Origin: a virus | Length of the DNA stretch: 41,145 bases | Reading direction: 5' to 3' (one strand) | Virus record (IMG/VR): IMGVR_UViG_3300009553_000007 | Span: 1 to 41,145 of that record | Notes under the pieces: generated by a model | Databases searched by the model: none | The model's input: only the letters and a program-made list of their open reading frames with translations | Told to the model about the DNA's origin: nothing | Translations under genes and position numbers: made by a program | Shown: one piece after another, positions 1 through 41,145 of the stretch | Position numbering within the stretch: position 1 is the stretch's first letter | How the letters are laid out: every line of letters starts with the position of its first letter

Positions 1-123
1 GCGGTACTTCTTCGTGCCCTGCCCTAAGTGCAGTTATTTCCAGACCTTGAAATGGTGCAATGTCCTGTTTTCCTTTCCAATCCTGGGTGGAACGGGTGAC
101 CCGCCTGGAAGCTCCCCGGCCAC
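1..123. repeat. Terminal direct repeat, left copy (contig closure)
   Basis: These 123 bases are identical to the last 123 bases of the window, and the terminase reading frame continues through the join. This shows that the contig is circular or circularly permuted. The repeat lies in the middle of a gene and a cos-like site lies elsewhere, so it is more likely an assembly overlap than a physical phage end. Confidence 0.95.
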
Positions 124-1408
124 AGTCCTCGAACGTCGCCCTGCCGACGCCGTCCTTGTCTGCGACAACCCAGAGTGCCGCGCGCATCTCACCGACGCCG
201 ACCGCCTCGCCATGATTTACGATGCGCGATCGCACTGGCGCGCCACCGCGCCATTCACCGGCGTTCGCGGGTTTCATCTGAACGGGCTGTACACGCCCTT
301 CAAACCCAAGCGCGGCTATCGGAATCGACTTCACCAAGCCGCCGCCGAATTCCTGGCCGCCAAAAAAAAGGGCCACTTCGACATCATGGTTTGGGTCAAC
401 ACCTTCCTGGCGGAGACCTACGAAGAGATCGGCGACCGAAGCGAAACCAAGGATCTGCTCAAGCGTCGCGAGAATTACGGGCCCGAACTCCCGCCGGAGG
501 TCCTCGTGCTCACGATGGCTGTGGACGTCCAAGGCGACCGGCTCGAGCTCGAGGTCACTGGGTGGGGCGCGGACTTCGAGAGTTGGGCTGTTCAGTATTT
601 GATCATCCCAGGAAACCCGTTGCAGCCGCAGGTTTGGCGCGAACTCGACGCCGTCTTAGAGCGCACCTGGCGTGCGCGCACAGAGCAAAGCGCAGAGAGC
701 AAAGCGCAAGACACCCCTTCCCCCTTAGCTCCTGGCTCTTTGCCCGCTCCGCGTGAATTGCACATCCTTTGCACAACCATCGATTCCAGCGCCTACACCG
801 ACGAGGTGTTGGGTTACACCAAGCCGCGATTTGCGCGGCGCGTTTTTGCGGTGCGCGGCAGCAACATCCCAGGCCAGCCACTTGTCGGGACAATCAGCCG
901 GAACAACCGGCGTCGCGCACCCGTTTATCGTATTGGGACAGACACAGCCAAGAGCATCGTCCACGGCCGATTGAAGCTGGAGGCGTCAGGACCTGGCTAC
1001 ATGCATTACCCGCGGGGCGACGAGTATGGGTTTGACGACGTGTACTTCAGCGGCCTGACAGCGGAAGAGCCGCGCGTTGTGTACACCAAAGGCATTCCCA
1101 AGCGCGTTTGGGTGAAGACACGGCCGCGCAACGAACCGTTGGACATCCGCGTGTACGCGGCCGCGGCCATCGCCATCCTGCAGCCTGATTGGAATGTGCT
1201 AACTAAGCGGCTCGCTGCGAAAATCCGGACTTATACATTGCAACCGTACAGCGACGCGTCCCCGACGCCTGCTGATTCAAATGCGACACTGGACCCAAAT
1301 CAAATTGCAGCAGCACGCGCGAATCCGCAGGCGTCCAAAACCGTCCGCCCCTCAAAACCTCCTGGCAGCTCCAAAAAAAACTTTGTGACCGGCTGGAAGA
1401 AATACTGA
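1..1408 (+). CDS. Terminase large subunit, GpA family (C-terminal two thirds; gene wraps from 40355)
   Basis: This is the remainder of the large terminase, whose N-terminal ATPase starts at TTG 40355. Joined across the contig ends (40355-41022 plus 1-1408) the protein is 691 aa, close to the usual GpA size. The ATPase and nuclease of this enzyme cut concatemeric DNA and drive it into the prohead. Visible here are a Cys pair (CPKC) and a second one (CDNPEC), matching the zinc-like insert of GpA proteins. The nuclease domain opens with AVDVQGDRLELEVTGWG, a hallmark of the family (where VDVQ.DRLE is conserved). The C-terminus ends in a basic, proline-rich tail with FVTGWKKY. An in-frame insert at about 668-750 looks like the genome's mini-repeats. 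The family call is firm. Confidence 0.93.
   Translation, partial: RYFFVPCPKCSYFQTLKWCNVLFSFPILGGTGDPPGSSPATVLERRPADAVLVCDNPECRAHLTDADRLAMIYDARSHWRATAPFTGVRGFHLNGLYTPFKPKRGYRNRLHQAAAEFLAAKKKGHFDIMVWVNTFLAETYEEIGDRSETKDLLKRRENYGPELPPEVLVLTMAVDVQGDRLELEVTGWGADFESWAVQYLIIPGNPLQPQVWRELDAVLERTWRARTEQSAESKAQDTPSPLAPGSLPAPRELHILCTTIDSSAYTDEVLGYTKPRFARRVFAVRGSNIPGQPLVGTISRNNRRRAPVYRIGTDTAKSIVHGRLKLEASGPGYMHYPRGDEYGFDDVYFSGLTAEEPRVVYTKGIPKRVWVKTRPRNEPLDIRVYAAAAIAILQPDWNVLTKRLAAKIRTYTLQPYSDASPTPADSNATLDPNQIAAARANPQASKTVRPSKPPGSSKKNFVTGWKKY
668..750 (+). repeat. Mini-repeat insertion inside the terminase nuclease region
   Basis: The stretch has AGAGCAAAGCGCAGAGAGCAA, then a pyrimidine-rich part with CCCTTAGCTCCTGGCTC. 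The same words occur in intergenic leaders at 19470-19570 and 20336-20420. Here they are read in frame as a Ser/Ala/Pro-rich loop of about 28 residues between two conserved nuclease segments. This looks like a non-coding repeat inserted in a tolerant surface loop. Confidence 0.6.
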
Positions 1409-1413
1409 TTCCC

Positions 1414-1662
1414 ATGCACTACAGAAACGGCAGAGAAGCAAAAAACGGTGACAAGATAATCCAACTCCAAACGGATGGACCTGTCATCACTGCGGTTGGA
1501 GTCCTCTACGATGCGACTCCTGGAAACGACTACTGCAACGGTTACATCGCGCCAACCCAGCAGCAACCGCATGGAGCGTGTATGTGTGACTGCCTGCATG
1601 TGGACGACCTCGCGGCCATCCTCGCTGAGAAGGGGCTGGATAAACGACCGAAAGGCAAGTGA
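1414..1662 (+). CDS. Conserved small phage protein, function unknown (82 aa)
   Basis: The 82-aa protein starts with MHYRNGREAKNGD, followed by GNDYCNGYIAP and CMCDCLHVDDLAAI. The Cys and Asp/His clusters suggest a compact beta fold, perhaps metal-binding, but I cannot assign a family function. It starts five bases after the terminase stop, and the next gene starts just after its own stop, so it is part of the packaging/head operon. Similar small proteins next to terminase genes are common in metagenomic phages. No Shine-Dalgarno sequence is visible. Confidence 0.7.
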   Translation: MHYRNGREAKNGDKIIQLQTDGPVITAVGVLYDATPGNDYCNGYIAPTQQQPHGACMCDCLHVDDLAAILAEKGLDKRPKGK

Positions 1663-1664
1663 TC

Positions 1665-1922
1665 ATGGCTCAACCCGTCAACCTTTGCGAAAAACTCGCT
1701 GGCGAATGCTACGAGGCGTACTGCGTTGCGGTCGGCGGCCGCGCCTTCAACGGCGATGTGCTTCCGAGTTGGCTGATCTTCCGCGCGGATCCCACCAAGC
1801 GAAAACAGAGTGACGCCTGGCTGCAAGTTGCGATCGTCGCTGCGGAAGGCGTCATTAGAGTTCTCACTGGCACCGACGACCCTCTTTTCCCACGCTCCAC
1901 GCTCCACGCTCCCACGCTCTAA
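1665..1922 (+). CDS. Hypothetical protein (85 aa)
   Basis: The ATG at 1665 is preferred; a GTG at 1659 would add two residues. The core is a probably helical domain with Cys and Tyr residues (NLCEKLAGECYEAYC) and the phrase SDAWLQVAIVAAEGVIRVL. The last 10-11 residues (FPRSTLHAPTL) are encoded by the tandem repeat CACGCTCCACGCTCCACGCT, so the gene's original end has been replaced or extended by an intergenic repeat that also supplies the stop. The function is unknown. The position suggests a head-region accessory protein. Confidence 0.6.
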   Translation: MAQPVNLCEKLAGECYEAYCVAVGGRAFNGDVLPSWLIFRADPTKRKQSDAWLQVAIVAAEGVIRVLTGTDDPLFPRSTLHAPTL

Positions 1923-1931
1923 CGACCCCCG
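1885..1931 (+). repeat. Tandem CACGCTC heptad leader
   Basis: Several CACGCTC/CCACGCT units in tandem cover the end of the previous gene and reach the next start codon at 1932. The same heptad family precedes the genes at 4757 and 40355 and forms the start of the gene at 26536. Confidence 0.75.
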
Positions 1932-2513
1932 ATGGAACCCTCCGCCCTTACCGCCAACACAAACGTCATCTGGAACGAGACCGTCTCGTTTGATCCAGGG
2001 GACGGTCGCACAATTGGTAGTCCGGTGGACGGCTGGACATTGAAATACCGTTTTCGCGGACCGGCGAACTACACCATCGTCGCGGGGCCCAACGGCGCGT
2101 CGCACACCGTCACCTTGGCCGCGGCCGTCACCAACACGTACGCACCTGGTGATTACTGGTGGTTCAGTTACGTCGAGAAAGGCGCAGAGCGTTTCGACTA
2201 CAAGAGCGGTCGCATCACCATCAAAGCGGATCCCGTCGCGGCGACGGCCGCATTTGACGGCCGCACCAACGCGCAAAAGATGATCACGGCCATCGAGGCC
2301 ATGATGCAAGGCACCGCGTCGCGAGAAGAGCAGTCGTACACGATCAACGCTCCTGGCGGTGGTGGACGCAGTTTGAGTTTCTTCCCGCGCGAGGACCTCA
2401 TCAAATTCCTGCAATTTTTCCAACGTGCCCGCGAGGCAGAAGTCGCCGCCGAAAACGCGGCAGCCGGCCGCGGCACCGGTCGCCGAATCCTGACACGGTT
2501 CACCCGCTCCTGA
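1932..2513 (+). CDS. Two-domain phage protein with a gpW-like C-terminal half (193 aa)
   Basis: The N-terminal half (about 1-100) is beta-rich (DGWTLKYRFRGPANYTIV, then DYWWFSYVEKGAERFDYKSGRITI), like an immunoglobulin-type or structural adaptor domain. The C-terminal half has an alanine-rich helix and then EEQSYTINAPGGGGRSLSF and a helix ending in REAEVAAENAA. This order of helix, YTI..GRSL strand turn and helix resembles head-tail joining proteins of the gpW type and small phage proteins with a similar plan. The position between terminase and portal fits a head accessory role. The family assignment is tentative. Confidence 0.6.
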   Translation: MEPSALTANTNVIWNETVSFDPGDGRTIGSPVDGWTLKYRFRGPANYTIVAGPNGASHTVTLAAAVTNTYAPGDYWWFSYVEKGAERFDYKSGRITIKADPVAATAAFDGRTNAQKMITAIEAMMQGTASREEQSYTINAPGGGGRSLSFFPREDLIKFLQFFQRAREAEVAAENAAAGRGTGRRILTRFTRS

Positions 2514-2701
2514 TGATCGCATTTTCCATCGGACAAATCGTCTATTTGAAGATCAAGGCTGAAGTGCCCGGGATGGTCACTGGAATTCTCGTCCGCCCAA
2601 CCGGCCCCCTCTTTCTCGTCACATGGTCCTCGGACATGACCGAGCGGTATCACTACGCAGTCGAACTCACGGCGGAGAAGAGCTTCGCAACAGTCGAATG
2701 A
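2513..2701 (+). CDS. Small beta-rich phage protein (62 aa), function unknown
   Basis: The start codon overlaps the previous stop (TGATG), which points to translational coupling. The sequence FSIGQIVYLKIKAEVPG, then GILVRPTGPLFLVTW and YHYAVELTAEKSF has the look of a small SH3-like barrel protein. Such short proteins are common in head-gene clusters of phages with GpA terminases. No enzymatic motif is visible. Confidence 0.65.
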   Translation: MIAFSIGQIVYLKIKAEVPGMVTGILVRPTGPLFLVTWSSDMTERYHYAVELTAEKSFATVE

Positions 2702-2937
2702 AGGCCTTCCAAAGTCTCAACTCCGTGGCCCGGCCGTATCCCAGCCAGACATTGACCAGCGCCGAACCCAGCGAGCTCGTCGGCGCCCTCGGCCATTTGG
2801 TGGACCTGTACAAATGCCGCAACGACCGGTATATCGCAGCCGACGACAGTTCTCTCCCCGATCCCATTCTCCTCCGCATTCAGCAGCTCACTGATCTGAT
2901 CATCGCTAAAAACGGAATTCGGCCCACTCTCGCATGA
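2698..2937 (+). CDS. Hypothetical protein (79 aa)
   Basis: I chose the ATG at 2698 because it overlaps the preceding stop as ATGA; longer in-frame versions would overlap that gene extensively. The protein is mostly helical (SELVGALGHLVDLYKCRNDRYI, then LLRIQQLTDLIIAKN) and has no recognised domain. It sits in an ATGA-coupled run of three small genes ahead of the portal gene. Confidence 0.6.
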   Translation: MKAFQSLNSVARPYPSQTLTSAEPSELVGALGHLVDLYKCRNDRYIAADDSSLPDPILLRIQQLTDLIIAKNGIRPTLA

Positions 2938-3134
2938 ACAAAATCGCCCTTATCATCGGACTCCTATTTTCCGCCCCGCAAACAGCCGGAGAAAAACGCG
3001 CGGCAGACAAAGCACGCATTTCACAGCTCTGCGTCCCCAAAACATTTGCTATCCGCAGCTCGCCTTTTCGCCTTCCGAACCAGCGTCAACGCCGGCGCGA
3101 CGCCCGTCGCCGCGGCGAGCCCGTCGCCTGCTAG
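2934..3134 (+). CDS. Possible small protein with repeat-derived tail (66 aa)
   Basis: An ATGA overlap with the gene before it and a hydrophobic start (MNKIALIIGLLFSAPQ, signal-peptide- or membrane-like) support a real start. From about residue 18 on, the codons run through the mini-repeat field that leads to the portal gene, giving an Arg-rich tail that looks meaningless. It may be a short membrane peptide whose end was overwritten by repeats, or a remnant. Confidence 0.35.
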   Translation: MNKIALIIGLLFSAPQTAGEKRAADKARISQLCVPKTFAIRSSPFRLPNQRQRRRDARRRGEPVAC

Positions 3135-3218
3135 AGTGGCACGGGCGCTCCGCCCGTCCTTCCGTGCGACCCGCGCGGAAGCCCCTTTCCCATCCGTCTC
3201 ATCCGTCTCATTCGTCCC
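3085..3218 (+). repeat. Compound repeat leader of the portal gene
   Basis: In order there are a CGCCGGCGCGACGCCCGTCG palindromic region, a TGGCACGGGCGCTCCGCCCGTCC hairpin-like element, and three tandem 9-bp units of the type TCCGTCTCA ending in CGTCCC directly at the ATG. The 9-bp family recurs at 6079, 11984, 14930 and 22165. Confidence 0.65.
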
Positions 3219-4709
3219 ATGTCCATTCTCGACACCCTTTTGTCCCGCATCGGCTACAGCCCCACGCCGCCCAAGCGCGCCCAGCGCGACTTCACTGCCG
3301 CGTCGCAGAACCGTTTATTCAACGACTGGATCATCAACGGGGCCTCGCGCAACGAGAAGATCCGGCGCGGGCTGGTCACCATGCGCGCGCGCTCGCGCGA
3401 CCTGTGTGAGAACGACGACTACGCGCGGAAATTCGTCGGCCTTTGTAAGACCAACATCAGCGGACCATTTGGCGTGAAGAACGTCATGGACATTGTTGAT
3501 CCCAACGGCAAACCCGACACCGTCGCGAACAAAATCGTTCAGGACGCCTGGCTGACCTGGTGCAAGAAAGAGAACTGCACAGTCACCGGCCAACTATCGA
3601 TGGCAGACGTGCAGCACGTCATCATTGAGACCTTGCCGCAGGACGGCGAATTCCTCGTGCGCAAAGTCCGCGGGTTCGACAACCCGTTCCGATTCGCGTT
3701 GCAGCTCCTGCCCGTGGATTGTCTGAACGAAGAGCTGAACAAGGATCTGCCCAACGGCAACAAGATCCGGATGGGCGTCGAGCGCGACGTGTGGAAACGG
3801 CCCGTGGCGTATCACATCCGCACCGAAGACACCTCCGACATTTTCTACTCGCTGCAGGCCGACACAAAAAACGAACGCCTCCCAGCCAGCGACGTGATAC
3901 ACGGCTTCATTCCGACGAGCATCAATCAGCTTCGCGGCATACCGTGGTTCCACACCGCGGCGCCAGGCATGCATATGCTTGGGGGATACGAAGAGGCGGC
4001 CGTCGTCGCCGCGCGGTCCGGCGCAGCCAATATGGGTTTTCTTGAAAAGACCCCTGACGCCAACGGCAGCTACGTGGCTGACGACGAAGACGAGAGCGGC
4101 AACAAGATCAACGATTTTTCACCTGGCACAATCGAGGCGCTCCCAGCCGGCTACAAATTCAGCGCGTCAGACTTCGATTATCCCCACGCGCAATTCCCGA
4201 GCTTTTGCAAACACGTGTTACGCCGGATCTCTGCGGGCCTGCAAGTGTCGTACAACTCACTCAGCGGCGACCTGGAGTCCGTAAACTACTCATCGATCCG
4301 CGCTGGCCTCCTGGAAGAGCGCGACGTTTGGATCCTTTTGCAGAACTGGTTCATCGGTCATTTCCTCGCGGACGTATTCAAAGATTGGCTCACCATGTCC
4401 ATTGCCACGCGACAAGTGGCACTGCCCCAGGCCAAGTTTGAGAAATTCAATCGCCCATGTTTTGTGGGTCGTCGCTGGCCCTGGGTCGATCCGATGAAAG
4501 ACATAATGGCGAAGAAAGAGGCGATCGCTGCCGGGCTCGACACCCGCACCGACACCATTGCTGAGATGGGCGGCGACCGCCGCGAAGTCGATCGGACATT
4601 GAAGGAAGAAAACGACGAAGCCGCCAAAGCCGGCCTGAAATTCGACGTCGCCACCGACCCATCCTTGTTGATCGAAGACCCGAACCCACCCGCGCCAGGC
4701 GAAGCATAG
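3219..4709 (+). CDS. Portal protein, lambda gpB type
   Basis: The 496-aa protein forms the dodecameric ring at the capsid vertex through which DNA enters and leaves and on which the tail is mounted. The N-terminal signature RARSRDLCENDDYARKFV followed by CKTNISGPFG matches lambda-type portals (phage_portal_2). So do QDGEFLVRKV, FALQLLPVDCL, VIHGFIPTSINQLRGIPWF and the YNSLSGDLESVNYSSIRAG segment. The size fits the family. The C-terminus is a short Pro-rich tail. The gene lies downstream of terminase, as in lambdoid head operons. The start ATG directly follows the tandem 9-bp repeats and has no Shine-Dalgarno sequence. Confidence 0.93.
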   Translation: MSILDTLLSRIGYSPTPPKRAQRDFTAASQNRLFNDWIINGASRNEKIRRGLVTMRARSRDLCENDDYARKFVGLCKTNISGPFGVKNVMDIVDPNGKPDTVANKIVQDAWLTWCKKENCTVTGQLSMADVQHVIIETLPQDGEFLVRKVRGFDNPFRFALQLLPVDCLNEELNKDLPNGNKIRMGVERDVWKRPVAYHIRTEDTSDIFYSLQADTKNERLPASDVIHGFIPTSINQLRGIPWFHTAAPGMHMLGGYEEAAVVAARSGAANMGFLEKTPDANGSYVADDEDESGNKINDFSPGTIEALPAGYKFSASDFDYPHAQFPSFCKHVLRRISAGLQVSYNSLSGDLESVNYSSIRAGLLEERDVWILLQNWFIGHFLADVFKDWLTMSIATRQVALPQAKFEKFNRPCFVGRRWPWVDPMKDIMAKKEAIAAGLDTRTDTIAEMGGDRREVDRTLKEENDEAAKAGLKFDVATDPSLLIEDPNPPAPGEA

Positions 4710-4756
4710 GAGCGCAGCGTTTACGCTGCTTCACGCTCCGGCCAACACCGCAATCC
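4710..4756 (+). repeat. Palindromic repeat plus CACGCTC unit
   Basis: GGAGCGCAGCGTTTACGCTGC is a small palindromic element (GCAGCG-TTTA-CGCTGC), followed by TTCACGCTCCGG. It has the same architecture as the element at 26208-26234. It lies between the portal stop and the next start. Confidence 0.6.
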
Positions 4757-4918
4757 ATGAAAAACACACCAGACCCTTATCACGCCGGCGCCCGCGCTGA
4801 GCGTGTCGCTTTTCTCCGCCACTTACGCCGCGAGCTGCCCATCCTGGAGCGCTCCCGAGTCATCGCCTGGGTCAAGGACCGCGCCAAGCGGTATCGCGCC
4901 CGCGCTGGCGGATTGTGA
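4757..4918 (+). CDS. Small basic protein (53 aa) between portal and capsid genes
   Basis: The reading frame runs ATG 4757 to TGA 4916-4918 and gives MKNTPDPYHAGARAERVAF, then a basic helical segment (WVKDRAKRYRARAGGL). Many lambdoid head operons have a 50-70 aa gene directly after the portal gene. That position and the clean start after a repeat element support it. The function is not known. Confidence 0.5.
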   Translation: MKNTPDPYHAGARAERVAFLRHLRRELPILERSRVIAWVKDRAKRYRARAGGL

Positions 4919-5010
4919 GGAGCGCGGCTCTGCGAGCCGCAGCAAGCCCGGCAGCCGGCCAGATTACCCTTTAACCTAAAGGTGAACTCGTGCATTAACG
5001 GCCGTCAGCA
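4919..5010 (+). repeat. Palindromic GCGCGGCTCTGCGAGCCGC repeat leader
   Basis: AGCGCGGCTCTGCGAGCCGCA folds into a perfect short hairpin (GCGGCTC-TGC-GAGCCGC). Near-identical copies lie at 19504, 24200 and 25656, with one- or two-base differences in the loop. The rest of the gap has no gene. Confidence 0.75.
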
Positions 5011-5241
5011 ATGCAGACTGCGGACCTTGAAGCCGAAGACGGCACCATTCGGATCCCTTGGGTTATAGACGACCGCGCTGATTCGTCAGCTTTAGGCGGC
5101 CGGCTGTTCGATCTGTTGCCGCAGATGCACGAGCTGAGCGTGTCACCCCGTTGGCGGATGTATCTGGACACGTTGCCGCTCGCTGAGCGGCTGCGTAAGA
5201 GAGCAGCCATGCAAACCATCGAGACCCATTGCCACACGTGA
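5011..5241 (+). CDS. Hypothetical protein (76 aa)
   Basis: The protein is acidic at the start (MQTADLEAEDGTIRIPWVI) and helical later (LPLAERLRKRAAMQTIETH). It resembles no family that I recognise. The stop overlaps the next start (GTGA), so the two small genes are coupled. Its place between portal and protease-capsid genes suggests a head-assembly accessory role, but that is inference from position. Confidence 0.5.
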   Translation: MQTADLEAEDGTIRIPWVIDDRADSSALGGRLFDLLPQMHELSVSPRWRMYLDTLPLAERLRKRAAMQTIETHCHT

Positions 5242-5438
5242 ACCTCTTTCGATACGCAGTTGAAGACAGCGCCGGCGCAGGTCGCTTTTACACTGACCAT
5301 CTTGAGAAAGCGCAGATCTTCGCCCGCGAGTACAGCAAGCCAGGCCTGCATTGCAGCATCACCGATCGCGACTTCCCTGGACTGGTGAAATGGTACTTTG
5401 CCGGCAAAGACACCAGCCGGTTCAAACCCGTGGTCTGA
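5238..5438 (+). CDS. Hypothetical protein (66 aa)
   Basis: The GTG at 5238 overlaps the upstream stop as GTGA and is preferred over a TTG at 5229. The sequence NLFRYAVEDSAGAGRFYTDHLEKAQIFAREYS reads as a small alpha/beta domain. There is no recognised motif. It ends before the leader repeats of the protease-capsid gene. Confidence 0.5.
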   Translation: MNLFRYAVEDSAGAGRFYTDHLEKAQIFAREYSKPGLHCSITDRDFPGLVKWYFAGKDTSRFKPVV

Positions 5439-5554
5439 TTTCCCTCTCTCTGCGTTTCTGCGCCTCTGCGCCTCTGCGGTTTTTCCCTCTCAGCCCGGCT
5501 TTGTGCAAATCAGTTCCTTTGTCATTGGAGGCGCTGTCGCGCATTTAACACGTA
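5439..5554 (+). repeat. CTCTGCG-type repeat leader of the capsid gene
   Basis: TCTGCGTTTCTGCGCCTCTGCGCCTCTGCGG is a tandem pyrimidine-rich repeat. The family recurs before the starts at 7830 and 21979. Similar CTCTGCG strings are widespread in intergenic DNA of several bacterial phyla. The GTG start lies about 80 bases beyond the repeat. Confidence 0.65.
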
Positions 5555-7489
5555 GTGACTGCACCAGCGTTGCCATACAAAACCCTCCCGGCTTTCGACA
5601 AGCCACAATCCCGCTCATTTAGCCTCACCAAAGACTGCATCGACATCGAGAACCGCACAGTGGATGTCGCCTTCAGCAGTGAAACTCCAGTCGAACGTTG
5701 GTTCGGTTTCGAGATCCTCGATCACAGCAGCGGCGCCGTCGATCTGTCCCGCCTTAACAGTGGCGGCGCCGTACTTGTTGACCACAACACACGCGACCAG
5801 GTCGGCGTAGTGCAAACGGCCGTGATCAGCGCAGACCGCATCGGGCGCGCAAAGTTAAAGTTTGGTCAAAGCGCACGAGCCAAAGAGATTTTCCAAGACG
5901 TGGTGGACGGAATCCGCCCCAACGTCAGTGTCCAATACGAGATTAAGAAGATGGTCCGTGAGAGCGAGGCGGCCGGTGTGGAAACCTTCCGCGCGACCTC
6001 ATGGACCCCTTTCGAGATATCGTTCACCCCTATCCCAGCCGACCACAAAGTCGGCGTCGGCCGTTCGGCCGATTTATCCGTCCCAGAAGTCCCATCAGTC
6101 CCACCCATCGCCCCCCTCACCCCAACACCCCCTCAAATGATCCTCAATCGCACAATTTTGTTAGACCCATTGGCTCCCGCAGGCCTGCCCGCCGCGCCCG
6201 TCACCATCAACGTTCAAGAAATCACGAACAACACGCGCACCGCTGAGGTGACACGCGTCCGTGAGATCCGCCCCCTTGCCAAAGCCCACAACACTTTGGA
6301 CATCGTTGACGAAGCCATCGAAAAAGGCACAGAAGTTGACACGTTCAAGGAAACGATCCTGAAGCGCTACGGCGCCAAGCCCATCGCCGTTGCTGATTCG
6401 TTGATTGGCCTGAGCGACAAAGAAATCAAGCAGTACAGCCTGTTGCGCGCGCTGAACTCCCTCGCCAACCAGCGCCCGCTGGACGGCCTCGAGCTCGAAG
6501 CCAGTAACGCCGTCGCCAAGAGCACCCGCCGCGAAGCCGCAGGGTTCTTCATCCCGCACGATGTCTCGAGCCGTGGATTTTCCTCGAGCAAAGATTTGAG
6601 TAACCGCGAACTACTGGCCGCCTTCGCTGGCATCCAGAACCGCGCATTGAACGTCACCACAGCCACCGCTGGTGGATTCACCGTTGGCACAGACCTGTTG
6701 ACCGGCTCCATGATCGAGCTGTTGAGAAACAACATGGTCGTTTCCCAGCTCGGCGCACGCAGCCTGAGCGGGCTCGTCGGCAACATCGCCATCCCCAAGC
6801 ATACCGGCGGCGCCACGGCGTACTGGTTAGCGGAAGGCGCGACGATTACGCCATCGCAGCAAACGTTCGGTCAATTGGGCCTTACGCCACGATCGCTGAA
6901 CGCGTACACCGCGTACACCAAGCAACTCCTCGCGCAGAGCAGCATTGATATGGAAGCGTTCGTCCGCGGCGACCTCATGGCAGTCCTGGCCATCGCCAAG
7001 GATTTGGCCGCCATCAACGGTGCAGGCGGCGCCGAGCCCGTCGGCATTTTGAACACCACCGGCGTCGGTACCATCACGTATTCCGGCGCGGCCACATGGG
7101 CCAAGGTTGTCGAGAGCGAAACCACATTGGCGACAGCCAACGCACACCGCGGCAACATTGCCTGGCTCAGCTCACCGGCCACGCGCGGCAAATGGAAGAC
7201 AGTCCCGAAGGTCACCGCGCAACCGATTTACCTGATCGAAGGCGGCCTGGCCAACGGCTACCGCTTCGAAGCGACGACACAGATGCCCACCTCGCCCACG
7301 GCGAACCAAACCATCCTTGGAAATTGGTCGGATCTTATTTTGGCCGACTGGGCTGGAATCGACATCACCGTTGACCCGTATTCATTGTCCACATCCGGCC
7401 AGGTCCGCATAGTCGTGAACTTGCTTTGCGACATCGGCGTCCGGAACCCGCTGTCATTCGTCGTCAGCACCGACACCGCCGCGGCGTAA
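5555..7489 (+). CDS. Fused prohead protease and HK97-type major capsid protein
   Basis: The protein has 644 aa. Residues 1-175 are a U35/S78-type prohead protease: His77 in VLVDHNTRDQVG and Ser125 in NVSVQYE stand where the family has its catalytic His and Ser, and SWTPFEISFTPIPAD is the usual TP.EIS..P.PAD end. Residues 176-194 are a Pro/Ser/Val-rich linker. Residues about 195-644 are an HK97-fold capsid protein: a helical delta-like scaffold domain, then GGFTVGTDLLTGSMIELLR (start of the mature shell), EGATITPSQQTFGQL and NGAGGAEPVGIL, and a C-terminal P-domain end. The fused protease presumably removes itself and the delta domain. An ATG at 6137 could still start the capsid half alone. Confidence 0.92.
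   Translation: MTAPALPYKTLPAFDKPQSRSFSLTKDCIDIENRTVDVAFSSETPVERWFGFEILDHSSGAVDLSRLNSGGAVLVDHNTRDQVGVVQTAVISADRIGRAKLKFGQSARAKEIFQDVVDGIRPNVSVQYEIKKMVRESEAAGVETFRATSWTPFEISFTPIPADHKVGVGRSADLSVPEVPSVPPIAPLTPTPPQMILNRTILLDPLAPAGLPAAPVTINVQEITNNTRTAEVTRVREIRPLAKAHNTLDIVDEAIEKGTEVDTFKETILKRYGAKPIAVADSLIGLSDKEIKQYSLLRALNSLANQRPLDGLELEASNAVAKSTRREAAGFFIPHDVSSRGFSSSKDLSNRELLAAFAGIQNRALNVTTATAGGFTVGTDLLTGSMIELLRNNMVVSQLGARSLSGLVGNIAIPKHTGGATAYWLAEGATITPSQQTFGQLGLTPRSLNAYTAYTKQLLAQSSIDMEAFVRGDLMAVLAIAKDLAAINGAGGAEPVGILNTTGVGTITYSGAATWAKVVESETTLATANAHRGNIAWLSSPATRGKWKTVPKVTAQPIYLIEGGLANGYRFEATTQMPTSPTANQTILGNWSDLILADWAGIDITVDPYSLSTSGQVRIVVNLLCDIGVRNPLSFVVSTDTAAA
6079..6136 (+). repeat. 9-bp repeat array encoding the protease-capsid linker
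   Basis: The units GTCCCAGAA, GTCCCATCA and GTCCCACCC are followed by a C-rich run ending in CAA and ATG. The structure is the same as the intergenic leaders at 3189 and 11984. Read in frame it gives the Pro/Val/Ser linker. It probably was once the space between separate protease and capsid genes. Confidence 0.55.
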
Positions 7490-7495
7490 GCACAG

Positions 7496-7560
7496 CACCG
7501 CAAAGTTTCTGAGAGCGCAAAGATTTCCCCCTTTGCGTGCCTTCAGAACTTTGCGGTGAA
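7496..7560 (+). promoter_or_regulatory. Large inverted repeat after the capsid gene
   Basis: CACCGCAAAGTTTCTGA and TCAGAACTTTGCGGTG pair with one bulge, and the inner parts GCGCAAAG and CTTTGCGT pair too. The hairpin lies between the capsid stop and the next start at 7575. There is no clear U-run, so an mRNA-stability or processing element, or a repeat in head-to-head orientation, is as likely as a terminator. Confidence 0.55.
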
Positions 7561-7574
7561 AACAGTTTTCCCCA

Positions 7575-7775
7575 ATGACGCGAATAATCATCAAGCAGTC
7601 CACGATCATCAAAGGCGTACCTGCTTACGAGGGTGATCGCGTCGAGACCGACGATTCGACTGCTCGGTTACTGATCGGCCTGAAGCGCGCCGTCCTCTTC
7701 ACTGAAACTCCCGTCACCTTTCCGGCAGTCAGTGAACCGGCCGCTCAGGCCCCCCAAAAACAAAAACGCAACTAG
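7575..7775 (+). CDS. Small phage protein downstream of capsid (66 aa)
   Basis: MTRIIIKQSTIIKGVPAYEG, then DRVETDDSTARLLIGLKRAV is the pattern of a small beta protein often encoded after major capsid genes (a strand, V.AG/EGD, then D..AR.LIG). The C-terminal 20 residues are Pro/Gln/Lys-rich and probably disordered. It may be a head accessory protein. The precise function is unknown. Confidence 0.6.
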   Translation: MTRIIIKQSTIIKGVPAYEGDRVETDDSTARLLIGLKRAVLFTETPVTFPAVSEPAAQAPQKQKRN

Positions 7776-7829
7776 TTCCGCTCTGCGCCTCTGCGTCTCT
7801 GCGGTTCAAACCAACACCCTTCCTTTTCC

Positions 7830-8222
7830 ATGACAATCGATCTCAAAAACAACTTGGTCGTCAGCCGCACCTTTGCGCCGCTGTCGCGAGTCGCGAGCGC
7901 CAACGGCGCATCACTCGATCTCAAAGATTACGTCGGCGACGTCCTCGCCGTCATTGACAGCGGCCTCGCTACGGCCGGCACATTGCCCACCGCAGATTTC
8001 ACCATTGAGGATTCCGCGAACAACTCGAGCTGGACTGCGAACACAGCAGCACTGAGCGCCGCCTTCACTCAAGTCACTGACGCGGCGGCCGTGTTGCAGA
8101 CCCGCAACATTGATACCCGCGCTTGCCGTCGGTATGTCCGCGTTGTCTTTACGCTCGGCGGCACAGACGCCCCCGCGTTTCCCTTCAGCGCCCATTTCCT
8201 GGGTCAAACCAAAGTCCAATAG
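7830..8222 (+). CDS. Structural protein, copy 1 of a tandem pair (130 aa)
   Basis: The beta-rich protein has KNNLVVSRTFAPLSRVAS, DYVGDVLAVIDSGLATAGT and PTADFTIEDSANNSSW. It is paralogous along its full length to the next gene and of equal length (130 aa), with the same NIDTRACRRYVRVVFT core. The place directly after the capsid gene suggests a capsid decoration or head-surface protein, but no known decoration family is evident. The leader carries CTCTGCG repeats. The two copies probably arose by tandem duplication and diverged. Confidence 0.7.
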   Translation: MTIDLKNNLVVSRTFAPLSRVASANGASLDLKDYVGDVLAVIDSGLATAGTLPTADFTIEDSANNSSWTANTAALSAAFTQVTDAAAVLQTRNIDTRACRRYVRVVFTLGGTDAPAFPFSAHFLGQTKVQ

Positions 8223-8307
8223 AAAGACCACTGACCACTGACCAAAAGACCACGAGACCTTCGGAGGTCCAGTAGTCCGTAGTCCAGTAGTCCCCCCAAA
8301 AAAAGCC

Positions 8308-8700
8308 ATGTTACCCATCGATCTCAAAAACAACTTTATCGTCAGCGAAACGTTCGCGCCCGTATCCCGCACCGCGAGCGGCAACGGCACAGCGATCGAT
8401 CTCAAAGATTACGTCGGCCAGGTATTGGCCGTTGTTGACTGCGGCGCCAAGACAGCCGGCACCAACCCCACCGCTGATTTCACCCTTGAGGACAGCGCGA
8501 ACAACAGTTCATGGGCCGCGAACACAACCGCTTTGAGCGCCGTGTTCACGCAGACCACAACCGTTGCTGCCCTCCAAACGCGCAACCTCGATACCCGCGC
8601 GTGTCGTCGATACGCCCGCCTCGTCTTTACGATCGGCGGCACAGTCAGCCCTGCGTTTCCGTGCGGCGCCTTTTTCGTCGGCCAGAAAAACGTCCAATAA
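8308..8700 (+). CDS. Structural protein, copy 2 of a tandem pair (130 aa)
   Basis: This is a paralogue of the preceding gene, sharing IDLKNN, DLKDYVG, PTADFT.EDSANNSSW and the TRACRRY.R core. Cys residues have appeared in this copy (VVDCGAKTAG, FPCGAFFVGQ). The pair may build hetero-oligomers or have separate locations on the particle. The leader contains AGTAGTCC-type short repeats rather than the heptads seen elsewhere. Confidence 0.7.
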   Translation: MLPIDLKNNFIVSETFAPVSRTASGNGTAIDLKDYVGQVLAVVDCGAKTAGTNPTADFTLEDSANNSSWAANTTALSAVFTQTTTVAALQTRNLDTRACRRYARLVFTIGGTVSPAFPCGAFFVGQKNVQ

Positions 8701-8702
8701 AC

Positions 8703-8745
8703 TCCCTGGGTAGCACAGGCGACCTTGCCTGTGCTGGCCCGGCGA
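8703..8745 (+). repeat. Inverted repeat GCACAGGC-GACCTT-GCCTGTGC
   Basis: The perfect 8-bp arms and 6-bp loop form a hairpin just after the stop at 8700. The flanks GGGTAG and GGCCCGGCGACCCGCC match the style of the other dispersed palindromic repeats. No U-run follows, so it is listed as a repeat and not as a terminator. Confidence 0.65.
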
Positions 8746-8774
8746 CCCGCCGTCCAGTTCCCAAAATCCGCCGC

Positions 8775-9089
8775 ATGACCGTCGCCGCGCGAATCACTGC
8801 TGACCTCGCGAAATTCTTCAACACAGGAGATTTCGCGACCGCAGTTTCGTACACGCCGGCGTCCGCTGCAGCTCGCAGCATCAACGTTCAGTGGTACGAG
8901 CCGTATGAGTATTCGGCGCCGGCGGAGATCCCATTTGAGAACAGCGGTCCGGCTGTGCTCGCGCGCACATCGGATGTGAGCGCGGCCAAACAACGCGAGA
9001 CCATCGTCAAGACCGCCGTCACGTACTACGTCATCGCCGTCCACCCGACTGGCGACGGCACAACGTTCCTGTTGCTCAGCAAACAGTGA
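8775..9089 (+). CDS. Head-tail joining protein, gpFII/attachment-like (104 aa)
   Basis: The ATG at 8775 was chosen because upstream in-frame sequence is repeat DNA. The protein runs LAKFFNTGDFATAVSYTP, then a beta-rich middle and YYVIAVHPTGDGTTFLLLSKQ. The order FF..GDFA..V.Y, a middle with a variable loop, and a final Y.V....DG..T..LL strand matches small head-tail attachment proteins (lambda gpFII-like). The position after head genes and before tail genes agrees. The assignment is moderate. Confidence 0.65.
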   Translation: MTVAARITADLAKFFNTGDFATAVSYTPASAAARSINVQWYEPYEYSAPAEIPFENSGPAVLARTSDVSAAKQRETIVKTAVTYYVIAVHPTGDGTTFLLLSKQ

Positions 9090-9123
9090 CCATTTCCGCT
9101 TTTCCGCTTTTCCGCTTTTCAGA
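9090..9123 (+). repeat. Tandem TCCGCTTTT leader
   Basis: Three or more 9-bp TCCGCTTTT units end three bases before the ATG at 9124. There is no Shine-Dalgarno sequence. This is the clearest example of a short tandem repeat that fills a gene-to-gene gap. Confidence 0.8.
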
Positions 9124-9579
9124 ATGTCAGACAGCCGCCGCCAACTTCTAGTCGATGCCGTCCGCACCCGATTCGCCACGATCCTCGTGAGCGGCGGATA
9201 CGAGACCAACATCGGCGCAAAGCTGTTCGAGTGGCGCGTCACGGAGTTGGAGACCGCTGATCTGCCCGCGTTGAACTTTCGCGACACGAGAAATGTCACC
9301 GAGCAAAAGCTCAGTCACATCCACCAGCACGCCTTGGAATTCGAAGCCGACGTTTTAACGGCCGGCGTCAGTGAGACCCCCAAGCAGATCCGCAAAATGA
9401 TTGCTGACGTGGTCAAGTGCATCGGCGTCGATCGCACCTGGGGCGGCATCGCGTACGACACCGATCCTAAAGAGGACGTGTTGGGCATGGACCAAGCTGG
9501 CCTGATCGCAGGCGGCGCCCGGATCAAATTCGTCATCAAGTACCGCACCCGCTCCTTTAACCCGTACTCACCGCAGTAA
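9124..9579 (+). CDS. Tail terminator/minor tail-like protein (151 aa)
   Basis: The protein starts with an amphipathic helix (RRQLLVDAVRTRFATIL), then ADLPALNFRDTRNVTEQ, IHQHALEFEADVL and an ending of ARIKFVIKYRTRSFNPY. This fits the helix plus beta-sheet plan of tail terminator/completion proteins that cap the tube at the head side. The place just before the tail genes is right for that role. The sequence match is general, so confidence is moderate. Confidence 0.6.
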   Translation: MSDSRRQLLVDAVRTRFATILVSGGYETNIGAKLFEWRVTELETADLPALNFRDTRNVTEQKLSHIHQHALEFEADVLTAGVSETPKQIRKMIADVVKCIGVDRTWGGIAYDTDPKEDVLGMDQAGLIAGGARIKFVIKYRTRSFNPYSPQ

Positions 9580-9624
9580 CCCACCGCCCAATCCTCAATC
9601 CGCAATCCGCAATCCGCAATTCTT
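9580..9624 (+). repeat. Tandem AATCCGC heptad leader
   Basis: CAATCCTCAATCCGCAATCC and further copies of the 7-bp unit run to six bases before the ATG at 9625. The same heptad precedes the genes at 18385 and 27556 and occurs inside the tape-measure gene at about 15293. Confidence 0.8.
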
Positions 9625-10203
9625 ATGGCCACATCCGTCACCTACACCGGTCCGCTACCAGGCGGCTACATTATCGACAGCACAGGCGCCAGTTTCGCTT
9701 TCACCCGCAACGTTGCAGTCAGCCTGGCTGACGGCTTAGCCACGGCCATCCTCGCGCAGAACGCGAGTTTATGGACGGCAGGCGCAGTCGTCCTGAACAC
9801 CGCCGTCACATTGACCGCGGCTGCTGGCATCACAGCCCTGGATTTGTCCGGGTTGATCCTCGTGCCCGGTTCCGGCGTCGTCACCATCACGGACAACACC
9901 GCACTGGCCAGCCTCGATATTTCCGACATCACCACTTTTGCCGGCGCATTGGATTGCCACGGCAACGCGTTGTTGACCGTCGTGACCATTACGTCGGCCG
10001 TCAGTTTCGGCGGGAACATCAACTTTAGCGGCTGCGCCCTTTTGGCCGCCAGCATCAACAGCATCTTGGCCCGAGCCGTCGCAGCCAGCATGACCTCGCA
10101 CACCATCAACTTGAGTGGCGGGACGAACGCAGCTCCGACAGGCCAAGGCGTGACCGACAAAGCCACACTCATCGCCGCCGGCGTCACCGTCACCACCAAC
10201 TAA
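9625..10203 (+). CDS. Leucine-rich-repeat-like structural protein (192 aa)
   Basis: The middle (residues about 65-140) consists of short repeated strands (ITALDLSGLILV, ALASLDISDIT, ALLTVVTITSAVSF, FSGCALLAASINSILARAV) typical of a leucine-rich or beta-solenoid protein. The end has NLSGGTNAAPTGQG. Between tail terminator and tail tube, such a protein may be an exposed decoration or fibre on the neck or tail. The exact role cannot be told from sequence. Confidence 0.6.
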   Translation: MATSVTYTGPLPGGYIIDSTGASFAFTRNVAVSLADGLATAILAQNASLWTAGAVVLNTAVTLTAAAGITALDLSGLILVPGSGVVTITDNTALASLDISDITTFAGALDCHGNALLTVVTITSAVSFGGNINFSGCALLAASINSILARAVAASMTSHTINLSGGTNAAPTGQGVTDKATLIAAGVTVTTN

Positions 10204-10250
10204 GTCGCCCCCACACCAATCCAATAATCCACCAATCCCCTTAGAACCAC

Positions 10251-11204
10251 ATGAGCCAAGCCTTCGGACACAACAGTTGGATCGGCGTCGGCGCCGAATC
10301 CACGTACGGCACAGCCGTATCACCCACCACCTTTATTGAGATTCAGAAAGAATCGCTCAAAGGAAAACACAGCGCGCTCTCGAAGCCCAACCTGCGTTCC
10401 CCGAGCGCACGGTACTACGTCAAAAGCAAAAAGGACGTGGGCGGCGCCGTTGACTTTCAATTGCCCTTCGAAGGCGCGGAGCTGCTGTTGAAGCACGCCT
10501 TCGGCGCAGTCACCACGACCACGCCAGAAGTCGGCCGCAAACAGCACGTCTTTTCCTTGGCCAGCAACTTGCCCACGGGCCTGACGTTCCACATCAACCG
10601 CGACGCCTTGAACATTGGCGGCTCGAGCGCGTTTCAGTACGTCGGTTGCCAGATCAACAAGCTGACCATCAAGCAAAGCCTCGAAGACATGCTCATGTGC
10701 ACAGCGGACGTGTTGGGCCGCGACTGGTCCAACGTGGCAGTAGCCACGCCCACATTCCCCACGTTCAAGCAAATTGACTGGGAAATGCCGATCTTCCAGA
10801 TCGACAGCGTGGACGTCCCCATCAGCGATTTGGAACTCACCATTGAGAACGCGTTGGCCAGCGATCGCTACAAACTCGGCAGCCGCGTGCGCAAGGGACT
10901 TGGTCGAAACGGCCCGCGCAAAGTCAGTGGGAAGTTCAACCTCGAGTTCGACTCGTTGACCTTTTACAACTACTACAAGAATTTGACGGCCGGTGTGTAC
11001 AACATCACCTGGACCGGCGGCACCTTGGTCACTGGCAACTACAAATTCCAGCTCGACCTGCCCAAGTCACTTTGCACCGATGGCGAACCCAGCGCTGAGA
11101 ATGCTGGTCCTATCATCCTGCCCATCGCTTTCGATGCTTTCGCATCGGCAGCCGACAACGACGAAGTCGTGTTGACCCTGCACAACACCGTTGCCTCGGT
11201 GTAA
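10251..11204 (+). CDS. Major tail (tube) protein
   Basis: The protein has 317 aa. The N-terminus GVGAESTYGTAVSPTTFIEI is characteristic of siphovirus tail tube proteins (G...E.TYGTAV.PT.F..). GSRVRKGLGRNGPRKVSGKF and LEFDSLTFYNYYKNLTAG fit the second sheet of the tube fold. Hexamers stack to make the tube through which DNA passes. The position before the chaperone and tape-measure genes is canonical. A strong terminator hairpin follows about 100 bases after the stop. Confidence 0.85.
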   Translation: MSQAFGHNSWIGVGAESTYGTAVSPTTFIEIQKESLKGKHSALSKPNLRSPSARYYVKSKKDVGGAVDFQLPFEGAELLLKHAFGAVTTTTPEVGRKQHVFSLASNLPTGLTFHINRDALNIGGSSAFQYVGCQINKLTIKQSLEDMLMCTADVLGRDWSNVAVATPTFPTFKQIDWEMPIFQIDSVDVPISDLELTIENALASDRYKLGSRVRKGLGRNGPRKVSGKFNLEFDSLTFYNYYKNLTAGVYNITWTGGTLVTGNYKFQLDLPKSLCTDGEPSAENAGPIILPIAFDAFASAADNDEVVLTLHNTVASV

Positions 11205-11209
11205 TCCCT

Positions 11210-11240
11210 GTAGCGGCGGTCGTAGATGACCGCCGCCCTT
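11210..11240 (+). repeat. Palindromic GCGGTCGTAGATGACCGC repeat
   Basis: GGCGGTCGTAGATGACCGCC folds with 7-bp arms. A related copy (GCGGTCATAGACCGC) is embedded in the coding sequence at about 32305. It belongs to the same class of small dispersed palindromes as the other intergenic elements. Confidence 0.6.
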
Positions 11241-11308
11241 GATGGGAGAGCGCGATCCGCTCCGGTCGCCCGTTCTGGTGTCTCACTGGAACGGATCTTC
11301 CAGCCTGG

Positions 11309-11343
11309 CCCTCTGCAGTCGCACATCTGCGGAGGGCTTTTTT
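11309..11343 (+). terminator. Rho-independent terminator after the tail tube gene
   Basis: CCCTCTGCAG pairs with CTGCGGAGGG over 10 bp (one G-U), with an 8-base loop, and is followed by CTTTTTT. It lies between the tail tube stop and the ATG at 11350. It would lower transcription of the downstream tail genes relative to the abundant tube protein, or be overcome by antitermination. The element is clear by eye. Confidence 0.85.
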
Positions 11344-11349
11344 ACTTTT

Positions 11350-11898
11350 ATGACACGCAAACAACTCACCCTACCGAGCGGCGCCACGTGTTGGATCCGC
11401 AAAGTGTGTGCGCAGGACTACATCGCGCACGGCAACGCGGACATCCCGACGTTGTTCGCCGACGCCGCGCTAGTGAAAGCCCGCGCCCAGAAAAACGAAC
11501 TCACGCCCAAGGAGATCCAGAGCCTTCTCCGCATGACGCGGATCGTTCTTTTGTGCTGCGTCTCCCCGCTGCAGTTCCCCCCGCCCGGGAGTGCGAGCGT
11601 CCCCGCCGGGAGTGCGAGCGTCCCCGCGAGCACTGAAATAATTCCCCCTCCCGCTCCGCGCAAGATTGTGGACAAACCCTTTTGGGACCGCGCCGAGAAC
11701 GAGATCACCATCGAGGAGTTAGATCCCGAGGACGCCCAAAAAATCGTTGAAGAGATTGCGATTCTCTCGCGCATGACAAAGGAGGCCGCATTAGCGGCCC
11801 GTCCATTTCCTGCGGAACAAGAAACTCCTGGTTCAACTGCACCGAGTAGCGAAGCAGTACGGCCGGCTCCCGACGGAGCTGCTGAACCTGCCGCTTGA
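11350..11898 (+). CDS. Tail assembly chaperone, short form (gpG-like)
   Basis: The ATG at 11350 directly after the terminator is preferred. The 182-aa protein has RKQLTLPSGATCWIRKV and DIPTLFADAA, the usual start of tail assembly chaperones (LPSG..V.IR). Residues about 77-100 (PPPGSASVPAGSASVPAST) are encoded by two copies of the GGGAGTGCGAGCGTCCCCGC repeat. After ARPFPAEQ the frame gives only low-complexity residues, whereas the +1 frame encodes a gpT-like tail. Chaperone genes immediately before the tape-measure gene commonly make a second form by frameshifting. Confidence 0.7.
   Translation: MTRKQLTLPSGATCWIRKVCAQDYIAHGNADIPTLFADAALVKARAQKNELTPKEIQSLLRMTRIVLLCCVSPLQFPPPGSASVPAGSASVPASTEIIPPPAPRKIVDKPFWDRAENEITIEELDPEDAQKIVEEIAILSRMTKEAALAARPFPAEQETPGSTAPSSEAVRPAPDGAAEPAA
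11584..11640 (+). repeat. Two in-frame GGGAGTGCGAGCGTCCCCGC repeats
   Basis: The element GGGAGTGCGAGCGTCCCCGC occurs twice in tandem, followed by GAGCACTGAAATA. It is the same family as at 14353, 14706, 23566 and 27351, and inverted at 32822. Here it is inside the chaperone gene and keeps its frame. Confidence 0.7.
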
Positions 11899-11971
11899 TG
11901 AATTGTCGCTAAACGCGCACATCGCCCGGATCGGCGCCGAGGCCGATGAAGAAGAGCGTAAAGAGCGTTAG
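11795..11971 (+). CDS. Frameshift extension of the tail assembly chaperone (gpT-like part)
   Basis: This 58-codon frame is +1 relative to the chaperone and opens after a TAG at 11792. It reads LRNKKLLVQLHRVAKQYGRL, then PTELLNLPLDELSLNAHI and an acidic end, stopping at 11969-11971. The AKQYGRLPTELL...L motif is what chaperone T-domains show (YG..PSE.L.LPL.E). There is no ATG, GTG or TTG start in its first half, so expression must come by frameshift from the upstream gene, between about 11795 and 11895. A plausible site is TTT-C at 11806-11809, where tRNA-Phe can slip by +1. The fused product would be about 205 aa. Confidence 0.65.
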   Translation, partial: RPVHFLRNKKLLVQLHRVAKQYGRLPTELLNLPLDELSLNAHIARIGAEADEEERKER

Positions 11972-12031
11972 AGCGTAAAGCGTCAGACTCATTCGCCCCA
12001 TCCGTCCCATAAGTCACATCCCCACCAGCAC
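11972..12031 (+). repeat. 9-bp repeat leader of the tape-measure gene
   Basis: GACTCATTCGCCCCATCCGT, then CCCATAAGTCACATCCCCACC carries degenerate 9-bp units of the TCCGTCCCA type. It ends at the GTG start. No Shine-Dalgarno sequence is present. Confidence 0.6.
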
Positions 12032-15000
12032 GTGGCCAACATCGTTGAAATAGTCATACGCGGAATCGACAAGACCAAGGACGGCTTCACCGGCCCCATC
12101 AAGAACCTTGGCGATCTCGAAGCCAAACTGGCGAAGGTTCAGCCAGTGTTGATTGCCCTGGCTGCCACGGCGGCGGCCGCGTTTGCGTCTATGGTCACTC
12201 ATCAGATCAACGTTGCTGATGAGACCGGCAAGATGGCGCAGAAAGTTGGCGTTGCCACCGAAGCGCTGAGCACGATGCGCTTTGCAGCCGGTTTATCCGA
12301 CGTCACAAACGAGACTCTCGCCACAAGCTTCAAAAAACTCTCCCAGGAAGTAGTCAACGGCTCGACCGCGTTGAATCAGCTCGGCGTCCAAACGACCGAC
12401 GCCGGCGGCAAGTTCCGCGACAACGATCAGATCATGCTCGACGTGGCCGATCGCTTCTCGCGCATGGAGGACGGCGCGCAAAAATCCGCTTTGGCCGTGC
12501 AGCTCTTCGGCAGATCCGGGCTTGAGATGATTCCTTTCCTTAACCAAGGCCGGGCTGGGATCGAGGCGTTGCAGGAAAAAGCCAGGGCGCTTGGCTTGGA
12601 GATCTCTGGAGCAACGGCAGCCGCCGCTGAGGAATTCAATGACAATTTATTTCGGCTGAAGATGTCTGCGGTTGGCGTTGCCAATAAGGTCGCAGCCGAA
12701 CTGCTTCCAACGCTCGCCAAGTTAAGCCAGGTCTTCGTCAAGAACGCCGAGGACGCCAATGCAGCCGCTGATTCTTGTGGAACGCTAACCACAATTTTCC
12801 AGATCCTCGGGACTGCAGCGCTTAGCACGTGGCTCGCACTTAAACAAATCGCCAACCTCATCGATGGCGTCCTGTTTGCGGCATTCGACAGCTTGATGAT
12901 AGGAATCAAAGCTGGCGTTAGCGTGTTGGATGGCTTCGCCGGGGCGGCCGTGAAGGCGCGTGAAGCGCTGGGTGATTTCTTTGGAGATTGGACAAACCTG
13001 ATCTCACTCGCGGCATCGATCGCGAGAGGCGACATCATTGGTGCTTGGCAGAAAATCAGCGAGCCGGTTAAGAAATCTGCCGACGCGCTCGCTGGAGCTA
13101 TCGGGGATTCGTTCGACGCTGCTAGCACCGCCGCGCAGGCGCAACTCGACAACCTTCGGAACTACGGGAAGATCACCTGGGCTGAGATGCAGAAGGACGC
13201 CGACGCGTGGGGCCAGCAAATGGTCGCCATCTGGTCTGGCTTTCCGGTTCTGCTTCCGCCGCGCAAAAAAACTCCGCCCGAAAAAGACGATCCCGACAAG
13301 GTGGCCAAAGAAATCGCCGCCCTGAAAAGGATTTCCGATCTCCGAGCAGAGCTCACTGCTGAGGGACTGCGCGGAACTGCAGCGCTGATGGCCCAAGAGG
13401 ATTTGCGGTATGGCAAGCAGCTCGAGCAAGTCGAGAAAAGCGCGCAGGATTACGAGCAGTACATCGCGTTGCGGGAGCAAGCTGAGTCCAATCACCAGCT
13501 CAAGATTTCCGAGATCAGCGAAACTGCCAGCCAGAAGATCCTGGACGACCAGCGCAAAACCTTCAGCGCCGTCAGTGAACTCGAATCGAAACTTCGGAGC
13601 GAGCACGCGCGCGGCGTCGAGCAAGAGATCACGCGCGAGAACGAAGCATATCGCCAGCGCGTCGAGCAAATTGCCCAGCTCAACATCGAAGAAGAAAAGT
13701 CGATCGAACTCGGCAACCAGGCGTTTGAAGTCCACCAGCAAAACTTGGTGGACATCGAGACCAAAGCCACGGACCAACGCACTGAGTTACGCAACCAGGT
13801 CGATCTAGCTACGGCGGACAGTTACGCTGCCATTCGGATTCAAGCGGACATCAGCCACAGCGAACGGCTGAAGCAGATTGAAAAGCTGAACCTGAGCGAG
13901 ATCCAATCCGCTGACATGGTTGCGGCATCGATGCAAAAGCGTGCGCGCGATTTATCCGAGATCCAGATTGCCATCAGCGGCCATTTATCCAGCACCTTGG
14001 GGAACATGGCTGAGGCTGCGAAAGCTTTTGGGAAAAAGGGAGCGGCCGCGTACAAGGCCTTTGCCAGCGCGCAAGCCATCGTCAACACGTATTCGAGCGC
14101 CGTGGCTGCGTACAACGCGATGGCTGGCATACCCGTAGTTGGACCCGCGTTAGCTGTCGTCGCCGCGGCAGCCGCGATCGCGGCAGGCCTGGCGAACGTC
14201 GCCAAGATCAATTCAACGAACGTGGCGCACGGCGGCCTTGATTACGTCCCGAGCGAGCAAACGTATTTACTCGATCGCGGCGAGCGCGTGTTAAGTCCGC
14301 GCCAGAACTTAGACCTGACGCGTTTCCTCCAATCCGCCGGCGGATTATTGCCCGGGAGCGTCCACGCCGGGAGTGAGAGCGTCCACGCGAGCACTGATAT
14401 TTCGGCCGACACGCACGCAACCGAATCCACGGAACGCGATCGCACATCGTCATCCAGTACGTCCACGTCCACAGCGGACCGCCAAATCTGGCGCACGTTT
14501 GAGAGCACGATCGCTCGCGAGATCGAGCGTCTCGCTGACATTTCCATAGTCTTCAATCGCGCGGCCGCCTCGTTATCGTCCTCGTCGTCGTCCACCAGCG
14601 TTCACGATTCCGCCAGCTCTGTTCACACAACGGAGCACGCCGGCGTGCAAATGTCGTTACAATCGAGCCTCGAGCGCATCCTTGAAAGCACGAGCGCGAT
14701 AGTCACGGGAGTGCGCCCGCCCTCCATAGGCCAGGCGAAGGAGGGAGATTCCCCGCGAGCACTGACATTAGTTTCCACGCGCAGCGCAACCGAATCCTCA
14801 GCGGCATCCACGTCCACCGAGCCCGTCGGCGTCGCGCAAATCTCGCAGCCGGCCGCCGCGGCGAGCGTTCCGGAATCCGGAACGCACAAATCGTCCACGT
14901 CGTCCACGTCGTCCACCGAACTCGCCTCCGATAAGTCCCAGTCGTCCCATGCGTCCCAGTCCGAGCGCGACTTGTCTGCGACGTCCACGTCCACCGACAG

Positions 15001-15493
15001 CATTGTTTCCGCTTCCGTCACTCGGTTCCTCGAGAGCGCGATCGCGTTGGTCACGCGCGAGAGCGCTCGCACCGATTCCACGCAGATCACACGCGAACAA
15101 CTTGAGAGCTTCATCACCAGCTCAAGCGAGCTCGTCCGGGTCACGACCGCTAGTGCCACGCTCTCACGCTCAGACGCTCTGACGACCCCCTTCTCCCGTC
15201 TCGCCACGCAGCTCGCTCCCGAAGCCTTCGCGGCGCCGTCCGGCAGTTCGCCTATTCCTGCGGGCACTGATCGCCGGTCGCCGCCCAACAATCCGCAATC
15301 TGCAAGCCCCAATCCGCAATTGGTAGATTTGTTGACTGGCCGCCCTGCCGGGTCCACCGGCGCCTCTGCAGATCGCGATCGCGATCGCAATTACCAAATC
15401 GACATTCACCTGGACGGTCAGGTATTGGCGCGCGGCGTCGGCGAGATGAGCCGCGACGGCCGTCTTGAGATTCACGCCCGCAGCATCATTTAA
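12032..15493 (+). CDS. Tail tape measure protein
   Basis: The 1153-aa protein sets tail length and lines the tube. The N-terminus is typical (IVIRGIDKTKDGFTGPIKNL), followed by an Ala-rich hydrophobic helix. The middle has hydrophobic membrane-like segments (about 255-300) and a long coiled coil with many Glu/Gln/Lys (about 430-660). A conserved Ala/Gly-rich end segment follows (AFASAQAIVNTYSSAVAAYN, IPVVGPALAVVAAAAAIAAG), then AHGGLDYVPSEQTYLLDRGE. Residues about 770-1110 are an unusual Ser/Thr-rich low-complexity region made from mini-repeats. The last 35 residues (YQIDIHLDGQVLARGV) are again ordinary. GTG start. No peptidase motif was seen. Confidence 0.93.
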   Translation: MANIVEIVIRGIDKTKDGFTGPIKNLGDLEAKLAKVQPVLIALAATAAAAFASMVTHQINVADETGKMAQKVGVATEALSTMRFAAGLSDVTNETLATSFKKLSQEVVNGSTALNQLGVQTTDAGGKFRDNDQIMLDVADRFSRMEDGAQKSALAVQLFGRSGLEMIPFLNQGRAGIEALQEKARALGLEISGATAAAAEEFNDNLFRLKMSAVGVANKVAAELLPTLAKLSQVFVKNAEDANAAADSCGTLTTIFQILGTAALSTWLALKQIANLIDGVLFAAFDSLMIGIKAGVSVLDGFAGAAVKAREALGDFFGDWTNLISLAASIARGDIIGAWQKISEPVKKSADALAGAIGDSFDAASTAAQAQLDNLRNYGKITWAEMQKDADAWGQQMVAIWSGFPVLLPPRKKTPPEKDDPDKVAKEIAALKRISDLRAELTAEGLRGTAALMAQEDLRYGKQLEQVEKSAQDYEQYIALREQAESNHQLKISEISETASQKILDDQRKTFSAVSELESKLRSEHARGVEQEITRENEAYRQRVEQIAQLNIEEEKSIELGNQAFEVHQQNLVDIETKATDQRTELRNQVDLATADSYAAIRIQADISHSERLKQIEKLNLSEIQSADMVAASMQKRARDLSEIQIAISGHLSSTLGNMAEAAKAFGKKGAAAYKAFASAQAIVNTYSSAVAAYNAMAGIPVVGPALAVVAAAAAIAAGLANVAKINSTNVAHGGLDYVPSEQTYLLDRGERVLSPRQNLDLTRFLQSAGGLLPGSVHAGSESVHASTDISADTHATESTERDRTSSSSTSTSTADRQIWRTFESTIAREIERLADISIVFNRAAASLSSSSSSTSVHDSASSVHTTEHAGVQMSLQSSLERILESTSAIVTGVRPPSIGQAKEGDSPRALTLVSTRSATESSAASTSTEPVGVAQISQPAAAASVPESGTHKSSTSSTSSTELASDKSQSSHASQSERDLSATSTSTDSIVSASVTRFLESAIALVTRESARTDSTQITREQLESFITSSSELVRVTTASATLSRSDALTTPFSRLATQLAPEAFAAPSGSSPIPAGTDRRSPPNNPQSASPNPQLVDLLTGRPAGSTGASADRDRDRNYQIDIHLDGQVLARGVGEMSRDGRLEIHARSII
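14353..15310 (+). repeat. Repeat-built low-complexity region inside the tape-measure gene
   Basis: Within about 960 bases lie GGGAGTGAGAGCGTCCACGC-type elements (14353-14400, 14706-14770), tandem GTCCACGTC 9-mers (14456, 14800, 14893, 14980), 9-bp GTCCCAN units (14930-14967), CACGCTCT words (15160) and AATCCGCAATC heptads (15290). These are the same families that form intergenic leaders. Between them are three related segments with LERILEST/FLESAIALV/FESTIAREI, suggesting duplication together with repeat insertion. Confidence 0.7.
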
Positions 15494-15528
15494 CTTAGCC
15501 CCACAACCCTTAGCCCTTAGCCCAACAC
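15494..15528 (+). repeat. Tandem CCCTTAG heptad leader
   Basis: CTTAGCCCCACAACCCTTAG, then CCCTTAGCCC precedes the ATG at 15529 by four bases. The family also forms the leaders at 15970, 19530, 20380 and 24475. Confidence 0.8.
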
Positions 15529-15969
15529 ATGAGCAAATCCAACGCACTCGAAAACGAACTCCTTTTACACCTGCTGCAGAACGCTGACATCGCCTTGATT
15601 GGCGACGCCACTGGCGTCCGCGGTTCATCCACTGCTGGCAGTCTCTACGTGAGCTTGCACACAGCGGACCCTGGCGAAGCTGGGGACCAAACAACCAGCG
15701 AAGCCACATACACCAGTTACGCGCGCGTGGCTGTTGTGCGATCGGCAGGCGGCTGGACAGTCTCGACCAACACAGGCACGAACGCGGCTCTCGTGACATT
15801 TCCGGCGGCGACGGCGGGCACCAACACCGTCACGTATTTCGCTGTCGGCACGAGCATCAGCGGTGCTGGCAAGCTGCTGTTTAGCGGCGCGCTCACGGCG
15901 AGTTTGGCAGTCAGCGCTGGCATCACGCCAGTGTTCGCCATCGGCGCTTTGAGCATCAGCGAAGATTGA
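15529..15969 (+). CDS. Minor tail structural protein (146 aa)
   Basis: A short helix (ENELLLHLLQNADI) is followed by a beta-rich domain with GSLYVSLHTADPGEAGDQTT and EATYTSYARVAVVRS, then TVTYFAVGTSISGAGKLLFS. The LYVSLHTADPGE..Q..NE..Y..YARVAV order is a family I recognise as common in phage tail modules. It probably sits at the tail tip or as a fibre base. The exact location in the virion is unknown. Confidence 0.75.
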   Translation: MSKSNALENELLLHLLQNADIALIGDATGVRGSSTAGSLYVSLHTADPGEAGDQTTSEATYTSYARVAVVRSAGGWTVSTNTGTNAALVTFPAATAGTNTVTYFAVGTSISGAGKLLFSGALTASLAVSAGITPVFAIGALSISED

Positions 15970-16026
15970 GCTGCCCTTTTGCTCTTCCCTCTTTGCTCTT
16001 AGCCCCTAGCCCTTAGCCCCCGACAC
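15970..16026 (+). repeat. Tandem CTTTGCTCTTAGCCC/CCCTTAG leader
   Basis: The leader is a pyrimidine-rich run with CTTTTGCTCTTCCCTCTTTG, then CTCTTAGCCCCTAGCCCTTAG and CCCCCGACAC to the ATG at 16027. There is no Shine-Dalgarno sequence. Confidence 0.75.
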
Positions 16027-17982
16027 ATGGCCACATTTTATCTGGATTACGAAGGCGGCTCCGACGCCGCTGACGGCACGACATTCGCCAACCGTTGGAA
16101 GACGATTACTAGCGGCGCCACTGCCGCGCGCATCGCGCCTGGCGACACCATTCGGATCATGGCCAGTCCGGATCAAACTTCGCTCGGGCAATCCGCCACG
16201 TGGACCAACTTGTCGAAGACCGTCGCGCTGACGACGGCCGTCACCGCCAACGTTGACGACGGCGAAGCCGCGTGGACCGCCAGCGCGAGCGTCACCAGCA
16301 CAGCGGACACCACGTTCTTTAAAGAAAACACCAAGAGCGCCAAGCACGTCATCGCTGCTGGATTCGTCACCGGCCTGGCGGCGTACAAAGCATTTTCCGC
16401 AACGGATTACTCAGCCAAGAAACAGATCAGCTTTTGGATCCGAAACAGTGTGGCAGTCCCGGCCAGCTCGCTCTCGATCAAACTTTGTTCAGACAACGCC
16501 GGCGTCACCAGCGTCAACACCATTGCCATCCCCGCGATTCCGAGCATTAACCAATGGGTCCCCATCACCGTGGACACCGCCGGCGCTCTCGGCGCCTCCA
16601 TTCAATCGGTTGCTCTCTACGTGGATTCCGATTTCGGCGCGGTTGATATTTACCTGGACAACATCATTGCGTGCAAAGACAGCACCGCGGCGGATTCGCT
16701 CACCCTCACCAGTCTGATCGGTAAAAACACCGGCACCGAAACGTGGTACGGCATCCAGAGCATCAATGGCACCACCGTTAAGCTTGATAATGGAGTCAAC
16801 GCCTTGGGCAGCGCTGGGCGTGGGTACTACGGGACCACTGAATCAGTGACCACGTGGAAACGAGAGACCATCAAAACCACGATGATGTCGGCCGCTACAA
16901 CGAACGTTCAGACCACACAGGATTCAGGCACCGCTGGGAATTTAATTACCTACGCAGGGGGCTGGGACAGGACCGCAATGACAAGCCAGTCCGGAGAGAC
17001 GTGGTTTGACGGGCAAAACTGTTTTGGGCGTGGCTTGGCAGTCAACCAGACGTTTGTCTCGATTAACAACCTCCATTTATGCCGGTACCAAGATGGGTTT
17101 TTCATCACGAACAGCCATCTCTGGTTCGACAACATCTCAGCGAATAATTGTGAGATTAACGGGATTTTTTCAAACAACGCCCTCGGCCAACTGTTCTTCG
17201 TGACCATTAAATCCATCAACAACAACTCAGGCAACGGAGCGCGATTCCAAGGCCAGGGGCACTTTGTGACTTCCATCGTGCAAGCCAACAACAACCTAGT
17301 TGCAGGGCTTACGATGAATCAAGGGGACTACTCAGTTGGGTCGGCTCTGGCAGCCAATAATCAGCTCCAAGGGATTTACTCCGACACTCGGAGCATTGGT
17401 AAGGCTGTGATCCGAAACACTGTCACAACAGGAAATTCAGGCGGCATCTTGGCCTTAGGTGGAAACTTTTATTTGAAAGATTGCTCGATCTCCGAATCGA
17501 CGGAAGTGTCTTTCAACAGCACCGCCAACGCCCGCGTCACATCCATCAACCACGATCAAACCGCCAACAACCATTTGATTTTTACAGACGGCGGCCAGAT
17601 CAATTCCACCGCCAGCGTCCGGCACACCGCCAGCGGCATTGCCTGGCAACTCTCTCCGACTAGCACAAACCGTTCGGCCACGTACCCGCTAGACACACTC
17701 GTCACCGCCATCGCCGTCGCGGCCAACGCCCTCGTCACCGTGAACCTCTGGATGCGCCGCACCAACACAGGCATCACTGGAAAGCTTATCTGTCGCGGTG
17801 GCCAGCTCGCGGGCGTCGCGGCTGACGTAGTCGATACCATGACCGCCGCGGCGGACACGTGGGAACAGCGCACCATCACATTCACGCCCACCGAAGCCGG
17901 CGTCATCGAGATCGAGGCGTGGGCTTACGGCGGCACAACGTACAGCCTCTACATCGATGACCTCACAGTGACCCAAGCCTAA
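16027..17982 (+). CDS. Beta-helix tail spike or receptor-binding protein candidate (651 aa)
   Basis: The N-terminus (FYLDYEGGSDAADGTTFANR) has the style of pectin-lyase-like beta-helix proteins (DG..ANRW.TI.....AA...PGD.I.I). A first jelly-roll-like insert (about 70-220: KQISFWIRNSVAV, VDIYLDNI) is followed by a right-handed beta-helix (about 330-510) with N-rich turns (NNLHLCRYQDGFFITNS, NNNSGNGARFQGQGH). A second carbohydrate-binding-like module (about 545-651) ends in YSLYIDDLTVTQA. These suggest a spike that binds, and may cleave, surface polysaccharide. Catalytic residues cannot be identified by eye. Confidence 0.75.
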   Translation: MATFYLDYEGGSDAADGTTFANRWKTITSGATAARIAPGDTIRIMASPDQTSLGQSATWTNLSKTVALTTAVTANVDDGEAAWTASASVTSTADTTFFKENTKSAKHVIAAGFVTGLAAYKAFSATDYSAKKQISFWIRNSVAVPASSLSIKLCSDNAGVTSVNTIAIPAIPSINQWVPITVDTAGALGASIQSVALYVDSDFGAVDIYLDNIIACKDSTAADSLTLTSLIGKNTGTETWYGIQSINGTTVKLDNGVNALGSAGRGYYGTTESVTTWKRETIKTTMMSAATTNVQTTQDSGTAGNLITYAGGWDRTAMTSQSGETWFDGQNCFGRGLAVNQTFVSINNLHLCRYQDGFFITNSHLWFDNISANNCEINGIFSNNALGQLFFVTIKSINNNSGNGARFQGQGHFVTSIVQANNNLVAGLTMNQGDYSVGSALAANNQLQGIYSDTRSIGKAVIRNTVTTGNSGGILALGGNFYLKDCSISESTEVSFNSTANARVTSINHDQTANNHLIFTDGGQINSTASVRHTASGIAWQLSPTSTNRSATYPLDTLVTAIAVAANALVTVNLWMRRTNTGITGKLICRGGQLAGVAADVVDTMTAAADTWEQRTITFTPTEAGVIEIEAWAYGGTTYSLYIDDLTVTQA

Positions 17983-18044
17983 CCGGGCGCCTGTCCTCCA
18001 TAGCTCGCGTAGGAGGAAGGCTCCTGACTAGACCCAAATATAAA
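17983..18044 (+). repeat. Palindromic CCTCCATAGCTC-GCG-TAGGAGG type repeat
   Basis: GTCCTCCATAGCTCGCGTAGGAGG is an imperfect palindrome. A related copy (CCTCCATAGG..CGAAGGAGG) is inside the tape-measure gene near 14720. The last bases before the ATG at 18045 are A-rich (CCCAAATATAAA). Confidence 0.6.
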
Positions 18045-18344
18045 ATGTTCACCTTCGACCATGTTGACCGAGTTGACCGAGACGTTTCCGGCCGCTTCCG
18101 CGTTTGGATCGTCCTCGTTGACGGTTCAGTCTTTGAGAGCTTCGCGTTGAAGTTCGATCACAGTCCCACCGTTGCTGAGCGCAACGCGGCCGTCACAAAT
18201 CTAATCGCAGGCGTGAATGCAAACCGCTATCCACCGCCGCCCGTCGCATGGACGACCGTCATGGGCCAAGCCGCTCACGACAACCTCGTCAGTAAAAACG
18301 TGGAGCGCCTGCAATTGAACGACGGCACCATCATCCGGCTCTGA
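18045..18344 (+). CDS. Hypothetical tail-region protein (99 aa)
   Basis: MFTFDHVDRVDRDVSGRFRV, then LVDGSVFESFALKF is a small beta sheet; the end is helical plus QLNDGTIIRL. It follows the spike candidate and could be its chaperone or a small tail protein, which is inference from position. No family is recognised. Confidence 0.5.
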   Translation: MFTFDHVDRVDRDVSGRFRVWIVLVDGSVFESFALKFDHSPTVAERNAAVTNLIAGVNANRYPPPPVAWTTVMGQAAHDNLVSKNVERLQLNDGTIIRL

Positions 18345-18384
18345 GCATGCCAATTCGCAATCCGCAATCCGCACTCCGCAATTG
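18345..18384 (+). repeat. Tandem AATCCGC heptad leader
   Basis: CAATTCGCAATCCGCAATCC, then GCACTCCGCAATTG runs right up to the ATG at 18385. Confidence 0.8.
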
Positions 18385-19140
18385 ATGTCCCTGCCGCTCA
18401 CCAACTCTCTCGATCTGGCCTATTACAAAACAGGCCCGTTCGCGCGCATCGATGCCAAGAGCACTGTCAACAGTTTGTCCCTGGACGTCCCGTACTATCA
18501 GACCGGGATCTTTGTTGGGCAGCTCATCACCAGCCCCATTGCAGGATCGAGCGCCGGCGTCGCCACTGTTACCGGCACACTCACGGCCTCCGGCGCATTA
18601 GCCGGGTCAAGCGCTGGGGTCGCTACTGTCACTGCGACCGTCACCGCCTCCGGCGCATTGGCTGGATCAAGCGCTGGGGTCGCGACTGTCAGCGCCACAA
18701 TAAGCGCATCCGCTGCCGTTTCCGGATCCAGTGCTGGCGTCGCCACCGTTACAGCCACACTCACGGCCTCCGGCGCGCTGGCCGGATCGATCGCCGGCCT
18801 GGCGACCATCAGCGCCACAGTCACGGCGTCCGGCGCATTAGCCGGATCGAGCGACGGCGTCGCCACCGTCACGGCCACACTCACCCTTCAGGGGGCTATC
18901 GCTGGCACCTGTGCTGGGACCAGCACCTGCAGCGCGACGCTGATCGGCGTAGTCGCTCCCTACACCATCCATCTGAATCTTACGCCTGTGCAGACGTTAT
19001 CTGCATTTGTGAGCCAACGCGCGATCGCCAGCACAACCGTCAGTTACACCGGAAGCACCGCATTCATCAGCTCTCGCGCCCGGTCGAGCACATTCACTCC
19101 TGATCGCGCCGTATCCAGCAACTTTGCCCTTACCCCTTAA
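18385..19140 (+). CDS. Repetitive tail protein with 20-aa tandem repeats (251 aa)
   Basis: The ATG at 18385 is preferred over the TTG three bases before it. After a 45-residue start (SLPLTNSLDLAYYKTGPFAR, then VPYYQTGIFVGQ) come about seven repeats of the type GALAGSSAGVATVTATLTAS, then a unique C-terminus with Thr/Ser-rich strands. Regular Gly/Ala/Val/Thr repeats of this type occur in phage fibre-like proteins and suggest a beta-rich rod. The 60-bp DNA repeats could change copy number. Function beyond tail structure is unknown. Confidence 0.65.
   Translation: MSLPLTNSLDLAYYKTGPFARIDAKSTVNSLSLDVPYYQTGIFVGQLITSPIAGSSAGVATVTGTLTASGALAGSSAGVATVTATVTASGALAGSSAGVATVSATISASAAVSGSSAGVATVTATLTASGALAGSIAGLATISATVTASGALAGSSDGVATVTATLTLQGAIAGTCAGTSTCSATLIGVVAPYTIHLNLTPVQTLSAFVSQRAIASTTVSYTGSTAFISSRARSSTFTPDRAVSSNFALTP
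18531..18950 (+). repeat. Seven tandem 60-bp coding repeats
   Basis: Units begin with GCCGGATCGAGCGCTGG or close variants and continue GTCGCCACTGTCAC, CTCACGGCCTCCGGCGC. They are in phase with the reading frame, so gain or loss of a unit would lengthen or shorten the protein by 20 residues. Confidence 0.8.
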
Positions 19141-19146
19141 AAACAA

Positions 19147-19470
19147 ATGGCCACCCACTACATCAAACGCAACGACATTGCCCGGAAAGTCACAGACATT
19201 CTCACGCTCAACGGCGCCGCCATCAATCTGACTGGGTGCACACTGAGTTGGATCATGCGCAACCGCGCGACTGGTGTTGCCATCAAACAGACCGCCACCA
19301 TCGTCACCGCCGCCACCGGCTCAGTCGAATATCAGTTCGTGACAGGCGACACCGCCACTGCTGGCGTTTACGATTGCGAATGGGAGATTGTTTACACAAC
19401 CGGCTCGAAACCCCTGACCGTCCCTGACGACGGATACATCGTCCTCGAGATCCTCGAAGACCTCGGATGA
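19147..19470 (+). CDS. Tail/baseplate protein with BppU-like N-terminal fold (107 aa)
   Basis: The protein reads HYIKRNDIARKVTDILTLNG, INLTGCTLSWIMRNRATGVA, GSVEYQFVTGDTATAGVYDC and ends PDDGYIVLEILEDLG. This order (ligand strand, LTG.T..F.M, then V.Y.....DT...G.Y..E and P..GYI.L.I) is that of the N-terminal domain of BppU-type baseplate proteins, which anchors receptor-binding complexes. Here the domain stands alone. It is compactly packed, with only six bases after the previous stop. Confidence 0.7.
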   Translation: MATHYIKRNDIARKVTDILTLNGAAINLTGCTLSWIMRNRATGVAIKQTATIVTAATGSVEYQFVTGDTATAGVYDCEWEIVYTTGSKPLTVPDDGYIVLEILEDLG

Positions 19471-19572
19471 GCAAAGCGCGAAGAGCAAAGCGCAGAGCGC
19501 TAGGACCGTGGCTCTGCGAGCCGCAGCTCCTTCCCCTTGGCCCTTTGCCCTTAGCTCTTAGCCCCCCGCCCC
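19471..19572 (+). repeat. Compound repeat leader
   Basis: In order: GCAAAGCGCGAAGAGCAAAG words, a partial GTGGCTCTGCGAGCCGCAG palindrome, then CCCTTGGCCCTTTGCCCTTAG and CTCTTAGCCC units up to the ATG at 19573. It contains no gene. Confidence 0.75.
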
Positions 19573-20334
19573 ATGCGTTTGTTTTACTCTAACTTGATCG
19601 ACCTCGGCGTCGGCACCATCACTGGCAGCTCCGCCGTGGCCACGTTACCGGCTGCCAACGTCGCGCACGAATTCCGCGCCAAAGTTTGGCGGACCGGCAC
19701 GAGCACGGCTGCCGAGTCCATCGTATTCGATCTTGCCAGCGCGCAAACCGTCACAGCATTCATCGCCCTCGATCACACCCTGACGGCGTCCGACACCCTC
19801 ATTAAAATCCAAGGGCACACATCGGACAGTTGGGGATCCCCGGCCTTCACGCAGGTCCTTGGATACGCTGCTGGCCCCATCGCCGCGGTATTCCTGGCCC
19901 GAACGTACCGGTACTGGCGTTTCACCTTCACGAAGTCCAGCGCCGGCGTGAGCCGCGACATCGGCCGCATTTTCCTTGGGACGCATTACGAAACCGCTGA
20001 GCAGCCTGATTACGCTGGTTATGGCGAGACCGTCGAAGACAACACCCAGCTCGTTAAGTCGGTCGGGGGCCAGACGTACGCTGATGCGCAGGCCAGTTAC
20101 CGCGTCATCAAGGTCGATTTCAGTGATACACCGCAAGCGCAGAGCGCTGCATTGGCCGCGCTCATCGCGTACGTCGGCCGGAGCAAAAGCTTTTTCGTGC
20201 AAATCGATACGAGTGCCCCGCTCGACGAGATCCTGTATGTGAAGCTGAGCCACGCATTCGCGCGGAAGGTGAGCGCCTGGGACGCCGAATTCCACTGGGA
20301 CATCAAAGGCCTCGAATTCGAAGAGCAGCTATGA
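19573..20334 (+). CDS. Tail tip structural protein (253 aa)
   Basis: The protein starts with MRLFYSNLIDLGVGTITGSS, then the discoidin-like AESIVFDLASAQTVTAFIAL and WRFTFTKSSAGVSRDIGRIF (seen in carbohydrate-binding jelly rolls), and ends in a region with AFARKVSAWDAEFHWDIKGL typical of distal tail/tip proteins. It lies in the tip gene cluster after the tape measure. A distal-tail-like role is likely but not certain. Confidence 0.6.
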   Translation: MRLFYSNLIDLGVGTITGSSAVATLPAANVAHEFRAKVWRTGTSTAAESIVFDLASAQTVTAFIALDHTLTASDTLIKIQGHTSDSWGSPAFTQVLGYAAGPIAAVFLARTYRYWRFTFTKSSAGVSRDIGRIFLGTHYETAEQPDYAGYGETVEDNTQLVKSVGGQTYADAQASYRVIKVDFSDTPQAQSAALAALIAYVGRSKSFFVQIDTSAPLDEILYVKLSHAFARKVSAWDAEFHWDIKGLEFEEQL

Positions 20335-20422
20335 GCTGCCGCAAAAGCGCTAAGAGCAAAGCGCCAAGCGCCTTTTACCCCTTTGCTCCTAGCCCTTAGC
20401 CCTTTCGCCCTTAGCGCCATTT
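20335..20422 (+). repeat. GCTAAGAGC / CCCTTAG repeat leader
   Basis: AAAGCGCTAAGAGCAAAGCG, then CTTTTACCCCTTTGCTCCTAG, CCCTTAGCCC and TTTCGCCCTTAGC leads to the ATG at 20423. The first half is roughly the reverse complement of the second (GCTAAGAGCAAAG and CTTTGCTCCTAGC), so it can fold as a long hairpin. Confidence 0.7.
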
Positions 20423-21955
20423 ATGGCAACAAAGAATTTCGCCAAAGCCACCGTCAGCACCGGGTACAACGCCACCGCCTTAGTCATCGCAGTTAGCGCT
20501 GGGCACGGCGCAAAGTTCACCGGCATCACACTCCCATTTTTGGCGGTCTGGTGGAACTTCACTGACTACGCCGATCCCAGCGACGACCCCGGCGTCGAGG
20601 TTATCAGCGTCACCGGCATCACCGGCGACATCCTCACGATCGCCCGCGCTCAGGAGAGCACGAGCGCCAGCGTAAAAAACGTCGCAGCCAAAACGTACAA
20701 GCTCCACGCCGGCTTAACCGCTGGCATGTGGGATGGCGTCTCTGGCAGTGCTGTTGTGGCGGACAATCCCTCCGCTCCAGTTGGCCTGACGGCCGTCAAC
20801 GGCAGCGCGGTCACGTACATGCGTAGCGACGCGGCTCCAGCATTGAGTCAGGCGATCGCGCCCGCGTGGACCGCTCAGCACGCTTTCGGCAACGGCATTT
20901 TCATCGGACCCAACTCGGCGGCAGATCACGGCGGCGCTTTGAATGATGGAATGATTCTCTATTCGCACTCTGATGTTGGTGCTGGGGACCTTTCGCCACA
21001 GGAAATCTATACGGACATTTACGACGGGTCTGACGCTTCCTGGTTCAACCTGGTGCTTTATCCGACTGGCGGTAATGGTGCGCGTCTAGGAGTCGGCAAC
21101 ATCACCGGCGCCACTGAAAGAGCAGTGGAGCTTCATGCAACTCCAACTCGAAGCATGGTCCGATTCAATGGCGGCAATGGCAATTGGTTCATCACCCCCG
21201 GAACTGGCAGTCCGGAAACAGTCGTAACGGCTGATGAAGGTTCGATTTATTTGAGAACGGACGGCGGCGCTGGAACAACTTTGTACGTGAAGGAGTCCGG
21301 CGGCGGAAACACAGGATGGCGGGCTGTTGTCAGCATCGATCTCACCGCGGTTTACACCTGGCTGGCCGATCACAAATGGACCAAGAGCAGCCCTTCTACA
21401 ATCCTTGAGATCGAGAATACGAACGCCGGCGGGTTCAGCGAGCTGCTCCTCGATGCCAACGGCACTACCGGTTTTTTACGGCGCGAACTCACCGCACTTT
21501 ATTTGAGCGGCACAGCCGGCGGAAAAATAGCGATCAAAGACAGTGGCGCAACCGAGCTTTGGGACGCCACCGGCCAGCGCTACATCCACTACAAGAAAAC
21601 TCTTACCGACGCCGCCACAGGAATGTTTCGCGTTGCTCTACCCACGTTGAAGATGTGTGGCGGAGTAGTTGATTGGACAATCATCGCCAGCGACGGGACG
21701 GATGTGCAGGCCTTGACCGGCACAACCAAGTACAGCGCCATCAACAAAGGCGGCGTTTACACAAGCACCATCAACACTGTGGACGACGCGCCGGGCGTCT
21801 GCTCGAGCGGAACACTCAGCGCGGTCTTCGCGATCACGACTGGCGTCAACATCATCACCCTGCAAGTCACCCCGGCCGGTTCCCTCACCGAAACCGTGTA
21901 CGAGATTTACTACACCCTGCGGAACAACAGCCCCCAAGCCATCACGCTTTTGTAA
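20423..21955 (+). CDS. Tail fibre-like protein (510 aa)
   Basis: The N-terminus (NFAKATVSTGYNATALVIAV, then GVEVISVTGITGDILTIARA, QESTSASV) matches a short beta-rich attachment domain seen at the N-terminus of many tail fibre or tip proteins (…V….T.I..RAQ..T.A…..G). The remainder is a string of beta-rich segments (IFIGPNSAADHGGALNDGMI, YLRTDGGAGTTLYVKESGGG) and ends in a small C-terminal domain. It is likely a fibre or side protein of the tip. Confidence 0.7.
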   Translation: MATKNFAKATVSTGYNATALVIAVSAGHGAKFTGITLPFLAVWWNFTDYADPSDDPGVEVISVTGITGDILTIARAQESTSASVKNVAAKTYKLHAGLTAGMWDGVSGSAVVADNPSAPVGLTAVNGSAVTYMRSDAAPALSQAIAPAWTAQHAFGNGIFIGPNSAADHGGALNDGMILYSHSDVGAGDLSPQEIYTDIYDGSDASWFNLVLYPTGGNGARLGVGNITGATERAVELHATPTRSMVRFNGGNGNWFITPGTGSPETVVTADEGSIYLRTDGGAGTTLYVKESGGGNTGWRAVVSIDLTAVYTWLADHKWTKSSPSTILEIENTNAGGFSELLLDANGTTGFLRRELTALYLSGTAGGKIAIKDSGATELWDATGQRYIHYKKTLTDAATGMFRVALPTLKMCGGVVDWTIIASDGTDVQALTGTTKYSAINKGGVYTSTINTVDDAPGVCSSGTLSAVFAITTGVNIITLQVTPAGSLTETVYEIYYTLRNNSPQAITLL

Positions 21956-21978
21956 TCTCTGCGCCTCTGCGGTAAAAA

Positions 21979-24198
21979 ATGCCCTTTTCCTCTCAACCCT
22001 TCGGTTCCGTCCCCTTCGGGTCGCTCCCCGCCGGCGTTGCCGGCAGCGCGATCGTCCCCGCTGTGGATCCGGACGCCAGCTCGCAGAATCTTTTCCTCCT
22101 GGAGATCACGGCTGGCCAGGCCTTCACTGGCTGGGTCCTCGAGACCGGCGCAGTTTATAGCGTCCCCATTCGTCTCATCAGTCCCACAGGTCCCAGCCTC
22201 AACTTCATCGTCGTTCGCGAAAACTTTTCCACCATCCTGGTCCGCGTCGCATCGATCGAGGCGTGCCGGCTGAACGCTGGCTCCTGGTTTAGTGACGGCT
22301 CATTCGTGTACGTCCGGCCGTCCGCAGGCCTCGTCGGCGGCATTTGGGCGCAGACCTATCAAGGCATCGCGCAATTTCTGTTTGGCGACGTTGCCCAAAC
22401 TGTCAACGACCAGTTCTACGACCCCCGCATTAAAAGCACGCCGCGGCTGTCGCTTCGCATCGAGCCACGGTTCAGCGGCATCAGTCAGATTGGCGGCGGC
22501 AACTGCACCTTGATCAACGCAGACGGTTTCTTCGACGCGTTGGACGATCTTCAATGGGACGCTGGCACCGCGACATTTCGGCAAGGCATCAACATTGGGA
22601 CCATCAACGCGCCCTACGCCGGCGCGTATCAGACCTTGGGCACCTGGAACATTGAATCCTGGGACATCGATGACGAGAAATTCACGCTCAAATTGAAAGA
22701 GCGGAAGAACAACCTGCAGACCAAGATCCCGATCGACGTTTACACCCGCGAAGAATTCCCGGCCATGCGTCGTGAGGACATTGGCAAGCCCATCCCCATC
22801 GCTTACGGCCGTAACTACGGCGTCAAGCCGATGCTCATCGATCCGACGCTGTATAAATTCAAAGTGGCCGGCCACGCCATCGGCGGCTTTTTCGAAATCA
22901 GAATTCAGCGCACACTCGAGCACACCATTGACCTGGTCCCAGAGACCTGGGTGTTGCAAGCCGCGAACGTGTATCGAACGGCCGCGGCGGAGACCGTCAA
23001 AAACGTGCTGTTCAATACGACCGACCTGGTCGAAGTCAATTCCATCGAGACCGTCGCGTCCACCGATGGCAGTTGGCATCAGCGCAACAACCAGCTTTAC
23101 ATCCATCCGCCGACCGCCGAGACCATCACCAGCGGCATATACACCGTCACAAAAGCTGGGAATACGCAGACCTGGCAAACCGCGAACTTCGCCACGACTG
23201 ACAAAAGCCGCGCTGAGTTCACATTGGGATCCGATTACGACGGCCAGGCGGCCGTCAGTGTTGACTTCATCGGCAAGAGCGTGGCCGGCGTTGCGATCGA
23301 GAACTGCGCCGACATCGTCCGCGACATCCTTGGTTTGATCGGCGAGACCGACATCGATGCTGCCAGCTTCACCGCGGCGCACGATTATTTTACGATCGGC
23401 ATCGATGCCTTCGGCGCCCCCGTGTACGTGCTGCGTCCCTCCCTTTATCTCGACAAAGCCGACGCCGCTGGCAATGCGATCGCAAAAATCAACGAAGTCT
23501 GCGGGACATCCCTCTACGTTGACTATGCGGGCCTCTGGCATTTCGAGGCGTTCGACGTCACCGATGGGAGTGCGACCGTCCCCGGGAGCACCATTCGAGA
23601 AATCTTCACCCAGCTCGACTTCACCAGTTTCCTGAAGTCCACTGCCAACGACAAACTCGCGTCGAAGCTCGTGCTCACGTATGCGAAGCGCGAAGCAGAC
23701 GGCTGGGGTGAACTCCTCGAGCTCGAGCAACTGCCCAATCAGCATCTGCACAACCGCCTTGCTCCCGTCCTCATCGAAAAGACGATCGCGCTCTGGAACA
23801 TCAGAGACGTCCGCTATTTTGCCGAGCGCTTCCTCAACACAGACGGCCAACCACTGCGCGAGCTGCGGACATCCATCCCTTGGCAAGCGTTCGTGTTAGT
23901 GCCCGGGCAAAAGATCAAACTCACGTACGCGCGGCGTCACAATGTCAGCGCAGTATTTGAAGTGCTCGAAGTCGCGCACGATTTACAGAAACGTCTCGTG
24001 ACACTCGTGCTCGGCAACCTCCGATCGTGGGGCGACACGTTTGGCTTCTGGAGTTCCGACGCCCAGGCCGATTGGGATCCAGGTTGGGGCATCGACGAGA
24101 AAATCATTGCCCGCGAAGAGAGCGGTTACTGGACCGACGACAACCAAATGATCGGCAGCACCGACCCCGCCAGCGCGAACCTCTCACGCTGGTGGTAA
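21979..24198 (+). CDS. Tail tip/baseplate hub protein (739 aa)
   Basis: This is a large protein with MPFSSQPFGSVPFGSLPAGV at the start, an N-terminal adhesive-like beta domain (to about 130), then a hub-like body: IDVYTREEFPAMRREDIGKP and IPIAYGRNYGVKPMLIDPTL. The end has VLVPGQKIKLTYARRHNVSA and RLVTLVLGNLRSWGDTFGFW. The GKPIP..YG segment and the VLEV.HD....VTL.LG end are typical of central tail-tip hub proteins of siphoviruses. A GGGAGTGCGACCGTCCCCGG repeat is embedded at 23566. The leader is CTCTGCGCCTCTGCGG. Confidence 0.7.
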   Translation: MPFSSQPFGSVPFGSLPAGVAGSAIVPAVDPDASSQNLFLLEITAGQAFTGWVLETGAVYSVPIRLISPTGPSLNFIVVRENFSTILVRVASIEACRLNAGSWFSDGSFVYVRPSAGLVGGIWAQTYQGIAQFLFGDVAQTVNDQFYDPRIKSTPRLSLRIEPRFSGISQIGGGNCTLINADGFFDALDDLQWDAGTATFRQGINIGTINAPYAGAYQTLGTWNIESWDIDDEKFTLKLKERKNNLQTKIPIDVYTREEFPAMRREDIGKPIPIAYGRNYGVKPMLIDPTLYKFKVAGHAIGGFFEIRIQRTLEHTIDLVPETWVLQAANVYRTAAAETVKNVLFNTTDLVEVNSIETVASTDGSWHQRNNQLYIHPPTAETITSGIYTVTKAGNTQTWQTANFATTDKSRAEFTLGSDYDGQAAVSVDFIGKSVAGVAIENCADIVRDILGLIGETDIDAASFTAAHDYFTIGIDAFGAPVYVLRPSLYLDKADAAGNAIAKINEVCGTSLYVDYAGLWHFEAFDVTDGSATVPGSTIREIFTQLDFTSFLKSTANDKLASKLVLTYAKREADGWGELLELEQLPNQHLHNRLAPVLIEKTIALWNIRDVRYFAERFLNTDGQPLRELRTSIPWQAFVLVPGQKIKLTYARRHNVSAVFEVLEVAHDLQKRLVTLVLGNLRSWGDTFGFWSSDAQADWDPGWGIDEKIIAREESGYWTDDNQMIGSTDPASANLSRWW
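23566..23591 (+). repeat. In-frame GGGAGTGCGACCGTCCCCGG element
   Basis: The sequence is close to the 11584 and 27351 elements and lies in the hub protein gene. It encodes GSATVPGST without a frame change. Confidence 0.55.
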
Positions 24199-24267
24199 CG
24201 GAGCGCGGCTCTATGAGCCGCAGCAAGCCAGCCCCGAAGCCATCGTCCACCAAAAACCAAAAACCAA
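24199..24267 (+). repeat. Palindromic GCGCGGCTCTATGAGCCGC leader
   Basis: GGAGCGCGGCTCTATGAGCC, then GCAGCAAGCCAGCC is a close copy of the element at 4919. CAAAAACCAAAAACCAA follows immediately before the ATG at 24268. Confidence 0.75.
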
Positions 24268-24474
24268 ATGATCACTGAACTTGAGCAACTACGAAGCGCC
24301 AACGCGCTACTCCGGCGACAGAACGCCAGCTTACAGACACGCCTGTCAACTTTGCAGAACGACGTTGATTTCCAACTGCAGGCGATGAAAGAGATCGCCG
24401 CGATCGTCCGTCTGCCCACCGACAAAACGATGGCTTCCTTGCCCGCCTGGATTCGCGAGCACTTCAGCCCTTAG
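24268..24474 (+). CDS. Small coiled-coil protein (68 aa)
   Basis: The segment ELEQLRSANALLRRQNASLQ, continuing with leucine heptads to about residue 40, is a clear coiled coil. The end has PTDKTMASLPAWIREHFSP. It might be a small structural or chaperone protein for the neighbouring fibre. The function is unknown. Confidence 0.55.
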   Translation: MITELEQLRSANALLRRQNASLQTRLSTLQNDVDFQLQAMKEIAAIVRLPTDKTMASLPAWIREHFSP

Positions 24475-24496
24475 CGCTTAGCCCTTAGCCCCCTTT
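24475..24496 (+). repeat. TTAGCGCTTAGCCCTTAGCCC leader
   Basis: Three heptad units run from the stop codon TAG itself up to the ATG at 24497. The stop of the previous gene is part of the repeat. Confidence 0.75.
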
Positions 24497-25639
24497 ATGC
24501 CATTCGTAAGCATCACCAAACCGCCCCAAGGCACCTCGACAAAAAAGAGTTTGATCGACGCCATCATCGACAACCTTGGCGCCTTGAACTCGAGCGTCCA
24601 AGTCGGCCGCTCCGAGAACCTATTGAACGGTTCATTCGAAGACGACCTCGATGCCGAGGGCATACCTGACAACTGGGAAGTGACCCTGTTGAGCGGCGGG
24701 ACAAGTGCGATCGTCGGGGGCATACACGGGTTGTATGCGTACAAGTTTAATTTCCCTGGCGGCGGCGGGAACGGTGGCGGGTACATTCAAACGGCCGACT
24801 TCCTGCCCGTCTCACCGAACCGAACTGTAGTGCTTTCGTGGGAACAACAAAGCACCGCGGCCGGCGTGGACAACTCCGTTGAGATCCGCTGGTATTCCAG
24901 CGCCACGGAAGGCGACTACATCTCGACAGACGTCATCTTCGCCGACGCCGCGACGAACCCCGTCGTATGGACAACGCAAGGCGGCTCTGCTGTTCCTCCA
25001 AGCACCGCTCGATTCGCCAAGATTCGCTTCATCGGCGGCAATCTGGCGAGCATCGCTGGCAGCACATGGTTCGACGACGTCGTCTTATATCCTGGTACCG
25101 CCGCGATCCCCGTCATGGAAGTCATCAGCACAACGCAATCGTGGACCGTGCCGAGCGGCGTCACAAAGATTCGTGTGCGCGCGTGGGGAGCTGGCGGCGG
25201 CGGCAAAAGTCTAGTTGGGTCCGGAACAGTCGGCGGCGGCGGCGGCGGCGGCTACGGCGAAGCCGTCTTCGACGTTGTTCCGTCCACCGTTTACACCGCG
25301 ACAGTTGGTGCAGGCGGCGCGGCCGGCACTGGGCCAGGCGTCGGCAGCGCAGGCGGCTCGAGCAGCCTTGGCGTTTTGATTACTAGCACAGGAGGCGGCG
25401 GCGGAACTGCGAGCGTCGGCGGAGCTGGGGGCACGAGCGATGGCGCCAACGCCTTCACCGGGCAAGTTGCTGCATTCAACGCTGGCACAGCCATTGGTGG
25501 CCAAGCGGCCGGCGCTGGCGGCTGGGGCGGTACCTCACTCAGTGCTGGCGGCGTATCACCAGGCGGGGGAGGCCGCGGACGCGACGGCAACAACGGAGCC
25601 GGCGCTGGTGCAGCCGGCCGCATCATCATCGAATACTAA
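24497..25639 (+). CDS. Adhesin-like tail fibre with glycine-rich C-terminal domain (380 aa)
   Basis: Residues 1-50 are an attachment segment (SITKPPQGTSTKKSLIDAII). Residues about 40-200 form a carbohydrate-binding-like jelly roll (NLLNGSFEDDLDAEGIPDNW, ending STWFDDVVLYPG). From about 215, SWTVPSGVTKIRVRAWGAGG opens a glycine-rich domain with many GGG runs to the end (AAGRIIIEY). This V..GV..I.V.AWGAGGGG domain occurs at the tips of phage fibres. Glycine-rich polyglycine-II bundles are known in adhesins such as the gp38-type. It is a strong candidate for the host-recognition protein. Confidence 0.72.
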   Translation: MPFVSITKPPQGTSTKKSLIDAIIDNLGALNSSVQVGRSENLLNGSFEDDLDAEGIPDNWEVTLLSGGTSAIVGGIHGLYAYKFNFPGGGGNGGGYIQTADFLPVSPNRTVVLSWEQQSTAAGVDNSVEIRWYSSATEGDYISTDVIFADAATNPVVWTTQGGSAVPPSTARFAKIRFIGGNLASIAGSTWFDDVVLYPGTAAIPVMEVISTTQSWTVPSGVTKIRVRAWGAGGGGKSLVGSGTVGGGGGGGYGEAVFDVVPSTVYTATVGAGGAAGTGPGVGSAGGSSSLGVLITSTGGGGGTASVGGAGGTSDGANAFTGQVAAFNAGTAIGGQAAGAGGWGGTSLSAGGVSPGGGGRGRDGNNGAGAGAAGRIIIEY

Positions 25640-25694
25640 ACATTTGTTTAGTGCCGGAGCGCGGCTCTGTGAGCCGCAGCACACCCACCAGCCC
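25635..25694 (+). repeat. Small hairpin plus GCGCGGCTCTGTGAGCCGC repeat
   Basis: ACTAAACATTTGTTTAGT is a perfect inverted repeat over the fibre stop codon. GGAGCGCGGCTCTGTGAGCC, then GCAGC is another copy of the palindromic repeat and leads to the ATG at 25695. Confidence 0.7.
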
Positions 25695-26117
25695 ATGAAA
25701 AAACTCCTCAGCATTTTCTTACTCGCGATACTGCTCCCTGTGGCGTTCGGTCTTCGACCGGACTCCGCTGCCGAAGCCCTCGATCTCGATTGCTTCCCGC
25801 GCGGCAGTTTCCCTTCAACGTTGGAAGCCTCCTGGATCAAAAAACCCTTTCACGCCGCGCTGATCCATTGGGGACCGCTGATGTTCGTCTCGTACGACAT
25901 TTGGATTTGCCGCGAACGATTGAACGCTGACGGTGGGATGATCGAAGCCATTTGGTTTATTGGATTCCCGCCCGACGCCATAGGTTTGGTTGACGGCACC
26001 GCCAAGCAGAACGGCTGGTATCGGTATTGGTTTTTCCCTGTGGCGCCCTTTTGCGCCAGTTGGCCCGACCCCATCAGTGTCGAGCTCGCCCCTGCGCATG
26101 GACCTTTGAGCCGCTAG
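25695..26117 (+). CDS. Exported or membrane protein of unknown function (140 aa)
   Basis: The ATG at 25695 starts a clear signal sequence or N-terminal membrane helix (MKKLLSIFLLAILLPVAFG). The remainder is Trp- and aromatic-rich (WIKKPFHAALIHWGPLMFVS, WYRYWFFPVAPFCASWP) with three Cys residues and a possible second hydrophobic stretch. It opens the late cassette after the fibres, where lysis genes usually lie, but I see no lysozyme, amidase or peptidase motif. Confidence 0.6.
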   Translation: MKKLLSIFLLAILLPVAFGLRPDSAAEALDLDCFPRGSFPSTLEASWIKKPFHAALIHWGPLMFVSYDIWICRERLNADGGMIEAIWFIGFPPDAIGLVDGTAKQNGWYRYWFFPVAPFCASWPDPISVELAPAHGPLSR

Positions 26118-26245
26118 GGCTCGTCCTCGTCCTTCGTCCTCGTTCTCGAAGTGTGCAAACCCGCGCACTAGCGATCCCTTGTCAGCGCCCGACACTACGG
26201 GCAGCGAAGGAGCGCGGCGTTCACGCCGCTTCGCCATCCGCCCGC
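26118..26245 (+). repeat. Repeat field before the 26246 gene
   Basis: Units of CTCGTCCTCGTCCTTCGTC type, a GTGTGCAAACCCGCGCAC segment and an AGCGCGGCGTTCACGCCGCTT palindrome fill the gap. The GTGCAAACCC word recurs twice near 39695 and 39795. Confidence 0.6.
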
Positions 26246-26539
26246 ATGAACGACACGACATTACCAGCCGCCAGCGCCCCAACCGGCGATCGCGAGCCAT
26301 CCCACTTCCGCATACGCATCACCCCGAACATTGACACCGGTCATTTGCTGCAAGCCGTCATCCTTGTCAGCACCGTTGTCTGGTTCAGCGCCGGCCTCGA
26401 TAAACGGATCGCGCTCCTGGAAGCGCAGAACCAACGCAACGCCGGCGTCCTTGAGAACCTGGTCCGGACCCAGGAAGTCCTGACGCAAAACAACACTCGA
26501 TTGACCACCTTGATCGAAGAGCGCTTCCGCCGGCCATGA
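26246..26539 (+). CDS. Membrane protein with coiled-coil end (97 aa), lysis-cassette candidate
   Basis: Residues about 33-50 (GHLLQAVILVSTVVWFSAGL) form one transmembrane helix, followed by a coiled coil (DKRIALLEAQNQRNAGVLEN) and a basic end. A short N-terminus, one membrane helix and a periplasmic or cytoplasmic coil fit a holin-like or inner-membrane spanin-like protein. The stop overlaps the start of the lipoprotein gene (ATGA), so the two products may work as a pair. The function is inferred from topology and position only. Confidence 0.55.
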   Translation: MNDTTLPAASAPTGDREPSHFRIRITPNIDTGHLLQAVILVSTVVWFSAGLDKRIALLEAQNQRNAGVLENLVRTQEVLTQNNTRLTTLIEERFRRP

Positions 26540-26612
26540 TCACGCTTCACGCTTCACGCTTCACGCTCCTGGCCCTTTGCCCCTTGCTCTTTGCCCTCTG
26601 CGCGTCGGGCTG
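26536..26612 (+). repeat. Tandem CACGCTT heptads and CTTTGCCC units coding for a signal peptide
   Basis: ATCACGCTTCACGCTTCACG is continued by CTTCACGCTCCTGGCCCTTTG and CCCCTTGCTCTTTGCCCTC. Elsewhere these words are untranslated leaders. Here they encode SRFTLLALCPLLFALCASGC. Confidence 0.75.
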
Positions 26613-27339
26613 CACACGTTTCGCCGCGCGGCAGAAAGCTGCTGTCACACGGGTAGCCGTCACCGAGACAAAGCTGACCGAAGAGATCCGCGCCAATACG
26701 ACCGCTGCGGTGGACACGTTAGTCCTCGCTCCGACCAACCGTCACACGACCCTCGCGCTCGATTTCACCAAGCGCTCTCAGCTCATGTTAGGGATGCCTG
26801 TTGAGCGCATCGATGTCGAAGCCATCTTACGCGACGAACGCGCCGCCCTCACGCTTCACCAGGTCCGCGCCGAACACCAAGCCGAGCTGGTTAAAGAACG
26901 GGTTAATGCTGCCAACGAACTTGCCAAGGCAAATGACAAGCTCGCTGAACTCGGCCGCCAGGCGGAGGCCGCGAACAACGCCAGCCTGGTCAAACGCATT
27001 TACGTGCGGCTTGGGCTTTTGGGATCCATTGCGGCTGTGGTGGCTGCGTGCGTCTTTTTTCCAGTCCTCATCCCTATCTTTGGCCAGCTCCTGGGCTGGC
27101 TTGTGAGCAAAGTTCCCAAGCTCGCCGGCGCGCTCGGTGTTGTGAGCAAGAGCGCTTTTGACTCCGTCGTCAAAGGAGTCGGCGCCGTGCGGACCTCCCT
27201 TAAAGAGCGAGCTTCGACCAGCGATCGACTTTTGGGCGACACAGAAATGCTCAAGCTTGTTGACGACGAACTGTTGAAATCCACCGACGCCAGCGATCGG
27301 AAGCTCATCGAATCCCGTCGCGCGGTCCTTGCGGTATGA
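26536..27339 (+). CDS. Lipoprotein with membrane segment (267 aa), spanin-like candidate
   Basis: The N-terminus is a lipoprotein signal with lipobox LCASGC (Cys26). Residues about 45-150 are helical or coiled coil (TKLTEEIRANTTAAV, VKERVNAANELAKANDKLAE). Residues about 158-190 are hydrophobic (GSIAAVVAACVFFPVLIPIF), followed by a helical basic C-terminus of about 75 aa. Outer-membrane anchoring at one end and a membrane helix later resembles single-protein spanins, though the C-terminal extension is unusual. Bases 26536-26610, which code for the signal peptide, consist of CACGCTT and CCTTTGCCCCTTGCTC repeats. The ATGA overlap with the gene before it supports the start. Confidence 0.62.
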   Translation: MITLHASRFTLLALCPLLFALCASGCTRFAARQKAAVTRVAVTETKLTEEIRANTTAAVDTLVLAPTNRHTTLALDFTKRSQLMLGMPVERIDVEAILRDERAALTLHQVRAEHQAELVKERVNAANELAKANDKLAELGRQAEAANNASLVKRIYVRLGLLGSIAAVVAACVFFPVLIPIFGQLLGWLVSKVPKLAGALGVVSKSAFDSVVKGVGAVRTSLKERASTSDRLLGDTEMLKLVDDELLKSTDASDRKLIESRRAVLAV

Positions 27340-27551
27340 AGTCCACGCCCGGGAGTGCGAGCGTCCCCGCGAGCACTAATATTCCGTGCGCTTGGGTCCT
27401 CGCACTCCCTGAGACCACGGCGGCCGTCATAGACAACGCTGAGAGCCGCGGCCAGCTCCCGCAGCTCAAGGCCCTGTGTCACTCGATTCTAGCGATGCTC
27501 GGCGCCCGTTATCCGGGCAATCCGCAATCCGCAATCCGCAATCCGAAATAG
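27336..27551 (+). CDS. Hypothetical protein with repeat-derived ends (71 aa)
   Basis: The start overlaps the previous stop (ATGA). The first 16 residues (MKSTPGSASVPASTNI) come from the GGGAGTGCGAGCGTCCCCGC element, and the last 10 (NPQSAIRNPK) come from AATCCGC heptads. Only the core, about residues 18-60 (WVLALPETTAAVIDNAESRG, then QLKALCHSILAML), looks like an original helical protein. The function is unknown. Confidence 0.5.
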   Translation: MKSTPGSASVPASTNIPCAWVLALPETTAAVIDNAESRGQLPQLKALCHSILAMLGARYPGNPQSAIRNPK

Positions 27552-27555
27552 AAGA
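27510..27555 (+). repeat. Tandem AATCCGC heptads
   Basis: GGGCAATCCGCAATCCGCAA, continuing TCCGCAATCCGAAATAG, codes for the end and stop of one gene and serves as the leader of the gene at 27556. Confidence 0.8.
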
Positions 27556-27843
27556 ATGATCACCAAACAGCTCACGCCAGACATGGCCAAAAAGGTTGAA
27601 GAACTCGCAGCCGTCCGCGCCGACACCAAAGCCCTCGAGGCCCGCGAGAAAATCCTGAAGACCGAGATACTCGACTACTGCGACAACGCGGCCGCCGCAT
27701 TAAAGTTCGGCGCCGAGATCCGGTGCATGATCGAGCAGAAAAGCAGCGTCCGGATCGACACCACCGCGTTGCGCGCAAAATTCCCCGAGGCCGCCACCGC
27801 GTGCGAAGCCAGCACGACATTCCTGCAGATCAAGTGCGTCTGA
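27556..27843 (+). CDS. Small coiled-coil phage protein (95 aa)
   Basis: The N-terminal half is a coiled coil (VEELAAVRADTKALEAREKI). The C-terminal half reads SSVRIDTTALRAKFPEAATA, then STTFLQIKCV. The pattern of a helix, a strand with S.R...D...L...FPE, and a short final strand resembles small host-takeover or replication accessory proteins in phages, but I cannot assign it. It is the last + strand gene before attP. Confidence 0.55.
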   Translation: MITKQLTPDMAKKVEELAAVRADTKALEAREKILKTEILDYCDNAAAALKFGAEIRCMIEQKSSVRIDTTALRAKFPEAATACEASTTFLQIKCV

Positions 27844-27881
27844 GATAAGTGACATCCCGCCCCATCCGTCCGGTCCGGTCG

Positions 27882-28112
27882 CTAATCCATCAGACACCCG
27901 CGCTGAACAGCGGGCTGCTCCATTGGTTCCGTCTCCATCAGATCTTGCAGTTTGAACAGCCACTGGACGCCAGGCGTCCTACGTTTTTTCACGCACGGCT
28001 GACAGACCACGCACCGGGCGAGAGTAGCCAGGTCATCCTTTGGGCAATCCTCGGAGGCGCGTAAGTTGAGACGACGGCCGCAGCGCGAGCATTCCCCGTG
28101 GACAGTGATCAT
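27882..28112 (-). CDS. Zinc-ribbon protein (76 aa)
   Basis: The protein has CSRCGRRLNLRASEDC, then CVVCQPCVKKRR. The CxxC pairs indicate a zinc ribbon or treble-clef fold. It lies between the late operon and attP, read toward lower coordinates. It is separated from the integrase by the att region, so after integration it would lie at the other end of the prophage. It might be a DNA-binding regulator. The region has been under debate with a + strand frame, but the Cys pattern favours this strand. Confidence 0.6.
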   Translation of the reverse strand: MITVHGECSRCGRRLNLRASEDCPKDDLATLARCVVCQPCVKKRRTPGVQWLFKLQDLMETEPMEQPAVQRGCLMD

Positions 28113-28124
28113 TTGTGCGTAAAA

Positions 28125-28139
28125 TGCATAAATTATGCA
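28125..28139. promoter_or_regulatory. Palindrome TGCATAAATTATGCA, operator candidate
   Basis: The 15-bp palindrome has perfect 7-bp arms and a single central base. It lies 12 bases upstream of the start codon of the minus-strand zinc-ribbon gene, where it would overlap its promoter or leader. The AT-rich content stands out from the surrounding DNA. Confidence 0.55.
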
Positions 28140-28188
28140 CTTTGGGGAATTTCACCCATTTGCACAAACCGGCCGGATCTGCGCCCTC

Positions 28189-28204
28189 GGTATCATTTGA
28201 TACC
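28189..28204. promoter_or_regulatory. Palindrome GGTATCATTTGATACC, operator candidate
   Basis: Perfect 7-bp arms around TT lie between the minus-strand zinc-ribbon gene and attP. This kind of site fits a dimeric DNA-binding protein. The regulator is unknown. Confidence 0.5.
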
Positions 28205-28270
28205 AATCCCCAGCCCCCCAATCCGCGTTCCGCACTCCCCGCTCCGCATTTCAGGGCTTGTTCCACGTGG

Positions 28271-28286
28271 GACGGTTTTGGGACGA
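28271..28286. promoter_or_regulatory. Arm-type repeat GACGGTTTTGGGACGA, copy 1
   Basis: The exact 16-bp sequence recurs at 28490-28505, and the two copies flank the attP core at similar distances (about 112 and 48 bases). Direct repeats around a core are typical integrase arm-binding sites. Copy 2 lies inside the integrase coding end. Confidence 0.5.
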
Positions 28287-28397
28287 TTTTCACCCTCAAC
28301 TCGGCTTTTTCCCCCTTCTTCAGTGCCCTCGTTTGACCGGGCAAAAATGCACATCAGCCTGTAAGCACAGCCATTTGCGTGATTTACGGAGAATTGG

Positions 28398-28442
28398 AGT
28401 TGGAGCGAGCGAAGGGATTCGAACCCTTCGCTCGCTCCAACT
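28398..28442. other. attP core: tRNA 3' end within a perfect 19-bp-arm palindrome
   Basis: On the minus strand this reads AAGGG-TTCGAAT-CCCTT (a T-arm), then CGCTCGC, T and CCA, exactly the 3' end of a tRNA gene. Acceptor CGCTCGC with discriminator U suggests tRNA-Gly, possibly Cys. The sequence is also a perfect palindrome with 19-bp arms around ATTCGAA and is followed on the + strand by TTTT. It can therefore act as a terminator for late transcription as well as the site of integration. It lies just after the 3' end of the integrase gene, the usual place. Confidence 0.75.
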
Positions 28443-28456
28443 TTTGATTGGTTTTC

Positions 28457-29650
28457 CTACCGAAATTTCAAAGGGAGCACGTTTTGTGTGACGGTTTTGG
28501 GACGAATTTCGAACCACTTTAACGCCTCGCCAGGCGTCGTCAGCTCCAGGTAGTAGCGATGGATCATCCCGGGGCTGTTGCCCGCTTCCAGAGCCACTTG
28601 CGCCACATTCTGCGTTGCTGCCACGCGATAGCTGATGAACGAGTCTCGGAGCGCGTTCCGGCTCCAACGCAGCCCCAGGCGCCGCGCCAGGTTGCACTTC
28701 CCCATCGAGAGATTCGCATAATCGCACACCCGGCCGCTCGCCTGGCTCCATGGCTTGAGCCAGTCCACCAGGTTATCGAGGATAGGGACAGTCCGTTGCC
28801 TTCGCGTCTTTGTGACTTCTTCGCGTAAGTAGATGTACCCCTTCTCCCATTTGAAATCCGTCCAATTGAGCCGCAACACTTCCTCGCTCCGCAACCCGGC
28901 AAACGCGGAGATCGCCAGCGCCGGCAACAACCGCTCACTCGCCCCGGAAAGGATCATCGACATTTGGTGCGGAGTGAAAATCGTGATCGCTCGATGGCGC
29001 AGTTTGACCAGCTCGATCCCAGCCACGCAATCTTCCGTCACGTACTTCCGGCCCAGCGCGAATTTGTAGAGCGCGGCCAGTGCCCCCCTGAAATTGTTGC
29101 GCGTCCGCGCGTTGCCATTCAGCGTGCCGAGCCACTCTTGCAGATCGGCCGTCGTCAACCGGTTGATCGGGCAATGGAACGCCTTTACCAGGCGGGCCAG
29201 GCGCAACCGAAAATCACGCACGTAATACGGGCTCAGCTCCTGTTGTGCTTTATCCGCGAGGAATTCCGTCACTACATCCGCCAGCAACGGGCTGTTAGCC
29301 GGCGCGAGCTTTTGCGCCGCGGTCCACCGGGCGCGCTCTTCGTACGCCACCTCGATCAGCGTCTTGCCCGTCGGCTGCAATACCAAAAGCGCCTGCTCGA
29401 GCTCGATCGCTTGGGCTTCCGTGAGCCGATGCTTGGCGCTCGCTCCATTGCACATGGCCACCGCGCGTTCGTTCGCCCAGAGCAACGCCTTAACCTTTTT
29501 CGTGAACTTTTTGCGGTGAATCTTGCCCCCGAAACGGTCCCGCACTTCCCATCGCTTCTTCCCCCCCCATGGCACGCAATACATCTTCACCCGCACATTG
29601 CCCACGCGAATGACAACAGGGCTTGTGGCTTGCGTAGCGGGTGGCTTCAT
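28457..29650 (-). CDS. int: Tyrosine recombinase (phage integrase)
   Basis: The 397-aa protein has an N-terminal arm-binding region (to about 75; KKRWEVRDRFGGKIHRKKFT), a SAM-like core-binding domain (about 115-205) and a catalytic domain. Visible catalytic residues are Arg254 (AGLRSEEVLRL), Lys281 (EEVTKTRRQRTVPI), Arg335 and Tyr366 or Tyr367 (IHRYY). Where the family usually has His-x-x-Arg and a second His/Trp, this protein has Asn332 (RNALRDSF) and Asn358 (AGNSP). The gene is the last of the lysogeny operon before attP. Its start overlaps the stop of the gene upstream (ATGA). It inserts and excises the prophage. Confidence 0.92.
   Translation of the reverse strand: MKPPATQATSPVVIRVGNVRVKMYCVPWGGKKRWEVRDRFGGKIHRKKFTKKVKALLWANERAVAMCNGASAKHRLTEAQAIELEQALLVLQPTGKTLIEVAYEERARWTAAQKLAPANSPLLADVVTEFLADKAQQELSPYYVRDFRLRLARLVKAFHCPINRLTTADLQEWLGTLNGNARTRNNFRGALAALYKFALGRKYVTEDCVAGIELVKLRHRAITIFTPHQMSMILSGASERLLPALAISAFAGLRSEEVLRLNWTDFKWEKGYIYLREEVTKTRRQRTVPILDNLVDWLKPWSQASGRVCDYANLSMGKCNLARRLGLRWSRNALRDSFISYRVAATQNVAQVALEAGNSPGMIHRYYLELTTPGEALKWFEIRPKTVTQNVLPLKFR
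28490..28505. promoter_or_regulatory. Arm-type repeat GACGGTTTTGGGACGA, copy 2
   Basis: This is the identical 16-bp partner of 28271-28286. It overlaps the codons for the last residues of the integrase. Confidence 0.5.
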
Positions 29651-29895
29651 GGCGCTGGAATCATTTCGCGGACACCAGTTCCAAGATGCCGGCCAGCGAG
29701 TGCCAGAAGCATCGTCTCATCGCTCGTCTGCGCGTGCCTCATTAGAGGTTTCGCCGTATCTAGCCAGAGATCGGGCGCCATCCCTTTTGCGCCACACGAA
29801 CAATCCCATCCGACCGCGCACTCTTTTCGGCAGTACGGACAAAGCCAGTTGCCATTCAGAACCGGGCTCGGGCCTTTCGTAGCGTCTGGCTTCAT
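29647..29895 (-). CDS. Zinc-ribbon protein (82 aa)
   Basis: The start at 29895 overlaps the upstream stop (ATGA). The ORF could be extended to 29949, but this would overlap a plausible gene. The motif LCPYCRKECAVGWDCSCG has paired Cys residues. The C-terminal part (SDETMLLALAGRHLGTGV) is helical. It may be a small DNA- or protein-binding factor of the lysogeny operon. The function is unknown. Confidence 0.55.
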   Translation of the reverse strand: MKPDATKGPSPVLNGNWLCPYCRKECAVGWDCSCGAKGMAPDLWLDTAKPLMRHAQTSDETMLLALAGRHLGTGVREMIPAP

Positions 29896-30083
29896 TTTGA
29901 AGCTGTCTTGCAGCGCTTGCATCTCCGCCCGGTTGCGTCGTTGAACCAATCAGCCATCCGAAGTCCGCACATCGTCGTTACCTCGGAATTCCTGTGCATC
30001 GACCGAACGTTGTGTGAGATCCCTCCCATCGTTCTTGCTGCAGCGACGTAGCGAAGGTTTGGGTATTTGTCCGTGGTCGTCAT
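29892..30083 (-). CDS. Small Cys-rich phage protein (63 aa)
   Basis: The motif pattern is EVTTMCGLRMADWF, then GRRCKRCK. The combination T.CG ... C.RC is common among small zinc-binding phage proteins. Both ends overlap neighbouring genes by four bases, which supports its reality. Confidence 0.55.
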   Translation of the reverse strand: MTTTDKYPNLRYVAAARTMGGISHNVRSMHRNSEVTTMCGLRMADWFNDATGRRCKRCKTASK

Positions 30084-30463
30084 GGGAAGATTATTTTGAA
30101 AGGCACATCCGATCCCGGTTTGTCCACCACACCCGCCATCTTTGGCTGGCTTTTGGTCGCTGCGCCTGGATCGGCCGCCTCGTGCAGGACGCAGCCGAAC
30201 TGTTCACCCGTCAGCAGCGACGCCGTATAATTGCTGCCATCGACAACGGCCGCGGCGTTGATCTCTGGCCGTTGGTAAAAGACAATCTTTGGGTGTTTGC
30301 AGTGACGCACGACGTGCCCCCACTTCGCCCTGATCATCTCCTCGGTGGCGTCGTAGTCTTTATCGAAAGTTGCCGGGTCTGGCGGATTTACGATGTCGTC
30401 GTAACCATCGTCTTTTTCGCGCTGCCAGTGCTTGCAGGTTTTGCAGAGGCGCTCGTAGCTCAT
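30080..30463 (-). CDS. Zinc-binding phage protein (127 aa)
   Basis: The protein begins MSYERLCKTCKHWQREKDDG and later has VVRHCKHPKIVFYQRPE and LLTGEQFGCVLHEAA. The order CxTCKHW, CxHP and FGCVxHE is a known phage/host small zinc-protein pattern. The role is unknown. It overlaps the next gene by four bases and is preceded by the lipoprotein gene. Confidence 0.65.
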   Translation of the reverse strand: MSYERLCKTCKHWQREKDDGYDDIVNPPDPATFDKDYDATEEMIRAKWGHVVRHCKHPKIVFYQRPEINAAAVVDGSNYTASLLTGEQFGCVLHEAADPGAATKSQPKMAGVVDKPGSDVPFKIIFP

Positions 30464-30499
30464 TCCGTTCCTCTCCTTCAGCCGCTTCGTCTCGCTGGC

Positions 30500-30955
30500 C
30501 TAGCCCTCCACTTTCCCGCCCACAGCTTTTGCCACTCGCTCCGCGACGCCGCGAAACTCCGCTTTGATCTTGGGGATCTCATTTGCTGGCGGCCAAGCGC
30601 CATAGGTCAGTTCAGGCCCGAGCTGGAAATCGAGCGAGATTGTGTCGGAAACGACGAGGATTTTGAGAGTGCATTCGGCGTATTGGAGCACCCCAGCCAC
30701 GCGATACGTCACAAGCGGCTTCAAAAGGAACGTTCCACTCTCCGGCTGCCGCAATTTGAGAACCCGTGGCAAATCCCACGGAGCCTCAGCCAAGGCCAGC
30801 TCGACATGATTAAAAGCGTCTGCCTTGGGCTCGGTGTGCTTGACCATCGCGTGATAATTCCTTTCCGCCGGCGTGATACTCAGACGATTTGCCGAGGCAC
30901 AGCCCGTCAGAGCGGCAGCGAGCAATGCCAGTTGCAGATATTTGGTGATTTTCAC
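30500..30955 (-). CDS. Lipoprotein expressed from the lysogeny operon (151 aa)
   Basis: The signal peptide MKITKYLQLALLAAALTGCA contains the lipobox LTGC (Cys19). The mature part is about 130 aa, beta-rich (GTFLLKPLVTYRVAGVLQYA, CTLKILVVSDTISLDFQL). Being in the same operon as the integrase and the RHH genes, it is likely to be made in the prophage state. It may therefore be a surface-exclusion or conversion protein. The start overlaps the end of the RHH gene (ATGA). Confidence 0.65.
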   Translation of the reverse strand: MKITKYLQLALLAAALTGCASANRLSITPAERNYHAMVKHTEPKADAFNHVELALAEAPWDLPRVLKLRQPESGTFLLKPLVTYRVAGVLQYAECTLKILVVSDTISLDFQLGPELTYGAWPPANEIPKIKAEFRGVAERVAKAVGGKVEG

Positions 30956-31206
30956 GGTTTTATGGTGGAACTGTTTTTTGGAGCGACTCGGTAAGTTACC
31001 GGCGGGTCGGTGGCAAAGCCTTGCTCTTGGCTTTCTTTTGCTTCAGAGGATTCTGGCGGTAAATGCAGCGCGTGAGGGTTGCAGCCAGTCACATCGCCCT
31101 CGATAAGGGCCTGCACATAGTGCGAAAACTTCTTATACTTCAATTTGCGCCATCGCACGTCGGCTTTTTGTAGAAGTTCCGTCTCGGCACTGATCGTTCT
31201 CCTCAT
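30952..31206 (-). CDS. Ribbon-helix-helix protein A (84 aa)
   Basis: The ATG at 31206 is used; a TTG at 31215 would overlap the upstream stop. MRRTISAETELLQKADVRWR, then KKFSHYVQALIEGDV fits an RHH DNA-binding fold: a strand (RRTIS), helix, turn with F.HYVQALI, and helix. It is a paralogue of the next gene and of the + strand gene at 31483 (shared TIS/TVS, FS.YV..LI..D). The C-terminal 40 aa are Pro/Ser-rich. It is probably a repressor of the divergent switch. Confidence 0.65.
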   Translation of the reverse strand: MRRTISAETELLQKADVRWRKLKYKKFSHYVQALIEGDVTGCNPHALHLPPESSEAKESQEQGFATDPPVTYRVAPKNSSTIKP

Positions 31207-31211
31207 CGCCT

Positions 31212-31388
31212 TCAAGCTCTAGCTTGCTCCTGTTGGGTGTCTTTACGAATCAGTAACTGCACGTAGTCCGAGAACGTCGTCAGCTTGTACTGACGCTGCC
31301 GTGTTCTGGCTTCGCCGAGCATCATTCCAGGCATGCTCACCGTCTTCCGTACAGCCCTCTCACCGTCCTTTTTATCCGGGTTAGTCAT
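31212..31388 (-). CDS. Ribbon-helix-helix protein B (58 aa)
   Basis: Translation gives MTNPDKKDGERAVRKTVSMP, a helix with LGEARTRQRQYKLTTFSDYV and QLLIRKDTQQEQARA. The strand KTVSM and the TFSDYVQLLIRKD helix match proteins A and C. It is the first gene of the minus-strand operon, starting 94 bases from the divergent gene. A TATAAT -10 hexamer at 31433-31438 (minus strand) precedes it. Its mRNA leader holds two of the TACTYTTT repeats. Confidence 0.65.
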   Translation of the reverse strand: MTNPDKKDGERAVRKTVSMPGMMLGEARTRQRQYKLTTFSDYVQLLIRKDTQQEQARA

Positions 31389-31398
31389 ATAGCTTTCT

Positions 31399-31472
31399 TA
31401 CTTTTTCCTACTCTTTATGCAGACGCAAGTAAATTATAGGATTGACAGCTTTGTTACAAAATCATACTTTTT
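31399..31472. promoter_or_regulatory. Divergent switch: two promoters and TACTTTTT operator-like repeats
   Basis: The + strand has TTGACA (31442-31447), a 17-base spacer and TACTTT (31465-31470) ahead of the gene at 31483. The minus strand has a consensus TATAAT at 31433-31438 for the gene at 31388. TACTTTTT occurs at 31399 and 31465, and TACTCTTT at 31409, exactly 10 bases after the first. RHH proteins bind tandem sites about one helical turn apart, so these are candidate operators. The 94-bp gap is markedly AT-rich. Confidence 0.65.
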
Positions 31473-31482
31473 AAGAGAACGT

Positions 31483-31662
31483 ATGAAATCAAACTCCAAA
31501 CCCGTCAGGATCAAGGGGACCGAAAAGCGCACTATCAGCGGTTCGCCCGAATTGTTCGCCAAGGCCGATGACAAAATGAATCGCCTCAGCATTGGCAATT
31601 TTTCGGAATATGTTCGCCAATTGATCATCCGCGACGTTGACCAATCCAAGCAAGCCGCCTGA
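31483..31662 (+). CDS. Ribbon-helix-helix protein C (59 aa)
   Basis: The ATG at 31483 is preferred because the promoter lies in the longer upstream ORF. RIKGTEKRTISGSPELFAKA, then NRLSIGNFSEYVRQLIIRDV is an RHH fold: strand KRTIS, helix, SIGNF.EYVRQLI. It is the first gene of the early operon, opposite genes A and B. It may be the Cro-like or antirepressor-like side of the switch. A weak Shine-Dalgarno sequence (AAGAGAA) is present. Confidence 0.68.
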   Translation: MKSNSKPVRIKGTEKRTISGSPELFAKADDKMNRLSIGNFSEYVRQLIIRDVDQSKQAA

Positions 31663-31675
31663 AGCCCCTCCCCCG

Positions 31676-31897
31676 ATGAAGCCCTATCTCACCATTGACG
31701 ACGCGGTCGAGATGCTGAGGCCTGAATCGGAGCGAGAGCGCGCGAGTTTGAAGCGCGAGTTAACACGAGCCATCGCGGCCGGCGCGCTGGCGTATATGAA
31801 CCCCACCGGCAAACTGGTCCGAATCCACACCGAGGATTTTGACGACTATTGTCGGCGTCACACCATCAAAGCCTGGTCCCACGAGAAAGCCGCCTGA
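31676..31897 (+). CDS. Excisionase-like winged-helix DNA-binding protein (73 aa)
   Basis: The ATG at 31676 is preferred over TTG 31637. MKPYLTIDDAVEML, then KRELTRAIAAGALAYMNPTG and LVRIHTEDFDDYCRRHTIKA follows the plan of excisionase/AlpA-type proteins: a helix with LT..DA, an RAI..GAL recognition helix, a wing with PTGK.VRI, and DF..Y. A role in excision or early control is likely. The stop overlaps the next start (TGATG). Confidence 0.65.
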   Translation: MKPYLTIDDAVEMLRPESERERASLKRELTRAIAAGALAYMNPTGKLVRIHTEDFDDYCRRHTIKAWSHEKAA

Positions 31898-32106
31898 TGG
31901 GTGCTCCCGCCCTAGCTAACGTTTCAAACCACTTTGTCATCGACCTTGCTTCGATGTCCAGGGACGAGCTGGTTTGCCGCATCCTTAACCAGGCCGGCAC
32001 TATCGCCGCGTATGAACGCTGTCTGGACGGCCTCTCGCTTTACGGCATGGATGGCCATCGGCGGCCCGAGGACATCCGCAACATCGTCACCAATCTGCTC
32101 AAGTGA
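31897..32106 (+). CDS. Hypothetical early protein (69 aa)
   Basis: The ATG at 31897 overlaps the stop of the excisionase-like gene. The protein is helical: SMSRDELVCRILNQAGTIAA, then HRRPEDIRNIVTNLL. No family is recognised. It is translationally coupled with both neighbours. Confidence 0.55.
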   Translation: MGAPALANVSNHFVIDLASMSRDELVCRILNQAGTIAAYERCLDGLSLYGMDGHRRPEDIRNIVTNLLK

Positions 32107-32396
32107 ACGCTCTCTCAATTTCTCCGCCGAAAGGCAATGGAGACGCCAAAGCACCCGCGCCGGCAGCATTCCTCGGATGGCAAGAGGACACTGACGGCGC
32201 GGCGTTTGAATTGTTCGTGCTGACGGCCGGCGTGGGCGCGCATCCGGCCGGGTCCACAGTCTGCCGCTTTACGCTCGAGCGCTTCGGCTACTTCGTGCCG
32301 GCGTCGGCGGTCATAGACCGCACGCTACAGGAGCACGTCGAAGCCGACGCCATCGAAAAATCCGAACACGCCCTTTGGGGTCTGATGGGCCGGTAA
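32103..32396 (+). CDS. Hypothetical early protein (97 aa)
   Basis: The GTG start overlaps the previous stop (GTGA). The segment FLGWQEDTDGAAFELFVLTA, then STVCRFTLERFGY reads as a small alpha/beta protein. The part VPASAVIDRT is encoded by a GCGGTCATAGACCGC palindromic repeat like that at 11210, so this early gene also carries a captured repeat. The function is unknown. Confidence 0.55.
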   Translation: MNALSISPPKGNGDAKAPAPAAFLGWQEDTDGAAFELFVLTAGVGAHPAGSTVCRFTLERFGYFVPASAVIDRTLQEHVEADAIEKSEHALWGLMGR

Positions 32397-32648
32397 ATGA
32401 AAGGCCATATGACCAAGCTCGATGTCATCGTCACGTTTTCTATAGTCGTCAGTTTCCTGAGCGGGTTTTGTGTCGGCGCAACCTGGATGCACGCCAAGTA
32501 CGCCGCGCTGCTTTTGAAAGTCATTCGCGCTCACAATTACGACGACCAAGTGGCGCGCGAACTCGCTCGAACTGGTCTGGTGACCAAACACGAACCGACC
32601 CAAGGCACGCCCACGGGCAAGACGCCGCCGTTCAAAATCCTCAAATGA
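32397..32648 (+). CDS. Small membrane protein (83 aa)
   Basis: Residues about 8-30 (LDVIVTFSIVVSFLSGFCVG) form one transmembrane helix. A short helix (AKYAALLLKVIRAHNY) and a polar tail (EPTQGTPTGKTPPFKILK) follow. The ATG immediately follows the preceding stop. A role in superinfection exclusion or membrane anchoring is possible, but nothing in the sequence shows it. Confidence 0.55.
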   Translation: MKGHMTKLDVIVTFSIVVSFLSGFCVGATWMHAKYAALLLKVIRAHNYDDQVARELARTGLVTKHEPTQGTPTGKTPPFKILK

Positions 32649-32721
32649 TCTCCGACCGCAAAAGGCGGTGGAAAAAACAAACCAATGCGCCGTGTGGCGC
32701 GATAACAATGAAAGGAAAGCG

Positions 32722-33129
32722 ATGAAGACAGCAAAAGAGGCTGGCCCCCACGATGAAAGCCAGCCGCACCCTAATATGAACGATGAGGGCAAAAGCGTAG
32801 CAGGCCCGCCGTTTATTGCAACATCAGTGCTCGCGGGGACGCTCGCACTGCCGCCGGCGCCCTCGCAGCTCACATTTTTCCAGCCCGTGTTATCCAGGCC
32901 GAAACTGCCCATCGTCTGGTTCGAGCATATGCTCGAGCACGTGGAGTTGAGCACTCAACGCGTCCGTTGCGTGCGCTGCGGGACCGGCTTCAGCTTCAAC
33001 GGCGCCGAGATCCCGCCGCTCCCCTTGCGCGTCTGGGCACCGGTGGACAACAAGTCGCCTGGACAAGTTCTCCAGGCGTTACCCAAATCGCGCTTCATCA
33101 CCAGGTGCGGCGCATTCACCACGAATTAA
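32722..33129 (+). CDS. CxxC-containing early protein (135 aa)
   Basis: The ATG at 32722 has a Shine-Dalgarno-like AAGGAAAGCG just upstream and is preferred over GTG 32668. The conserved-looking part is IVWFEHMLEHVELSTQRVRC, VRCGTGFSFNG, with a CxxC pair. Residues about 34-42 (TSVLAGTLALPP) are encoded by an inverted copy of the GTGCTCGCGGGGACGCTCGC element. The function is unknown. Confidence 0.5.
   Translation: MKTAKEAGPHDESQPHPNMNDEGKSVAGPPFIATSVLAGTLALPPAPSQLTFFQPVLSRPKLPIVWFEHMLEHVELSTQRVRCVRCGTGFSFNGAEIPPLPLRVWAPVDNKSPGQVLQALPKSRFITRCGAFTTN
32822..32849 (-). repeat. Inverted copy of the GGGAGTGCGAGCGTCCCCGC element
   Basis: ATCAGTGCTCGCGGGGACGC, then TCGCACT is the reverse complement of the element at 27351, including the flanking ACTGAT. 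It is the only copy seen in this orientation and lies inside an early gene. Confidence 0.65.
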
Positions 33130-33177
33130 ACTTTTAAGGACCGCGGCCAAAACACGAACCGAAAGCGAGGTGAAGTC

Positions 33178-33288
33178 ATGAGACTCTCTCTAGCAAAACA
33201 GCTCGCCTTCCGAGTGGCTACGGACGGCGGGAACAAAGCGGCTCGGTCCTTAAAAACCATCTGCGGCGTTGCCAGGCTGCCACTGTGA
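33178..33288 (+). CDS. Possible 36-aa basic peptide with strong ribosome binding site
   Basis: GAGGTGAAGTC precedes ATG 33178, one of the best Shine-Dalgarno sequences in the window. The frame gives MRLSLAKQLAFRVATDGGNK, then AARSLKTICGVARLPL and stops at 33286-33288. Without it, about 240 bases between 33129 and 33373 would be without a gene. It may be a real small protein or a leader peptide. Confidence 0.45.
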   Translation: MRLSLAKQLAFRVATDGGNKAARSLKTICGVARLPL

Positions 33289-33372
33289 GAAACATCAACA
33301 ATCAAACACTTGATGGGAAAGCCTCGCAGCGGAGCTTTACGAATGGAGCCTGGCGCGCCGCTACCTCACCCG

Positions 33373-33585
33373 ATGAAACTGCTGATTGTAGCGACTGAGA
33401 CGATTACCGAGATCGATGGCGTGCCGGTCCGACTCTGGAAAGGCGCAACCGAACATGGCGTCCGCTGCCTTGTGTTTGTCCATCGGATAGCGGTTCACAA
33501 CGAGTACGACTCGTCACAATTCCACGCCGAGTTACATGAGCAGATGCCGCCCGGCGTGAAAGTCGATCTGCGCCAGGTGTTATGA
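33373..33585 (+). CDS. Hypothetical early protein (70 aa)
   Basis: The ATG at 33373 was chosen because MKLLIVATETITEIDGVPVR looks like a natural beginning. The frame is open to 33310 and a longer form cannot be excluded. It is an alpha/beta protein with VRCLVFVHRIAVHNEYDSSQ. The stop overlaps the next start (ATGA). The function is unknown. Confidence 0.55.
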   Translation: MKLLIVATETITEIDGVPVRLWKGATEHGVRCLVFVHRIAVHNEYDSSQFHAELHEQMPPGVKVDLRQVL

Positions 33586-33986
33586 AAGTCCCCACCACAG
33601 AAGCTGAGTTCCGGAAAATCACGGCGCAGGTCAAATCCATGCCGATGTTTTGTCTGACCATCTCGCCAGGCGTCGCGTTCCAGGTCATCGCCACCATTCA
33701 ACTCGCGTGCCGGCATGAGAAGTACACCAGCACGAGCCGCAAAACGGCCGAGGCGTTCGCGCGGACGTTAATCGAGCAATTCTCGGGTGACGCCCGCGCG
33801 CTCCTCGAGCTCGGCTGGAATCCGGATTTAGATACGCCTCCGGCCTCATTTGTTGATCACCAACGTTGTCGCGTGTGCGGCTGCACAGACGACGATTGCA
33901 CCCGCTGTTACGAAAGAACCGGCGAGGAATGTTACTGGGTCGAGCCCGATCTGTGCAGCGCGTGTGTTCCTGGAGGTGGCAGATGA
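33582..33986 (+). CDS. Early protein with C-terminal zinc ribbon (134 aa)
   Basis: The N-terminal 90 residues are helical (TEAEFRKITAQVKSMPMFCL, then RKTAEAFARTLIEQFSGDA). The C-terminus has QRCRVCGCTDDDCTRC and ECYWVEPDLCSACVPG. The CxxCGCT..DC ... C.WVE.DLCSxC zinc ribbon is widespread in phage early regions. It may take part in replication or recombination, but no direct indication is seen. Confidence 0.65.
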   Translation: MKVPTTEAEFRKITAQVKSMPMFCLTISPGVAFQVIATIQLACRHEKYTSTSRKTAEAFARTLIEQFSGDARALLELGWNPDLDTPPASFVDHQRCRVCGCTDDDCTRCYERTGEECYWVEPDLCSACVPGGGR

Positions 33987-34225
33987 GCGACGACGTGGAA
34001 ATCCTCAAGTGCTGCATTTGCACTCAGCCGATTCGGATCTATCCGAAGCGCCGCAAGAAAGTTATCGAAGCCACCAAAGTCAACGGGGACGGGCCTTACT
34101 GCAATCTCTGTCTGCACTTTGAAATGGCTTCACGCTACGCAGCCGCACGCGGATACGTGTCGCTCCCGCACGCAGTCCGGGATTTCGTACGCAAAAAGGA
34201 AACGCGGATCTACGCCACGTCATGA
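33983..34225 (+). CDS. Zinc-ribbon early protein (80 aa)
   Basis: The ATG at 33983 has a strong Shine-Dalgarno sequence (GGAGGT, seven bases upstream) and overlaps the previous stop. LKCCICTQPIRIYPKRRKKV, then GPYCNLCLHFEMASRY shows two CxxC pairs 27-35 residues apart and a basic linker. It is likely nucleic-acid- or protein-binding. The stop overlaps the radical SAM start. Confidence 0.6.
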   Translation: MSDDVEILKCCICTQPIRIYPKRRKKVIEATKVNGDGPYCNLCLHFEMASRYAAARGYVSLPHAVRDFVRKKETRIYATS

Positions 34226-35307
34226 ATCGGCCAGAACCATCTCTACGCTCCGACGCTGACAACGCTGATACGCTCCAACGCTCCCTAACCGGCCGCTGGC
34301 GAATTCCCGTCACCATTGCTGACAACCATTTCGTTTACAAATCCCTGTCCAACTGGTCCTGCAACATCGCTGTTGGATGTGTGCACGGCTGCCGCTTCTG
34401 TTATGTGCCCAGCAGCTCCACGAACAAAATGCGCCATCCCCTCGCTGATCTCGGCGTTTCGGATCCCGACGCGCAATGGGGCGATTACGCGTTTGTGCGC
34501 GAATGGGACGAACACGCTTTCCTGCTGTCATTGCAGCGCGCCGAGCACACGCCCGTTGAGAATCTGCGGCCGCTCGGTGGCAATCGCGCCGTAATCTTTT
34601 GCTCCACGACAGACCCGTACCAGGTCACGAACGACACCGCGTGGAATTTCCATCGCAAACTGATCGTCCGACGCGCGCTCGAATTGATCCGCGATCGCTC
34701 CACCCTCAACGTCCGCATCCTCACGCGCGGACCGCTGGCCCGGCAAGACTTCGAATTGTTCGGCACGTTCGGTCATCGGCTGATGTTCGGGATGAGCTTG
34801 CCCACGCTCTCGAACAGACTCGCCAAGATTTACGAGCCTGGCGCGCCGTCACCATTCAAGCGGTTCGAGACCTTGCAGCTCGCCCGCGACTGCGGCCTCA
34901 ACATTTTCGTGGCTATGGCGCCGACGTATCCGGAGTGCGACATGGACGATCTGCGCAACACGCTCCAGAAAATCGCTGAGCTGGATCCACTCACAGTATT
35001 TCACGAGCCCATCAACATCCGCGCGGACAACGTCGAGCGCATCCGCAGTCACGCCGCGGCGCTCGGAGAGAAGGTCCACACGGAGGTGTTTCGCACGCAC
35101 GAATCGTGGCGCGGTTACGCGCTTGGACAGATGGGCATGGTGCAACTATTGGCCGCGCAGTGTGGGCTAAGCGCGCGCTTGCATCTCTGGCCGGACAAGT
35201 CCCTCGAGCGCGGCGCCACGCCGGCGTTCCGCTATTGGCTCAACGACTGTTGGTCGCGCGTCAGTGAATGGCCACAAGAATGCCACAAGAATGCCACAAG
35301 AATGTGA
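34222..35307 (+). CDS. Radical SAM protein, spore photoproduct lyase-like (361 aa)
   Basis: SCNIAVGCVHGCRFCYVPSS carries the 4Fe-4S motif C53-x3-C57-x2-C60 of radical SAM enzymes. The surrounding NWSCNIAVGC.HGCRFCY, FCSTTDPYQ, LNVRILTRGPLARQDFELF and AMAPTYPECDMDDL are typical of the SPL-like/Rv2578c-like branch. That branch contains the DNA photoproduct repair enzyme and many uncharacterised proteins. Residues 10-20 come from CGCTCCGACGCTGACAACGC-type repeats. The gene is coupled to both neighbours (ATGA at the start, TGTGA at the end). It may repair or modify DNA or a protein, which cannot be decided from sequence. Confidence 0.82.
   Translation: MNRPEPSLRSDADNADTLQRSLTGRWRIPVTIADNHFVYKSLSNWSCNIAVGCVHGCRFCYVPSSSTNKMRHPLADLGVSDPDAQWGDYAFVREWDEHAFLLSLQRAEHTPVENLRPLGGNRAVIFCSTTDPYQVTNDTAWNFHRKLIVRRALELIRDRSTLNVRILTRGPLARQDFELFGTFGHRLMFGMSLPTLSNRLAKIYEPGAPSPFKRFETLQLARDCGLNIFVAMAPTYPECDMDDLRNTLQKIAELDPLTVFHEPINIRADNVERIRSHAAALGEKVHTEVFRTHESWRGYALGQMGMVQLLAAQCGLSARLHLWPDKSLERGATPAFRYWLNDCWSRVSEWPQECHKNATRM
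35271..35303 (+). repeat. Three tandem 11-bp repeats at the end of the radical SAM gene
   Basis: The unit GCCACAAGAAT is repeated exactly three times at 35271, 35282 and 35293. It covers the last codons before the stop at 35305. Since 11 is not a multiple of three, one unit more or less would shift the frame of the C-terminus and change the coupling with the GTG at 35304. Confidence 0.8.
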
Positions 35308-35522
35308 GCACGCCCATCATCCTCGTTATCTCCGTCGCCGAAGCTGAGAAAGCCTCGTACCGCTGTTGTGTCACGCACCGCTTGTTCACGGGTGATCTCG
35401 AAGGCAAATGCTCGCGTTGCAACTGCCCGATCTTTTTCCGGCCTGGCCCGCCCTTTTCTCCGCGGAAGGTTTGCCCGAACTGCATGGCCATGATCGTTGA
35501 CGAAAAGAGTTTTAGCGAATGA
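35304..35522 (+). CDS. Zinc-ribbon early protein (72 aa)
   Basis: The GTG at 35304 overlaps the preceding stop region. The protein has ILVISVAEAEKASYRCCVTH, GKCSRCNCPIFFRPGPPF and KVCPNCMAMIVDEKSF. Two CxxC pairs form a zinc ribbon. The stop overlaps the next start (ATGA). The function is unknown. Confidence 0.55.
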   Translation: MSTPIILVISVAEAEKASYRCCVTHRLFTGDLEGKCSRCNCPIFFRPGPPFSPRKVCPNCMAMIVDEKSFSE

Positions 35523-35641
35523 GCACGCCCCGTCGCAAAAAACCAAAAGCAGTTAAGTGCCCCAAGTGCGGCTTTGCCCTCATCGGTCACAGCGCACGTG
35601 GCCCAAGGGTAGCCTGCGTGATTTGGAGCAAGAAGAAATGA
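35519..35641 (+). CDS. Mini zinc-ribbon protein (40 aa)
   Basis: The frame ATG 35519 to TGA 35639-35641 gives MSTPRRKKPKAVKCPKCGFA, then LIGHSARGPRVACVIWSKKK. One CxxC (CPKC) and a later Cys are present. It overlaps both neighbours by four bases (ATGA at both ends), which strongly supports it despite its size. The Lys/Arg-rich ends suggest nucleic acid binding. Confidence 0.6.
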   Translation: MSTPRRKKPKAVKCPKCGFALIGHSARGPRVACVIWSKKK

Positions 35642-35868
35642 GCGCCGACCTCGAGATCGATCTTCGCGGCATCGAGCACAAATTCTCGGCGAAGGGCGAG
35701 CGCGTCTGCGCTGATTGCGGCTTCGACTTTGACGCTAGTGATGCTGCTTTCGAGGATGAAGGCGAAGAACTCAAGATCCCGCTCCTTCTCTGGAAAGACG
35801 ACGGCAGACTGATGCTCACGCTGTGCTTTCCGTGCGCTCAAAAGCGGACGAAAAACCCGAACGTATGA
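35638..35868 (+). CDS. Cys-pair early protein (76 aa)
   Basis: The ATG at 35638 overlaps the previous stop. The protein reads VCADCGFDFDASDAAFEDEG, then LMLTLCFPCAQKRTKNP: two CxxC pairs at the two ends of a domain with a very acidic insertion between them. It may be a DNA mimic or a zinc protein. The start and stop are both ATGA-coupled. Confidence 0.58.
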   Translation: MSADLEIDLRGIEHKFSAKGERVCADCGFDFDASDAAFEDEGEELKIPLLLWKDDGRLMLTLCFPCAQKRTKNPNV

Positions 35869-36098
35869 CACCCCACACTTGCGAGGCTGACGGCTGCACG
35901 GCCGTGACGATGCCTGACCATCTCATGTGCCGGCCGCATTGGCATTTGGTTCCGCCGGCGCTGAAGAAACAAATCGAGACCGCGCGGCGCGTCGGACATC
36001 TCAGGGCCTACGCCAGCGCCAAATCTGAGGCCATTACCGCGGTCAAACTTGCGGAAGAAAAACAACGGTCGCTGGAAGTATTTCGCCAAGGCTTGTGA
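35865..36098 (+). CDS. Small phage protein with CxxxxC and HW motif (77 aa)
   Basis: The ATG at 35865 overlaps the preceding stop. CEADGCTAVTMPDHLMCRPHWHLVPPAL followed by helices is a pattern I recognise in small phage proteins with M CRPHW...P. The Cys and His residues probably bind zinc. The stop overlaps the GTG of the replication gene (GTGA), so it is probably translated together with it. Confidence 0.6.
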   Translation: MTPHTCEADGCTAVTMPDHLMCRPHWHLVPPALKKQIETARRVGHLRAYASAKSEAITAVKLAEEKQRSLEVFRQGL

Positions 36099-37210
36099 GC
36101 ACTCCCGATCAACCTGGGGACGCTGGGGATGAAACCATCGGCGCCGAGTTGCGTTCGACGGCCGCGTACTTCGATGCGATTGAATCGGTGCTAACCGGCC
36201 TGCTCATGTTCGATCTGCCCGAGCGCCCGATGAAATTCGTTCTAGCCGTGCTCAGGGAATCATTCCTCACCAAAAGCCGGTGGGTAGTTTTTGAGCGCGG
36301 CGACCTGGCGCGAGCCACCGGCATCGAGATCAAGCATCTCAAAGGCATTGTCAGCGATCTTAAGCAATGGGGCGTCATCGCTGGCAGACCGGTCAAAGTC
36401 GGCCCGGATCTGGATAGCGTGCGGGATGCGTACATCATCGACGTTGATCTGAAACATTGGCGGGTTTCCACACGCGTTGAAGCCAGCGTGCTCATCGATG
36501 TCAGCCGGCGCGCCAAGCATCATTACGACCCGCATCAGGCAGAATTTGATTTTCCGGTGTGCGATCCGGATCAACTGGCGAGCGAGATCGCCGAGGCTAG
36601 TTTTGCCAAACTTCTGAATGTACCCGAAGAAGGTACATTTGGCCTTCCCACACCCTTGGAGGGCGATCAGCGTTCAAATGTACCCGAAAAAGGTACATTT
36701 GCCCCTCCGCCCCCGCATGAATCGAACGCCAATGTACCCGAAAAAGGTACATCGCACGGCGATTCCAGCGCGGTTTCAAATGTACCCGAAAAAGGTACTG
36801 GTGCGTCTTTGGCACCAGTTTTCGACGTAAAGTCGCACCTTTCGAGCTGGCGGGAGCAGCTCAAAACCGGGACGGAAATCCCCGATCCGCCCCCAGCTAC
36901 AGCTCAAGCTCTAAAGCTAAGCTTAAGCTCTACTTCAAAAGCTCAAGCTGAGCTTTATAGCTCAGCTCAAGCTGAGGAAGTCTGGCAACGCTGGTTGAAG
37001 CTCGGTGGGAGGCACGCAAACGACACGAGGATGGTCAGGCAATGGCGCGAGCTGTTCGAGCGCGATCCAGAAGCATTGCGGGCGTTGATTGTCGATTTCG
37101 AACGGAACCACGGCAAGACGGCCAACGGCAGACCGATCAGCGATGCGTGGGCATTTTGCTCGAGGCGCGCACGGGAGCGCTTTGGATTGAAGGATCTGAA
37201 GGGAGTATGA
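36095..37210 (+). CDS. Replication initiator/organiser protein (371 aa)
   Basis: The GTG at 36095 overlaps the previous stop. The N-terminal domain (about 25-130) has MKFVLAVLRESFLTKSRWVV and ERGDLARATGIEIKHLKGIV, a winged helix of the kind found in phage O-type replication proteins. The middle (about 175-240) contains four repeats of NVPEKGT encoded by palindromic iterons. A Ser/Ala/Gln-rich linker follows, then a C-terminal helical domain (VWQRWLKLGGRHANDTRMVR, AWAFCSRRARERFGLK). As in lambda O, the origin appears to lie inside the gene. No helicase or loader domain is visible; the host is presumably used. Confidence 0.72.
   Translation: MSTPDQPGDAGDETIGAELRSTAAYFDAIESVLTGLLMFDLPERPMKFVLAVLRESFLTKSRWVVFERGDLARATGIEIKHLKGIVSDLKQWGVIAGRPVKVGPDLDSVRDAYIIDVDLKHWRVSTRVEASVLIDVSRRAKHHYDPHQAEFDFPVCDPDQLASEIAEASFAKLLNVPEEGTFGLPTPLEGDQRSNVPEKGTFAPPPPHESNANVPEKGTSHGDSSAVSNVPEKGTGASLAPVFDVKSHLSSWREQLKTGTEIPDPPPATAQALKLSLSSTSKAQAELYSSAQAEEVWQRWLKLGGRHANDTRMVRQWRELFERDPEALRALIVDFERNHGKTANGRPISDAWAFCSRRARERFGLKDLKGV
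36617..36980 (+). other. Candidate replication origin: four palindromic iterons and AT-richer segment
   Basis: AATGTACC-CGAAAAA-GGTACATT repeats at 36617, 36677, 36731 and 36779. The first two have perfect 8-bp arms (copy 1 has one spacer change), the third lacks the last match and the fourth keeps only GGTAC. Distances are 60, 54 and 48 bases, always in frame. After them, 36895-36980 is AGCT/AAGCT-rich and lower in GC (AAGCTAAGCTTAAGCTC, GAGCTTTATAGCTCAGC), a likely unwinding element. Iterons within an initiator gene are known from lambda-type phages. Confidence 0.68.
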
Positions 37211-37392
37211 CTTTCGAGATCTGCGAGGAGGACAGGCAATTGCTGCTTTTAGGCCTTGCGGTCCTGGCGATCCAACGGCCTGGGTTTAAGTACGCGTGCG
37301 GCGAGGTAGCCAAGAAATATCACGGCGAGCAAATGTTCGAGGATTTCATTCGGTACAACACGCCGGTGAAAAAACAAGAGGGTGTAGGGTGA
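37207..37392 (+). CDS. Hypothetical early protein (61 aa)
   Basis: The ATG at 37207 overlaps the previous stop (ATGA). MTFEICEEDRQLLLLGLAVL, then RPGFKYACGEVAKKYHGEQM is a mostly helical protein. It ends the replication operon. The function is unknown. Confidence 0.55.
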   Translation: MTFEICEEDRQLLLLGLAVLAIQRPGFKYACGEVAKKYHGEQMFEDFIRYNTPVKKQEGVG

Positions 37393-37393
37393 A

Positions 37394-37425
37394 CTGTGCT
37401 AACAGTGCTCATGTGAGCAGCACAG
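37394..37425 (+). promoter_or_regulatory. Nested inverted repeats after the replication operon
   Basis: CTGTGCT (37394) pairs with AGCACAG (37419), and inside TGCTCA-TG-TGAGCA (37406-37419) is a perfect small palindrome, so two structures compete. It lies directly after the stop at 37392. It could be an operator or an attenuator. No U-run follows. Confidence 0.5.
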
Positions 37426-37456
37426 CGAGGGCTATAGGCTGGTTTGTTGAAAAATC

Positions 37457-37588
37457 ATGACGCGGCGGCTAATTCGACACTTGATTCAGTGCGGCTCTTG
37501 TCTTCTGGCGGAAAGAAGGCAACGTCGCCCATGCGAGCGCCATTGCCTGCATTTGCCCAAGCCAGACAACAACCCCTCGTCAGTCTAA
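37457..37588 (+). CDS. Possible 43-aa Cys-rich protein
   Basis: The frame ATG 37457 to TAA gives MTRRLIRHLIQCGSCLLAER, RQRRPCERHCLHLPKPDNN and stops at 37586. The CGSC ... CERHC pattern could bind zinc, as in small phage proteins of the Nin type. It overlaps the next gene. There is no clear ribosome site, so this is a weak call. Confidence 0.3.
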   Translation: MTRRLIRHLIQCGSCLLAERRQRRPCERHCLHLPKPDNNPSSV

Positions 37589-37752
37589 AGAACGTTCGCG
37601 CCCCAGCCGCTTGGGCCTTTCAAAAGTGGTGTTACAAAAAGGCCGCGTCACTGAACCTCACCATCGAGCAGTTCAAAAAGCTACGAGCAGAAAAGCGCAT
37701 GAAATCGTACTACAAAATCAAACGCGCGGCACAAAAGGCAGGCACAGCGTGA
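37531..37752 (+). CDS. Basic hypothetical protein (73 aa)
   Basis: The ATG at 37531 is preferred; the open frame begins at TTG 37444. The protein has VRAPAAWAFQKWCYKKAASL and TIEQFKKLRAEKRMKSYYKI, with a very basic helical C-terminus. Its place between early and late genes would suit a late regulator, but no motif is seen. The stop overlaps the next start (GTGA). Confidence 0.45.
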   Translation: MRAPLPAFAQARQQPLVSLKNVRAPAAWAFQKWCYKKAASLNLTIEQFKKLRAEKRMKSYYKIKRAAQKAGTA

Positions 37753-38489
37753 GCATCGAAGCCATTGGCCTGGACAAAGCCATCAGTCTCCTCACAGGGC
37801 TACCCAAGCAGATCCGGTACGCCACAGCCCAAGCCCTGAACGACACAGCCAAGGACGTTCAGACATTCACCACGCAGCATTTGCTTCCCGAGAAGTTCAC
37901 CCTCCGCGGCCGCGGCCGTCGCTGGTTCGAGCCAGGCCAACGATTCGGCTTCAACGTTCAGTTCGCGAACAAAGACCAGCTCGTATCAGTCATAGGCAGC
38001 CGCGCTGATTGGCTAGCGCTCCAAGAGCACGGCGGCACCAAACAAGTCAGCGGCCATCGTCTCGCCATCCCCAGGCCCTTTTGGAAAGCCAAGGAGGACA
38101 TCATCCGTCACGACAAAAAGCCGCGTCAGATCCTCATCGCCAAACTCCGTGCAGATCTTCAGCGCGCGACGGCAAACGTCGCGGCCAGGCGGCAGAGCGG
38201 GGCTAAGGGAGAGCTTTTGGCTGCACAGCGTGAAGCCCGCAAGATCAAACGCAGCCTCGCAGCCCACGCAGGGGCAGAGCCGGCATTCGAAGCCAAGATG
38301 AAGAGCGGCCGCACTGGCATCTTCGTTCGCGACCAGGCTAAGCACATCCATTTGCTGTTCTCCTACGAGACATCAGCCCACGTCAAGGCCCGCCTGCAAT
38401 TCGAGCAGCAAGGCCAGCAGGTCGTCGAGCGGACGTACCAAGCTCACTTCACCCATCGCCTCGCGATCGCCATCGCCACGGCCAAATAG
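37749..38489 (+). CDS. Minor tail/virion morphogenesis-like protein (246 aa)
   Basis: The GTG at 37749 overlaps the previous stop. The protein has SLLTGLPKQIRYATAQALND, TAKDVQTFTTQHLLPEKFTL, then LALQEHGGTKQVSGHRLAIP and a helical middle with many Lys/Arg residues. The pattern of L..LP..+..A.A.ALN.TA.D, followed by ...HGGT...G..LAIP is typical of tail-completion/gpZ-like minor tail proteins. The position before cos and not in the tail module is unusual. Confidence 0.6.
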   Translation: MSIEAIGLDKAISLLTGLPKQIRYATAQALNDTAKDVQTFTTQHLLPEKFTLRGRGRRWFEPGQRFGFNVQFANKDQLVSVIGSRADWLALQEHGGTKQVSGHRLAIPRPFWKAKEDIIRHDKKPRQILIAKLRADLQRATANVAARRQSGAKGELLAAQREARKIKRSLAAHAGAEPAFEAKMKSGRTGIFVRDQAKHIHLLFSYETSAHVKARLQFEQQGQQVVERTYQAHFTHRLAIAIATAK

Positions 38490-38670
38490 CGCACGCTCCC
38501 CACGTGTTACCAATACGCTTCCCAGCCCACCCTATTATGCGTCAGGGTCCTTCCCACGGGTGTCAGAGGGGGGATACGCGCAACCCCACTGTTCCGCTAG
38601 TCACAGGTTTTTAAAACGCATTTCGTTTCGCAATGAAAGTCCGGGGCGAAATATTTGGAACCCAGCTCTT
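38490..38670. other. Candidate cos region
   Basis: This 181-base gap without a gene has GGGTCCTT at 38545-38552, identical to the cosQ core of lambda, followed within 40 bases by GAGGGGGGATACGCGCAACCCC and then GTCACAGGTTTTTAAAACG. In lambda, cosQ also precedes the cohesive-end cut by about 28 bases and terminase genes follow. The parallel in order and spacing suggests that virion DNA ends lie near 38570-38590. The location upstream of the terminase genes fits. Confidence 0.5.
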
Positions 38671-39159
38671 ATGAATGTAAAAAGGCGAACCGCCAAAGCT
38701 TCCGAGTGTTTCAAAAACGCCACGGAGTCGCTTGGGACACTGGAAAAGGGTTTTTCCCTTTTTGGTCTGACCCGCGGGCAATTCTCAATGATAGATTTAG
38801 TCCTGGCGTGCCTGGATCAGGTCGGGCCAGCCCGCGTGTCGCTCTGGACGTGGTGTATCGCTGAGTACGAAGTCGAATGTTTCGAGCGGCTGCTGATGGA
38901 CGATAGAATCACCAGCGCGCTGCTGGTGATAGATTCGCAGGCCCGCACGCACAATCGGGAGCTTCTGAAAAAGTGGCAATCTGTACACGGCCCGGACTCA
39001 ATAAAGTGGGTGGTGAATCACGCCAAAGTCTGCACGGTGCAAACGGCCGCGTTCAAACTGCTGCTGCGCGGCTCGATGAATTTGAATTACAATCCCCGGT
39101 TTGAACAATTCGACGTGGACGAAGGGGCATCCCGGCTTCGATCTGATTCGCAAAACTGA
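38671..39159 (+). CDS. Phospholipase-D-like protein, frameshifted (N-terminal 162 aa)
   Basis: The ATG at 38671 was chosen. FSMIDLVLACLDQVGPARVS begins a PLD-like domain with NHAKV (His117, Lys119) and LRGSMNLNYNPRFEQFD (Gly134, Ser135, Asn137), the HxK...GSxN half-motif of PLD-superfamily nucleases. After DVDEG the frame ends within 12 residues. The natural continuation lies in the +1 frame (39128-39286). One extra G in a run of four (39124-39127) accounts for this. The product could be a DNA-processing nuclease beside cos, if functional. Confidence 0.6.
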   Translation: MNVKRRTAKASECFKNATESLGTLEKGFSLFGLTRGQFSMIDLVLACLDQVGPARVSLWTWCIAEYEVECFERLLMDDRITSALLVIDSQARTHNRELLKKWQSVHGPDSIKWVVNHAKVCTVQTAAFKLLLRGSMNLNYNPRFEQFDVDEGASRLRSDSQN

Positions 39160-39286
39160 GTCCGAACTACCGACGCTCCGCTTTGACCATCCGAACGGAG
39201 AGGCGCGCATCGCCACCGGAATAGACAAAGCATTCACGGCGGAGAAACTCAAACCGTTCGCGCAACTGAAAACATGGGCGAAATAA
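39128..39286 (+). CDS. C-terminal part of the PLD-like protein in the +1 frame
   Basis: The +1 frame continues with HPGFDLIRKTESELPTLRFD and ends AEKLKPFAQLKTWAK at the TAA 39284. It has no good start of its own. With three instead of four G residues at 39124 both parts form one protein of 204 aa. The frame break is either a true mutation, a programmed shift or a sequencing error in a homopolymer. Confidence 0.5.
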   Translation, partial: HPGFDLIRKTESELPTLRFDHPNGEARIATGIDKAFTAEKLKPFAQLKTWAK

Positions 39287-39636
39287 AAACAGCCGCGCTG
39301 ACTGTCTCTGAACTCGCAGAGCTTAATCCGTGCATCCATCCGGACGTGATAACTGTTTTTGTGGACGCGCTGACTGTGTACCGCGAGGCCTCTGAGAACA
39401 TCCTTAAGAATGGTGCGGTGACTGGACACCCAAAGACGGGAGCGCCGATAACAAACCCATATATGCCAATCCGCGAGAAGGCGTCGAAAAGCATTTGCCG
39501 CTTTCACAGAGACAATCCGCAATTCTACTCGGGCGGGCCGAAGCCAGTCGTTGCGAGTGACGACTTCGATTTGCAGATCGGCTCTTTGCTTGGTGAAACC
39601 GCCAGGCCAAAGAAACCACGCACGCGCTCGAAGTGA
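39274..39636 (+). CDS. P27-type small terminase-like protein (120 aa)
   Basis: The ATG at 39274 overlaps the end of the PLD-like frame. VDALTVYREASENILKNGAV, TGHPKTGAPITNPYMPIREK matches the P27 family of small terminase subunits (Y..A...I..NG.V..HP.TG.P..NPY..IR). The C-terminal 30 residues are basic. P27 proteins usually accompany a different large terminase family, while here the GpA gene has its own Nu1-like partner. The protein may have a regulatory role in packaging at cos. Confidence 0.6.
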   Translation: MGEIKTAALTVSELAELNPCIHPDVITVFVDALTVYREASENILKNGAVTGHPKTGAPITNPYMPIREKASKSICRFHRDNPQFYSGGPKPVVASDDFDLQIGSLLGETARPKKPRTRSK

Positions 39637-39847
39637 CGCGGCGCGGATCGAGTGAGCCGACGCTCCACGCGCCTGGCTCGCCTGGCTGGTGTGCAAACCC
39701 GGCTCGTTGACATCGATATTGCTTCTGTGCTCAATCCCATCCGGTTCTCGCCCGATAAAATCTTCAGGCCTTTGTCCCTCTGTTTTCGGGGACTGTGCAA
39801 ACCCCCCGCCTCGCTTAGCCAGGTCCGCTCCCATCAAGTAGTCGCCC
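39637..39847. other. Gap between two small-terminase genes
   Basis: No gene is supported here. It contains CACGCGCCTGGCTCGCCTGG, two GTGCAAACCC words (39695 and 39795) shared with 26155, and C-rich runs. It may hold terminase-binding sites or repeat remnants. ORFs on both strands lack a recognisable protein. Confidence 0.45.
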
Positions 39848-40312
39848 ATGAGCGACGCCGGCACATTCCCCATTGCGATCATCGCCAAAGTTCTCGACCT
39901 GGACGATCGTCGCATCCAGCAACTCACGAAAGAAGGGATGCCCAAGGCGTCACGCGGCCGTTACAACCTGGTCGCGTGCGCGAACTGGTACATCCGGTAT
40001 CTGCGCGCTCGGTCTGTCAATCCCGACTCCAACGCATCCGGCGATGTGAAGGCCTCCCGCAAGCGCCTCCTCGATGCGAATGCTGTGATAGCAGAGATCG
40101 ACGCTGACGAACGCCGCGGGATACTTGTTCCCGTCGAAGACGTATTGAGCTTCATCGGTGCGTGCTTCGTGTTGATCAAGACCCAGATCGAGGCCTCGGC
40201 ATTGGCGCCGGCAGAGCAGCGCAAAATTCTCGTGCAGCTCGCCACCCTCGAACATCACGACTTCCGCAGCTCCCAGGCTTCACCGTCCGCTCCCACGCCG
40301 GCGCCCGCATAA
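39848..40312 (+). CDS. Terminase small subunit, Nu1-like (154 aa)
   Basis: The N-terminus has a helix-turn-helix (AIIAKVLDLDDRRIQQLTKE, GMPKASRGRYNLVACANWYI), as in Nu1-type DNA-recognition subunits. The middle (SRKRLLDANAVIAEIDADER, RGILVPVEDVLSFIGA) matches the DUF1441/Nu1 family, where R..LL.A.A..AE...A..RG...P...V is common. The end is Pro/Ala-rich. It binds cos DNA and guides the GpA large subunit, whose gene follows after 42 bases. Confidence 0.78.
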   Translation: MSDAGTFPIAIIAKVLDLDDRRIQQLTKEGMPKASRGRYNLVACANWYIRYLRARSVNPDSNASGDVKASRKRLLDANAVIAEIDADERRGILVPVEDVLSFIGACFVLIKTQIEASALAPAEQRKILVQLATLEHHDFRSSQASPSAPTPAPA

Positions 40313-40354
40313 GCTCCACGCTCCACGGCCTTCACGCTTCACGCTCCCCACGCT
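40313..40354 (+). repeat. Tandem CACGCTC/CACGCTT heptad leader of terL
   Basis: GCTCCACGCTCCACGGCCTT, then CACGCTTCACGCTCCCCACGC runs up to the TTG start of the terminase gene. There is no Shine-Dalgarno sequence and no in-frame ATG. Confidence 0.75.
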
Positions 40355-41145
40355 TTGACGCTTTCAAAACTCTTCCGTCTCTTCGAGCCACGCGAACAGC
40401 TCACCGTCACGCAATGGGCCGATCGTTACCGCTGGTTATCCAAAGAAGCCCACAGCACCGGCGGCAAATACGACAGCGCCTTCGCGCCATTCCAACGCGA
40501 GCCGATGGATAGCGCCAACGACTGCACCGTTACGAAGACCGTCCTCATGTTTGCCAGCCAGCTCACCGGCAAAACAGAAATCGCCAACAACGTTATTGGG
40601 TTTCACATCGATTGGCGGCCGTCCCCGATCCTTGTAGTCCAGCCCACGCAGAAACCGATGGGCGAGGCCTGGAGCAAAGACCGGCTCGTGCCAATGATCC
40701 GCGACACGCCGCGGTTAAAAGGATTGGTGGCCGGCGCCAAGAGTCGCGACAGCGGAAATACCATCTTCCACAAAAGCTTTCCTGGCGGACACGTCTCGAT
40801 CGGCGGAGCCAACTCCCCGAGCAACCTGGCATCGCGCCCGATCCGCGTTGTGATACTGGATGAAGTAGATCGTTACCCCGTGACCGCCGGCAAAGAAGGC
40901 AACCCGTGTGAATTGGCCATCAAGCGGACCGAGACATTTCCAGACGCCGTCGTTTTCGAAATCGGATCGCCAACTATCAAAGGCGCCTCGCGCATCGCTT
41001 CCAGTTTCGAGGCCAGCGACAAGCGGTACTTCTTCGTGCCCTGCCCTAAGTGCAGTTATTTCCAGACCTTGAAATGGTGCAATGTCCTGTTTTCCTTTCC
41101 AATCCTGGGTGGAACGGGTGACCCGCCTGGAAGCTCCCCGGCCAC
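40355..41145 (+). CDS. Terminase large subunit, GpA family (N-terminal ATPase part; continues at 1-1408)
   Basis: The frame is closed by the TAA at 40310, and the first usable codon is TTG 40355; no ATG lies between it and conserved sequence. The protein starts MTLSKLFRLFEPREQLTVTQ, WADRYRWLSKEAHSTGGKY, the usual GpA beginning. Residues 68-75 (SQLTGKTE) are the Walker A-like motif and VVILDEVDRYP (Asp169, Glu170) is Walker B. SIGGANSPSNLASRP is the conserved segment before it. The last 123 bases repeat the first 123 of the window. With positions 1-1408 the full length is 691 aa. Confidence 0.93.
   Translation, partial: MTLSKLFRLFEPREQLTVTQWADRYRWLSKEAHSTGGKYDSAFAPFQREPMDSANDCTVTKTVLMFASQLTGKTEIANNVIGFHIDWRPSPILVVQPTQKPMGEAWSKDRLVPMIRDTPRLKGLVAGAKSRDSGNTIFHKSFPGGHVSIGGANSPSNLASRPIRVVILDEVDRYPVTAGKEGNPCELAIKRTETFPDAVVFEIGSPTIKGASRIASSFEASDKRYFFVPCPKCSYFQTLKWCNVLFSFPILGGTGDPPGSSPA
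41023..41145. repeat. Terminal direct repeat, right copy
   Basis: This is identical to 1-123. The genome closes by joining 41022 to 1. Confidence 0.95.

Follow-up and report, generated by a model that had tools for sequence, protein, structure and literature searches.

In textbook examples, the lysogeny switch of a bacterial tailed phage is built from HTH repressors, which are what annotation tools look for, and the locus described here raises the question of whether a temperate phage might instead run such a switch with small ribbon-helix-helix (RHH) proteins. The stretch of DNA that we analysed, referred to as the window, is the 41,145-nt IMG/VR virus record IMGVR_UViG_3300009553_000007. 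Its positions 1-123 and 41023-41145 form an exact 123-bp terminal repeat, and TerL is split over the two ends, its ATPase part lying at 40355-41143 and its nuclease part at 2-1408, from which we conclude that the assembly is circular and complete at about 41.0 kb. The window carries a lambda-type terminase, a portal, a fused protease-capsid, tail genes and an integrase, and is the complete genome of a temperate tailed phage. Relatives of the integrase C-terminus come almost exclusively from Verrucomicrobiota, many of them from Limisphaerales/subdivision 3, which makes this phylum the likely host group. The viral contigs searched yielded no sister phage, no relatives of the RHH proteins and no full-length relatives of the integrase; the matches there were all distant, comprising TerL, one capsid and integrase C-termini. 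A tblastn search of the RHH proteins against isolated phages returned matches at chance level only.

The first-pass annotation had placed two RHH genes at the head of a minus-strand lysogeny module and a third at the head of a divergent early operon, and the open reading frames agree with this layout (Table 1). RHH2 differs in architecture, consisting of an RHH domain followed by a tail of about 45 aa, and an overlapping TTG at 31215 would lengthen it to 87 aa from the 84 aa that start at the ATG at 31206.

Table 1. Coordinates of the features at the divergent junction and in the adjoining modules (window positions)
Feature	Position	Strand	Details
Tyrosine integrase	28457-29650	-	Distal gene of the lysogeny module; Pfam Phage_integrase 1e-9, PHROG integrase 7e-31
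Putative lipoprotein	30500-30955	-	Lysogeny module; LTGC lipobox; ORF
RHH2	30952-31206	-	84 aa from ATG; second gene of the lysogeny module; ORF
RHH1	31212-31388	-	58 aa; first gene of the lysogeny (integrase) module; ORF
Divergent control region	31389-31482	.	94 bp, 31% GC; between the start codons of RHH1 and RHH3
Tandem candidate operator	31399-31416	+	TACTTTTT-CC-TACTCTTT; 10-bp spacing; leader of the minus operon
Presumed leftward (lysogeny) promoter	31433-31459	-	TTGTAA, 15 nt, TATAAT (31438-31433); weak; by eye
Presumed rightward (early) promoter	31442-31470	+	TTGACA (31442-31447), 17 nt, TACTTT; weak; by eye
Third candidate site	31465-31472	+	TACTTTTT; overlaps the presumed rightward -10; putative function
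RHH3	31483-31662	+	59 aa; first gene of the divergent early operon (Cro position); ORF
HTH_17 protein, excisionase/Apl-like	31676-31897	+	73 aa; Pfam HTH_17 E 3.9e-4, below the curated cut-off

Judged by their sequences, RHH1, RHH2 and RHH3 are homologous to one another: BLASTP, with each value from a single pairwise comparison, gives E-values of 8e-9 (RHH1-RHH2), 5e-6 (RHH1-RHH3) and 1e-9 (RHH2-RHH3), and the pairwise similarities lie well over chance (shuffle Z about 10-17), RHH1-RHH3 being the weakest pair. Of the two motifs first described as common to all three, the TIS/TVS strand holds (KTVS, RTIS and RTIS in RHH1, RHH2 and RHH3, respectively), whereas the YVQ helix is found in RHH1 (FSDYVQLLI) and RHH2 (FSHYVQALI) but reads YVR in RHH3 (FSEYVRQLI). 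The description of the genes as three duplicated paralogues is likewise borne out as regards homology but not as regards duplication inside the phage, since RHH2 is equally close to a host-chromosomal RHH family (L101, L098, L109; Z 13-21, as high as against RHH1 and RHH3). The tail of RHH2 contains the segment NPHALHLPP, which resembles GPHSITLPW of that chromosomal family.

Searches of Pfam and PHROG gave no family match for any of the three proteins, and none reached the curated cut-off of the named Pfam RHH families (RHH_1/CopG, Arc); therefore, the RHH assignment needs structure. We obtained AlphaFold (AF2) models of RHH1 (pLDDT 80.7, helices 21-33 and 39-57) and RHH3 (pLDDT 89.2, helices 22-35 and 40-58), both as monomers, the RHH strand forming only in the dimer. 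Comparison with the PDB by Foldseek returned mostly RHH proteins, namely NikR, MatP, CopG, Arc and AmrZ, all five of which were matched by RHH1, together with ParD2. The Foldseek E-values are weak (none at or below 0.001), as expected for only about 45 residues; the RHH3 model superposes on NikR with an rmsd of 1.0-1.4 Å and on CopG with one of 0.9 Å. Both models fit the plan of the fold superfamily, an N-terminal strand followed by two helices as in solved domains, so that the structure prediction put forward with the original proposal comes out in its favour, and RHH2 is placed among the RHH proteins by its homology to the other two. A phmmer search of the PDB with RHH1 gave nothing useful, and pairwise comparison of the window proteins with Arc gave no sequence signal (Z about 0).

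In CopG, the outward-facing strand residues are R4, T6 and T8. Alignment to CopG predicts the base-contact triads R14/T16/S18 in RHH1, R2/T4/S6 in RHH2 and K15/T17/S19 in RHH3. As this amounts to the same predicted triad (R/K, T, S) in each protein, the three are predicted to recognize overlapping operators, which in turn would allow CI/Cro-like competition or mixed dimers.

A profile of HTH_3 run over the six frames of the window gave no match; in other viral contigs searched, it found matches in six of eight, three of them above the curated cut-off. Pfam scans of 183 window ORFs (105 in the 27.3-41.1 kb part and 78 in the structural half) detected neither a repressor family nor an antirepressor family. 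The junction is therefore neither of the lambda type, with HTH_3 repressor genes at the divergence, nor of the P22 immI type, with an RHH pair and an antirepressor beside C2/Cro. The statement that no HTH homologue of CI or Cro is visible thus stands for HTH_3, CI and Cro, but it had overlooked an HTH_17 gene directly after RHH3, whose weakly matching product is the sole DNA-binding HTH protein found in the window. Its placement and family fit an excisionase or an Apl/Cox-like protein, and an excisionase is the likely identity.

Within the 94 bp between RHH1 and RHH3, TACTTTTT occurs at 31399 and 31465 and TACTCTTT at 31409. The spacing of 10 bp claimed for the repeats applies to the 31399/31409 pair only, in which the second copy is inexact, and not to the copy at 31465. 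The motif TACTNTTT, which was picked post hoc, is present three times, which did not happen in any of 3000 dinucleotide shuffles, and an unbiased test for 10-bp direct repeats gave p=0.044 for the window alone. As for the proposed divergent promoter pair, one candidate per strand can be found by eye, each with one perfect hexamer and a poor partner, but a consensus scan of the control region reported none, both falling below threshold. The two candidates overlap each other. We consider the RHH-based control region to be real and probably functional.

To look for the same arrangement elsewhere, we searched 388 Verrucomicrobiota genomes, and 320 from the G001 order, with a profile built from the trio and its first relatives. 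A second, divergent RHH gene was found with this window-derived profile at 9 of 42 matching loci, including two with weak candidate partners (L113 and L114). Clear divergent pairs are present at L125, L126, L176, L177, L178 and L124, as well as at L150 and L217, with intergenic regions of 73-122 bp. Within the phylum, at least four further contigs of phages or mobile elements carry such a pair. The closest in layout is a 41.9-kb phage contig (G631:C149, with L177 and L182-L184) that encodes a ParB-like protein, a DnaD-like loader, an internal virion protein and an integrase; its leftward integrase, lipoprotein and RHH genes, and its rightward RHH gene with an HTH_17 gene some genes further on, resemble the window, and its plus-strand RHH protein passes Pfam RHH_1 at 24.9 bits. 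The pair at L178 (G499:C262) lies beside TerL and capsid genes, that at L176 (G472:C147) has an integrase C-terminus on the strand of an RHH gene, and that at L125 (G346:C10) has a lipoprotein after the minus-strand RHH gene and an integrase nearby. The pairs at L124, L126 and L217 have chromosomal settings, so that the divergent RHH unit is not specific to phages. No RHH gene was found adjoining 80 verrucomicrobial integrase loci.

In a control with generic RHH_1 on 116 genomes, pairs facing apart within about 500 bp appeared, among the matches listed, only in G528:C166 and G514:C390; the comparison with the 9 of 42 profile loci is indicative only, because partner detection differs. The window-derived profile was too insensitive on generic RHH loci to act as a control itself. 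By eye, the divergent pair of G514:C390 (L218:6653-13341) lies between Mu-like genes (transposase, GPI protease). We also observed chromosomal RHH trios split two to one between the strands, as in the window, at L124:9757-10583 and L217:3655-4368.

The other loci served to test the 10-bp spacing first noted in the window, each being scored by its best 8-bp match at offset 10. Direct repeats at this offset were enriched in six non-window pairs (Fisher p=0.003) and in eight (Fisher p=0.006, a value reached by 0 of 200 shuffled sets), whereas spacings of 7-9 and 11-15 gave p=0.19-1.0 in the non-window pairs. Over seven loci including the window, and spacings of 6-21, only 10 stands out. Because the letters of the repeats differ between loci, the common feature of the pairs is spacing rather than sequence. 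As an operator common to the pairs, TACTTTTT was rejected: TACTTTT occurs in a palindrome at L125, and the motif is absent from L126, L176, L177, L178 and L124. At L177, the control region (8782-8871) contains the clear palindromes ATAATAATGGTTATTAT and ACGGAATATTATTCCGT in addition to its 10-bp repeat.

From these observations, we hypothesize, with rather more confidence than doubt, that the region is an RHH-based lysis-lysogeny switch of a Verrucomicrobiota temperate phage that takes the place of CI/Cro; this role is made more likely by the same layout at L177 and by the 10-bp repeats that other pairs have too. In this model, the leftward operon would supply the integrase together with RHH1 and RHH2, either or both of which would recognize short direct repeats separated by one helical turn, shutting the rightward early promoter via the site at 31465 and autoregulating their own promoter via the tandem site. 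RHH3 would act in a Cro-like manner on identical or overlapping sites, given that all three proteins have the same predicted contact triad, and the HTH_17 protein would serve as the likely excisionase. We infer the binding, repression and competition steps of this model. The arrangement resembles lambda CI/Cro in its presumed divergent promoters separating lysogeny from early genes, in having regulators first on both sides and in an excisionase-like gene nearby, and departs from it in that the regulators are RHH proteins and HTH_3 proteins were not found. A broader proposal, that temperate phages of Verrucomicrobiota, despite unrelated structural types, share a switch with RHH proteins on both sides, and that here three RHH proteins with the same triad compete or heterodimerize on one operator set, is more speculative, and we advance it only tentatively.

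Our best reading, by analogy, is that the switch would function like F55 of the archaeal virus SSV1, a 6.3-kDa RHH protein that keeps the virus lysogenic via tandem repeats (PMC5569661). The RHH fold and 10-bp repeats are present in the window; F55 is a very small RHH protein that takes the part of CI, with tandem repeats at the early promoters and at its own, as the model proposes for the window. F55, however, belongs to an archaeal fusellovirus and is a single RHH repressor, for which no divergent, Cro-like RHH partner is reported in the passage describing it (PMC5569661). The same source describes AvtR/gp30 of Acidianus virus AFV6 as an RHH regulator of its own gene and of a neighbouring predicted RHH gene; the window likewise has a putative RHH regulator gene next to another RHH gene, whereas AvtR is a fused tandem RHH protein of an archaeal filamentous virus (PMC5569661).

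Three other explanations have to be weighed. It is possible, but in our view unlikely, that the RHH proteins have a secondary regulatory role like that of P22 Arc and Mnt, with true immunity conferred by a repressor that went unrecognised among the products of the lysogeny or early module. Divergent HTH domains may escape HMM searches, and no Pfam or PHROG family could be assigned to 29647-29949, 29892-30083 and 30080-30463 or to several early ORFs. In P22, the main switch is HTH C2/Cro, and Arc and Mnt belong to immI, a separate, secondary immunity region beside ant that controls ant. The window trio is like Arc and Mnt in consisting of putative phage RHH repressors of about 50-80 aa, but its genes come first on either side of the integrase/early junction; they hold the CI/Cro position, as they do at L177, whose contig likewise has no HTH_3 match.

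We think it improbable that the control repeats are the sites of an Apl/Cox-like HTH_17 excisionase-regulator, with the RHH genes a lesser part of the system. One-turn direct repeats are compatible with cooperative RHH binding and also with Apl-type excisionases: between pR and pL of phage 186, Apl binds direct repeats spaced by one helical turn (PMC7498355). The repeats alone are therefore no pointer to RHH proteins. The window also resembles 186 Apl and P2 Cox in having a small HTH protein early in the rightward operon, directly after RHH3, and at L177 an HTH_17 gene again lies downstream of the plus-strand RHH gene. However, Apl works beside a CI repressor, whereas no CI was found here and the HTH_17 gene is preceded by an RHH gene; furthermore, the pair at L126 has a 10-bp repeat (p=0.015), yet its ORF list shows, by eye, no obvious HTH_17 neighbour. 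That RHH1, RHH2 and RHH3 are toxin-antitoxin antitoxins or plasmid-type partition proteins is very improbable: the RHH fold is very common among antitoxins and some RHH relatives match antitoxin models weakly, but RHH1 and RHH3 end within about 10 residues of the RHH domain, with no toxin-binding tail, the next genes encode another RHH protein, a lipoprotein and the HTH_17 protein, none of them toxin-like, and no ParA was found.

We found no tailed bacteriophage with an RHH main switch on both sides in the open-access literature, and an RHH-pair switch may represent a little-known route by which a virus chooses between dormancy and killing. If RHH pairs do run the switch in Verrucomicrobiota phages, temperate phages without an annotated CI would become classifiable by a divergent RHH pair beside the integrase, and a lysogeny fold of archaeal viruses would gain a bacterial counterpart. 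Comprising three proteins of 58-84 aa and a 94-bp stretch of DNA, the system is small and could be rebuilt with reporters.

Several further observations concern the neighbouring genes. In three mobile elements (the window, L177:8168-8479 and L125:8515-8880), the minus-strand RHH gene is followed by a gene for a short lipoprotein; these lipoproteins are candidate superinfection-exclusion proteins, a role that is possible for the one in the window. In the verrucomicrobial family to which the integrase belongs (28490-28684 on the minus strand, and L010-L014), the catalytic His of HxxR is apparently Asn (NALRDSFISYR), which is invariant in six aligned sequences. The early region contains a radical SAM protein (34222-35307; Pfam 3e-9, PHROG 4.9e-25). 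A 267-aa membrane-type protein of the window (26536-27339) has a close homologue (L178:9679-10452, E 6e-33) adjoining the divergent RHH pair of the G499 prophage.
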